43,778 nt of DNA, taken from positions 1 through 43,778 of the forward strand of contig CASDZZ010000007.1 of assembly GCA_949285875.1 (NCBI GenBank), read 5' to 3'. The notes beneath the pieces were generated by a model. It was given only the letters and a program-made list of their open reading frames with translations, did no database searches and was not told the origin of the DNA. The position numbers and the translations under genes were made by a program. This document shows, piece after piece, positions 1 through 43,778 of this stretch (its first letter is position 1; each line of letters opens with the position of its first letter). This DNA comes from an uncultured bacterium. Lineage in GTDB: Bacteria; Bacillota_I; Bacilli_A; RF39; UBA660.

Positions 1-34
1 TTATTAATTTCAATTCTTTAATTATTTCTTTCAT
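1..34 (-). CDS. 5' end of an unidentified gene cut by the window edge
   Basis: Only the first eleven codons are inside the window (reading MKEIIKELKLI), starting with ATG at 34. A strong GGAGGT ribosome site lies at 40-45 with good spacing, so this is very likely a true start. The gene follows the terminator at 81-101 and so begins a new unit, or is reached by read-through from the ten-gene operon. The fragment is too short to assign a family. Confidence 0.6.
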   Translation of the reverse strand, partial: MKEIIKELKLI

Positions 35-75
35 ATTTACCTCCATTTAATTTTATTATAAATTTAAATAAATAT

Positions 76-107
76 GAAAAAAGCAAGAATTAATCTTGCT
101 TTTTCTT
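76..107. terminator. Bidirectional Rho-independent terminator after the ten-gene operon
   Basis: An 8-bp stem (AAGCAAGA at 81-88 with TCTTGCTT at 94-101) and a 5-nt loop are followed by a T tract on the plus strand and a TTTTCA run on the minus strand. It would end the minus-strand operon whose last gene is the SpeD homologue. The 80 bases between it and that gene also hold a small dyad (TACAC at 150-154, GTGTA at 161-165) of unknown meaning. Confidence 0.8.
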
Positions 108-185
108 AGAGTGCATTTTTCTTATAAAAATACACATTTTGGTTCGTAATACACTTAATTGTGTACTTTATATTTTATTTAACGT

Positions 186-548
186 TTAAGTTGTAATTGG
201 GATGTCTCCACGATTAATTGTTCTTATTTTATAATTATTGGTTGAAAAAATATCACACAAATATTTTACCACATTCTCAATATTAATATTTGTATCACAT
301 AAGAATATATCGATAGCTGCATATTGATATTCTGGCCATGTATGAATTGTAAAATGAGATTCTTTTAATACTAATACACCACTAACACCATATGGTTTAA
401 ATTGATGAAAACAACTTTTTACAACATTAAAATTTCCAATTTTCCCAGCTTCTATCATCACTTCTTTTATTTTAGAAACTGATACTAAGTAGTCATTATT
501 ACATTCATAAAAGTCTAATAAATAATGTATTCCTAAAATATCATTCAT
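186..548 (-). CDS. speD: S-adenosylmethionine decarboxylase proenzyme (class 1B SpeD family)
   Basis: The 120-residue length is that of the prokaryotic class 1B family, which self-cleaves to make a pyruvoyl enzyme. The processing site is intact: E63-S64 in LKESHFTIHTWPEY, where S64 would become the pyruvoyl group. The supporting H69 and C84 (in IFLCD) are also present. Family members decarboxylate SAM to the aminopropyl donor for spermidine; some homologues act instead on amino acids such as arginine or ornithine. Start ATG 548 has a GGAGAA site and overlaps the preceding ligase-like gene by 8 bp, so the two are translationally coupled. It is the last gene of the operon. No spermidine synthase is visible in the window, which argues for a specialised role here. 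The family is certain; the substrate is not. Confidence 0.93.
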   Translation of the reverse strand: MNDILGIHYLLDFYECNNDYLVSVSKIKEVMIEAGKIGNFNVVKSCFHQFKPYGVSGVLVLKESHFTIHTWPEYQYAAIDIFLCDTNINIENVVKYLCDIFSTNNYKIRTINRGDIPITT

Positions 549-1629
549 TATTATTTTTCTCCATAATCATTTGAAAATAATCTACTGAATAATTCCTAAA
601 AAATTTTTTAGGATCTTCTATCCAATTATTTACTTCTTTCCACAATATATCTATTCCTTTATCTCCATAACATTTTATAAAACTATCATAATTAATAAAT
701 GCTCCATTAATATCTTTATAGGCATCATTTTTTAAATATAAACTTTTAGAGAACTTAGCACCAGACCAATCTAAAATAACTGGTGCGAAAAATCTTATTG
801 GAAATTCATTAAAACCTAATCTAACAAGCCCTTCAGTATGCATTCGCTGAGCCCAAATGCCAGACCAATCTCCACCATCTAACATAACTGTTAAAGTGTT
901 GTTTTTCTTATCTTCCTCTAGCATTGCTACCCCTTTAGTTAAATCTCTAAATTGAGTATTTATATCCACATATTCTTCATTTTCTTCTGTAACTTTTATC
1001 TCATATAAACCATGGATTGGACAATATCCTTTCAAAATTAACTCATTCTTATTATGTTTTTCTTCTAATCTTTTTATAGTTTTTTTACCAAGACCACACG
1101 TTGGACATATTGTCCTAATATGTAAATCTGATGCTGACAGAAATAAAAGTTCTTTAAAATATTCTTTGTCATTTACAATATTAATAAGTGATTTTCTTAT
1201 ATATCTATTTTTTTGAAATTCATTATAACTTCTTACAGAATAAGGAATATTAGCCAAAACTGATAATTTTTCTAAAATCTCATTAAATCTTTTCATATTA
1301 ATCTGTTCTTTAGATTCTTGTTGATAAAAACTATGTCGTTGATCTTTATAATAAATTTCTTCATTATATTCTATTGTTTCTGCTGGACTATTTTCCAATT
1401 CATCAAATTGAACTTCCGTTTCTACTTTCAAATCATCTCTAATTTTACTCGCTAATGCAAAAGCTGTCATAAGTGTTGTTATCGTTCCTAGATGCGGACT
1501 ACTATTAGGTTGTGCCGATGTGTTTATTATTATCTTTTTTTGATTTTTGTACTTATACAAAATTAAATCACTAAGTTTATTAGTTACATGCGCAATTCCG
1601 ATTGGTGGATAAAATACTTCTCTTTTCAT
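541..1629 (-). CDS. Truncated class I aminoacyl-tRNA-synthetase-like ligase (closest in feel to class I LysRS)
   Basis: This 362-residue protein shows class I synthetase features. There is a HIGH-like motif PHLGT at 45-49 in a TSAQPNSSPHLGTI context and a KMSKS-like KFSKS at 292-296. Between them lies a probable zinc knuckle (C175, C178, C203, H206) of the sort found in class I lysyl-tRNA synthetases. The chain stops about 65 residues after KFSKS, so an anticodon-binding domain is essentially missing. Synthetase paralogues trimmed in this way (MshC, EpmA and GluQRS are known examples) ligate amino acids to small molecules, proteins or tRNA bases. Here it probably activates an amino acid as its adenylate for a pathway ligation; that is inference. 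The start overlaps the upstream stop as TAATG, and an AGGAGGT-like site lies just upstream. The amino acid cannot be told from sequence alone. Confidence 0.7.
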   Translation of the reverse strand: MKREVFYPPIGIAHVTNKLSDLILYKYKNQKKIIINTSAQPNSSPHLGTITTLMTAFALASKIRDDLKVETEVQFDELENSPAETIEYNEEIYYKDQRHSFYQQESKEQINMKRFNEILEKLSVLANIPYSVRSYNEFQKNRYIRKSLINIVNDKEYFKELLFLSASDLHIRTICPTCGLGKKTIKRLEEKHNKNELILKGYCPIHGLYEIKVTEENEEYVDINTQFRDLTKGVAMLEEDKKNNTLTVMLDGGDWSGIWAQRMHTEGLVRLGFNEFPIRFFAPVILDWSGAKFSKSLYLKNDAYKDINGAFINYDSFIKCYGDKGIDILWKEVNNWIEDPKKFFRNYSVDYFQMIMEKNNNE

Positions 1630-2681
1630 TATTTACCTCCTCGATATACTGTTACTATTTCTCTCTGAAATAGTTCTTTTCCAATTTTAACAAACTTTTT
1701 TTCTAATCTGTTTTTTTCTCCTTTTGTAAGAGGGGAAATTTCGTTTATTTCAAAAATTATCTTATTTCCTTTCAAACTATAGTGCCATGTTCCTTTCAAT
1801 CCTTTAGAAAACAATATCACGCCTTCGATTTGCCCTGCTGCTTTCCAAATTAGAGTTTTATTTTTTCCGTTTAGTATCCATTCCTTATCAGAATAACTTA
1901 TTAATAGTGGATCAAACTTACCAAGAATAATTGGATAACTTATTTTAACTTCTTTACTATCTGGTAATGATTCATAATAATATTTTTTTTTGTCAATAGA
2001 TAGATATTTTGCTTTTTTGATATACTTATCTAAATCTTCTTTAATTTCCTTATATTTTAATCCTGACCAATGTAAGAAATCCTGTCTTGTTGCCGGTCCA
2101 TAATATTTAAAATATCTATAAATTAAATCAGAATTTATTTTCTTGCTATCAACAATATCATTTTGTTTGTATAATTTTTTATCTTCTTCATTAAGAATTC
2201 CATATAGCACTTTATGATAAGTAGCTAAAATTAGTAAACCACTCCATGCCATTATCTCTTTTGATTTGTATTTTGGTATAATATTTTGAATCTCTGATTT
2301 TTCTATTGTTTTTTTATTATTTTCATAAAAAAAATCAGTAATTGAATTTAAGTATTTACTATAATCTATTTTTAAATGTTTAGCATATTTATACACCCAA
2401 TTATCACTTTGACAATACAAATCTGAAATTAAATTGTAATCATTTTTATGATATATATGTAATGTTGTTCTTTGCCCCCAACTTTTAATTAAATTGTTAT
2501 TACTAAAAATATTACATTTATAATTGGTTCTATTATATATAGATATTAATGCGTAGTTTTGATATTGGCATTGTATTCCAATTAATGATTCAACACACAT
2601 ATCAGCACTTTCAAACTTATCTATTAATCCATTGTTATATAACCTTAATTTTTGCAAATCTAAATTCGAATAGTTACTCAT
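1629..2681 (-). CDS. Winged-helix DNA glycosylase-like protein, AlkZ/YcaQ (HTH_42) family
   Basis: The 350-residue chain carries the landmarks of the HTH_42 family: a WGQRTTLHIYHKND block near 70-80, GPATRQDFLHWSGL in the middle, ILGKFDPLLISY, and a C-terminal GVILFSKGLKGTWHY. Members include AlkZ, which unhooks azinomycin interstrand DNA crosslinks and protects its producer. The residues at 36-40 read IQCQY, placing Q37 and Q39 exactly like the catalytic QxQ pair of AlkZ, as I recall it. This copy therefore looks like an active alkyl-base glycosylase rather than a dead homologue. It sits mid-operon, with an 8-bp overlap with the preceding methyltransferase and TAATG coupling to the ligase-like gene. 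The context suggests self-resistance to a DNA-reactive product. A general repair role is possible too. Confidence 0.82.
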   Translation of the reverse strand: MSNYSNLDLQKLRLYNNGLIDKFESADMCVESLIGIQCQYQNYALISIYNRTNYKCNIFSNNNLIKSWGQRTTLHIYHKNDYNLISDLYCQSDNWVYKYAKHLKIDYSKYLNSITDFFYENNKKTIEKSEIQNIIPKYKSKEIMAWSGLLILATYHKVLYGILNEEDKKLYKQNDIVDSKKINSDLIYRYFKYYGPATRQDFLHWSGLKYKEIKEDLDKYIKKAKYLSIDKKKYYYESLPDSKEVKISYPIILGKFDPLLISYSDKEWILNGKNKTLIWKAAGQIEGVILFSKGLKGTWHYSLKGNKIIFEINEISPLTKGEKNRLEKKFVKIGKELFQREIVTVYRGGK

Positions 2682-3375
2682 GCTTTATTGCATATATAAG
2701 CACAGAATCATAATTTGGGTCATTTGCGATTGGAACCTTTTTCACAACTAAGATTTTACAATTTTGTTTTTTACTGAAATCTTGTATCATTTTTTCTGAT
2801 AGATAATTATTATTAAAGCCCATCATTTTACTATATGATTCAGAAAAGCACCAATTAGCTCCTAATAATGTTCCATCTTTCTCTAATAAATTATAAAGTT
2901 TTTTTAAATTACTTATATATTCCTTTTCACTTCTACATAATCCTAACAATCCAAATTGCGATACATTGTTATATTTAATGGTATTATTAATAGATGAATG
3001 CAAAACATCACAAATTAAATAATCTACACGAATTTTAAGAGTGTCATCAAAATTTTTATCATATTTTTTTATTGCATATTCACAACTATTAGGATATAAC
3101 TCTTTCTTCCTAATTTGTTCATTAAGAAAAAACGCCTCTTTAGAAATATCTACACAAAGTACTTTTTCAATATTTTTAAACGCAAGTAACCAAAAATAAA
3201 TATTACTACCACTACCAAAATCAATTAGTGTACCATTACATGCGTATTTATTTATTAATTCTAAAATTTCTTCTGTTCCTTGACCTTCTCTAAACGGAGA
3301 ACCATAGTAATCATTAAAATATTTTAACTGTTTTTTGTATTCTTCTTTGTCTATCTTATCAAAATTCATATTCAC
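2674..3375 (-). CDS. Class I SAM-dependent methyltransferase (small-molecule type)
   Basis: The 233-residue protein has a Rossmann methyltransferase core: motif I IDFGSGS at 51-57, an acidic motif II VLCVDIS, and a late block with NLLEKDGTLLGANW. The QFGLLGLCRSEKEY segment before the last block recalls the NNMT/PNMT/TEMT-type N-methyltransferases, so an amine may be the acceptor. Translation begins at GTG 3375 or ATG 3369; neither has a good ribosome site. A 46-bp gap separates it from the preceding gene, the longest gap in the core of the operon. Product and target are unknown. Confidence 0.72.
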   Translation of the reverse strand: MNMNFDKIDKEEYKKQLKYFNDYYGSPFREGQGTEEILELINKYACNGTLIDFGSGSNIYFWLLAFKNIEKVLCVDISKEAFFLNEQIRKKELYPNSCEYAIKKYDKNFDDTLKIRVDYLICDVLHSSINNTIKYNNVSQFGLLGLCRSEKEYISNLKKLYNLLEKDGTLLGANWCFSESYSKMMGFNNNYLSEKMIQDFSKKQNCKILVVKKVPIANDPNYDSVLIYAIKHE

Positions 3376-3421
3376 ATAATTAATCTCATAGTTCTATTAA
3401 ACTATTTTGATATATTCCTTT

Positions 3422-4165
3422 CTATTTTTTATTAGAAATTCGTTTTAAAACAATAATATAAGTACCATTTTCATCTTCTATTTTTTCTTGTATTACAAAC
3501 TTATTACTTTTGTCTACAATTTTTTTAATCATATTATATTCGTAATTATATAATTTAAAATTTGTTTCAAAAACCAAATTATCTTTATTAAAATATTGAT
3601 ACCAAAACTCAATATGAGTCTTATGATGTATATGCTTATTATATCTTTTAATATTTAAGTCATTAAATGTAAACTGTTTAGAAAAATAAAATTTATTATC
3701 TTCAACTTTTGAATCATAATATGTTAATGTTTTTCCCAAATTAAAGTCAAATAGTTCTAAAACAATATATTTTGTTACTGAATAACTATTTTCTAAAAAT
3801 TTTTTAAAATTAGAATAATTTAAGTATTGTATTCCTTGATCTAAAGCAAAAATACAATCACATTCGATTTTTAATTCATTTATATTTTTCATATCACAGA
3901 TATATGTTTTAACATTTTTTATACTTTGTTGTTCTTTTTGATTATTAATAATATTTATCATTGTTTTTTCAATATCTATAAAATATGATTCTTTAAAAAT
4001 TTCTGAACATTCTCTTAAATATACTCCGCTTGCACAAGGGCATAGAGCCATAGAAGTAATATCATATTTGTCTTTGATTGCCTTTAATAGTTTAATTTTC
4101 TTATAATCTTTTTTTACTTCTTGTATATAAAATGTTGCTCTTTCTTTATATGTTATTTTTTTCAT
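3422..4165 (-). CDS. Divergent class I SAM-dependent methyltransferase-like protein
   Basis: The order of elements in this 247-residue protein matches a methyltransferase. An N-terminal helix pair is followed by a motif I position reading CPCASG (42-47), FIDIE as the acidic ribose-binding strand, ICDMKN, and then FALDQGIQYLNYSNFKKFL and YIVLELFDF. Motif I is unusual because the first glycines of the typical DxGxGxG are cysteine and alanine. This may alter cofactor binding, and use of decarboxylated SAM (made by the SpeD homologue two genes later) as an aminopropyl donor is worth considering; that is speculation. The start overlaps the dehydrogenase-like gene by 20 bp. The lysine- and tyrosine-rich C-terminus shows no further motif. 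Confidence 0.55.
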   Translation of the reverse strand: MKKITYKERATFYIQEVKKDYKKIKLLKAIKDKYDITSMALCPCASGVYLRECSEIFKESYFIDIEKTMINIINNQKEQQSIKNVKTYICDMKNINELKIECDCIFALDQGIQYLNYSNFKKFLENSYSVTKYIVLELFDFNLGKTLTYYDSKVEDNKFYFSKQFTFNDLNIKRYNKHIHHKTHIEFWYQYFNKDNLVFETNFKLYNYEYNMIKKIVDKSNKFVIQEKIEDENGTYIIVLKRISNKK

Positions 4166-5249
4166 AATAATCCCAATGCTCTTTTATTACTTCATGGCTA
4201 ATCTTTCCTTTATCAAATATTTTTCCTCTTACAACTTCAGAATTTTCTTTTCCTTGTAATTCATTATCTAATATCTTTATTATCCATTCTTTTGCATTTG
4301 ATGAATATGCTTCTGTAGTAGATTTAGGATATGCAGATGGTAAATTATCAATTTTACAACATACAACTCCGTTATCCGATACATATATTGGATCATTTAA
4401 AGTAGTATATTTATCAATACTTGGAATATATCCACTACCATATCCGCAAGTTACATCAATTACTACTGTGCCAGCTTTTAAGGAATTAAATATTTCTTTT
4501 GTTATAATAGGTTCAGTGTCATATGTTGAAATAAGAATAGCACCTATAATAGCGTCCATTTCTGGCAAAATTTTCTTTAAATTTTCTTCAGTTGATTCTA
4601 AACAATGAATATTCTCATCCATATAAACGCTCATTTTCTTTAATTTATTAATATTACTACCAAAGACATAAACTTCATTACCTAATTCTGAAGCAAGTTT
4701 TATTGCCGCACCGCCAACATTTCCATAACCAATTACTGCAATTTTTGACTTAGATGCTCCACGAATTTGAAACAACGCTTTACCTGTGCCACCGTATTGT
4801 TTTTGTTGATAAAAATTAGCATACATTATAGCCATTTTTCCAGCAATTTCCCCACCGGGATATGCCATAGGAAAATATCCATCGTCGGTTTCTATAAATT
4901 CATAAGTATATGCTGTTACTTTCTTTTTTTGTAATTCTTTTAATAGTTCATAATTCCCTTCGGCATGAAATATTGCAGACATTTTCGTATTTTCGTTTAA
5001 ATATTTATATTCTTCTTGTGTTGGTCCTTTATATTTTATAATAAAATCACTATTAGTCCAACAATATTCTTTATCCTTTATTATTGCTCCGTGTTTTTTA
5101 TATTCATTATCTGAAAAACCAAGAGCTTCTCCTGCACCTTTTTCTACATACACTTCATATTTTTTTGCTAAATCTTCAATATCTTTTGGCAATAAAATAA
5201 CTCTATTTTCACCATTAATTGTCTCTTTTAACACTGCTACTTTTTTCAT
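4146..5249 (-). CDS. Alanine dehydrogenase / PNT-family NAD(P)-dependent oxidoreductase
   Basis: The 367-residue protein resembles alanine dehydrogenase and N5-(carboxyethyl)ornithine synthase. The N-terminus KETINGENRVILLP has the substrate-binding Arg (R16). YKGP gives the Lys (K74), FHAEG the catalytic His (H95), and IGYGNVGG (173-180) is the dinucleotide-binding loop. The acidic residue found in alanine dehydrogenase within DQGG is replaced, the region reading VIDVTCGYGSG, so simple alanine oxidation is doubtful. Reductive amination or imine reduction on another substrate fits better. Start ATG 5249 is chosen over an upstream frame extension because it has an AGGGGTG site and overlaps the upstream methyltransferase stop as ATGA. 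It is a metabolic enzyme in the middle of the operon and may supply or modify the amino-acid building block. Confidence 0.75.
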   Translation of the reverse strand: MKKVAVLKETINGENRVILLPKDIEDLAKKYEVYVEKGAGEALGFSDNEYKKHGAIIKDKEYCWTNSDFIIKYKGPTQEEYKYLNENTKMSAIFHAEGNYELLKELQKKKVTAYTYEFIETDDGYFPMAYPGGEIAGKMAIMYANFYQQKQYGGTGKALFQIRGASKSKIAVIGYGNVGGAAIKLASELGNEVYVFGSNINKLKKMSVYMDENIHCLESTEENLKKILPEMDAIIGAILISTYDTEPIITKEIFNSLKAGTVVIDVTCGYGSGYIPSIDKYTTLNDPIYVSDNGVVCCKIDNLPSAYPKSTTEAYSSNAKEWIIKILDNELQGKENSEVVRGKIFDKGKISHEVIKEHWDYYEKNNI

Positions 5250-6052
5250 ATTTTCACCCCTACTATACAAATATATTTACCACGATTACATAAATCTTCA
5301 TTTTGTATATATTGCATTTCGATATTAAATATATAATCGTAATTATCTACTAAAATCTTACTTATTGTATTTTTATTTGGAGTTAATGCTTCCTCAACTC
5401 CAATTAATGAAACAACAGGATAACCACATTTAAAAATCGGCATAATATCATGATTTTTATGAATTTTTTCTAATTCATCTATTTTATTAAAATGCACTTG
5501 GGGAACATATTGAGATAATGTACCTATTTCTTTTTCTACTACATTTTTTACTTCACTAGTATTTCCTTTCAATATATTTAAAGCCAGTCCATTATAAAAA
5601 TTTTCACCAACAGAAATAGATATTCCTTTACTTTTCAAATGTGAAGATACAATTTGAATCAATTTATCAGCACTATCAAAAAAAGGTAATACATATATAT
5701 TTAAAATAATATCAAACTGTTCATCAAGCTTTAAATTTTTAATATCAGAGTTAATAATTTTGACACGATCTTTAAATTTTTCTAATTTTAATTCAGCTTG
5801 AGATAACATATTATCAGAAAAATCCACTAATACGCATCTCGTATTATCAAACTCTTTCAAAATTTTATAAGCCCATTCACCTGTACCAGCACCCAATTCT
5901 AAAAATGTAATTGATTTATTTCTAGGAATATATTTTTTTATAATCTCCCACAATAAGTCGTCAGCCAATTTCCAATATAATTTTTTATTATTTTCATCAT
6001 ATTTTGTTGATATATCATTAAAATGTTTTAATATTATCTCTTTCTCACGCAT
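5246..6052 (-). CDS. Class I SAM-dependent methyltransferase
   Basis: The 268-residue protein has the clearest methyltransferase core of the three in the operon: motif I FLELGAGTGEWA (50-61), VLVDFS as the acidic strand, IINSDIKNL, and FDIILNIYVLPFF leading into a predicted motif IV. The C-terminal third (after about 160) is specific to this protein, probably covering the active site and setting acceptor choice. It overlaps the ASCH-domain gene by 19 bp at its start and the dehydrogenase-like gene as ATGA at its end. Its acceptor is unknown. A role in tailoring a pathway intermediate is inferred from the neighbours. Confidence 0.75.
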   Translation of the reverse strand: MREKEIILKHFNDISTKYDENNKKLYWKLADDLLWEIIKKYIPRNKSITFLELGAGTGEWAYKILKEFDNTRCVLVDFSDNMLSQAELKLEKFKDRVKIINSDIKNLKLDEQFDIILNIYVLPFFDSADKLIQIVSSHLKSKGISISVGENFYNGLALNILKGNTSEVKNVVEKEIGTLSQYVPQVHFNKIDELEKIHKNHDIMPIFKCGYPVVSLIGVEEALTPNKNTISKILVDNYDYIFNIEMQYIQNEDLCNRGKYICIVGVKI

Positions 6053-6507
6053 GATTTAGCTCTTTCTCTTGAATCCAAAAAAGATAACAACTCTGGTTTT
6101 TTATCTAAAAGATAGTAAGATTGTGGAACTACAAAATTTGGAAATTGTTGTTGTAATTCGCTTAATGAAACTTCTTCTATAGGAATGATTTCTTCTACTG
6201 GGATTGCATAACCAATATTGTTATATAAATATTCCATCATACCATTATAACTTCCTGGTTCTTCTTGTTCAGCAATCAAGGCAATAGTATTTGCATCAGC
6301 AATTATTGGTTCTCCAAACTTGATTTTAGCAACTATGCTTTTTTTTGTTTTTGAAATATAAATATATGCTTCACTTTCTTCTTTTAAATATCTTGTTCTA
6401 TACTCGTAATGTTTTCTCCCCTCTAACATTGCATCATAATATTCCTCTCTCAAACTCATCAAAACACGCTTTTGTTCTTCTTCAATAAATGATAATTGTC
6501 CTCTCAT
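6034..6507 (-). CDS. ASCH/PUA-like domain protein
   Basis: This is a small (157 residues) soluble protein. Residues about 15-70, including VLMSLREEYYDAMLEGRKHYEYR, then AYIYISKT and IVAKIKFGEPI, follow the ASCH pattern (a PUA-like beta barrel that in other proteins binds RNA or acts on modified nucleosides). The remaining C-terminal half is helical and charged, without a known motif. It begins 4 bp after the P-loop kinase stop and overlaps the next methyltransferase by 19 bp, so it is made with them. It may bind nucleotides or regulate the operon; nothing in the sequence decides this. Confidence 0.55.
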   Translation of the reverse strand: MRGQLSFIEEEQKRVLMSLREEYYDAMLEGRKHYEYRTRYLKEESEAYIYISKTKKSIVAKIKFGEPIIADANTIALIAEQEEPGSYNGMMEYLYNNIGYAIPVEEIIPIEEVSLSELQQQFPNFVVPQSYYLLDKKPELLSFLDSRERAKSCVRKR

Positions 6508-6511
6508 TTTC

Positions 6512-7114
6512 CTACTTCCTTTCTTTTATCAACTTTTTTTGTTTATTTAGATCTATGTTCTTTATTACAATATCTGCTATTTCTTCTGGAGATAAATGTT
6601 CAGTATCAATTACTATATAATTAAAACCACTATTTTGTAAAAATTGTTCCATCTTATCATAACCATCATCATACATTGCACAATTAGATAAATCTTTATC
6701 TTGACAATTACGATTATGAATTCTACTCATTCTTGTAGATACACTTGCTTTTAATAGAACTGTTAAATCCGGTTCCCCACACAACTTTATTAATTCTTGA
6801 TGAAGTGGCATCGTTTCCGCATTACCATGCCAATAATAATTTGATACAAAATGTCTATCATAAATGATATTTTGATTTGAATCACATCTTGTTCCATATA
6901 ATAATCCCAAACCATAGAATAGTGTTAAAAGTGCTTCATCTTCAGTTTCATAAAGTTTCCATTCTAAATCTTTAAGTTGTGACTCATTTATATTTAAAGT
7001 CTCAAATAAAAACTTAAACGGCTTATCAACATATTCATATCCTAATCTATCGGCTAATATTTTTGAAAGTGTTGTTTTTCCACTACCATCCATTCCTTCA
7101 ACTGCAATTCTCAT
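6512..7114 (-). CDS. Thymidylate-kinase-like P-loop nucleotide kinase
   Basis: The 200-residue protein begins MRIAVEGMDGSGKTT, a textbook dTMP kinase P-loop (7-15). A DRH motif in IIYDRHFVSNYYWHG aligns with the dTMP kinase DR(Y/W) element, and a LID-like basic segment follows in RMSRIHNRN. The length is normal for the superfamily. Sequence between the motifs is divergent, and insertion of a second tmk in a biosynthetic-looking operon argues for a special nucleoside or small-molecule substrate rather than housekeeping dTTP synthesis. The Nudix gene precedes it by 28 bp and the ASCH gene follows after 4 bp. The kinase fold is sure; the substrate is open. Confidence 0.75.
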   Translation of the reverse strand: MRIAVEGMDGSGKTTLSKILADRLGYEYVDKPFKFLFETLNINESQLKDLEWKLYETEDEALLTLFYGLGLLYGTRCDSNQNIIYDRHFVSNYYWHGNAETMPLHQELIKLCGEPDLTVLLKASVSTRMSRIHNRNCQDKDLSNCAMYDDGYDKMEQFLQNSGFNYIVIDTEHLSPEEIADIVIKNIDLNKQKKLIKERK

Positions 7115-7142
7115 GAGTTTTTTTCTCCTCCCTAATTGTTTT

Positions 7143-7610
7143 TTAGTATAATTTTAAATCCCATCTTAATTTTTCATCTTGATTTTCATTTTCTTCATAT
7201 ACCATTTCGTTAATTTCTTCATTTTTAAAAACTTCTAATAATTTATCGAAATCATCTGCAAGTTTTGTATTTTTTAATTCATCTTCGTCTATCCAATATA
7301 TTTTACCCTCCGATGTTTCAGAAATAATATCACCACTATAATCATCTGATGTAAATAAAATAATTAATTGTCTTTCTTTTTCTTTTTTATCATACCAATC
7401 TTTGACTCCACATATTCTAACAGAATTCAATTTTAATCCTGTTTCTTCATATACTTCTCTTTTAACTGAAGGGACAATACTTTCTCCTAGTTCTATTTTT
7501 CCTCCTGGAAAAGCAACTCCTTTCCAGCTTTTTATTCTTTCTTGTACTAATACTTTTTTTGTAGTTGGATCAACAATTTTGCACATATTCATTAATTTCA
7601 CATTTTCCAT
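7143..7610 (-). CDS. Nudix hydrolase
   Basis: A 155-residue Nudix protein with an intact box starting GGKIELGES and ending REVYEETGL, giving all the metal-binding glutamates. The family cleaves nucleoside diphosphates linked to another group, such as oxidised or modified NTPs, or dinucleotides. Start ATG 7610 is chosen because of an AAGGAG site directly upstream; an in-frame ATG at 7685 would add 25 basic and aromatic residues that are encoded by a terminator hairpin and are unlike the family. It is the first gene of the operon and directly follows the leader hairpin. It could clean up damaged nucleotides or process a nucleotide intermediate. Confidence 0.85.
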   Translation of the reverse strand: MENVKLMNMCKIVDPTTKKVLVQERIKSWKGVAFPGGKIELGESIVPSVKREVYEETGLKLNSVRICGVKDWYDKKEKERQLIILFTSDDYSGDIISETSEGKIYWIDEDELKNTKLADDFDKLLEVFKNEEINEMVYEENENQDEKLRWDLKLY

Positions 7611-7635
7611 TTTTTTCTCCTTCTCTGTTTTAATA

Positions 7636-7670
7636 TTAAAAAAGGAGATTCTAAAAAAGAACCTCCTCCT
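7636..7670 (-). promoter_or_regulatory. Leader terminator/attenuator of the ten-gene operon
   Basis: Plus-strand GGAGATTCT (7644-7652) and AGAACCTCC (7658-7666) form a 9-bp stem with one G-U pair in the minus transcript. The stem is followed by six U residues (7638-7643), i.e. a Rho-independent terminator between the promoter and the Nudix start. The 3' arm (TCTCCTT) can also pair with the AAGGAGA ribosome site of the Nudix gene, giving a competing fold. Expression of the whole operon therefore probably depends on a choice between structures, or on translation from the ATG at 7685. Confidence 0.6.
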
Positions 7671-7690
7671 CCAAATTAAATTCAAACTAC

Positions 7691-7719
7691 ATAATACAAT
7701 AAATTTTTGTTTATTTTAA
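7691..7719 (-). promoter_or_regulatory. Probable promoter of the ten-gene operon
   Basis: Read on the minus strand, TTAAAA (7719-7714) and TATTAT (7696-7691) are separated by 17 bases. The predicted start is within a few bases of the ATG at 7685, so a leaderless upstream reading is conceivable. The -35 element is weak, which would suit an activated or tightly controlled operon. Confidence 0.4.
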
Positions 7720-7865
7720 CATTCTTAATCAATAATGTCAATGTACATTATATTATAAAAAAAGAATTATACTATCAATTCTAATTAACTCAATAAATAA
7801 ATCTCCAAACCTATAATTCTAATAATGTTGGTATTATGTGCTTTATAGTAAAATCTAAAAAAAAT

Positions 7866-7893
7866 TAATAAAAAAAGAAAGCATTTAGCTTTC
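7866..7893 (-). terminator. Rho-independent terminator after the DUF5655-like pseudogene
   Basis: GAAAGC (7877-7882), loop ATTTA and GCTTTC (7888-7893) are followed on the minus strand by a run of seven or so T residues. It overlaps the stop codon of the upstream reading frame and isolates the ten-gene operon from what precedes it. Confidence 0.75.
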
Positions 7894-8796
7894 CAATAAA
7901 TATAGTTTATTTAAATCATGTTTAACATCGATTGCAACACACTTACTAAGATTGTAACTTTTTTTAATATAAGGAATAATCGTTTCTACATCATTTTCAT
8001 CCGATATTTTAAATGTCATACATAAAGGTTCTACCCCAGTTCGATAAGTATAATCTAATATATTTTGATTATCTTCTACTTTTAACAATCTAACATATAA
8101 TCCATATTTTCTTTTAGATATAGAAATAAAATTCCTTTTCGATTTAAATCTATAATCTCTATATAATTTGTTACAAATAATATTATTTCCTAATTCCATA
8201 ATTCTATTAGAGATATTTTTAAACAATAATTCACAAATAGGTTCTTGTGGTTTTTTTAGATAATAATATAATTTTTTGGCTAGTTCAAGTACATATTCCA
8301 AATTATTTATATCTTCTACTATTAAATAATAGCTTAAAGATGTATTTTCATAACCTTTTCTAATTTTTAATTTGTTTTAACATATATATAAATTATTTTG
8401 ATTAATTCGAACTTCTATAAATCTTTTTTTTAATTTATATACAACTGTTTTTAATAAATAATTTCTTATAACATCTTTTCTTATAGAAATAATATACTCA
8501 TCAAATTTATCAAATAATTTAATAGTCTCAACTTTCTTATTGTAAGTTATATCTTTGTAATTACTAGTATCATTATTATAAATCAAATTTTTAATGTCAC
8601 CTTCTTCATTTTTAAGCTTACAATTTTCCACTTTAACTTTCCTTTCTAATTTTGGATAGTCCTCATTTTTTGAATAAATAACATTGTTATAGATCAAATT
8701 AAATGTAGAGTAGACTTCTATATTGGAATGACTTTTCTTATTTATATAAGCATCTTCGAACTCAAAAATGTTCCTGTGTAACCACCAAGATTGCAA
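7885..8796 (-). pseudogene. Tandem DUF5655-like protein interrupted by an in-frame TAA
   Basis: Two open stretches (8796-8377 and 8376-7885) are in the same frame and separated only by a TAA at 8377-8379. Each half has the same layout. The first has a KLFDKFDEYI helix, KLKKRFIEVRI strands and a YLIVEDINNLEYVLELAKK end. The second has ELLFKNISNRI, KSKRNFISISKRKYGLYVRL and KISDENDVETIIPYIKKSY. This looks like two copies of a DUF5655-type domain (a family seen at the C-terminus of predicted DNA-repair or defence-related proteins). The stop falls inside the first copy. The 5' end runs into the broken PBP gene and no ribosome site is seen, so the true start is probably lost. The restart codon for the second half would be TTG 8301. 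Confidence 0.5.
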
Positions 8797-9839
8797 GAAT
8801 TTTCAACAACTTGCAAAAAAGTTTGAGCTCCATGTCCACCATGCTTCCAACATTTTATTTTAGCATTAGCAACTTTTACACTTCCACCATCATAAAACGT
8901 ATCTTTATCTAAATTCACCAAATTTTCATTTAAAGCTGCAGATAGTGTTATTATTTTAAAAGTTGATCCAGGTTCATAAGTTGCCCAAATCGGAAGATTT
9001 CTATTTAGTGTTTCAGTATCATAATTTTTATAATTTGTCGGGTTAAAATTAGGCCTTGAAGATATAGCAAGTATTTCACCACTATTAGGATCCATCGCTA
9101 TGGCAAGAGCTGTTTCCGGATTATATTTAGTCATTACGTTATCAAGCTCTCTTTCCATGCTAGCTTGCACCTCATGGTTAATAGTAAGGGTAACATTGAC
9201 CCCATTTTGAGGCGATTCATAAACTTGACTTAGGCTTAGTTTATTTCCTTTTGCGTCAGAAAAATACTTAATAGCTCCATACTCACCAGTTAAATAATCA
9301 TCATACTGAAGTTCTATACCAGCAAGCCCTTGATTATCTATCCCAACAAACCCTAAAGTATGAGCTAATTCGGAGCCATATGGATAACTTCTTTTAGATT
9401 CTCTTACTAAATAAACTCCTTCTAATTTCAACTTTTCAATTTTTTCAGCAACCTCATAACTAAGTCTTCTTCCAAAAGGATGAACTCTTTCGATACTAGT
9501 TTTTTTATACACATGACTTTTCATTTCGTCGTATGATACGTTAAGTATCACAGCTAATTTTTTGGTTACAAGCTCTTTGTCTTTTATCTGATTAGGTATT
9601 AAAACTAATGACGTTGTTGTTATATTATCAGCCAAAACAACACCATTCCTATCATAAATTTTACCTCTATCAGCTTCTATAGGAAGATTACGACTCCATA
9701 AATCACTAGCTAAATCATTTAATTTATTATAATCAAAAACTTGAATATAAAATACTTTAAGAATTACTATTATAAAAACAATAAATACCCCTATTATAAA
9801 TAGCTTCATTTTCTGATTTACTTGCTTTTCGTTTAACAT
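8742..9839 (-). pseudogene. Class B penicillin-binding protein, truncated in the transpeptidase domain
   Basis: The product would be 365 residues instead of the usual 600 or more. It has a single membrane helix (about 12-33), a dimerisation domain with EADRGKIYDRNG, and the first part of a transpeptidase domain with SxxK (STFK, 292-295) and SxN (SCN, 348-350). Directly after SCN the family resemblance ends, and about 15 unrelated residues lead to a stop, so the KTG motif is gone. Such a protein cannot be an active transpeptidase. An intact class B PBP lies at 25604-27727, so this was a second paralogue (SpoVD/PBP2-like). The break near 8790 marks a recombination junction with the accessory region to the left. 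Confidence 0.85.
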
Positions 9840-9877
9840 ATAATCACCTATATAAATCTATGATTAATAATTACAAA

Positions 9878-9905
9878 AAAAGAACATATCCATAAGATAC
9901 ATTCT
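9878..9905 (-). terminator. Rho-independent terminator after the transglutaminase-like gene
   Basis: In the minus transcript GAATGTATC pairs with GATATGTTC across a 4-5 nt loop (two wobble pairs) and is followed by seven U residues. It overlaps the end of the preceding gene and separates it from the PBP remnant. Confidence 0.7.
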
Positions 9906-10458
9906 ATTTTTTATTAATTTTAGTCTTTAGTTCATCTAACTCATTAATATAATTATTAAATTCTTTAAAGGTAATTTGCGGTTTTACTTCAAAAAATTCT
10001 GTTACTGGTCTTGCTACCTTCCCGCTTAAATTAACATAATAATCATTTATCTGTTTTATAGCTTCATCTTCTGTTTGAAATTCATATATTCCCTTTCTTT
10101 CAAAATTAGGATGTTCTATATGGTATACTTTATCGTTAATATAACACAATATAAAACAATGCATATGTTCGTCAGCATCCATGTTTTCATAATCATTAGG
10201 TTCGTATATTCTTGTACAAAACATCTTAGACTTTACGTTTATTTTATCTAAAAGATATTTCATAAGATAAACTTGTTCAATACATGTTCCAAGACCATTT
10301 TTAATAGTTTCTTCTAAACTAGACGTTCTATATATTCTTCTAAAATTTTTCATTTCATTTACATGTTTTTCACCATTTATATCTACCCAACCATACGTTA
10401 TATTTTCATCCATAATGGTTAAGATATCATTTATTTTTTTAATGTTTTCTATCGTCAA
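9904..10458 (-). CDS. Transglutaminase-like fold protein
   Basis: The 184-residue protein has the order of a transglutaminase/cysteine-protease core: a Cys at the start of a helix (GLGTCIEQVYLMKYLL, C59), then a His (H98 or H100 in DEHMHCFILCY), and an acidic residue in YHIEHP (E115) where most relatives have Asp. It is soluble and has no signal peptide. It lies 14 bp downstream of the attenuated P-loop kinase and probably shares its transcript, ending at the terminator just after it. It may be a peptidase, an amide transferase or a non-catalytic fold member. The substrate is unknown. Confidence 0.55.
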   Translation of the reverse strand: MTIENIKKINDILTIMDENITYGWVDINGEKHVNEMKNFRRIYRTSSLEETIKNGLGTCIEQVYLMKYLLDKINVKSKMFCTRIYEPNDYENMDADEHMHCFILCYINDKVYHIEHPNFERKGIYEFQTEDEAIKQINDYYVNLSGKVARPVTEFFEVKPQITFKEFNNYINELDELKTKINKK

Positions 10459-10472
10459 TTAATTTCTTCCTC

Positions 10473-10979
10473 CTACCTTATAATAAAATTATTCTCAAGC
10501 ACTTTTAATAATGTTTCATCTAAAGTCAAATTACTAGTATCTAAAACATAGTTTTTAAAAGACTTTATTTTTTTAAACTGATTAAGCAGAACCAAACAAC
10601 GCTCATTCATTCTGCAATCTATCGGTCTTGTTTTATCTCTTCTTAATAATTCTGTTTCACTAGTCATCAATAATATAAAATGAATTTCATAACTTTCAAA
10701 TTGACTTTTTAAGAAATCTAAATCAGTTTCATTTATTATGTAATTAAATACAACATCATATCCAGAATTTAAAGAATTAGAAATTAAAGAAACTATATTT
10801 TTCCAAAATACTTCCAAATGGTTACCTTCTAACCAAGGGCTAACATACCCGCCTTTAACCATATGATATATTTCATCACCTTCTATTAATACTGACTTAT
10901 TTAAACTATTTGCTAATTTATTTGATATTGTACTTTTTCCAACTCCCGCTGGACCTGTTATTAAATATAATTTATTCAT
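10473..10979 (-). CDS. P-loop kinase / phosphotransferase (AAA-family small kinase)
   Basis: The 168-residue protein begins MNKLYLITGPAGVGKST, with the Walker A at about 8-16. A GDEIYHMV segment follows in the position of the acceptor-binding acidic residue of gluconate-, shikimate- or chloramphenicol-kinase type enzymes, then DVVFNYII and a basic LID with RRDKTRPIDCRMNER. Similar uncharacterised kinases are common in Bacilli. Start ATG 10979 has a GGAG site at 10988-10991. The gene is preceded by a leader peptide ORF and competing hairpins, a control arrangement typical of antibiotic-response genes, so modification of a ribosome-targeting drug or a related stress metabolite is a reasonable guess. 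It is followed by the transglutaminase-like gene. Confidence 0.7.
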   Translation of the reverse strand: MNKLYLITGPAGVGKSTISNKLANSLNKSVLIEGDEIYHMVKGGYVSPWLEGNHLEVFWKNIVSLISNSLNSGYDVVFNYIINETDLDFLKSQFESYEIHFILLMTSETELLRRDKTRPIDCRMNERCLVLLNQFKKIKSFKNYVLDTSNLTLDETLLKVLENNFIIR

Positions 10980-10999
10980 ATTATCATCTCCTTTTTTAT

Positions 11000-11031
11000 T
11001 GCAAGAAAAAATCTTGCATAAAAGCAAGATT
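11000..11031 (-). promoter_or_regulatory. Attenuator: terminator and competing hairpin before the P-loop kinase
   Basis: Minus-strand AATCTTGC and GCAAGATT (plus 11024-11031 and 11010-11017) form an 8-bp stem followed by a run of U residues: a terminator. The same 3' arm can instead pair with the next segment (TGCAAGA 11000-11006 with TCTTGCA 11012-11018). Upstream, TAATCTT can pair with AAGATTA inside the leader ORF. The segments are therefore mutually exclusive, as in translation-controlled attenuators. Confidence 0.65.
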
Positions 11032-11038
11032 AAACATT

Positions 11039-11098
11039 TTAATATATATTAACTTCAGTGTGATTAATCTTACTTTTATACCATTTAATGCTTTTCAT
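11039..11098 (-). CDS. Leader peptide ORF (19 codons) of the kinase attenuator
   Basis: ATG 11098 to TAA 11039 encodes MKSIKWYKSKINHTEVNIY. A clear AAAGGAG ribosome site (11109-11115) lies 10 bases upstream. Just after that site AGTGTGATTA (minus strand) is the exact complement of TAATCACACT inside the ORF (plus 11057-11066 and 11101-11110), so the ORF folds back on its own start region. A ribosome moving or stalling in this ORF would rearrange the downstream hairpins. The peptide has no known relative that I recognise. Its position and structure are the evidence. Confidence 0.6.
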   Translation of the reverse strand: MKSIKWYKSKINHTEVNIY

Positions 11099-11161
11099 CC
11101 TAATCACACTCCTTTCATAACATTACATTCAAATAATACATAAAAATTTAAATAAAGTCAA

Positions 11162-11190
11162 TAAAAAAACATATCCATTTTGGATATGTT
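11162..11190 (-). terminator. Rho-independent terminator after pyruvate kinase
   Basis: AACATATCC (11168-11176), loop of 5, GGATATGTT (11182-11190): a perfect 9-bp stem followed on the minus strand by seven T residues. It overlaps the pyruvate kinase stop codon. Confidence 0.9.
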
Positions 11191-12583
11191 ATATTCTTTC
11201 TATTCTCATAAAGTTAGTTTTACTATTTCTAGGGAAACCACCAGTTATAATAATAGCATCGCCTTTATTTAAATCAGCAAATTTCTTAGCACAATTAATA
11301 GCTTCTTCTACGATTTCTTCAGTAGTATCAAATAAACGAGTTACAACTGGGTATACACCATAATTTAAAGCTAAGCTTCTTGCTGTTTCTTCTGACGTAC
11401 AAACAGCTAAAACTGGGCTTTCACTTCTTAAATTACTAATTACTTTTGCAGTAGTTCCAGAAATAGTTGATGCAACAATAACTTTTGCCCCAATAGTTTT
11501 GCAAGCTTCAGTAACACTAGTTGCAACAGCTCCTATTTGATCGTTACTAACATTTTCATAATTTAATTTGTAACTTAAATGTTCTTCTGTTTTTTCACAA
11601 ATTTTACCCATAAACGTTACTGTTTCTACAGGATACTTACCGGTTGTAGTTTCACCACTTAACATAACAGCATCAGCACCATTCATAACAGCATTAGCTA
11701 TATCTGAAACTTCAGCACGAGTTGGTCTTGGATTTTTCTTCATTGATTCAAGCATCTCAGTTGCAACTATTGCAATCTTACCTCTTCTTCTGCATTCATC
11801 AATAATCATTCTTTGATAATAAGGTAAATCTTCCATAGGAACTTCAACACCCAAGTCTCCTCTGGCCACCATAATTCCATCACTTACTTCGGCAATTTCT
11901 TTTAGATTTTCTATACCAGTAGTACTTTCTATTTTAGCTATAAGAAGAGTTTTGCTATTATATTCTTCTAAAATTTTTCTAACCTGTAAAACATCTTCCT
12001 TACAAGAAACAAACGATAATGCAATATAATCAGCTTCATGAGTAATAGCATATATTATATCTTCTCTATCTTGCTCACTAATAAATGGAATATCTAAAGC
12101 AACACCAGGAGCACTTAAACTCTTCTTGTTACCTAAAATACCACCATTTATTATTTTACAAGTTACGCCATCTTCTTCTTTAGAAATAACTTCTATTTTC
12201 ATTAAACCATTTTCTAGCAAAACTACGTTTCCAACATTTAAAGAGTCAACAGCAGCTGGATGGTTTACACTAAACCTTTCTTCGTTACCTAAAACTTCTT
12301 CTTTAACGATTCTTATAGTTTTTCCTTCTTCTAATTTAATTTCTCCATTTTCAAGCATCCCATTTCTAAATTCTGGCCCTTTAGTATCATATAATATAGC
12401 CACGTTCTTACCAGTTGTTTTTCTAACTTCTTTAACAGCAGCTACAACTCCTATTTTTTCTTCATCAGTTGCATGAGAAAAATTTATTCTGGCAACATTC
12501 ATACCATTTAAAACCATTTTACTCATAACTTCAGGACTACAACTACTAGGTCCTATACTACATATAATTTTTGTTTTTTTCAT
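11189..12583 (-). CDS. pyk: Pyruvate kinase
   Basis: Converts phosphoenolpyruvate and ADP to pyruvate and ATP, the last step of glycolysis. The 464-residue length is that of the minimal enzyme without the C-terminal PEP-utiliser domain seen in Bacillus. Visible signatures are MKKTKIICSIGPSS at the start, MNVARINFSH, the catalytic-lysine segment LLIAKIEST, IMVARGDLGVEVP and the VATEMLESM motif. It starts 3 bp after the pyrophosphatase gene, so the two are one transcript, and ends at a strong terminator. Identity is secure. Confidence 0.97.
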   Translation of the reverse strand: MKKTKIICSIGPSSCSPEVMSKMVLNGMNVARINFSHATDEEKIGVVAAVKEVRKTTGKNVAILYDTKGPEFRNGMLENGEIKLEEGKTIRIVKEEVLGNEERFSVNHPAAVDSLNVGNVVLLENGLMKIEVISKEEDGVTCKIINGGILGNKKSLSAPGVALDIPFISEQDREDIIYAITHEADYIALSFVSCKEDVLQVRKILEEYNSKTLLIAKIESTTGIENLKEIAEVSDGIMVARGDLGVEVPMEDLPYYQRMIIDECRRRGKIAIVATEMLESMKKNPRPTRAEVSDIANAVMNGADAVMLSGETTTGKYPVETVTFMGKICEKTEEHLSYKLNYENVSNDQIGAVATSVTEACKTIGAKVIVASTISGTTAKVISNLRSESPVLAVCTSEETARSLALNYGVYPVVTRLFDTTEEIVEEAINCAKKFADLNKGDAIIITGGFPRNSKTNFMRIERI

Positions 12584-12586
12584 AAA

Positions 12587-14206
12587 TTACTCCTCCTCAA
12601 ATTCCATAACTAAAGGTATAACCTGTTTCTTTCTAGAAACACAATCTTCTATATACATACCTTGTTTAATTTCTTTTTCATACATTTTTTCAAGCATTGA
12701 TTCACACCCTTTTGTATAGAAAAGGTAAGAACCATTACTTAATATATCTGTTACATAAAATAAGATAAAATCTACTTTAGCTTCTTCTTTCATTTTAACC
12801 AAAGTTTCTATTATTTTTTCTTTTCTTTCTATTATATCTTGAACATTAGGTGTTACAATTTGTGATACTTTAAAACTTTTTTTACTTCCTTGATATAATT
12901 TAATATCTATATTAATTAAATCATCTTCTGTTTTATCTTTATAATCACTACCTGCAGCAAACATCTCTTTTGCAAATTCCTTATAATTTTCCCCACTAAT
13001 TTCTTCAAGTTTTTTTACAACTTTTCTATCTATATCAGTAGTAGTAGGACTAGTTAAAGCAAGAGTATCAGACAAAATACCACCTAACATAATACCTGCT
13101 ATATGCTTAGGAATTAAAATACCATTTTCATTAAATAAGTAAAACATAATAGTATTTGTACTACCAACAGCCATTCCTCTAAAATTTAATGGTGATGATG
13201 TAGTTATATTACCTAAATTATGATGATCAACTATCTCGGTTATTTCAGCTTCTTCGATTCCTTCAGCTGATTGACCTTTTTCACTATGATCAACTAAAAT
13301 TACTTTTTTTAAGTTTGCTTTATTATTAGCAGATAATCTAATCATACCCTTACAAATTCTGTTCTTATCTAGTACCGGATAATTATTAAATCCTAATTTT
13401 TTAGCTTTTTCTAAAAACTCATCAAAATATTCATTTTCAAATACTGTTACAGGATTTTCTGTACAAAGTAATGTTTCAACTGAATTACTAAGTAATATTT
13501 TCTTTACTGCTTTAAAAGTATCATAAGGTGTTCTAATAATATTTACATTATTCTTTTTTGCTATATTTATATGTTCTTCTTTTATAAACTGATTACCAGA
13601 TATAACAATTAATCTAACACCACTATTAACAGCTGATTCTATAATACTATGTCTATCTCCTACAACTAAAATATCTTCTTTTGTTAATTTTACAGTTTCT
13701 AAAAAAGTTGTACTTTTATAAGAAACAGCTGATACTAATCCATTTATAGCATCGTCAGCTCTTACTATTTCTTCACCATTTAAGATTTTAAGAATATTAT
13801 CATAAGTAGCTACTAATTTATTACTTTCATCATTAAATAAATTTTTTAAGATTGTTTTAGCAGTAACTAAGCCCATAAAACTATTATCATCATCAACAAT
13901 AGGTACTCCAGTTACGTTATTTTTTACAATAAAATCATACGTATCTAAAATAGAACACAACTTATTTAAGAAGAAATCTTTATAATATTTTATGTCTTTA
14001 ATTTTTATTCTTACATCATTTAAATACCTAGGTTCTTTTACATTAAAATGATTAAGAACAAACTTTGTTTCATCATTTAATTCACCTAGAGCTCTAGCTT
14101 CAGCATTAAAACCTTGAACTTTCTTAATATATTCTAAAGCTATAGCACTTGTTATTGAATCTGTATCTGGGTTACGATGCCCAAAAATATATATTTTTTC
14201 CAACAA
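12587..14206 (-). CDS. ppaC: Manganese-dependent inorganic pyrophosphatase with CBS and DRTGG domains (DHH family)
   Basis: Hydrolyses pyrophosphate to two phosphates in the cytoplasm. The 539-residue chain starts with the family II motif IFGHRNPDTDS. CBS repeats flank a DRTGG-like domain (about 75-300; VTGVPIVDDDNSFMGLVTA is one CBS end). Catalytic DHH is VDHHNLGNI at about 328, and a C-terminal DHHA2 domain follows. CBS-containing family II enzymes are controlled by adenine nucleotides. The start is TTG (14206 or the next codon) after an AGAGGTGAGG site. It is cotranscribed with pyruvate kinase. Other CBS-DHH phosphoesterases look alike, but the length and motifs favour this assignment. Confidence 0.9.
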   Translation of the reverse strand: MLEKIYIFGHRNPDTDSITSAIALEYIKKVQGFNAEARALGELNDETKFVLNHFNVKEPRYLNDVRIKIKDIKYYKDFFLNKLCSILDTYDFIVKNNVTGVPIVDDDNSFMGLVTAKTILKNLFNDESNKLVATYDNILKILNGEEIVRADDAINGLVSAVSYKSTTFLETVKLTKEDILVVGDRHSIIESAVNSGVRLIVISGNQFIKEEHINIAKKNNVNIIRTPYDTFKAVKKILLSNSVETLLCTENPVTVFENEYFDEFLEKAKKLGFNNYPVLDKNRICKGMIRLSANNKANLKKVILVDHSEKGQSAEGIEEAEITEIVDHHNLGNITTSSPLNFRGMAVGSTNTIMFYLFNENGILIPKHIAGIMLGGILSDTLALTSPTTTDIDRKVVKKLEEISGENYKEFAKEMFAAGSDYKDKTEDDLINIDIKLYQGSKKSFKVSQIVTPNVQDIIERKEKIIETLVKMKEEAKVDFILFYVTDILSNGSYLFYTKGCESMLEKMYEKEIKQGMYIEDCVSRKKQVIPLVMEFEEE

Positions 14207-14232
14207 TACCTCACCTCTTTTAAAACTTTATC

Positions 14233-14261
14233 ATTTTACACTTTTTTTCAAAAAAAATCAA
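14233..14261 (-). promoter_or_regulatory. Promoter for ppaC-pyk
   Basis: Minus-strand TTGATT (14261-14256), a 17-base spacer and TAAAAT (14238-14233) form a good vegetative promoter about 30 bases before the ribosome site of the pyrophosphatase gene. Confidence 0.65.
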
Positions 14262-14303
14262 GAAATTATAAATAATTTAAAAATATTATCGGTTAAAAAT
14301 TTG

Positions 14304-16634
14304 TTATTCGGTCCTTAGCGCATCTACAGGATCTTTTTTACTAGCTATTTTAGCAGGAATAAACCCTCCAATCAAAGTTAAAAATATACTTACAGAAATC
14401 AAGATTAGCGCATGAACCGGATTTAATATACCCACTTCTTTTAAATCAGTAAGTTTATATAATACTGAGTTTACAGGAAATAATAGTAATCTTGCAATCA
14501 AAATTCCTAAGGCACCTGAAATAAAACCAATTATCAAAGTTTCAGCATTAAATACCCTGGTAATATCTTTTTTTCTAGCTCCTAAACTTCTTAAAATACC
14601 AATTTCTTTTGTTCTTTCAAGAACTGAAATATAAGTAATTATTCCTATCATAATCGAAGATACCACCAAAGAAATACTACTAAACGCAACCAAAACTATA
14701 GTTATTCCATCCATTATACTGCTAGAAAGAGAAGAAATTTCTTTTGCATAATCAGTATACATTATTTTATCTTCAGATTTTTTATCCTTATTATAATTAT
14801 CAAGATACTTAATTATGTCCTCTTTATCATCAAAATTATTAGGATATATATTGATTGCAGATGGTAAATCATTTGCTCCTAACATTGAAAGAGCTTGTTC
14901 TTTCGTTATTCCAGTTTGCTCAAAACTAATATTTCCCATCCAAACAATACCCTCAGCATTTTTTTGAGCTTCAACAATTTGACTATTTTGATTAGCAGCA
15001 ATCATTTCTTTTATTAACTCATAAGAATAACCAATTTTAGATACCGTCGCACTTCCCATAGATTCCGACATCGTATCCATAATTACAGCTAGCTTATTAT
15101 CTTTTTTTCCTCTTACAATTCCAACTATTTTTATACTTTTGTTATTAGAATTATTATATAAATTTGCATCGATATTATTTTTTACAAACATAGTATCTGT
15201 AATCTTTTTATAATAATCATCATTATTTATTAATTTAAATTCTTTTCCAACAACTTCTTCATAACTAATTTCTTCTTTTTCAGGGTCAATAAACAAAACT
15301 TCTAAAAGAGTTTTATCTATTCTATTTTTTTTATCTACAATAAGAACAACCTCATTATATTTACTAGGAAAACTTCCCGATAATAAATCATAATTATCTT
15401 TTAAATAATCTTTATTATTAAATTCTTCTGGTAACCCTACTAAATTAATCACACCATTACTAGCATCTTTAAAAGTAGTACCATTTGTACTTAATAAATT
15501 AAAATTTGTAATATTAAAGTAAGAAATTGCATTAATCTTTTCTTTGTCTATATTTTTTATGTAATCCATGTACTCTTTATTTATATTATTTACATGAACT
15601 TTACTATTTTCTTTTGCAGAATAAGGAAATAATACTTGTTCACTAGGATATTCATAATTACCAGTAAAAGAATTTTTATTGTCTTCTAATTGTTCTTTAT
15701 TCATCGTAGAAACCATGGAGTTAATACTTACAGGAAAACTAGAAAGAGTTGATAACTCATAATTTTCTATTTGCTTATTAAAACCATTTGAAATAGATAA
15801 AATAAGTGCTATTCCAATTACACCAATACTTGAAGCAAAAGCTGTTAAAAAAGTTCTACCTTTTTTTGTTTTGATATTGTTTAAACTAAGTTTAATTGCT
15901 GCAAAAAAATTCATTGAGGTCTTTTTTATGTTTAACTTGTCATTTTCTTCATTGCTATCAATAGGATTTGAATCACTTATCAAATTACCATCTTTCATTT
16001 CAATAATCCTGCTAGAATATTCTTCAGCTAATTCTTTATTATGAGTAACCATAATAACTAATTTATCTTTTGAAATTTTTTTTATCAAATTCATTATTTG
16101 AACACTAGTTTTTGAATCAAGAGCTCCAGTTGGTTCATCGGCTAATATTATTTGTGGGTCATTTACTAAAGCTCTTGCTATTGCAACACGCTGCATTTGA
16201 CCGCCTGATAATTGATTAGGCTTCTTATGAATATGTTTTTCCAAACCAACTTTCTTTAAAGCTAAAATTGACTTTTCTCTTCTTTCTTTGGCAGAAGTTC
16301 CGTTAAGCACAAGAGCCATTTCTACATTATTTAAAATTGATATATGGCTAATTAAATTATAATTTTGAAATATAAAACCAATACAATTATTTCTGTAATA
16401 ATCCCAGTTACTGTCTTTAAATTCCTTGGTAGATTTTCCATCTATAATTAAATCACCAAAATCGTAATTATCTAACCCACCAATAACATTTAACAAAGTG
16501 GTTTTACCAGAACCGGAAGGACCTAAGATTGAAACAAATTCACTTTTTCTAAACTCTATATTAATATTATTCAAAGCTTTTTGAACAAAACCACCAGTTT
16601 TATAACTTTTATTTATATCTATAAGTTTTAACAT
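14304..16634 (-). CDS. ABC exporter: fused ATPase and FtsX-type permease (MacB-like)
   Basis: The 776-residue protein joins an ATP-binding domain to a permease. The ATPase has Walker A GPSGSGKTT (38-46), signature LSGGQ, Walker [13 protein letters not shown] and a switch His in MVTHN. After a linker, a first membrane helix (about 255-280) leads to a large outside domain (about 285-630). Three further helices in the C-terminal FtsX domain carry the ERTKEIGILRSLGARKKDI coupling segment. This plan is that of MacB-type mechanotransmission transporters, which move lipoproteins, peptides or drugs without a transmembrane channel of their own. The start has a TAGGAGG site. No dedicated sensor or partner gene is adjacent. 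The substrate is unknown. Confidence 0.9.
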   Translation of the reverse strand: MLKLIDINKSYKTGGFVQKALNNINIEFRKSEFVSILGPSGSGKTTLLNVIGGLDNYDFGDLIIDGKSTKEFKDSNWDYYRNNCIGFIFQNYNLISHISILNNVEMALVLNGTSAKERREKSILALKKVGLEKHIHKKPNQLSGGQMQRVAIARALVNDPQIILADEPTGALDSKTSVQIMNLIKKISKDKLVIMVTHNKELAEEYSSRIIEMKDGNLISDSNPIDSNEENDKLNIKKTSMNFFAAIKLSLNNIKTKKGRTFLTAFASSIGVIGIALILSISNGFNKQIENYELSTLSSFPVSINSMVSTMNKEQLEDNKNSFTGNYEYPSEQVLFPYSAKENSKVHVNNINKEYMDYIKNIDKEKINAISYFNITNFNLLSTNGTTFKDASNGVINLVGLPEEFNNKDYLKDNYDLLSGSFPSKYNEVVLIVDKKNRIDKTLLEVLFIDPEKEEISYEEVVGKEFKLINNDDYYKKITDTMFVKNNIDANLYNNSNNKSIKIVGIVRGKKDNKLAVIMDTMSESMGSATVSKIGYSYELIKEMIAANQNSQIVEAQKNAEGIVWMGNISFEQTGITKEQALSMLGANDLPSAINIYPNNFDDKEDIIKYLDNYNKDKKSEDKIMYTDYAKEISSLSSSIMDGITIVLVAFSSISLVVSSIMIGIITYISVLERTKEIGILRSLGARKKDITRVFNAETLIIGFISGALGILIARLLLFPVNSVLYKLTDLKEVGILNPVHALILISVSIFLTLIGGFIPAKIASKKDPVDALRTE

Positions 16635-17061
16635 ATTTCCTCCTACTATTATTTTACTCCTATTTCTAGAAAAACACTCTAAAAAAAGCTATAAGTTTAA
16701 TTACTATATAATTTTTAAAATGTGTACTTTTTTTACAATATAAATGTCACATATGACTAACCTTTGTACAACGTAAAAAAGCCCCCACATTATCTAATAC
16801 AAATTATATTACAGAAATGCTTGAATTAAAAGATAATAACAGTAAGTTTTACGCAAATCATTATCATAAATTTTTTAAAAAAGTTTTATATTATAAATTT
16901 GTTTGTCGCAATATATTATTTAGTTTAACTTATATCACGCATTCTTTAAACAAAATAGAGTTTTAATTTACAAAGATTTATTACATATAAAAAGGCTATT
17001 GTTTAATGCAACAGCCTCTACAATAATTATATAATCATATGCTATTTGTCAAATATCCAGT
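16635..17061. other. 427-base intergenic region
   Basis: It lies between the start of the MacB-like gene and the end of the lipoprotein gene (both minus strand). It holds the ribosome site of the former at its left edge and the lipoprotein terminator near its right edge. A plus-strand reading frame of 49 codons (16817-16966) has no ribosome site and no recognisable relative. I see no tRNA, riboswitch or strong promoter here. Confidence 0.6.
16986..17020 (-). terminator. Rho-independent terminator after the lipoprotein gene
   Basis: In the minus transcript AGGCTGTTGC pairs with a facing ATAGCCT-type arm (plus 16994-17003 and 17008-17017, one mismatch) around a short loop, followed by five U residues. 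Confidence 0.7.
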
Positions 17062-17508
17062 TTAATAACCTATTTCACTTATAGCTTTATTAAGTAAGTT
17101 TTTATATTCTGGATTAACTGAAGCATACAAAACGGTATTATCAACTAATTCTACGAAATTATAATTCAAATCAGTTTCTTGCGTATATCTTTTATAAGAA
17201 TCAGAAGTTTTTTCTTTACCTTCATAATCTTTGTTTTCCATAAAGATTTTCTTATTATTTTCATAAGCCTTTTCCGCTAACTCTTTCGTTTTAAATGTAT
17301 AAAATTCTAACTGAATTTTATTATTATTAGCAGTATAAACTGATTTTACATTATTATCTTCCATATATTCAGTTATATCATTAACAAAATAATCTAACTT
17401 AGCTAATTTGGAATTAAAGTCCTCTTCTGAAATAGCTTTCTTATCCGAACAACCAGTTAAAGATAGTAAAACAAATGCAACCAAAAAAACTTTAAGTACT
17501 CTTTTCAT
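17062..17508 (-). CDS. Predicted lipoprotein
   Basis: The 148-residue protein has a lipoprotein signal: basic MKRVLK, a hydrophobic stretch, then lipobox LTGC, with the lipidated Cys near residue 20 followed by SDKK. The mature part is charged and mixed alpha/beta without a motif I recognise. Start ATG 17508 is preferred over an upstream GTG (17517) because that GTG is part of the GAGGTG ribosome site. It follows the two hybrid kinase genes by 33 bp and may be the last member of that signalling operon, perhaps an outside sensor or effector. Confidence 0.7.
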   Translation of the reverse strand: MKRVLKVFLVAFVLLSLTGCSDKKAISEEDFNSKLAKLDYFVNDITEYMEDNNVKSVYTANNNKIQLEFYTFKTKELAEKAYENNKKIFMENKDYEGKEKTSDSYKRYTQETDLNYNFVELVDNTVLYASVNPEYKNLLNKAISEIGY

Positions 17509-17541
17509 AACTTTCACCTCTATTATTAATTATAACATATA

Positions 17542-19395
17542 TTAATCTTTCTTAAAATATTTATTAATAAGTTTATTAAGTTCAGAAACATCAATTGGTT
17601 TTGATAGATATTCATCAAAACCTTCTCTTAAATACATTTCTTTCATTCCTGTTATAGCATTTGCTGTTAAAGCTACAATAGGTGGTATAAAATAACCATC
17701 TAACTTCTTTATAATATGCATTGTTTCAATACCATCCATCTCCGGCATCATATGATCTAAGAAAATCATATCATAATGCTTTCCTTCTTTAAATTTATAA
17801 ACACATTCCTTACCAGAAGTTACACTTTCAATATTAAATTTATAGGGCTGCAATAATCTTGTTGCAACTTTAATATTTAATTTATTATCATCCACTATTA
17901 AAACATTATAATTAGAACAATTGATATATTCAATTTGCTTTTCGGTTTTAATAGGTTCTGTAATAATTCCTATCTTTGAATCATCAATTATTTCTTGGGT
18001 TAAATCTACATAGAAATTAGTTCCAACATCATATTCACTATCAAACCAAATTCTGCCACCCATTAAATCTACATAATTTTTTGTTATAACAAGACCTAAA
18101 CCTGTACCTTCAATCTCATTTGAAGTTGCACTATCAAGTCTACTAAACTTTTCAAACAACTTATCATAATCTTCTTTTTTTATTCCATATCCAGTATCAG
18201 AAACTTTAAAGTGTAAGAAAATCTTTTCACCACTTCTTTCTCCAGAAACACTAAATTTTATTTTACCAACGTCCGTATATTTTACAGCATTTGTTAATAT
18301 ATTAAGTAAAATTTGAAAAATTTTAGTAGAATCACCATAAAGTTTAGAAGGTAAACTTTCATCAACATCAACAATCAACTTAACAGGTTTATCACCTAAC
18401 CTAGCTTCAATTATACTTGATAACTCCATCGCTATATTTGCAATAGAGTATTCTTTTTTCTCTAGCGTTTCTTTACCTGACTCTATTTTTGATATATCTA
18501 AGATATTATTAATAATATCTAGAAGGTTTCTTCCTGCTATTGAGATATGTTTTATATCTGTTTTTGCCCTTTTTTCATCAAACTCTTGCTCGTTTAATAA
18601 GGTTTCGCTAAAACCTACAATAGCATTCATAGGAGACCTTATTTCATGTGACATGTTCGATAAAAAATCAGACTTGGCCTTACTAGACCTTTCGATATCC
18701 TTTTTTAAACTTTCTAACTCTCTAATTACCTTAAGATCAGGATTTTCTATATTAAAGTATAATAAAAACATTTGAAGTGCAGCTCCAATTGCAGAAATAG
18801 CAACCGTTGGAAAAGCTATCTGGAGAGAAAAAACTACGATTAGTTCTACTAATAAAGACCATATTGAAATTTTCTTTCGCTTATCTAATTTATCCAAATT
18901 TTCAAACATAAGTTTAATAATTGATAAAACAACAAAAGTACAAAAAATTAAAATATAATAAGCAGCTGGACCTGGTATATAAGAAATTCTTAGCGGATCT
19001 AACCTTTCAAAAGGAATGAAAAAGTAAATTACAGATGACACTAAAAAAATCAATGTCATTTTTTTCATTCTACTATTTAAGTTTATTACTTCATTTAAGT
19101 TAGAAGCCTTTAAATTTGTAAACAAACAGTAAGAATAATAATATAGTAAGGAAAACCAAACAATTCCTGTGTACCAATGAAATCTATGTAAAATTAAATT
19201 TAAAACTTCATTGTTACAATAATACAAAAAGAAGGAAGCTACTATTTCAGAAACTATTAGTATAGCTTCCGTAACTAGCATATATCTATATAATTTATTT
19301 CTTATGGATAAAAAACGTTTTTTTGAAAAATAAACCATAAGAAGTAAAATAACAAAGAATAAACTTCCTATAGTAAATATTAAACCTTCAAGCAT
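17542..19395 (-). CDS. Membrane-bound hybrid sensor histidine kinase
   Basis: The 617-residue protein has about seven N-terminal membrane helices (residues 5-215), which form the sensor. A dimerisation/phosphoacceptor domain follows with SNMSHEIRSP (H250). The ATPase domain has an intact N box, G1 box DTGYG (400-404) and G2 box GTGLGL (430-435). A C-terminal receiver domain (497-615) carries D547 in FLDHMMPEMDG and K599. Phosphate would move from H250 to D547 and on to the HPt protein encoded upstream. The start has an AGGAGGT site. It follows a 615-residue paralogue by 14 bp. The signal is unknown. Confidence 0.92.
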   Translation of the reverse strand: MLEGLIFTIGSLFFVILLLMVYFSKKRFLSIRNKLYRYMLVTEAILIVSEIVASFFLYYCNNEVLNLILHRFHWYTGIVWFSLLYYYSYCLFTNLKASNLNEVINLNSRMKKMTLIFLVSSVIYFFIPFERLDPLRISYIPGPAAYYILIFCTFVVLSIIKLMFENLDKLDKRKKISIWSLLVELIVVFSLQIAFPTVAISAIGAALQMFLLYFNIENPDLKVIRELESLKKDIERSSKAKSDFLSNMSHEIRSPMNAIVGFSETLLNEQEFDEKRAKTDIKHISIAGRNLLDIINNILDISKIESGKETLEKKEYSIANIAMELSSIIEARLGDKPVKLIVDVDESLPSKLYGDSTKIFQILLNILTNAVKYTDVGKIKFSVSGERSGEKIFLHFKVSDTGYGIKKEDYDKLFEKFSRLDSATSNEIEGTGLGLVITKNYVDLMGGRIWFDSEYDVGTNFYVDLTQEIIDDSKIGIITEPIKTEKQIEYINCSNYNVLIVDDNKLNIKVATRLLQPYKFNIESVTSGKECVYKFKEGKHYDMIFLDHMMPEMDGIETMHIIKKLDGYFIPPIVALTANAITGMKEMYLREGFDEYLSKPIDVSELNKLINKYFKKD

Positions 19396-19409
19396 AGCTT
19401 ACCTCCTTT

Positions 19410-21257
19410 TTAATTACTAAAATATTTATTTATTAATTTATTTAATTCTTTTATATTTATAGGTTTAGAAAGATACTCACTAAATCCTGCATTAGAATAC
19501 ATTTCATTTAAACCACTATAAGAATTTGCTGTTAAAGCAACAACAGGTGGAAGCTCATAACCTGCATTTTTTAAAACTTTTAAAGTTGCAATACCATCTA
19601 AATCTGGCATCATGTGATCCAAGAAAATCATGTCATATTTATTATCTTTTACAAGATTAATACATTCCTTGCCACTTGTTGTAGTAGAAATATCAAATTT
19701 ATACTGTTCTAATAATCTTTTAGCTAACTTTATATTAACTAAATTATCATCAACTATTAAGATTTTCTTACCTGAACAATCTATTAATTTACTATTTTTA
19801 TTATCATCTTTTTTTACTTCAAAAATATTACCAAGCTTTTTATCATCTATAATTTTTTGATCTATAGTTACAATATATTTTGTTCCATGCCCTTTTTCAT
19901 TTTTAAAATCAATATTACCACCTAGCATATTAAGTAAACGCTTTGCAATAATAAGACCTAACGTAACGCTATCAATACTGTTTTTAGAACTATCCTCAAG
20001 TTTAATAAAATCATTAAAATTCTTTTCAAACTCTTCTTTGCTCATTTCATGTCCTGTATTAGAAATTATAAATTCTAATTTCAAAATATTCTCAGAAGAA
20101 TTTCCCCTGATATCTAAATTAACTTCACCATAATTAGTATGATTAATAGCATTAATTAAAATACTATTTATGATTTTACATAATTTACTATAATCACCAT
20201 ATAAAACACTAGGTAAAGATTTATCAACCGTAATATTAAACTTAAGAACTTCTTTTTTTATTTTTGAGGAAACAATACTATTTATTTCAAAAATTAAATT
20301 TTGTAAATTATATTCCCTTTCTTCTTTAACTTCTTTACCAGACTCAATTCTTGAAATATCCAAAATATTATTAATTAAATCTAATAATCCTAAACCTGCA
20401 TCATGAATACTTTCTACATCTCTTTTTACGATTTCTTTAGTAAGTTTATCTTCTTTTAAAAGCGAATCACTAAAACCTAAAATAGTGTTCATCGGAGTTC
20501 TTATCTCATGAGACATATTAGCTAAAAATTCAGTTTTAGCTTTATCTATCTTTTCGGCATTTTCTTTAGATTCTTCTAGTTCTTTAAGAAGTTTGCTATC
20601 TTGACTTTCTATTGTAAAATAAAGAGCCATAACTCCAAAAGCAAATATGTAAGTTAAATCATTAAAATCAAATACAAGAAACTGAAAGCCAGTAACTAAA
20701 ATGAAAAAGATAAACACAAAATAAAGAGGAGCCCTTTGTTTAGCAGAAATATTAGTTTTATTAATTAATAATCCAAATAATATTACGATAATCATTACAA
20801 AAACAATCATATATAAAATATAAACCGCTGGTCCACCTATAACATATAACTCTCCAGAAATTCCGCCCTCATACGTAACTTCAAAAAAACAAGAAAAAAT
20901 AAAACAAAATAAATCAATTAATCCAGCAATTACTAAATTTCTATGATATTTTCTTTTTTTATTTTTAACTCCTAGACTTAATATATATAAAATAAGAGAA
21001 GTTGCCCAAATTATAGTTCCCAAAATATAGCCCCTGCATAAGATTTCATTTAGTAAAGGAATATAACTTCTATAAGCCATTGAAAAAACACAAGCCAATT
21101 CTAACACAAGTAAAAAAATCGTTAGAATAAGCATAAATCTATAAATGTTATTTTCAATACTATCATATTTTTTCTTTGTAAAATACATAACTGCGATAAA
21201 GGAAAGAAAAACTAATGCACATACAGTAAAACCTAAACTAGGAAAAATACCACTCAT
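19410..21257 (-). CDS. Membrane-bound hybrid kinase paralogue with degenerate ATP site
   Basis: The 615-residue protein has the same layout as its neighbour: about seven membrane helices, [10 protein letters not shown] with H250, an ATPase-like domain and a receiver with D547 and K598. Key ATP-lid residues are changed. The G1 box DxGxG reads NTGHE (400-404) and the G2 box GTGLGL reads SVTLGL (430-435). The N box region ([10 protein letters not shown]) is kept. It may therefore be a poor kinase that works as a heterodimer partner, phosphatase or phospho-sink for the intact paralogue. It is placed between the receiver/HD-GYP-like gene and the intact kinase in the operon. The two kinases clearly arose by duplication. 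Confidence 0.9.
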
Positions 21258-21269
21258 GAATTACACTCT

Positions 21270-22877
21270 TTATATACTATTTTTAATCTCATCATAAACT
21301 TCTAAAAAGCTATCTACAATTTTAGGATTAAAATACGTACCTTTCTTTTTTATTATAAATTCTTTAGCATCAATATTTTCTTTTCTTATCAAATTATTAT
21401 AAAAAATACATACTCCAGCTAATTGAGCTTCAACAGGTATTTTATCAGCTTTTAATCCGCAAGGATAACCACTACCATCATAGTTTTCATGATAATACTT
21501 AGCTATGTTTTTACTATATTCCTTAAAAGCGTTATCACCTGTTAGGCTTAAAATATAATCTACAACCTCTGCACTAAATAGTGGATATTTCTTTATTATA
21601 GAAAGTTCTTCTTCCGTAAGTCTTTCTTTTTTCATCAAAATAGATCTAGGAACTGAATAAAAACCAACGTCATAATATTTAGAAGCCTGAGCTATTTTGT
21701 CCATTTTTTCTTCATTTAATTTATATTCTGGGTTTTCTTTTGCAAAGTTTTTTCCCAAAATTTTGATAAACTGCTCGATATTTTTTATGTTTTTTTCATA
21801 ATCTAAGTAATAAGTCTCTATAAATGGATTAATAATTGATTTAATGTTAGAATTTTGATCACTTATAAGGCTAGTAAGTGAATTACTTGATTTATAAAGG
21901 TTAATAAATTTACCTATCCTTCTTTTTACTACCTGAAAATCAAAAGGCTTTTCTAGCATATCAGCAATATTGTAATTATAAACCCTGTTTTTAGTTTCTT
22001 TTTCATAATCACCACTAATTATTATTACAGGTAATTTTGATAAGTAACCTTTGCTGCTTAAATAATCTAATACTGCAAACCCATCCATAACAGGCATGGT
22101 TAAATCAAGGAAAATACCCAAAATATTATCAATACTTTCAGAAACTTTTTTATTTGAATTAGCTTCTAAATAATCTATAGCTTCCTTACCATTATTAGCC
22201 ATTACAACTTTATAATCATCAGCAAATACTTTCTTTATCATGTTTCTTGTTATTAGATCATCATCAACTATTAAAATAGTTTCATCAACCATTCCAGTTA
22301 TATTTGTTGCGTTTTTGTCAAAAGATTTTTTTAGCTCCGGATACTCACTAGTAAGTTGAGATAAAATAGAATCAACATAATTTTCTACTTTTTTTATGTT
22401 ATTTATGGCACTACTTCCAGCACTAAATACATTGTGTATTTTTAAAATAGAATCAGAAACACTTTCAACAAGACCCTTATCATTTTGTTTTTTTAAAAAC
22501 TTATCTTGAGAAATCTTAAAAACTAACAAAACAACTAATTTTTTCCCATTTACTTCTTCTAAAATAGAAACACTTTTATACCATTTTCCATTCATAATTT
22601 GATATTCGAATTCTATTTTACCTTTTCCACTTTTTATAGCATCCTGAAGCTTAGGAATAGAAATAGCATTCATGTAATCAGATAAAAATTCTTCTCTTAT
22701 TATATTTTTTATCATTTCTAAATAAGAAGACAGATTTTCTTTTTTTTGCAAGATAATGGTTTCATTTGTAACTTCATACGTAAAAGCTATATCATCAAAA
22801 ATATCAAAAACAAATGCACCAGATAAATTTAAAACAGCTACTTCTTTTAATACTTTTTCTAATAATTGTTCATTCAC
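21270..22877 (-). CDS. Response regulator with PAS-like N-terminus and degenerate HD-GYP domain
   Basis: A 535-residue protein from the GTG start at 22877; residue numbers below count two more, from a TTG at 22883 that lies too close to the GGAGGG site. Residues 10-130 look PAS-like. A receiver follows (202-325) with D260 in FLDLTMP and K312. The C-terminus (about 355-530) aligns with HD-GYP domains, including DGSGYPCGLKADKIPVEA and a LTEEELSIIKKYP block. The metal ligands are altered: the HD pair reads YD (404-405), the later HP reads YP (433) and the HHE motif reads YHE (464-466). Cyclic di-GMP hydrolysis is therefore unlikely. A binding or scaffolding output is more plausible. It sits between the HPt and kinase genes. 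Confidence 0.85.
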   Translation of the reverse strand: MNEQLLEKVLKEVAVLNLSGAFVFDIFDDIAFTYEVTNETIILQKKENLSSYLEMIKNIIREEFLSDYMNAISIPKLQDAIKSGKGKIEFEYQIMNGKWYKSVSILEEVNGKKLVVLLVFKISQDKFLKKQNDKGLVESVSDSILKIHNVFSAGSSAINNIKKVENYVDSILSQLTSEYPELKKSFDKNATNITGMVDETILIVDDDLITRNMIKKVFADDYKVVMANNGKEAIDYLEANSNKKVSESIDNILGIFLDLTMPVMDGFAVLDYLSSKGYLSKLPVIIISGDYEKETKNRVYNYNIADMLEKPFDFQVVKRRIGKFINLYKSSNSLTSLISDQNSNIKSIINPFIETYYLDYEKNIKNIEQFIKILGKNFAKENPEYKLNEEKMDKIAQASKYYDVGFYSVPRSILMKKERLTEEELSIIKKYPLFSAEVVDYILSLTGDNAFKEYSKNIAKYYHENYDGSGYPCGLKADKIPVEAQLAGVCIFYNNLIRKENIDAKEFIIKKKGTYFNPKIVDSFLEVYDEIKNSI

Positions 22878-22896
22878 TAGCAATCCCTCCTATTCT

Positions 22897-23265
22897 TTAT
22901 AAAGCTTTATAGTTTTGAATAATCATTTGAACTTTTTTTATCGCTCCCATAAGTTCATTATAATGAGTTTCTACATAAGAAACATCTCCAGCCTTACTAG
23001 CCATTTCATGAGCATAAGCAATTTCCCCCAACTCGTTAAAGCCAAAACTTCTAGCATTACTTTTCATGGCATGAACCAAAATTGCATAATTTGGCATATC
23101 ATTTATTTTTTTATAATTATCTATCTTTTCTATTTCAGAAGGTAAATTATCATAAAAATCATTTAAAATTTCCTCATATGTTTCCAAATCCATCATATTA
23201 GCAATACCTTTTTCAATATCAACACCATTTTGTTTTAAAAAATTAATCTTTAAATCACTATTCAT
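22897..23265 (-). CDS. Histidine phosphotransfer (HPt) protein
   Basis: The 122-residue, mostly helical protein carries the HPt signature AILVHAMKSNARSFGFNELG, where H65 is the phosphoacceptor, followed by a helix with AYAHEMASKAGD. It would pass phosphate between the receiver of the hybrid kinases and the receiver of the response regulator encoded 19 bp downstream. Start ATG 23265 has an AGGCGG site; an upstream in-frame extension would add hydrophobic residues unlike the family. It is the first gene of the phosphorelay operon. Confidence 0.88.
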   Translation of the reverse strand: MNSDLKINFLKQNGVDIEKGIANMMDLETYEEILNDFYDNLPSEIEKIDNYKKINDMPNYAILVHAMKSNARSFGFNELGEIAYAHEMASKAGDVSYVETHYNELMGAIKKVQMIIQNYKAL

Positions 23266-23348
23266 AATTCCGCCTACTTTCCTATAATATACATAATATA
23301 TTTTACTATAAATAATCAAAAAAAACAATTCCGTATTATTAATATTTA

Positions 23349-23378
23349 TTAAAAAATACCTAGTTAAATCTAGGCACT
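23349..23378 (-). terminator. Rho-independent terminator after the U32 gene
   Basis: Minus transcript TGCCTAG (23376-23370) pairs with CTAGGTA (23363-23357), loop of 6, followed by six U residues. Confidence 0.8.
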
Positions 23379-25534
23379 TATAATAAATTAATTCTTAAAG
23401 AATTAATGCCAATTTCGTATAATTCATACGGATTTTCTACTTGCAACTTTTTGAAATTATAAATTCTCATAAATCCGTTATTACTACAAACTCTATATTT
23501 ATTTTTAAATTCATCAACCAAAAAAGATTCTCTAACGTTAAACATTTTATTCAAATCAAACTTGCAAATCATAGCTTCTGGATAAGAGTCTATAATAACT
23601 TCTAAATTAGGGTGTTTTTTATATCTGCTTTCATAAGAATCCATTATGTTTTTTATTTGCGTTAAAGTAAGCTCATAAGATAAAGTAATTTTTCTTGCCC
23701 CAAGCTCATGAAGAAAAGCTACCGCGTAAGAGTTAACCACGTTAAACGAAAAATCTGTATCAAACCTTTTAAACTTTAATAAGCCCCCAACTTCACCAAT
23801 TAAATAACATTTGTTAGATTCTTTATAGCTTTTAATAACCCTAGGTAGTTTTTCTATAACATTACTATTTTTTAGAATTTCTTTTTCTTCAGAGTAAATA
23901 ACATCATAATTATTAATGTTTTGTTCATATTTTAAAACATCATTTACTAAAAGACTTTTTTCTTTTTTTAATTCAAAATCCGGAACGTTAACATAATATT
24001 CTTTTTCTTCAAAATTAGTAGAATATAACCTTTTTTGGTTAAGAATATCTATAACTTTTCTTCTTGCATCATTTATATCTTTTATGTTAATAAAGATATC
24101 ATCATCTAATAATATTTCTATGCTACGTGGTTTATAAACCGTGTTACCCATCTTAGATAACTGGTTAATCAAAGTAGTTTTATCTGCCGGTCTATTTAAT
24201 GCTTTATCTAGTTCAAAATCAGAATAATATTCAGCAGTATTTACTCCGTCACTTGCCTTTATATATAACGGTTTAAATTTTCTAGCCTCAACAAAAATAT
24301 CTATTGGAACTTTTCTTTTAGGTTTCTTTAAAATTTCTTTTATTCTATTAATTTGACGGCTATCAGTTGTTAGTAAAACAAGAGCTTTTTCTTTTACAAA
24401 CTTATCATAATAAATACTAACTAAATCACCTTTTTTAGCTTGCTTAACTAATTTATTATTAACATACATTTTATTTACAACTAAACCTTTATCTTCTTTT
24501 TCATCTAGTATTCTAAGCCCGTCATTAACTCTTAAATCGCTAGCTAATTTAATCGTTAATAAGCCTTTTTTATAGCTTATTACCTCTCCTATTTTAATAC
24601 CTAAATGATTAGGTCTAGTTTGATTTACAAACAAGTTATTTTCTTCCCCCAACATAAAACCTTTAGTAAAATCTCTATTAAATATCTTCTTTAATTCTAT
24701 AATATCATCATTAGAAATAACCACTTTACCAGTTTCATAATAACTATCTAAAGCTTTTCTATATATACTTGTTACTAAATAAACGTATTCTGCTCTTTTC
24801 ATTCTTCCTTCAATTTTTAAACTATCTACCCCAGACTCTACAATCTCCTTTAAATTATTTAAAGTACATAAGTCTTTGGTACTTAAAAGATACTTATTAG
24901 TATTTAATTTTTTATTATTAACATCATATAAATCATATGGCTTTCTACAGCACTGAGTGCACGTTCCTCTATTACCACTTCTTCCGCCAATTAACGAACT
25001 CATTAGACATTGCCCTGAATAACTTACACATAACGCTCCATGTATAAATACTTCTACTTCAATATCTATTTCTTTTTTTATTTTCTTTATAAGTTCTAAC
25101 GGAGTTTCTCTTGCCATTACGATTCTTTTAATATTCATTTTTTTTGCAAATAAAGCGCCATCATAATTATGAATATGCATTTGTGTTGACGCATGAATTT
25201 CTAGGTTAGGAAACTTCTTTCTTACTAAATCAAACATTCCAAGATCCTGAATTATAACAGCATCAACGTTATTTTTATGAACAAATCTAATATACTCTAA
25301 AAAGCGCTCAACTTCTCTTTCGTAAATAATAGTATTAATCGTCAAATAAACTTTAACTCCATATAAATGAGCGTATTTTACCGCTTCTACTAATTCATCA
25401 TCACTAAAATTTCCAGCAAAACTTCTTGCTCCAAAAAGTTTACCACCTAAATAAACAGCATCACATCCAGCTTCAATAGCAGCTTTTAAACAATCCATAT
25501 TTCCAGCTGGCGCTAATAATTCTACTTTTTTCAT
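23378..25534 (-). CDS. U32-family RNA hydroxylase-type protein (RlhA/TrhP group, annotated peptidase U32)
   Basis: The 718-residue protein starts MKKVELLAPAGNMDCLKAA, the U32 hallmark. The family signature follows near residues 160-210: EVEVFIHGALCVSYSGQC and GNRGTCTQCCRKPY, whose cysteines bind an Fe-S cluster in studied members. The long C-terminal part with a YRVCSNNGFMRIYN end fits the larger RlhA-like form. Known members hydroxylate a 23S rRNA cytidine (RlhA) or tRNA uridine 34 (TrhP) using prephenate-derived chemistry; protease activity is doubtful. Start ATG 25534 is chosen for its TAGGAG site. It stands alone between two terminators. Confidence 0.88.
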   Translation of the reverse strand: MKKVELLAPAGNMDCLKAAIEAGCDAVYLGGKLFGARSFAGNFSDDELVEAVKYAHLYGVKVYLTINTIIYEREVERFLEYIRFVHKNNVDAVIIQDLGMFDLVRKKFPNLEIHASTQMHIHNYDGALFAKKMNIKRIVMARETPLELIKKIKKEIDIEVEVFIHGALCVSYSGQCLMSSLIGGRSGNRGTCTQCCRKPYDLYDVNNKKLNTNKYLLSTKDLCTLNNLKEIVESGVDSLKIEGRMKRAEYVYLVTSIYRKALDSYYETGKVVISNDDIIELKKIFNRDFTKGFMLGEENNLFVNQTRPNHLGIKIGEVISYKKGLLTIKLASDLRVNDGLRILDEKEDKGLVVNKMYVNNKLVKQAKKGDLVSIYYDKFVKEKALVLLTTDSRQINRIKEILKKPKRKVPIDIFVEARKFKPLYIKASDGVNTAEYYSDFELDKALNRPADKTTLINQLSKMGNTVYKPRSIEILLDDDIFINIKDINDARRKVIDILNQKRLYSTNFEEKEYYVNVPDFELKKEKSLLVNDVLKYEQNINNYDVIYSEEKEILKNSNVIEKLPRVIKSYKESNKCYLIGEVGGLLKFKRFDTDFSFNVVNSYAVAFLHELGARKITLSYELTLTQIKNIMDSYESRYKKHPNLEVIIDSYPEAMICKFDLNKMFNVRESFLVDEFKNKYRVCSNNGFMRIYNFKKLQVENPYELYEIGINSLRINLL

Positions 25535-25565
25535 AATTAAAACTCCTAACAAAATAAGTATAACA

Positions 25566-25602
25566 TAAAAAAACTAATCATGAATAGATTAGCTTTTTTT
25601 AA
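25566..25602 (-). terminator. Rho-independent terminator of the division operon
   Basis: AAAAACTAATC (plus strand) pairs with GATTAGCTTTTT around the loop ATGAATA. On the minus strand the stem is followed by seven T residues. It closes the mraZ-rsmH-ftsL-PBP unit. Confidence 0.85.
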
Positions 25603-25603
25603 A

Positions 25604-27727
25604 TTAATTTAAAGATACTTCCATTTCTTCAGTTACAATTGTACCAGGATTAATACTCTGACTTCCAACATAACCAGAACCATTTAGAACATATTTAATT
25701 CCTAATTTTGACAAAATAATACTAGCTTCTTTAAATGAATAACCAACTAAACTAGGCATTACTATATTAGTATCATTTGTAAATAAAAATACTTTATTTT
25801 TTGTATTTGTTTTTGTATCTTTTTTAGGATACTGATCTATTATTTTAGAACCATTACCAAAAACAACATAACTAGCTCCTTTTAAGTCAAGTTCTTCTTT
25901 TACAGTTTCTAATTGTTTATTTTGGTAATTACCAACTTGGTAAGTTAAGATTTCCTTATTTAATTCTGGAGCCTCTTCAAAAATACCCAAATATTTTGCT
26001 GTATCTTTTACTATTGTTTTTACCGTTTCTGGTAAAACTTTAGAATTCTTGCTACGCTGCATTGCAACATAAACTATAACTTCTGGATTATCCTTAGGGT
26101 ACATACCCGCAAAGGAAGTTATATAATCATATTTACCAGTATAGTATTTTCCTGTTTTTGGGTTTGCGATTTGTGCTGTTCCAGTTTTTCCTATTAAATC
26201 ATATCCATCCATACGATAAGAACTTCCAGTCGTCTCAGAAGAATCAGAATTAACTACTTTAAACATCAAATCTTTTATTTTATTAATAGTACTTTGAGAA
26301 GCTACTTTTTCGCCTTCTTTAATTTCTGCTTGATAGGTGACTTCTTTTGTTTCAGAATTAACTGTTTTTTCAACAATATAAGGATTTAAAAGTACCCCGT
26401 TATTAGAAATTGCCGTTAAAGCTTTAACCTGCTGAATAGGGGTTGTTGTAATACCCTGTCCAAAACCAGCATTAACTACTTCAACATCATATTTGAAATT
26501 AACTTTTCCAGCATACTCATTAGGTAAATCAATACCTGTTAAAGATCCAAAACCTAACTTCTTATAATAATCCATTAATTCTTTTTTAGATAAATAATCT
26601 CTTATTAAATTTGCAATACAAGTGTTTGAAGACAACGTATAACCTTTTTGGTAAGAAATTTCACCCCAACCTGTTTTATTCCAGTCACTTACAACATCTT
26701 CTCCTATGGTATAAGGCCCTGTTAAACAAGTTTTATTAACATAATCAAAGTCTGGATGACTTTCAAAAGCAGCCATAAAACTATATGTTTTCATAACTGA
26801 ACCTGGCTCATAAGTATATGAAACTAAAGGATTTAAATAATTTTCTATATTTCTTGTATTAGGATTAAATGAAGGTGACGTAGCACTTCCAAGTATTTTA
26901 CCTGTTTTTGCATCAGCTACAACAGCTATTATCCAATCTGAATTAGAATCTTCTTGAGCTCTATCTACAACAGTTTCTAAAGACATTTGAATATTAGAAT
27001 CTATTGTTAAATGAACATCATTACCATCAACTTTTTCTTTTCTTATTTCATTTGAATTAGGGAACTTATAACCATTTAAATCTTTCTGATATTTAACATA
27101 GCCATTTACACCCGTCATAACATCATTATAACCCTTTTCTATTCCCATTTCACCTTTCATATTACCATTTTCATCTGAAATAGTATAGCCAACTACATAA
27201 GATAAAAAATCATTATTAGGATAATACCTTTTATGCGTCGTTATAAAGTCTATACCTGGTAAATCTAGGTTTTCAATAGCTTCCTTTTGAAGTTCTGTAA
27301 GACCTTTTCCTGCAGAACCAAATTCTACTTGATAAGCATCTTTATTAAGTCTTTCTATTATTTTTTCTTTGCTCAAATTAAGAACCGTTGATAATTTTTC
27401 GGCGGTAAGTTCTTTATCAACCACGTGCTGAGGTGATGAAAAACCTTCACTTCTAGATTCATCTAAATAGGCTATTATGGTATAAGAATTAATTGTTTGT
27501 GCCAAAACTTCTCCATTGGCATCGTATATGTTTCCTCTAAGTGCATATAATGTTTCTTCCTTAGTATTTCTTTTGTTAGAAAATTCTTTTAGGTCTATAC
27601 CGTCAACTTTACCTGATAAACAAAGATACCCTAATCTTAATATCAAAATAAAAAGAAAAAGAAAAAATATTAAAGTAAAAACTTTTGATACGTTATTCTT
27701 GTTTTTATTTAATATTTCTCTTTTCAT
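25604..27727 (-). CDS. ftsI: Class B penicillin-binding protein with PASTA domain (division transpeptidase)
   Basis: The 707-residue membrane-anchored transpeptidase crosslinks septal peptidoglycan. A helix at about 15-36 is followed by the RGNIYDANG dimerisation motif. The active-site triplet is complete: SVMK (310-313), SSN (366-368) and KTG (514-516). The C-terminus (about 595-707) carries one degenerate and one clear PASTA repeat, ending VGYSFKEASIILSKLG. Being 13 bp after ftsL in the mraZ cluster identifies it as the division PBP (FtsI/PBP2B/SpoVD type). It is the intact counterpart of the broken PBP gene at 8742-9839. Confidence 0.93.
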   Translation of the reverse strand: MKREILNKNKNNVSKVFTLIFFLFLFILILRLGYLCLSGKVDGIDLKEFSNKRNTKEETLYALRGNIYDANGEVLAQTINSYTIIAYLDESRSEGFSSPQHVVDKELTAEKLSTVLNLSKEKIIERLNKDAYQVEFGSAGKGLTELQKEAIENLDLPGIDFITTHKRYYPNNDFLSYVVGYTISDENGNMKGEMGIEKGYNDVMTGVNGYVKYQKDLNGYKFPNSNEIRKEKVDGNDVHLTIDSNIQMSLETVVDRAQEDSNSDWIIAVVADAKTGKILGSATSPSFNPNTRNIENYLNPLVSYTYEPGSVMKTYSFMAAFESHPDFDYVNKTCLTGPYTIGEDVVSDWNKTGWGEISYQKGYTLSSNTCIANLIRDYLSKKELMDYYKKLGFGSLTGIDLPNEYAGKVNFKYDVEVVNAGFGQGITTTPIQQVKALTAISNNGVLLNPYIVEKTVNSETKEVTYQAEIKEGEKVASQSTINKIKDLMFKVVNSDSSETTGSSYRMDGYDLIGKTGTAQIANPKTGKYYTGKYDYITSFAGMYPKDNPEVIVYVAMQRSKNSKVLPETVKTIVKDTAKYLGIFEEAPELNKEILTYQVGNYQNKQLETVKEELDLKGASYVVFGNGSKIIDQYPKKDTKTNTKNKVFLFTNDTNIVMPSLVGYSFKEASIILSKLGIKYVLNGSGYVGSQSINPGTIVTEEMEVSLN

Positions 27728-27740
27728 AAATCAATCACCC

Positions 27741-28028
27741 TTATTTTTGAATTACAATAATATTATTATTATTATACTCCAAACCTTCTTCCGCTGCAAC
27801 AAGTTGCATATTTTCTAGCGAAACAAGTTCGTTTACTTTCATAACTAAACTTTCGTTTATTTTTTCTTCTTTAGAAACATTTTTCTTTAATTTTTCAACT
27901 TCTATATTAATAGATGTAAGTTGTGCCTTAAAAAAGAACAAAGATATAAATACACAAAAAACAGTTGTAACAGTCAAAGTAATCATAGTTTTCTCAAACT
28001 TACTCTTTCTTTTTCTTTGTCTTGCCAT
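27741..28028 (-). CDS. ftsL: FtsL-like cell-division protein
   Basis: A 95-residue bitopic protein: basic cytoplasmic MARQRKRKSKFEK, one membrane helix (about 14-34), then a heptad-like coiled coil (SINIEVEKLKKNVSKEEKIN) and a short tail. Sequence conservation in this family is low, so the assignment rests on topology and on its place between rsmH and the division PBP, where ftsL lies in nearly all Bacillota. It would join FtsB/DivIC and the PBP at the septum. Confidence 0.85.
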   Translation of the reverse strand: MARQRKRKSKFEKTMITLTVTTVFCVFISLFFFKAQLTSINIEVEKLKKNVSKEEKINESLVMKVNELVSLENMQLVAAEEGLEYNNNNIIVIQK

Positions 28029-28029
28029 T

Positions 28030-28956
28030 TTACATCTTCCTTTCTTTTATAGCGATTCTTAAGGTTGCACTCCTACTTCTTTTATTTTCTTCAACTTCTT
28101 TTTTACTTGGTTTAATTTTCTTTAAAAGTTTAAGTTCAGGCTTTAATTCATCTGGAATACTAGGTAAATTTTTTAAAGCATCACTTTCTTTTGCTCTTGA
28201 TACAAAAACATCTTTGCAAATTTTATCTTCTAAAGAATGGAAAGTTATAACAGCTATTCTTCCGTCAACTTTAAGCATATCAATAGCGTCATTTAACGCT
28301 TTAGGAAGAATACTTAATTCTTTATTTACCTCTATCCTTATAGCTTGAAATGTTCTTCTCGCTGGATGAGTAAGCCTTTTATATTTTGCTGGAACAGCTT
28401 CAGATATTATATCTGAAAGTTCAAGCGTTGTCTCAATTTTTCTTTTTTCCCTATTTTTTATTATAGCTTTTGCAATTAAAGAAGCATACTTTTCTTCACC
28501 ATATTTTTTAATAATTTGTAATAAGTCCTCATACGAATATTCATTAACAACTTCATACGCTGAAAGCTTAGATGTTCTATCCATTCTCATATCTAGCTTT
28601 GCATCTTCGTGAAAACTAAACCCCCTAGAAGCATCATCTAACTGAGGACTAGAAACTCCTAAGTCAAACATTATTCCATCAATTTCTTTTACGCCTCTTT
28701 TTAAAAGCTCTTCTTTTAAATTGACAAAATTAGTTGGAATTATTTCAAAATTGCTTCCTATTTTATTAAGTGCGTTTTCACTAAATTTTCTAGCTTCATC
28801 ATCTTGATCAAAAGCATATAATTTTCCCTTTTTTAATCTTTTTAAGATTGCACTTGAATGACCAGCATAGCCTAAAGTACAGTCAACATAAATTCCATCT
28901 TCCTTAATATTTAAAGAATTGATAGTTTCTTCTAGTAGCACGCTTATATGTTTCAT
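28030..28956 (-). CDS. rsmH: 16S rRNA (cytosine1402-N4)-methyltransferase RsmH
   Basis: Methylates N4 of C1402 in the ribosomal P site using SAM. The 308-residue protein shows MKHISVLLEETI, YVDCTLGYAGHS (SAM motif), LYAFDQDDEA, GIMFDLGVSSPQLDDASRGF and the ALRIEVNKEL-type segment IRIEVNKELSIL. All are diagnostic for MraW/RsmH. The start codon directly follows the mraZ stop. Identity is secure. Confidence 0.97.
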   Translation of the reverse strand: MKHISVLLEETINSLNIKEDGIYVDCTLGYAGHSSAILKRLKKGKLYAFDQDDEARKFSENALNKIGSNFEIIPTNFVNLKEELLKRGVKEIDGIMFDLGVSSPQLDDASRGFSFHEDAKLDMRMDRTSKLSAYEVVNEYSYEDLLQIIKKYGEEKYASLIAKAIIKNREKRKIETTLELSDIISEAVPAKYKRLTHPARRTFQAIRIEVNKELSILPKALNDAIDMLKVDGRIAVITFHSLEDKICKDVFVSRAKESDALKNLPSIPDELKPELKLLKKIKPSKKEVEENKRSRSATLRIAIKERKM

Positions 28957-29391
28957 TTAAACCTCCAAACTATCAAATAATGTTTCTGCAACATCAGAAA
29001 TGTTATCTTCGTTTTGTTTAAAGAAATCATTAAACTTATCCTCTGCCCATATTTCTATTCTGTCATTCACTCCGATTATTACGCATTCTTTAGTTAAACA
29101 AGCGTAATCAACTAGTGGTGATGGTAATTGTATTCTTCCTTGTTTGTCTGTTTGACACCAAGAAGCACCAGATAAAAAAAAACTTAAAAATGCTCTAGCA
29201 TCCTTTTTCGTAAACGGAAGTTTTTTTAGTTTACTTACAATGTTTTCCCAATCTTCTTTAGAATATATAAAAATACATCCTTCAAGACCGCGGGTAACAA
29301 CAAATGAATCTCCAAGTTCTTCTCTTAACTTTGAAGGTAAAACAATTCTTGCTTTATCATCTATATTATGATGATATTCCCCCATAAACAT
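28957..29391 (-). CDS. mraZ: MraZ transcriptional regulator of the division cluster
   Basis: The 144-residue protein starts MFMGEYHHNIDDKARIVLPS, with two SpoVT/AbrB-like repeats that each carry a DxKGR-type motif (DDKARIVLP and DKQGRIQLP). It forms ring oligomers that bind tandem repeats before its own gene and represses or tunes the division operon. Start ATG 29391 is chosen for the GGGGGA ribosome site. The upstream in-frame residues are encoded by the operator repeats themselves and are rejected. Confidence 0.95.
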   Translation of the reverse strand: MFMGEYHHNIDDKARIVLPSKLREELGDSFVVTRGLEGCIFIYSKEDWENIVSKLKKLPFTKKDARAFLSFFLSGASWCQTDKQGRIQLPSPLVDYACLTKECVIIGVNDRIEIWAEDKFNDFFKQNEDNISDVAETLFDSLEV

Positions 29392-29400
29392 ATTTATCCC

Positions 29401-29445
29401 CCACAATCTACCACTATATTCCACCAGACACCATAATGATACCAC
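29401..29445 (-). promoter_or_regulatory. MraZ operator: tandem 10-bp TGG repeats
   Basis: On the plus strand CCA triplets start at 29401, 29411, 29421 and 29431, with a fifth, shifted by one or two bases, at 29442. On the mRNA strand this is GTGGN5-6 repeated with exact 10-bp spacing (GTGGAATATA, GTGGTAGATT, GTGGGGGATA). MraZ is known to bind such TGG(G)N repeats. The array covers the predicted transcription start and runs into the ribosome site, fitting autoregulation. Confidence 0.8.
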
Positions 29446-29465
29446 ATCATAGAAGAAAAGTCTAC
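29437..29465 (-). promoter_or_regulatory. Possible mraZ promoter
   Basis: Minus-strand TAGACT, 17 bases, then TATCAT, overlapping the last operator repeat. A TTGACC further upstream has no well-placed -10 element. The exact start is uncertain. Confidence 0.4.
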
Positions 29466-29498
29466 ATTTGGAAGGTCAAAAAATACTACATAAATATC

Positions 29499-29512
29499 AC
29501 TTTACGTAAAGT
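29499..29512. promoter_or_regulatory. Perfect 14-bp palindrome between divergent mraZ and yidD
   Basis: ACTTTACGTAAAGT is its own complement. It lies 66 bases before the yidD start and about 40 bases behind the mraZ promoter region, in a place where a dimeric regulator could control the plus-strand pair. No known consensus was matched with confidence. Confidence 0.4.
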
Positions 29513-29577
29513 TAGGTTATTTTATTTTTATTAATTTTGTACTATTAAATTTTAAAAAAAAATGTTAAAATAGTAGC

Positions 29578-29811
29578 ATGATAAAAAAAATAATAATGAA
29601 AATGATTGATTTATACCAGATCATACCTGGTCCTTGGCATGGTTACTGCAAACACATACCTACTTGCTCCGAATACATGAAAAGAGCCATCTTAGAATAT
29701 GGCGTTATTAAAGGCGGACTATTAGGGTTTAAAAGAGTTTTAAAATGTAACCCATGGGGAACCTTTGGCTATGATCCAGTTCCAAAAAGGGAGGCAAAAA
29801 ATGAAAAATAA
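29578..29811 (+). CDS. yidD: Membrane protein insertion efficiency factor YidD
   Basis: A small (77 residues) peripheral membrane protein that helps YidC/Sec insert membrane proteins. Diagnostic residues are YQIIPGPWHGYCKHIPTCSEYM, with the conserved cysteines, and GFKRVLKCNPWGTFGYDPVP. There is no ribosome site before ATG 29578; a TAAAAT element ends only six bases upstream, so the mRNA may be leaderless. A restart at the seventh codon has no better site. It overlaps the following lipoprotein gene by 11 bp, so the two are coupled. Confidence 0.93.
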   Translation: MIKKIIMKMIDLYQIIPGPWHGYCKHIPTCSEYMKRAILEYGVIKGGLLGFKRVLKCNPWGTFGYDPVPKREAKNEK

Positions 29812-30673
29812 AATTTTAATTATTATAATTTCCGTAATAGCACTTTTAATGCTTAGTGGTTGCAATAAGAATGATAATACTAGTGCGATGACAGCATATA
29901 CGAGCACGTACCCCGTAGAATATATTTTAGAAAATTTATACGGTGAAAAAATAGCTATTTATAGTATTTATCCAGATGGCACTAACTATAAATATTACGA
30001 GCTTACAAATAAACAATTAAATGATTATAGTAAAGGTGATTTATTCATATACAATGGCGTTATTTCAAAAGAAAATGATTATGCGGTAGAACTTATAAAT
30101 AAAAATAAGAATTTAAAAATTATAGATTCTTCACTTGGTATGAATTATACTAATGATATTCCTGAAATATGGCTTGATCCATCAAATTTTCTAATGATGG
30201 CATCTAATATAAAAAAAGGTTTAAATGAATATATAAAAGAGAATATCGAAAAAGAAAACATAGAAAAAAACTATGATAAATTAAAATTAAGTTTATCTGA
30301 GGTAGATGCTGAATTAAAAGGAATAGCTAATAACGCTAGTAACAAAACAATCATAGTTAGTAATGATACATTTAAATATTTAGAAAAATATGGTTTCACC
30401 GTAATTTCCCTTCAAGAAAATGAAAATATAAGCGATAAAACTCTTTCAGACGTAAAAAAAATGTTAGAAAGTAAAACAATAAGCTACATTTTTACTTGCG
30501 ATGACGAAGAACCAAATAAAGTTATAAAAGAATTAAAAGATACATACGGAATTTCTATTGTAAGTTTAAATACGCTTTCAACCTTAACTGCAGACCAAAG
30601 AAAAGATAAAAAAGATTACATAAGTATTATGTTGGATAATATTAATTCAATAAAATTAGAGGTTAATAATTAA
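29801..30673 (+). CDS. ZnuA/TroA-like substrate-binding lipoprotein without the usual His ligands
   Basis: The 290-residue protein has a lipoprotein signal (MKNKILIIIISVIALLML, then SGC at about 19-21) and the layout of a cluster A-I metal-binding protein: TSTYPVEYILENLYG, IYPDGTNYKYYELT, IWLDPSNFLMMASNI, a long helix, IIVSNDTFKYLEKYGFTVISL. In ZnuA each of these blocks carries a metal-binding His (PHxYEP, HVWLDP, SHDAF). Here all three are replaced. Start ATG 29801 has a GGGAGG site. No ABC permease or ATPase for metal is nearby. It may bind another ligand or act as a structural partner for membrane-protein assembly. Confidence 0.8.
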   Translation: MKNKILIIIISVIALLMLSGCNKNDNTSAMTAYTSTYPVEYILENLYGEKIAIYSIYPDGTNYKYYELTNKQLNDYSKGDLFIYNGVISKENDYAVELINKNKNLKIIDSSLGMNYTNDIPEIWLDPSNFLMMASNIKKGLNEYIKENIEKENIEKNYDKLKLSLSEVDAELKGIANNASNKTIIVSNDTFKYLEKYGFTVISLQENENISDKTLSDVKKMLESKTISYIFTCDDEEPNKVIKELKDTYGISIVSLNTLSTLTADQRKDKKDYISIMLDNINSIKLEVNN

Positions 30674-30685
30674 CCTCTTTTTTTA
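30658..30685 (+). terminator. Rho-independent terminator after the lipoprotein gene
   Basis: AGAGGTTAA (30658-30666), loop TAA, TTAACCTCT (30670-30678), then seven T residues. Confidence 0.9.
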
Positions 30686-30713
30686 TTAAAAAACACTAGT
30701 TTTGACTAGCGTT
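30686..30713 (-). terminator. Rho-independent terminator after trmL
   Basis: Minus transcript AACGCTAGT pairs with ACTAGTGTT (plus 30705-30713 and 30692-30700), loop of 4, followed by U residues. It faces the plus-strand terminator just before it. Confidence 0.85.
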
Positions 30714-31223
30714 TTCTCCTTCTTCAATATAATTTTCACCCTTAAAAGGTTCGGTTCTAAGTAAATCATTATAATCTTGTTGTCTTAGAACTTCATATAA
30801 AACTATCGCCGCACAGTTAGATAAATTAAGTGCTCTAACCTTATTTGTCATCGGAATTCTAAGACAATGATCTAAATCTTGTTTTAATATGTCTAAAGGA
30901 ATACCTGTACTTTCTCTTCCAAAAACCAAATATATATTCTCTTTTTTATTACTGTAATCAAAAGAAGAATGCGGCTTTTTACCATATCTAGTTAAATAAT
31001 AATAAGTACCTTTATTTTTGTTTTTAAAGTCTTCCCAGTCTTCATATAGTTCATAATCACAATCTTTTATATAATTAGCACCACTTCTTTTAATATAACT
31101 TTCATCTAATGAAAAGCCTATCGGTTTAATCAAGTGAAGTTTAGTTCCGGTAGCAGCACAAGTACGCATTATATTACCGGTATTTCCCGGTATTTCTGGC
31201 TGATAAAGTACAATATTAATCAC
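30696..31223 (-). CDS. trmL: tRNA (cytidine/uridine-34 2'-O)-methyltransferase TrmL
   Basis: A SPOUT-fold enzyme that 2'-O-methylates the wobble base of tRNA-Leu. The 175-residue protein shows INIVLYQPEIPGNTGNIMR, YLVFGRESTGIP and the knot-forming C-terminal MTNKVRALNLSNCAAIVLYE. Start GTG 31223 is chosen: AGAGGT at 31231-31236 is well spaced for it but not for a GTG 9 bases upstream. It overlaps the thioredoxin-like gene end by 8 bp, so they are coupled. Confidence 0.94.
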   Translation of the reverse strand: MINIVLYQPEIPGNTGNIMRTCAATGTKLHLIKPIGFSLDESYIKRSGANYIKDCDYELYEDWEDFKNKNKGTYYYLTRYGKKPHSSFDYSNKKENIYLVFGRESTGIPLDILKQDLDHCLRIPMTNKVRALNLSNCAAIVLYEVLRQQDYNDLLRTEPFKGENYIEEGENASQN

Positions 31224-31674
31224 TAATAACACCTCTTTGCTTAAAAATTTTAACTATATCTTCCGAAGTATTTAAAGTATTACAATCAATAATGTCTATA
31301 ATTTCACCATTTTTATAAAAGACAAATTCTGGTGCATGTTGGTAAATAGGATCAGGTAAATTAAGATTATTGATATTAATATATATAATTTCATTTTCTA
31401 AATTATATTTTTTTATTACTGATACAAATTTTTTATCAAAATCATTAGATTCACTATCACTACTATTTAGAACATAAACTACTATATTAGGCTGCTCTAT
31501 AATATGATTATTAATATCTTCATACTTAGCTTCAGCTAAATAATCGTTTATTAAGCTGATTGAATTATCATTTACCTTCTTATTTTCATTTAATTTAAGT
31601 GCAATAAATAAAGCTGAAAAGGTAACCACACATATTGCGATTAATAATATTATTTTTTTGGTTTTTTCGGTCAT
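31216..31674 (-). CDS. Membrane-anchored thioredoxin-fold protein lacking CxxC
   Basis: The 152-residue protein has a short cytoplasmic start, one membrane helix (about 8-27), and an outside domain with thioredoxin-like order: NIVVYVLNSSDSESNDFDKKF, EIIYININN, then APEFVFYKNGEIID with the cis-Pro-like HAPEF. The active-site CxxC position is SSDS, so it cannot do disulfide exchange. It may act as a structural or chaperone partner. It is the first gene of the pair with trmL. Confidence 0.6.
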   Translation of the reverse strand: MTEKTKKIILLIAICVVTFSALFIALKLNENKKVNDNSISLINDYLAEAKYEDINNHIIEQPNIVVYVLNSSDSESNDFDKKFVSVIKKYNLENEIIYININNLNLPDPIYQHAPEFVFYKNGEIIDIIDCNTLNTSEDIVKIFKQRGVISD

Positions 31675-31849
31675 ATAAACCTCCTATACAATTTATATTT
31701 TATCATAATTAATAAAATGAATAAAGTAAAAAATTACTTTATTTTTCTTGTTGATTACAGTAAGCTTGATATTACTAGAAGTTTTAATAAAAACAGTATT
31801 TTAAATATAATGTGATTTATTTATATTTAACTAAATATAATTTTTTCTA

Positions 31850-31887
31850 CTAAAAAAGAAATCATTTTTGCGTGATTTCTTTTTAGT
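31850..31887. terminator. Bidirectional terminator after the HerA-like gene
   Basis: AAAAAGAAATCA and TGATTTCTTTTT flank an 8-base loop. Both strands end in T tracts. It closes the HerA-like gene and overlaps its stop. The 170 bases to its left hold nothing I can name. Confidence 0.8.
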
Positions 31888-33913
31888 ACCATAGCCTAGA
31901 CACATCGACATTTTGAGATAATGGTTGAGGATTTGGCATTTCCAATTTTATTATAGTTGGCATCTTAAATGCCATACCAAATGACACACAAGTTCCAGGT
32001 TGCAAATCTTTCATTTTTTCAACAATTTCATCAGTAATATGAGGAACCATTTGTCTTATAAAGGTTACATCATGAGGATGCTGCATTCTAAAGATTAAAA
32101 AGTTAGAACACTGAGATAAAACAGTTGCAGAAAGTTCAGAAGGTCTTTGGGTTATAAGTCCTAAAATAACACCATATTTTCTTCCTTCTTTAGCAATACG
32201 TTCAAAAATATTATATCCTAAAATTTCAACATCCGAATCTTTTTGTACATACCTATGTGCTTCTTCCAAAATTATATGTACTGGAAAAGAACCCCTATTT
32301 CTTAATTTTGTTGTAAAATCAAACAATAGTTTTGAATATATTTTACAAATTGTTTTAGCTAGCCTATCATCCAAATAACTTATATTTATATTTATAATTT
32401 GTGCTCTTCCACCATTAGGAGCAGTAATAAGTTGTCTTATAAAATTAACTTTATCTATATATCTATCTACCCTAAAGTATTCCGCATACTCTCCTTTAAT
32501 TAATGAATCCAACCTAACTTTAAGCACGTTAGCCTTATCATATACTTTGTTACTTTTTAAAATACCTTCAGAAATTAAAGCAAAATCAAAAGCTTCTCTT
32601 AAATTTTCTAAAGTAAAAGGTAAAGTCCCATCTGGCAATTCTAATTTTAAATCTTGATTAATGAATTTTTTTATAAATTCTGAAACAAGCTGAATTTCAC
32701 CAATTTTTCCTTCTTTATCTATTATTAAACATTGCCTTAAGCTTCTTACATAACCAGGCTGTGCTATTGGTGTTTCCAAATTTAAATCTGGTGTATTAAA
32801 CGAAGTTAAAATAGCAAATATTTGGTCATGAATTTGAGATGCTGCACCACCACTATATAAAACCTCTAATATAGCTCTTGCAATAATATCATTTTTGTAC
32901 ATTCTTGTATCTTCTTCTGGTCCAGAAAATACCGTAACTAATCTAAGTGCTTTTTCTATAATTGGAAGCTGTGAAGGATCATCAGCATCTAAAAGTAATG
33001 CAAAATCATCAATATCCATAAGCCATAAAGGTAATCTAATTAAACTATTAGGATCTGCTTTTACGTTAGTGGTATAACGTTTAAAGAAAACTTGGCTATT
33101 TTGTATTGATAAAGCATTTTCATATTCACCATAAGCATCAAAAATAAATACACAAGCATTTCTTGGAACCTGTGGTTGGTTAAAGAAAACGTTCTGGAAT
33201 AATCTCGCAACCCCGCAAGATTTACCACTACCTGTATTACCAAAGATAGCAAAATGATTACTGAAAAATGTATTAGTTGAAATATAAGCTGGAGTATTAT
33301 TATACAAAGGCATTTGTCCAACTAATACCTTCTTTAACGTATTATTATTATCATCAGCAACAATTAACCTTATTTCTTCATCAGTAGCTACAAAGCAAAC
33401 ATTACCAATTGCTGGTTTTGCAAGTACTCCAGGAACAAACCTTGAATTTTGAAGTTCACCTATTAATTTTATACTTGCAGTATCACTAGTAATTGATGTA
33501 ACAAGCCCAACCATACGTTGTCCTTGAGAGCTTTCAAAAATAACATGATGGTCAATTAAGTTAAGCTCATAAGCCAAGCTTGAAGTAATGATAATTGTTA
33601 CAACTTCTCCTAAAACATCTTTTACCCTTCCAATTTCATTAGGTAAAAGTTCTATTTGAGGTTCTGGTTCTTGAACCACTTGTTGTTCTGACTGCATTTC
33701 CATGGCAGGAGACTGATTAACTGAATTTTGAGAATAATCCATGTTACCCATGTTATTTTGCGGTTGCATATTATCAAAATTTTGTCCTGTCATATTCTGA
33801 TTATTATACATGTTACCATCCGGAACTTCTAAATTTTGAGTCATATTACCTTGCGACTGATTCACCAAATCAATATTTTCAATGGAATCTAAATTTTCTA
33901 TGTTTTCATCCAT
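31883..33913 (-). CDS. HerA-like (DUF87) hexameric ATPase with Asn/Gln/Met-rich N-terminus
   Basis: The 676-residue protein (from ATG 33913, AGGGGTG site) begins with about 85 residues of Asn-, Gln- and Met-rich low-complexity sequence. A HAS-barrel-like domain (about 90-215) follows, then the FtsK/HerA ATPase: Walker A IFGNTGSGKS (226-235), Walker B IILEEAHRYV and the sensor block GVILGLITQRPSELS. HerA proteins are ring translocases used in DNA end processing; some bacterial ones join Sir2 or nuclease partners in phage defence. No such partner or NurA is adjacent, so a stand-alone DNA role is likely. The low-complexity segment suggests a flexible tether. Confidence 0.85.
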   Translation of the reverse strand: MDENIENLDSIENIDLVNQSQGNMTQNLEVPDGNMYNNQNMTGQNFDNMQPQNNMGNMDYSQNSVNQSPAMEMQSEQQVVQEPEPQIELLPNEIGRVKDVLGEVVTIIITSSLAYELNLIDHHVIFESSQGQRMVGLVTSITSDTASIKLIGELQNSRFVPGVLAKPAIGNVCFVATDEEIRLIVADDNNNTLKKVLVGQMPLYNNTPAYISTNTFFSNHFAIFGNTGSGKSCGVARLFQNVFFNQPQVPRNACVFIFDAYGEYENALSIQNSQVFFKRYTTNVKADPNSLIRLPLWLMDIDDFALLLDADDPSQLPIIEKALRLVTVFSGPEEDTRMYKNDIIARAILEVLYSGGAASQIHDQIFAILTSFNTPDLNLETPIAQPGYVRSLRQCLIIDKEGKIGEIQLVSEFIKKFINQDLKLELPDGTLPFTLENLREAFDFALISEGILKSNKVYDKANVLKVRLDSLIKGEYAEYFRVDRYIDKVNFIRQLITAPNGGRAQIININISYLDDRLAKTICKIYSKLLFDFTTKLRNRGSFPVHIILEEAHRYVQKDSDVEILGYNIFERIAKEGRKYGVILGLITQRPSELSATVLSQCSNFLIFRMQHPHDVTFIRQMVPHITDEIVEKMKDLQPGTCVSFGMAFKMPTIIKLEMPNPQPLSQNVDVSRLWY

Positions 33914-33992
33914 GTTTCTCACCCCTATTTTTCTACTTTATAGACTTATTATATCATTACTTTTAAAAAAAATAAATAATTATTTTAAAACG

Positions 33993-34033
33993 TTGACATT
34001 TAAAGTCCCTAAAGGTAATATAATACCTAAAGG
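33993..34033 (+). promoter_or_regulatory. Promoter with embedded dyad and direct repeat before the ABC pair
   Basis: TTGACA (33993-33998) and TAATAT (34016-34021) are 17 bases apart; TATAAT at 34019-34024 is an alternative. Over the -10 lies GGTA (34014-34017) ... TACC (34024-34027), and CCTAAAGG occurs twice (34008-34015 and 34026-34033). This is a typical place for a repressor that senses the transporter's substrate. The leader is only about 15 bases long. Confidence 0.65.
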
Positions 34034-34042
34034 AGGCACTTT

Positions 34043-34744
34043 ATGGCATATATTGAATTTAAAAAGGTATCGAAAACTTATAAAATGGGAGAAATAGCTA
34101 TTGAAGCACTAAAGAAAACAAGTTTTGAAATAGAAAAAGGTGAATTAGTTGTGATAGTAGGTCCATCAGGTGCTGGGAAAACAACTTGTCTTAACATCCT
34201 TGGTGGCATGGATACCCTAACTAGTGGTGAAGTTATAATAGATAAAAAAGTAATCAGTAATTTAAAAGGAAGAAAGTTAATTAAGTATAGACGAGAAGAC
34301 GTAGGATTTGTTTTTCAATTTTATAATCTAGTTCAAAATCTAACAGCAAAAGAAAACGTAGAGCTAGCAACTCAAATCTGTAAGAATCCTCTAGATCCAG
34401 ATGATATTCTTAAAAAAGTGGGTCTAACAAAAAGAAAAGACAACTTCCCTGCACAACTTTCTGGCGGTGAACAACAAAGGGTTGCTATCGCTCGTGCTAT
34501 TGCAAAAAGACCTAAAATTCTTCTTTGTGATGAACCAACCGGAGCTCTTGATGATAAAACTGGTAAACAAGTATTAAAAGTTCTTCAAAGTATAGCAAAA
34601 AAAGAAAAAATGACGGTTATTATAATAACTCATAATAGTGCTTTAGCGCCTATGGCAAACAAGGTTATTTCTTTTAAAAACGGAACTGTTACAAACGTAA
34701 AAATTAATAAAAAGCCTAAGTCAGTAGGTGAACTAAAATGGTAA
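34043..34744 (+). CDS. ABC transporter ATP-binding protein (LolD/MacB type)
   Basis: The 233-residue ATPase has Walker [10 protein letters not shown] (about 39-47), Q-loop VFQFYNL, signature [14 protein letters not shown], Walker [14 protein letters not shown] and IITHN. It starts after an AAAGGAGG site. Its end overlaps the large FtsX-type permease gene by 7 bp, so the two form one exporter. Such pairs handle antimicrobial peptides, lipids or lipoproteins, or signal through a nearby kinase; no kinase is next to this one. Confidence 0.93.
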
Positions 34745-37344
34745 ATAAAAAAAGTCTTTTTAAAGATGCATTTAGAGAAATAAAAGCAACCAAAAAGAAA
34801 TTTCTTTCCTTATTATTAATTGTTGTCTTAGGAGTAGGCTTTTATGTTGGTTTAAAATCAGCTAGTTTGGATATGAAAGAAACTGCTAAAAGTTATTATG
34901 AAGATACTAATTTTATGGATTTAAAAGTAATTTCAAGCACAGGATTTAAAAAAGATGATATAACAACCTTTAAAAATATAAATGGTGTTGAAGGAGTAAT
35001 GGCAGTTAAGTCTCTTGATGCAACAACTACCATAAAAAATGAAGACTATGTTATCAAACTTCATGATATAAATGATGACAGAAGCTCCAAAAATGAAGAT
35101 TACATAAATAGACTAGTTTTAACAAGCGGAAAATTTCCGACCACTATAAATGAAGGATTAGTAGAAGAAGATTTTCTAAGAAAGAACAATTTAAAACTTG
35201 GAGATTTAGTTACCCTTTCTTTAGAAGATTCAAGCAAATTAAAAGCTAAAAAAATAAAAATAGTAGGAACCGTAAGAAACAGTTACTACTCTTCCAAAGA
35301 AAGAGGAACCTCAAGTTTAGGAGATGGCAAAGCAGACTATTTCATTTACCTAAACGAGAATAATTTTAATTTAGATTACTATTCAGAATTATATATAACA
35401 CTTAAAGATTCAAATAATTTAGATACCTACAGTAAAAAATACGAAAATTTTGCAAAAGAATATCAAGAGGAAATTTTAGCTAAGACGGATGAACTTACCA
35501 TAGCAAAACATAAAACTATTAAAGAAGAATTAGAGTATAACATTAAATATTTAGAAAATAGTTTAAATGAATTGTATCAAATGGAGATTCCAAACGACTC
35601 TTTAGATGAACAAATAAAACAAATAAGTGATCAATTAGAAGAAGCTAAAAATAGTTTGAAACAATTAGAAAACCCAGCTTCTTATGTTCTTACAAGAAAT
35701 CAAATTTCTAGTTTTTATGAATATAAAGCTGAAACCGAAAGGATAACTTATATTTCTAAAGTATTCCCACTGATTTTTTTCTTGGTTGCTGCCTTAGTGA
35801 GTCTAACTTCAATGACAAGAATGGTTGATGAAGAAAGAACAGAACTGGGAACTTTAAGTGCGATTGGTTATGGAAAGTTTGACATTGTATTAAAATATTT
35901 ATTCTACGCTTTCTTTACAAGTTTTATAGGAAGCATACTAGGAAGTTTATTATTTTACAAAATAATTCCTATCATAATTTCAAAATGTTATTCAATATTC
36001 TATGAAATGCCGAAGTTAATTACCCTTATGCAATTTAATCATATTATATTAGCTAGCCTATTAGCTTGCATGTCAACTGTTTTAGCAACAATTTTTGTAT
36101 TTGTAAAATATATAATTGAAATGCCAGCTTCGTTAATGAGACCTAAAGCTCCTACTCCAGGAAAAAGGGTTTTGCTAGAAAAAATTAAACCTATTTGGAG
36201 TAAATTAAGTTTTTCAAACAAAGTTACTTTTAGGAATATTTTTAGATTCAAAAAAAGATTATTTATGACGCTAATAGGAATTTGTGGTTGCACTTCCCTT
36301 CTATTAACTGCTTTTGGTCTAAAAGATTCAGTAACTAGCATAGTAGATAAACAATTTAATAAAATAAATAAATATGACCTGCAGGTAAATATTAATTCAA
36401 ATTTATCTACTGAAGAAAAAGAAAAAATTGAAAAAACGCTTAACAGTAACAAAAATGTTGAGAAGTTAGCAGAAATAAATCAATCAAATATAAAAATAGA
36501 AAATAAAAATTACTCTGAAAATGCTAATCTAATAATTCCAAAAGAAGAAGATTTTTCTGAATTTATTTCACTACAAAGCAGAAAATCAAAAAACAAGCTT
36601 CATTTGAAAGATAATGGTATAATTATTTCTGAAAAATTATCAAAACTATTAAAAGTAAATAAAGGTGACAAAGTAACTTTAAATATCAATAATAAAAAAG
36701 TAAGTACAAAAGTATTAGAAATATCGGAAAGCTATATAGATCATTATATATATATGACCCCAAATACTTATAAAAAATTATTAAATGAAGATGTAAAATA
36801 TAATAGTATTTTGGTTAATACCAAAGACTTAAATAAAAAAGAGCAAAAAGAAATTTCTACTCTATTAAATGAGCAAGAAAATATAATTTCAAGTACATTT
36901 ACAACTAATACCTTTAAAACTTATAAAGATATGATGTCAGTACTTAATTATGTTTCTTTGATTTTAATTGCTGCAGCTGCGGCTTTAGCTTTTGTAGTAT
37001 TGTATAATTTAGCAAGTATTAACATTAGCGAAAGAAAACGTGAACTTGCAACAATTAAAGTTTTAGGTTTTTACGATGAAGAAGTAACAAATTATGTACA
37101 TAAAGAAACAATAAACCTTACTATCACGGGAGCTTTAATAGGACTTATATTTGGAAGTTTTCTAACTTACTACGTTATTAAAACCTGTGAAACAAACTTA
37201 TTCTTATTTAGTTTTGATATTAAAATAATGAGCTATTTATTGTCATTTTTAATAACTATTATTTTCTTGTTAATAGTAAATATATTTATGCATTATGATT
37301 TAAAAAAATTAGATATGATAGAAGCTCTTAAAAGTGTTGAGTAA
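34738..37344 (+). CDS. FtsX-family ABC permease (large, two-domain)
   Basis: The 868-residue permease has a first helix at about 21-41, an outside domain with a coiled-coil insertion (about 245-310, ELEYNIKYLENSLNELYQ), three helices at about 340-465 with VDEERTELGTLSAIGYGKFD as coupling segment, then a second unit: helix near 510, outside domain, and three last helices ending ALKSVE. NISERKRELATIKVLGF is the second coupling element. The plan fits YtrF/BceB-like or lipid-linked exporters. It is the membrane partner of the ATPase directly before it. The substrate is unknown. Confidence 0.9.
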   Translation: MVNKKSLFKDAFREIKATKKKFLSLLLIVVLGVGFYVGLKSASLDMKETAKSYYEDTNFMDLKVISSTGFKKDDITTFKNINGVEGVMAVKSLDATTTIKNEDYVIKLHDINDDRSSKNEDYINRLVLTSGKFPTTINEGLVEEDFLRKNNLKLGDLVTLSLEDSSKLKAKKIKIVGTVRNSYYSSKERGTSSLGDGKADYFIYLNENNFNLDYYSELYITLKDSNNLDTYSKKYENFAKEYQEEILAKTDELTIAKHKTIKEELEYNIKYLENSLNELYQMEIPNDSLDEQIKQISDQLEEAKNSLKQLENPASYVLTRNQISSFYEYKAETERITYISKVFPLIFFLVAALVSLTSMTRMVDEERTELGTLSAIGYGKFDIVLKYLFYAFFTSFIGSILGSLLFYKIIPIIISKCYSIFYEMPKLITLMQFNHIILASLLACMSTVLATIFVFVKYIIEMPASLMRPKAPTPGKRVLLEKIKPIWSKLSFSNKVTFRNIFRFKKRLFMTLIGICGCTSLLLTAFGLKDSVTSIVDKQFNKINKYDLQVNINSNLSTEEKEKIEKTLNSNKNVEKLAEINQSNIKIENKNYSENANLIIPKEEDFSEFISLQSRKSKNKLHLKDNGIIISEKLSKLLKVNKGDKVTLNINNKKVSTKVLEISESYIDHYIYMTPNTYKKLLNEDVKYNSILVNTKDLNKKEQKEISTLLNEQENIISSTFTTNTFKTYKDMMSVLNYVSLILIAAAAALAFVVLYNLASINISERKRELATIKVLGFYDEEVTNYVHKETINLTITGALIGLIFGSFLTYYVIKTCETNLFLFSFDIKIMSYLLSFLITIIFLLIVNIFMHYDLKKLDMIEALKSVE

Positions 37345-37397
37345 TTAGATTAACACAGAAATGTAAAACTTTATAAAATTATTTACTAATATTCAAG

Positions 37398-37425
37398 AAT
37401 GTTGCAGCTGCAACATTTTTATTTT
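37398..37425 (+). terminator. Rho-independent terminator after the ABC pair
   Basis: AATGTTGCA and TGCAACATT (37398-37417) form a nearly loopless palindrome with GC at the centre, followed by TTTATTTT. A TATAAT at 37437-37442 just downstream is the likely -10 element of pflB; its -35 is not clear. Confidence 0.75.
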
Positions 37426-37469
37426 ATCTAATATTGTATAATTATCTTCGGGGAAAATAAGGAGGAAAA

Positions 37470-39701
37470 ATGGAAGCATGGAAAAATTTTAAAGGTGAAA
37501 ACTGGAAAAATGAAATAGATGTTAAATCATTTATTCTTGACAATTACACAGAATACACTGGTGATGAAAGTTTTCTAGTAGGGCCTACAGAAAAAACCAA
37601 AAGATTAAATGACAAATACGCTGAAATGTCAAAAATAGAAATAGAAAAAGGCGTTTATGATGTTGATACAGAAACTGTATCAGGAATAAACAATTACAAA
37701 CCAGGTTACTTAATTAAAGAAGATGAAGTAATCGTAGGGTTTCAAACTGATGGACCATTAAAAAGAATTGTAAATCCATTTGGCGGAATGAGAATGGTTA
37801 AACAATCTTTAGAAGCTTACGGATATAAATTAAGTCAAAAAATAGAAGAAGAATTTAAATATCGTAAAACTCACAACGATGGAGTATTTGATGCATATCC
37901 TAGTGATGTTAGAAAAGCAAGACACGCTGGTTTATTAACTGGTTTACCTGATGCCTATGGTAGAGGTCGTATAATTGGTGACTACCGCAGGGTTGCTTTA
38001 TATGGTATTGACTTTTTAGTTGAACAAAAAAAGAAAGATTTAATAGATCTAGAAAAAGAAGAATTAAATGAAGAAATGATTCGTTTAAGAGAAGAAGTTT
38101 CTGAACAAATAAGAGCTTTAAAAGAAATAAAAGATATGGCTTCAAGCTATGGATTTGATATTTCTAAACCAGCTACTAACGCTAAAGAAGCTACTCAATG
38201 GCTATACTTTGGATATTTAGCAGCAATAAAAGAAAACAACGGAGCTGCAATGAGTTTAGGTAGAACTTCTACATTCTTAGATATCTACTTCGAAAGAGAT
38301 TTAAAAGAAGGAGTTTTAACTGAAGAAGAAGCTCAAGAAATAATTGACCAATTCATTATGAAACTTAGAATGGCAAGACACTTAAGAACACCAGAATATA
38401 ATGAATTATTCGCTGGTGATCCTACTTGGGTTACTGAAAGCTTAGGTGGTATGACCGAAGATGGTAAATCACTTGTTACTAAAAACTCATTTAGATACTT
38501 ACACACTTTATATAATTTAGGATCTTCACCAGAACCTAACTTAACGGTTTTATGGAGTGATAAATTGCCAGAAAACTTCAAGAAATATTGTGCTAAAGTT
38601 TCTATTGATACTGATGCAATTCAATATGAATCAGATGAATTAATGAGACCTATCCACGGATGTGATTACGCAATTGCTTGCTGTGTATCAGCTATGACCG
38701 TTGGAAAACAAATGCAATTTTTTGGAGCAAGATGCAACTTAGCAAAATCACTTTTATATGCTATTAATGGTGGTGTTGATGAAGTTAAAAAAGAATTAGT
38801 TGTTGAAGGTCTTGATAAAATAACTGATGAAGTATTAGACTATGAAGCAGTTAAAAAGGCTTACTTTAAAACTCTATCAAAAGTTGCTAAAACTTACGTT
38901 GATGCTATGAACGTAATTCACTTCATGCATGATAAATATGCCTATGAAAAAGGACAAATGGCACTTCATGATACTAAATTAGATAGATTAATGGCATTTG
39001 GTGTTGCAGGATTCTCTGTTGCAACCGACTCACTTTCAGCTATTAAATTTGCTAAAGTTAAACCTATTAGGGATGAAAACGGAATTGCTGTTGACTTTGA
39101 AATTGAAGGAGAATTTCCAAAATACGGTAACGATGATGATAGAGTTGACGAAATTGGTAAAGAAATTCTTGAAGTATTCTATAAAGAATTATCTTCACAC
39201 AAATTATATAGAGGAGCAAAACATACTTTATCAGTATTAACAATAACTTCAAACGTTATGTATGGTAAAAAAACTGGTTCAACACCAGACGGAAGAAAAG
39301 CTGGAGTTGCTTTTGCACCAGGTGCTAACCCAATGCACGGAAGAGATGCATCTGGTGCACTAGCTTCACTTAACTCAGTAGCTAAAATGCCTTATAAAGA
39401 TTGCTGTGAAGATGGTATTTCAAATACATTCTCTATCGTACCTAGTGCTTTAGGCCACAGTAAAGAAGAACAAGTAGAAAACTTATGTAACGTTCTTGAT
39501 GGTTACTTTGAAAAAGGAGCTCATCACTTAAACGTTAACGTTCTTAATAGAGAAATGCTTATTGACGCTATGAATAACCCAGGTAAATACCCTACTTTAA
39601 CAATCAGAGTATCAGGATATGCCGTATTATTCGACAAGTTATCAAGAGCACATCAAGAAGAAGTTATTTCTCGTACGTTCCATGAAAAATTAGGATGCTA
39701 A
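37470..39701 (+). CDS. pflB: Formate C-acetyltransferase (pyruvate formate-lyase)
   Basis: Splits pyruvate with CoA into acetyl-CoA and formate without oxygen. The 743-residue glycyl radical enzyme shows the two catalytic cysteines in [10 protein letters not shown], the STPDGRKAG segment, and the radical glycine in [10 protein letters not shown] near the C-terminus. The start has an AAGGAGG site 5 bases upstream. A terminator follows it, so pflA is separately promoted. Codon use is the most GC-rich and optimised of the window, as expected for a highly expressed fermentative enzyme. Confidence 0.98.
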
Positions 39702-39706
39702 AAAGT

Positions 39707-39735
39707 AAAACGTAAGATAAAATCTTACGTTTTTT
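39707..39735 (+). terminator. Rho-independent terminator after pflB
   Basis: AAAACGTAAGAT (39707-39718), loop of 3, ATCTTACGTTTT (39722-39733), continuing into a T tract. Confidence 0.9.
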
Positions 39736-39736
39736 G

Positions 39737-39765
39737 TTGGAGTTTAAATTAATTTAATATATAAT
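39737..39765 (+). promoter_or_regulatory. pflA promoter
   Basis: TTGGAG (39737-39742), 17-base spacer, TATAAT (39760-39765), giving a short leader to the AAAGGTG ribosome site and ATG 39782. Confidence 0.7.
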
Positions 39766-39781
39766 TATAAAGGTGATTAAA

Positions 39782-40495
39782 ATGATTGGAAAAATAAATA
39801 GTATAGAAACAATGGGATTAGTAGATGGTCCTGGAGTGAGATTTGTAGTATTCATGCAAGGCTGTCCATTAAGATGCAAATTTTGTCATAACCCAGAAAC
39901 TTGGAATTTAAATGGTAAATCAGAAGAATATACCAAAGAAAGTTTAATAAAAAAAATATTAAACTATAAACCTTATTTTAAAAATAATGGTGGTGTTACT
40001 TTTTCTGGCGGAGAACCTCTTATGCAAAAAGAATTCTTACTTGAAACCTTAAAATTATGTAAAGAAAATGAAATTCATACTTGTTTAGATACCGCAGGAT
40101 CAGTTCTAGGCTATGAAGAAATTCTAAAATATACTGATCTTGTAATGTTCGATATAAAAGGCGTTACTGAAGAAGAGTATAAAAATATGACTGGTGCCAG
40201 CAATAAAGTAGCTAATGACTTTTTAAACTATTGTCAAAAAATAAATATCCCAATGTGGCTTAGGGTTGTTATCGTGCCAGGAATTAATGATACAAAAGAG
40301 TATGTTAAAGAACTTATAGAATATATTAAACCGCTTAAAAATATAGAAAAAATAGAATTCCTACCCTACCATACTTTAGGTGTTCATAAATATGATGATT
40401 TAAATATTTGTTATCCATTAAAAGGTGTTCCTGACATGAATAAGGAAAAATGTAAAGAATTAGAAAATATGTTAAAAGAAGGACTAAAAAAATAG
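39782..40495 (+). CDS. pflA: Pyruvate formate-lyase activating enzyme (radical SAM)
   Basis: Generates the glycyl radical in PflB. The 237-residue enzyme has the radical SAM cluster motif CPLRCKFC (CxxxCxxC), FSGGEP, DTAGSV and the VVIVPGIND block of activases. Start ATG 39782 (AAAGGTG site) is preferred to a GTG nine bases earlier. The last 17 codons and the terminator are repeated at 41296-41354. Confidence 0.96.
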   Translation: MIGKINSIETMGLVDGPGVRFVVFMQGCPLRCKFCHNPETWNLNGKSEEYTKESLIKKILNYKPYFKNNGGVTFSGGEPLMQKEFLLETLKLCKENEIHTCLDTAGSVLGYEEILKYTDLVMFDIKGVTEEEYKNMTGASNKVANDFLNYCQKINIPMWLRVVIVPGINDTKEYVKELIEYIKPLKNIEKIEFLPYHTLGVHKYDDLNICYPLKGVPDMNKEKCKELENMLKEGLKK

Positions 40496-40503
40496 TCCTT
40501 CTT
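40445..40503 (+). repeat. Direct repeat copy 1 (pflA 3' end plus terminator)
   Basis: 52 of 59 bases match 41296-41354. It contains the last codons of pflA, its stop, and the terminator arms. The surface-protein gene at 40504-41220 lies exactly between the two copies. Confidence 0.9.
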
Positions 40504-40505
40504 TT
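40474..40505. terminator. Bidirectional terminator between pflA and the surface-protein gene
   Basis: AAAAGAAGGACTA (40474-40486), six A residues, TAGTCCTTCTTTT (40493-40505). It ends pflA on the plus strand and the converging surface-protein gene on the minus strand. Confidence 0.9.
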
Positions 40506-41220
40506 ATCTTTTCAATTTTGATAATTTGTTATTACCTACTATAATTGTTACTAATGATATTAATCCAAATACGATAAGAAATAACTCTCCTTCACTACTA
40601 GTACTAGGATTAGCAACCTCATCTTTAGTTGTTGTAACAGGTGTATTTGCGCTCATATCATCTTCTTTAGTTAGATGACCAAACCCACCATTTAATTTTA
40701 TTTTTAAATCAGTAAACATTATAAATTTCAAATTAATTTCCCCATCACCTACATTTATTTTTTGTGTTTTTAGTTCGATACCATCTTCTTCTAAAGTATA
40801 ATTTTTAACTTCTTCTCCTTCTATCAATTCGACTACTAACTCATCAGAATAACCATTTAAATTTCCTAAATATAGTACAAAACTAGATATCGAAACCCTA
40901 TCTGAAACTATATTTAAAAAATCTTGCTCCGTTGGATTTTCTTCCGGATATTCCCTGCTTGTATATAAAATAGCATCTTTTTCTTTATCATAAGTAAGTT
41001 CTATACTATTTTTACCATCCGGAGAATTATAATTCAATAATAATTTTTCTCCTTCATATGTAGCTACTAAAGTGGTATTTTCTGTTTCGATTAATTTAGA
41101 ACTATATTCACTTTTATTAAATCCCTCAGCTAAATCTTTAAATTCAATAGCTTTAACCTTAAAACTAAAACTAAACATCACTAATACAGCAATCAAACTA
41201 CTTAAAAAAAACTTTTTCAT
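40504..41220 (-). CDS. Secreted surface protein with NPxTS-type sorting tail (paralogue 1)
   Basis: The 238-residue protein has a signal peptide (MKKFFLSSLIAVLVMFSFSF, cut near KVKA), a folded domain of about 150 residues, a short Thr-rich linker, then NPSTSS, a hydrophobic helix (FLIVFGLISLVTIIVG) and a basic end KLSKLKR. That tail is a variant sortase signal. The domain resembles that of the gene at 42801-43613: both have a KNYTLEEDGIELK / TNYTLEKNGLELK strand and a KLNGGFG / LKDGFG end. The start has an AGGAGGAAG site. It is bracketed by direct repeats. Function unknown; probably anchored to the wall. Confidence 0.7.
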   Translation of the reverse strand: MKKFFLSSLIAVLVMFSFSFKVKAIEFKDLAEGFNKSEYSSKLIETENTTLVATYEGEKLLLNYNSPDGKNSIELTYDKEKDAILYTSREYPEENPTEQDFLNIVSDRVSISSFVLYLGNLNGYSDELVVELIEGEEVKNYTLEEDGIELKTQKINVGDGEINLKFIMFTDLKIKLNGGFGHLTKEDDMSANTPVTTTKDEVANPSTSSEGELFLIVFGLISLVTIIVGNNKLSKLKR

Positions 41221-41295
41221 ACTTCCTCCTTATTATTCAGTTACATTATAACATCAAACATTGTAAATCTATTTAATTAATTTTTAAAATGCAAA

Positions 41296-41354
41296 GAGAA
41301 GTGTAAAGAATTAGAAAGCATGTTAAAAGAAAGACTAAAATATTAGTCCTTCTT
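41296..41354 (+). repeat. Direct repeat copy 2 (remnant of a pflA 3' end)
   Basis: Still reads as the pflA C-terminus (EKCKELESMLKERLKY then TAG) with mostly silent or conservative changes, but lacks the rest of the gene. It now serves as the murF terminator. Confidence 0.9.
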
Positions 41355-41356
41355 AT
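41310..41356 (-). terminator. murF terminator within repeat copy 2
   Basis: In the minus transcript AAGGACTA pairs with TAGTCTTT (one wobble pair) around a 6-base loop, then CTTTT. It overlaps the murF stop. Confidence 0.65.
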
Positions 41357-42722
41357 TAATATTATTTTTTATATGTTCCGCAACATCAAAAAGTCTAATT
41401 CCATTTGATGCTTTGAGTAAAATAAAGTCACCTTTTCTAACTATCTTATGTATTCTTTTTATTACCTTATCTTTAGTTTTAAAGTGAAATATATTCTTTT
41501 TCTTAAAACCTTTCTTACTAGCTAACTTACCTATTATTTTTGAATATTTTCCAACCGTAATTAAAACATCAACGTTATTTTGCATAACCAAACTTGCAAT
41601 ATTTTGATGAACCTTTTTACTTTCTTTTCCAAGTTCTAATATATCGCCTATGATAGCTACTTTTCTTCCTTCAAATTTAGACAATAAATTAAGAGCAACT
41701 TCAAGAGATTCATAACTAGAGTTGTAAGAATCATCTATTAGTGTTATACCACTACTTAACTTTGTAATTTCAAGTCTATGACTTGTATTAGAAAAACTAT
41801 TTAAGGCGTTCTTTATATCTTGACAAGGTATTTCAAGCATTTTAGAAACCGCAATAGCAAGTAATGCATTTATTATGTATTTTTCCCCTCCTACTATTTT
41901 CACACCTTCTACATCTAAACAATCAAAATTAGTTTCTACTCCATCATTAATATTTAAAGGCATAACATCACTTTTATTTAAAATACCTACACTAATTTTT
42001 TTTATTAAGTGATCATTAATAAAAAAATCATGTAACAAATCGTTATCGTTGTTTAAAATTAAAGTACCATCATTATAAAAATCGGCAATACCAATTTTCT
42101 CTTCAAAGATTTTATTTCTACTTCCAAAATTTCCTATATGTGATGATAAAATATTTGTAATTACCGCAATATTAGGTTTAGCAATAGAAACTAACGTTGT
42201 CATTTCACCAGGAATACTAACCCCCATTTCAAGCGCCATTAAATCTTCATCTTTTAATCTTAAAATAGTAAGTGGTAAGCCAAATTGCCCGTTTTCATTA
42301 CCTTTAGTCTTAAGAACCTTAAGTTTTTTACTAAGACATGCTGAAATCATTTCTTTTACCGTCGTTTTTCCTACGCTTCCCGTTATTCCTATAACCGTAC
42401 CTTTAAATAAGCTTCTTTTGTATTTAGCTAACTCTTGCAACACTTTAGTAGTATCATCTGCAATAATAACAGTTTTATCGTCATATCCTTTTAAATCCAA
42501 ATCATATATTTTACTTATTACACAAATATTAGCTCCATTATTAAAAGCTTCTTTATAGTATATTGAGCCATCTACCTTACTTCCCTTAATCCCAAAAAAG
42601 CATCCACCTTCTTTAACCTTATGACTATCTATAAAACACTCATTTATCTCTTCATCCAAATTTCCTATAAGAAGTTTTGCTTTACAATTCTCAAGTAAAT
42701 TTCTAACAGTTATTTTAACCAT
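41343..42722 (-). CDS. murF: UDP-MurNAc-tripeptide--D-alanyl-D-alanine ligase
   Basis: Adds D-Ala-D-Ala to the UDP-MurNAc tripeptide in the cytoplasm, the last soluble step of peptidoglycan precursor synthesis. The 459-residue Mur ligase shows the ATP loop IGITGSVGKTTVKEM, the ENGQFGLPLTIL motif, LMALEMGVS, the central TLIDDSYNSS and the C-terminal IGDILELGKES and FILLKASNGIRLF. The MurF-type N-terminal domain is present (IKGSKVDGS). The ribosome site is GGTGAAAGG close to ATG 42722. Confirms a walled cell. Confidence 0.96.
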   Translation of the reverse strand: MVKITVRNLLENCKAKLLIGNLDEEINECFIDSHKVKEGGCFFGIKGSKVDGSIYYKEAFNNGANICVISKIYDLDLKGYDDKTVIIADDTTKVLQELAKYKRSLFKGTVIGITGSVGKTTVKEMISACLSKKLKVLKTKGNENGQFGLPLTILRLKDEDLMALEMGVSIPGEMTTLVSIAKPNIAVITNILSSHIGNFGSRNKIFEEKIGIADFYNDGTLILNNDNDLLHDFFINDHLIKKISVGILNKSDVMPLNINDGVETNFDCLDVEGVKIVGGEKYIINALLAIAVSKMLEIPCQDIKNALNSFSNTSHRLEITKLSSGITLIDDSYNSSYESLEVALNLLSKFEGRKVAIIGDILELGKESKKVHQNIASLVMQNNVDVLITVGKYSKIIGKLASKKGFKKKNIFHFKTKDKVIKRIHKIVRKGDFILLKASNGIRLFDVAEHIKNNINKKD

Positions 42723-42769
42723 AACCTTTCACCCAATATATTTTATGTTAATCTTTATAAAAAGAAATA

Positions 42770-42800
42770 AAAAAACTATTGCTTTTCGCAATAGCTTTAA
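42770..42800 (-). terminator. Rho-independent terminator after surface-protein paralogue 2
   Basis: Minus transcript AAGCTATTGC pairs with GCAATAGTT around GAAAA and is followed by U residues (plus 42774-42797). Confidence 0.85.
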
Positions 42801-43613
42801 CTATCTTAACTTAATCTTCTTAAGCTTTTTAACCCCAACAACCATTAAAAAGAAACTTACTAAACTTGCAAATGCATGTACTGAAGCCGAATCTGAAGTT
42901 TTAGGATTTTCTGCTTCATCTTTTGTTGTTTGTTCTACATTACTACCATCATCTTTGTTTTCTTCATCTTCTTTATCGCTAGTTTTCTTTGTAGTCGTCT
43001 CATCATCTTTATCTGTAGTTTTTGAAGTTGTCTTAGAAGTTGTTTGAGATGTAGTTTTTGTTGTTGTTTTTGTCGTCGTTGAAGTTTCAGGTTTATAATT
43101 AGGACCAAATCCATCTTTTAAACTGATTTTTAATGAAAAAATAGATTTATCAGCATAATCCCCAGGAAAACCACTTTCTACGTCTATAAATTTTAATTCT
43201 AAACCATTTTTTTCTAGCGTGTAATTAGTTAAAGAAGCATTATTAAACATATTTTCAACATAATTATTTGTATAGCCATATAATTTTGCAGTAGTTTCTA
43301 ACAAAGTCGCAAAATATAATTGCATTGCTACTAACCTAGCATCTTTATCTGTTGAAGCAACTCCAGTATAGGATAAAACATTATTAGCATAATTCATATT
43401 TATATCATAGTAATTAGACATAAAGTAAATTTTAGCTTTCATTAGTTTGCTACTACTATCATATGAAATTTGATCTTTATCACTCAAATTTTCCTTTACA
43501 TCTTTGGAAAATTGAGTTACAAATTCATCAATACTAATAGTCTTAGCACTTACCTTTCCAATAAACATAAAACTTAATACTACTACACTTAAAAATAATA
43601 ACCCCTTTCTCAT
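42801..43613 (-). CDS. Secreted surface protein with Thr/Lys linker and NPKTS sorting tail (paralogue 2)
   Basis: The 270-residue protein has a signal peptide (MRKGLLFLSVVVLSFMFIG, cut near VSA), a domain of about 160 residues, then a long Thr-rich linker of TTTK/TTSK units (about 180-210) and an acidic stretch. It ends with ENPKTSDS, a hydrophobic helix and KKLKKIKLR, a sortase-type anchor. The linker would span the wall and is probably disordered. It shares its domain and its promoter-proximal sequence (TATAAT in a TGATRTTATAATG context) with the gene at 40504-41220. The start has a GGAGGG site. Function unknown; perhaps an adhesin or immune-facing surface protein. Confidence 0.75.
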   Translation of the reverse strand: MRKGLLFLSVVVLSFMFIGKVSAKTISIDEFVTQFSKDVKENLSDKDQISYDSSSKLMKAKIYFMSNYYDINMNYANNVLSYTGVASTDKDARLVAMQLYFATLLETTAKLYGYTNNYVENMFNNASLTNYTLEKNGLELKFIDVESGFPGDYADKSIFSLKISLKDGFGPNYKPETSTTTKTTTKTTSQTTSKTTSKTTDKDDETTTKKTSDKEDEENKDDGSNVEQTTKDEAENPKTSDSASVHAFASLVSFFLMVVGVKKLKKIKLR

Positions 43614-43778
43614 TTTTACCCTCCAATATTATTTTCAACATTATAATATCATAAACAAAATTAAATTCAATATTTTATACATTTGAGTTTCGGTATTTTA
43701 CAAGAAATTTATATAAGATTATAATAGTTTTTAGGATTTTGATAAAATTTTTCAAAATCTTATTTTAAAATTTGGTAT

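What the first reader, a model, noticed from the sequence alone, without database searches (positions are those of the whole stretch)
186..7610. Candidate new biosynthetic operon: SpeD, synthetase-like ligase, three methyltransferases, alanine-dehydrogenase-like enzyme and AlkZ-like glycosylase
Ten minus-strand genes overlap or nearly touch (TAATG, ATGA and 8-20 bp overlaps; one 46-bp gap) and share one promoter and one terminator. None is a housekeeping set. Together they could make an amino-acid building block (dehydrogenase-like), supply decarboxylated SAM (SpeD), join units (synthetase-like ligase) and methylate them. The AlkZ-like protein hints that the product damages DNA. I know of no described cluster with this gene set. 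The product and even the small-molecule role are inference.
Basis: partly seen in the sequence, partly recalled or inferred. Interest (0 to 1): 0.87.

Follow-up and report, generated by a model that had tools for sequence, protein, structure and literature searches.

The report
Mobile ten-gene cassette, probable toxin factory
Ten bacterial genes travel together as one unit between distantly related uncultured bacteria; they look like a recipe for an unknown small molecule built with a tRNA-synthetase-like joining enzyme, with a DNA-repair enzyme probably protecting the producer.

Summary
Ten minus-strand genes (186-7610) form one compact operon with a conserved promoter and a terminator. The same ten genes, in the same order, occur in seven other uncultured Bacilli or Clostridia loci (an eighth is cut by its contig end), in about five different insertion sites. 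All ten are under purifying selection, and none of ten same-genus genomes carries the operon, so it is a mobile functional unit. The 'ligase' is a truncated class I lysyl-tRNA-synthetase-like protein of an uncharacterised family. The family also occurs, often beside an ASCH protein, in phages, plasmids, a dapdiamide-synthase-like peptide cluster and a new blasticidin-type nucleoside cluster. SpeD is the genome's only SAM decarboxylase and no spermidine synthase was found. The AlkZ-like protein keeps a QxQ motif; the alanine-dehydrogenase-like enzyme has lost its catalytic Asp. Most likely: a mobile pathway for an aminoacylated, N-methylated, probably nucleotide-linked and DNA-damaging small molecule. 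The product, the substrates and the role of decarboxylated SAM are inference. Rivals are RNA modification and nucleotide-based phage defence. No published cluster with this gene set was found in the library searched.

The parts
7713..7741 (-). sigma-A-type promoter TTGACA-17-TAAAAT, TG before -10
   Evidence: 11 of 12 matches; conserved in the upstream alignment of most loci. Promoter-like hits in the region overall are not above chance
7638..7667 (-). leader hairpin followed by a T run (attenuator-like) between promoter and first gene
   Evidence: RNA z-score -3.3; kept in position in the window and L003-L007, absent or degraded in L008 and L009; covariation not significant
7143..7610 (-). 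gene 1, NUDIX hydrolase with intact Nudix box
   Evidence: Pfam 8.7e-16
6512..7114 (-). gene 2, thymidylate-kinase-like P-loop kinase
   Evidence: Pfam 6e-14; PADLOC PDC-M51B and viperin-associated kinase VakA 1.8e-12
6034..6507 (-). gene 3, ASCH-domain protein (GRKHYEYR motif)
   Evidence: Pfam 0.003; PHROG_3136 4.5e-15; PDC-M11B 4.8e-15
5246..6052 (-). gene 4, class I SAM methyltransferase (MT1, UbiE/CmoM-like)
   Evidence: Pfam 1e-14; PDB profile hits
4146..5249 (-). gene 5, alanine-dehydrogenase/PNT-family oxidoreductase lacking the AlaDH catalytic Asp
   Evidence: Pfam 2.4e-38; residue alignment
3422..4165 (-). gene 6, methyltransferase MT2 with unusual motif I (CPCASG)
   Evidence: model pLDDT 80; Foldseek neighbours include DesVI, TylM1, CalS10, CypM
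2674..3375 (-). gene 7, NNMT/PNMT-like methyltransferase (MT3)
   Evidence: Pfam 1.4e-5, just below cut-off
1629..2681 (-). gene 8, AlkZ-like (HTH_42) putative DNA glycosylase with Q37-C-Q39
   Evidence: Pfam 6.3e-18; QCQ invariant in nine loci
541..1629 (-). gene 9, class I lysyl-tRNA-synthetase-like ligase, 362 aa, no Pfam family
   Evidence: Foldseek top hit 1irx LysRS-I E 5e-9; invariant PHxGT, GAK.SK and CPxC...CxxHG
186..548 (-). gene 10, S-adenosylmethionine decarboxylase SpeD (S64, H69, C84 kept)
   Evidence: Pfam 3.7e-37; alignment to T. maritima AdoMetDC
77..105 (-). intrinsic terminator after SpeD
   Evidence: 12-pair stem with T tail
8489..8679 (-). remnant of a Ccr/XisF-type serine recombinase
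   Evidence: 91% DNA identity to L002 8214-8404, which lies behind a recombinase N-terminus that follows SpeD there
8742..9839 (-). penicillin-binding-protein gene interrupted at VVENSCN
   Evidence: homologues of 636-666 aa intact in same-genus genomes; alignments stop at query residue 352-353

Best explanation
A horizontally mobile ten-gene biosynthetic cassette. SHOWN by sequence: one operon, fixed gene content and order, movement between sites and hosts, selection on every gene, the family of each protein, no spermidine synthase found in the host genome. INFERRED mechanism: SpeD turns SAM into decarboxylated SAM, used as an aminopropyl-type donor by one of the methyltransferase-fold enzymes. 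The AlaDH-like enzyme makes an unusual amino acid by NAD(P)H-dependent reduction, probably joining a keto acid to an amine other than ammonia because the ammonia-handling Asp is gone. The LysRS-like enzyme activates that (or another) amino acid as its adenylate and transfers it to an amine of a nucleoside- or nucleotide-like acceptor, possibly with the ASCH protein as nucleobase/RNA-binding partner. The other methyltransferases N-methylate the product. The TMK-like kinase and NUDIX hydrolase set the phosphorylation state of the intermediate and keep it harmless. The AlkZ-like glycosylase removes the product's adducts from the producer's own DNA.
For: All ten genes in order in seven other loci, the last genes in an eighth; about five insertion contexts; dN/dS 0.05-0.30 for every gene. 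LysRS-like relatives sit in clusters that look like antibiotic pathways: L018 and L041 with BlsE-like (2e-49), cytosylglucuronate-synthase-like (6e-49), BlsM-like and ribosome-protection ABC-F genes; Macrococcus plasmids with two DdaF-like ATP-grasp ligases and an MFS exporter; a Pantoea plasmid with a methyltransferase, LOG nucleotide phosphoribohydrolase, NTP pyrophosphatase and DMT exporter. Orphan SpeD. MT2 fold neighbours include natural-product N-methyltransferases. AlkZ QxQ kept; AlkZ-like proteins are known self-resistance enzymes of genotoxin clusters (PMC9040887).
Against: No exporter and no pathway-specific regulator inside the ten genes. The LysRS-like/ASCH pair also occurs alone on phages and plasmids, so the ligase need not be biosynthetic. 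The nucleoside link rests on TMK-like, NUDIX and sister clusters, not on a nucleoside-building enzyme in this operon. AlkZ QCQ has Cys where the described motif has an aliphatic residue. No enzyme was tested and no metabolite is known.
Confidence: 0.5

Rival explanations
1. RNA-modification module: the LysRS-like enzyme, guided by the PUA-like ASCH protein, attaches an amino acid to a tRNA or rRNA base (as GluQRS does for queuosine), and SpeD, AlaDH-like and methyltransferases make or decorate that modification, giving resistance to a ribosome or tRNA attack.
For: ASCH beside the LysRS-like gene in most loci, including phages and plasmids where nothing else accompanies them; ASCH is PUA-related; catalytic core without a full anticodon-binding domain (362 aa against about 510-520 for LysRS-I).
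Against: Does not explain AlkZ-like, NUDIX and TMK-like; relatives sit in blasticidin-like and dapdiamide-like clusters.
Confidence: 0.17
2. Anti-phage chemical defence: the operon makes an altered nucleotide that poisons phage DNA or RNA synthesis, as viperin products do; AlkZ-like and NUDIX protect the host.
For: Kinase matches viperin-associated kinase and predicted defence families; related recombinase elements at the same PBP site carry other cargo, including AbiEii-like genes; no exporter; mobile.
Against: No known complete defence system matched; no viperin-like enzyme in the operon; three methyltransferases and SpeD unexplained.
Confidence: 0.14
3. A hitch-hiking assembly of unrelated cargo genes that share only transport.
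For: Different families; mobile-element setting.
Against: Identical content and order in about five insertion contexts, overlapping genes, selection on all ten; the L007 SpeD-to-NUDIX junction suggests a unit of just these ten genes.
Confidence: 0.07

Closest known systems
Class I lysyl-tRNA synthetase (LysRS-I, PDB 1irx)
   Same: closest predicted fold, HIGH- and KMSKS-like motifs, Cys-rich zinc-type insert
   Different: about 15% identity, 362 instead of about 520 aa, encoded beside ASCH and in antibiotic-type clusters; no Pfam match
aaRS-like ligases of natural-product clusters (SbzA, AcmF; PMC12945691, PMC6331615)
   Same: an aminoacyl-tRNA-synthetase-like protein used for aminoacylating a small molecule
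   Different: SbzA is IleRS-like and AcmF is class II AlaRS-like; a LysRS-I-like one was not found in the papers searched
Blasticidin S / mildiomycin clusters
   Same: a sister of the ligase sits in a BlsE/CGA-synthase-type cluster (L018, L041)
   Different: the ten-gene operon itself has no CGA synthase, BlsE or BlsM homologue
AlkZ self-resistance in genotoxin clusters (PMC9040887)
   Same: HTH_42 protein with QxQ inside a candidate cluster
   Different: not Streptomyces, no polyketide or NRPS genes, Cys in the middle of the motif
Puromycin / 3'-amino-deoxyguanosine clusters (PMC11641026, PMC9239236)
   Same: NUDIX enzyme guarding a toxic nucleotide, methyltransferases, amino-acid ligation
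   Different: no Pur10, Pur4, Pur3 or Pur6-type gene recognised
Microcin C MccD/MccE aminopropyl decoration (from memory)
   Same: SAM-derived aminopropyl group made by a methyltransferase-fold enzyme plus a decarboxylase
   Different: no MccA/MccB; decarboxylase here is SpeD

Membership tests
Class I lysyl-tRNA synthetase family | class I catalytic fold with HIGH and KMSKS motifs | tested here: met
   PHxGT and GAK.SK invariant in 12 divergent members; Foldseek 1irx E 5e-9 with a model of mean pLDDT 65
Class I lysyl-tRNA synthetase family | full-length sequence homology including the C-terminal anticodon-binding domain | tested here: not met
   362 aa; profile search against PDB gives only E 0.36 to 1irx over the N-terminal part; so LysRS-like, not LysRS
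Class I lysyl-tRNA synthetase family | charges tRNA-Lys with lysine | not testable with these tools
   needs aminoacylation assay
AlkZ/AlkX (HTH_42) DNA glycosylases | HTH_42 domain over the whole protein | tested here: met
   Pfam PF06224 6.3e-18, residues 30-329
AlkZ/AlkX (HTH_42) DNA glycosylases | catalytic (Q/H)-aliphatic-Q or QxD motif | tested here: inconclusive
   Q37-C-Q39 in nine loci: both Gln present, middle residue Cys
AlkZ/AlkX (HTH_42) DNA glycosylases | excision of alkylated bases | not testable with these tools
   needs glycosylase assay
S-adenosylmethionine decarboxylase (SpeD) | self-processing Ser, catalytic His and Cys (T. maritima S63, H68, C83) | tested here: met
   S64, H69, C84 (PMC10407285)
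S-adenosylmethionine decarboxylase (SpeD) | partner spermidine synthase in the genome | tested here: not met
   none found; genome 90.65% complete
Alanine dehydrogenase | catalytic Arg, Lys, His and Asp (residue numbers from memory) | tested here: not met
   R, K, H present; Asp of AxDQG replaced in TCGYG; NCBIfam alaDH 204 bits, below the 392 cut-off
YqfB-type ASCH amidohydrolase | Lys21-Thr24-Glu74 triad and Arg26 | tested here: not met
   GRKHYEYR: Lys and Arg kept, Thr replaced by Glu (sequence; PMC6972931)
Blasticidin-type cytosine nucleoside cluster | CGA synthase, BlsE and CMP nucleosidase in the cluster | tested here: not met
   absent from the ten genes; homologues present only in sister cassettes L018 and L041
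Prokaryotic viperin defence | radical-SAM viperin beside the kinase | tested here: not met
   kinase similar to VakA, no radical SAM gene

The most novel reading that the evidence does not exclude
LysRS-like/ASCH proteins are a new class of amide-bond-forming enzymes, and the ten-gene cassette is a mobile pathway for a new chemical class: a DNA-damaging, aminopropylated and aminoacylated nucleotide-like compound made by small-genome uncultured Bacilli.
Probability: 0.28. Interest if true: 0.88.

Novelty: new variant of a known kind. Interest (0 to 1): 0.72.

Why it matters
If right, it shows that about 1-Mb-genome uncultured Bacilli, hardly known for secondary metabolism, trade compact antibiotic or genotoxin pathways as mobile cassettes, and it hands chemists an unstudied ligase family marking several unexplored pathways, including a blasticidin-like one outside Streptomyces. 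The orphan SpeD also makes a testable case for decarboxylated SAM outside polyamine synthesis.

Tried and rejected
Puromycin-type pathway: only a NUDIX resemblance, no Pur10/4/3/6 gene recognised. YqfB-type N4-acylcytosine hydrolysis by ASCH: nucleophile Thr missing. Viperin-type defence: no radical SAM gene. Covariation in the leader hairpin: not better than shuffles (94/500), so only its single-sequence stability and position are claimed; no Rfam family. MT2 and MT3 in plasmids: no match; AlaDH and MT3 in viral contigs: none. Class- and phylum-wide profile searches for the ligase gave only doubtful short matches besides the window, so it is rare outside the order. Plasmid AlaDH matches are about 31-32% identical, those listed being annotated ordinary alanine dehydrogenases or unannotated. 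The LysRS-like tree has long branches, so relations among contexts are not used as evidence beyond the tight ten-gene clade.
Full report
OBSERVATION. The promoter TTGACA-17-TAAAAT at 7741-7713 is conserved upstream of the first gene in most loci, and a terminator stands at 105-77. The wider promoter scan is not above chance, so the promoter claim rests on conservation. Between promoter and first gene lies a hairpin followed by a run of T (7667-7638; z -3.3), kept in position in the window and L003-L007. It looks like an attenuator, but covariation is not significant.

A REAL UNIT. A search of about 85,000 genomes with the ligase returned eight loci. L002, L003, L004, L005, L006, L008 and L009 carry all ten genes in the same order and strand; L007 carries MT3 to SpeD up to its contig end and then a second NUDIX start. 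In L009 the ligase gene is split into two ORFs, probably by a frameshift. Identity to the window runs from 60-84% (L009) to 96-99% (L002). For every gene dN/dS against three loci is 0.05-0.30 (ASCH of L008 left out for an internal stop in the frame taken). L008 comes from a MAG labelled Clostridia: its cassette proteins have 72-86% identity to the window, whereas an RluD-type gene next to its cassette finds only 53% identity in the window's genome. Within the window's genus, none of ten other genomes has the ligase. Gene transfer is the simplest reading.

MOBILITY. In the window the cassette lies behind a penicillin-binding-protein gene cut at VVENSCN; homologues of 636-666 aa are intact in same-genus genomes, and alignments stop at query residue 352-353. 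A piece of a serine recombinase lies between (8489-8679), and in the near-identical L002 a recombinase N-terminus follows SpeD. In L009 the cassette plus a full recombinase (relative of Ccr and XisF) interrupts a D-alanyl-D-alanine-carboxypeptidase-like gene. L004-L006 sit behind secA, and L006 repeats the secA tail after SpeD (86% over 234 bp). L003 and L008 have other flanks. In L007 SpeD is followed by the secA-tail repeat and then directly by a second NUDIX gene with its promoter, without an integrase ORF. This is the junction expected of an excised circle or a tandem array, and if so the unit is just these ten genes. An assembly artefact is not excluded.

THE LIGASE. The 362-aa protein has no Pfam family. 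Its model (mean pLDDT 65) finds class I lysyl-tRNA synthetase first (1irx, E 5e-9). Twelve divergent members keep PHxGT, GAK.SK and a CPxC...CxxHG pair, so the adenylation site appears intact. The protein is too short for a full LysRS. Relatives (25-40%) occur with an ASCH gene in Streptomyces phages and Streptomyces/Amycolatopsis plasmids and in several family members. Three contexts are telling. (a) L018 and L041: a conserved twelve-gene cassette with BlsE-like radical SAM (2e-49), cytosylglucuronate-synthase-like protein (6e-49), nucleoside-deoxyribosyltransferase-like (BlsM-like) protein, DegT aminotransferases, APH-type kinase, MazG-like protein, ribosome-protection ABC-F (430 bits, cut-off 380), ligase and ASCH. 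This looks like a blasticidin/mildiomycin-type pathway, although the BlsE and CGA-synthase scores are below NCBI's equivalog cut-offs. (b) Macrococcus plasmids: two ATP-grasp proteins distantly related to dapdiamide synthase DdaF, MFS exporter, ligase and a short unassigned protein in the ASCH position. (c) Pantoea plasmid: methyltransferase, ligase, LOG-type phosphoribohydrolase, DMT transporter, NTP pyrophosphatase. Nucleotide-handling enzymes recur around the ligase, and the ten-gene operon adds TMK-like and NUDIX genes to that pattern.

THE OTHER ENZYMES. SpeD keeps the processing Ser and catalytic His and Cys and aligns closely to Thermotoga AdoMetDC. It is the genome's only SpeD, and no spermidine synthase was found in the 90.65%-complete genome. 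Orphan SpeD homologues can be arginine or ornithine decarboxylases (PMC10407285), so SAM is likely but not certain as substrate. The AlaDH-like enzyme keeps Arg, Lys and His but has Gly where alanine dehydrogenases have the Asp of AxDQG. From established knowledge of the family (saccharopine dehydrogenase, N5-carboxyethylornithine synthase; from memory), use of an amine other than ammonia is a reasonable inference. MT2 has a good model (pLDDT 80) whose neighbours include amino-sugar and peptide N-methyltransferases of antibiotics (DesVI, TylM1, CalS10, CypM) beside glycine N-methyltransferases. MT3 is distantly like NNMT/PNMT. ASCH lacks the catalytic Thr of YqfB and is better seen as a binding protein. 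AlkZ-like keeps both Gln of the QxQ motif in nine loci. In Streptomyces such proteins are self-resistance glycosylases in genotoxin clusters (PMC9040887).

INTERPRETATION. The best single account is a mobile pathway for an aminoacylated, methylated and probably nucleotide-linked small molecule that damages DNA. Steps resting on sequence: gene content, order, mobility, selection, protein families, missing spermidine synthase. Steps inferred: every substrate, the aminopropyl transfer, the nature of the acceptor, and genotoxicity. Absence of an exporter is the main weakness and leaves room for an intracellular role: RNA modification or nucleotide-based defence. The kinase resembles viperin-associated kinases, and related recombinase elements at the same PBP site in sister genomes carry AbiEii-like genes or a cytidine-deaminase-like gene.

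NOVELTY. Amino-acid ligation by aaRS-like proteins in natural products is known (SbzA, AcmF; PMC12945691), as are AlkZ self-resistance and nucleoside antibiotics. A LysRS-I-like ligase, this ten-gene set and its carriage as a mobile cassette were not found in nine searches of the open-access library, which does not cover most subscription journals. I therefore call it a new variant of a known kind.

Noticed in passing
L018:622-12563 and L041:1065-12946: Conserved twelve-gene cassette resembling a blasticidin/mildiomycin-type nucleoside antibiotic pathway with a ribosome-protection ABC-F gene, in small-genome uncultured Bacilli; in L018 it lies in a recombinase element near a split carboxypeptidase-like gene.
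   Followed up: partly
window:8742-9839; L055, L057, L058, L059: The PBP gene is intact in several same-genus genomes and interrupted in others by elements with different cargo (cytidine-deaminase-like, AbiEii-like, a 1247-aa protein); an insertion hotspot at or near codons of penicillin-binding motifs.
   Followed up: partly
L009:3564-14165: Serine-recombinase element inserted just behind the SxTK motif of a D-alanyl-D-alanine-carboxypeptidase-like gene.
   Followed up: partly
L007:2617-3257: SpeD followed by a secA-tail-like repeat and then a second NUDIX gene, without an integrase: possible excised circle or tandem copy of the cassette.
   Followed up: partly
L027:4208-6327: Viral contig in which a LysRS-like/ASCH gene pair directly follows a capsid-like gene that appears truncated.
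   Followed up: no
L022:9878-11349 and L024:9878-11328: LysRS-like plus ASCH ('RNA-binding protein') pair on Streptomyces phage Picard and on a Streptomyces plasmid with no other pathway genes; function unknown.
   Followed up: no
L045:8295-13597: Decayed LysRS-like gene followed by ASCH, a protein matching the carbamoyltransferase C-terminal domain, a nucleotidyltransferase-like, a NUDIX and a kinase-like gene: another possible cluster of this kind.
   Followed up: no
window:7608-7685: A TTG-started in-frame extension of the NUDIX gene (MNLIWRRRFFFRISFF...) runs through the leader hairpin; possibly translated leader, possibly chance.
   Followed up: no
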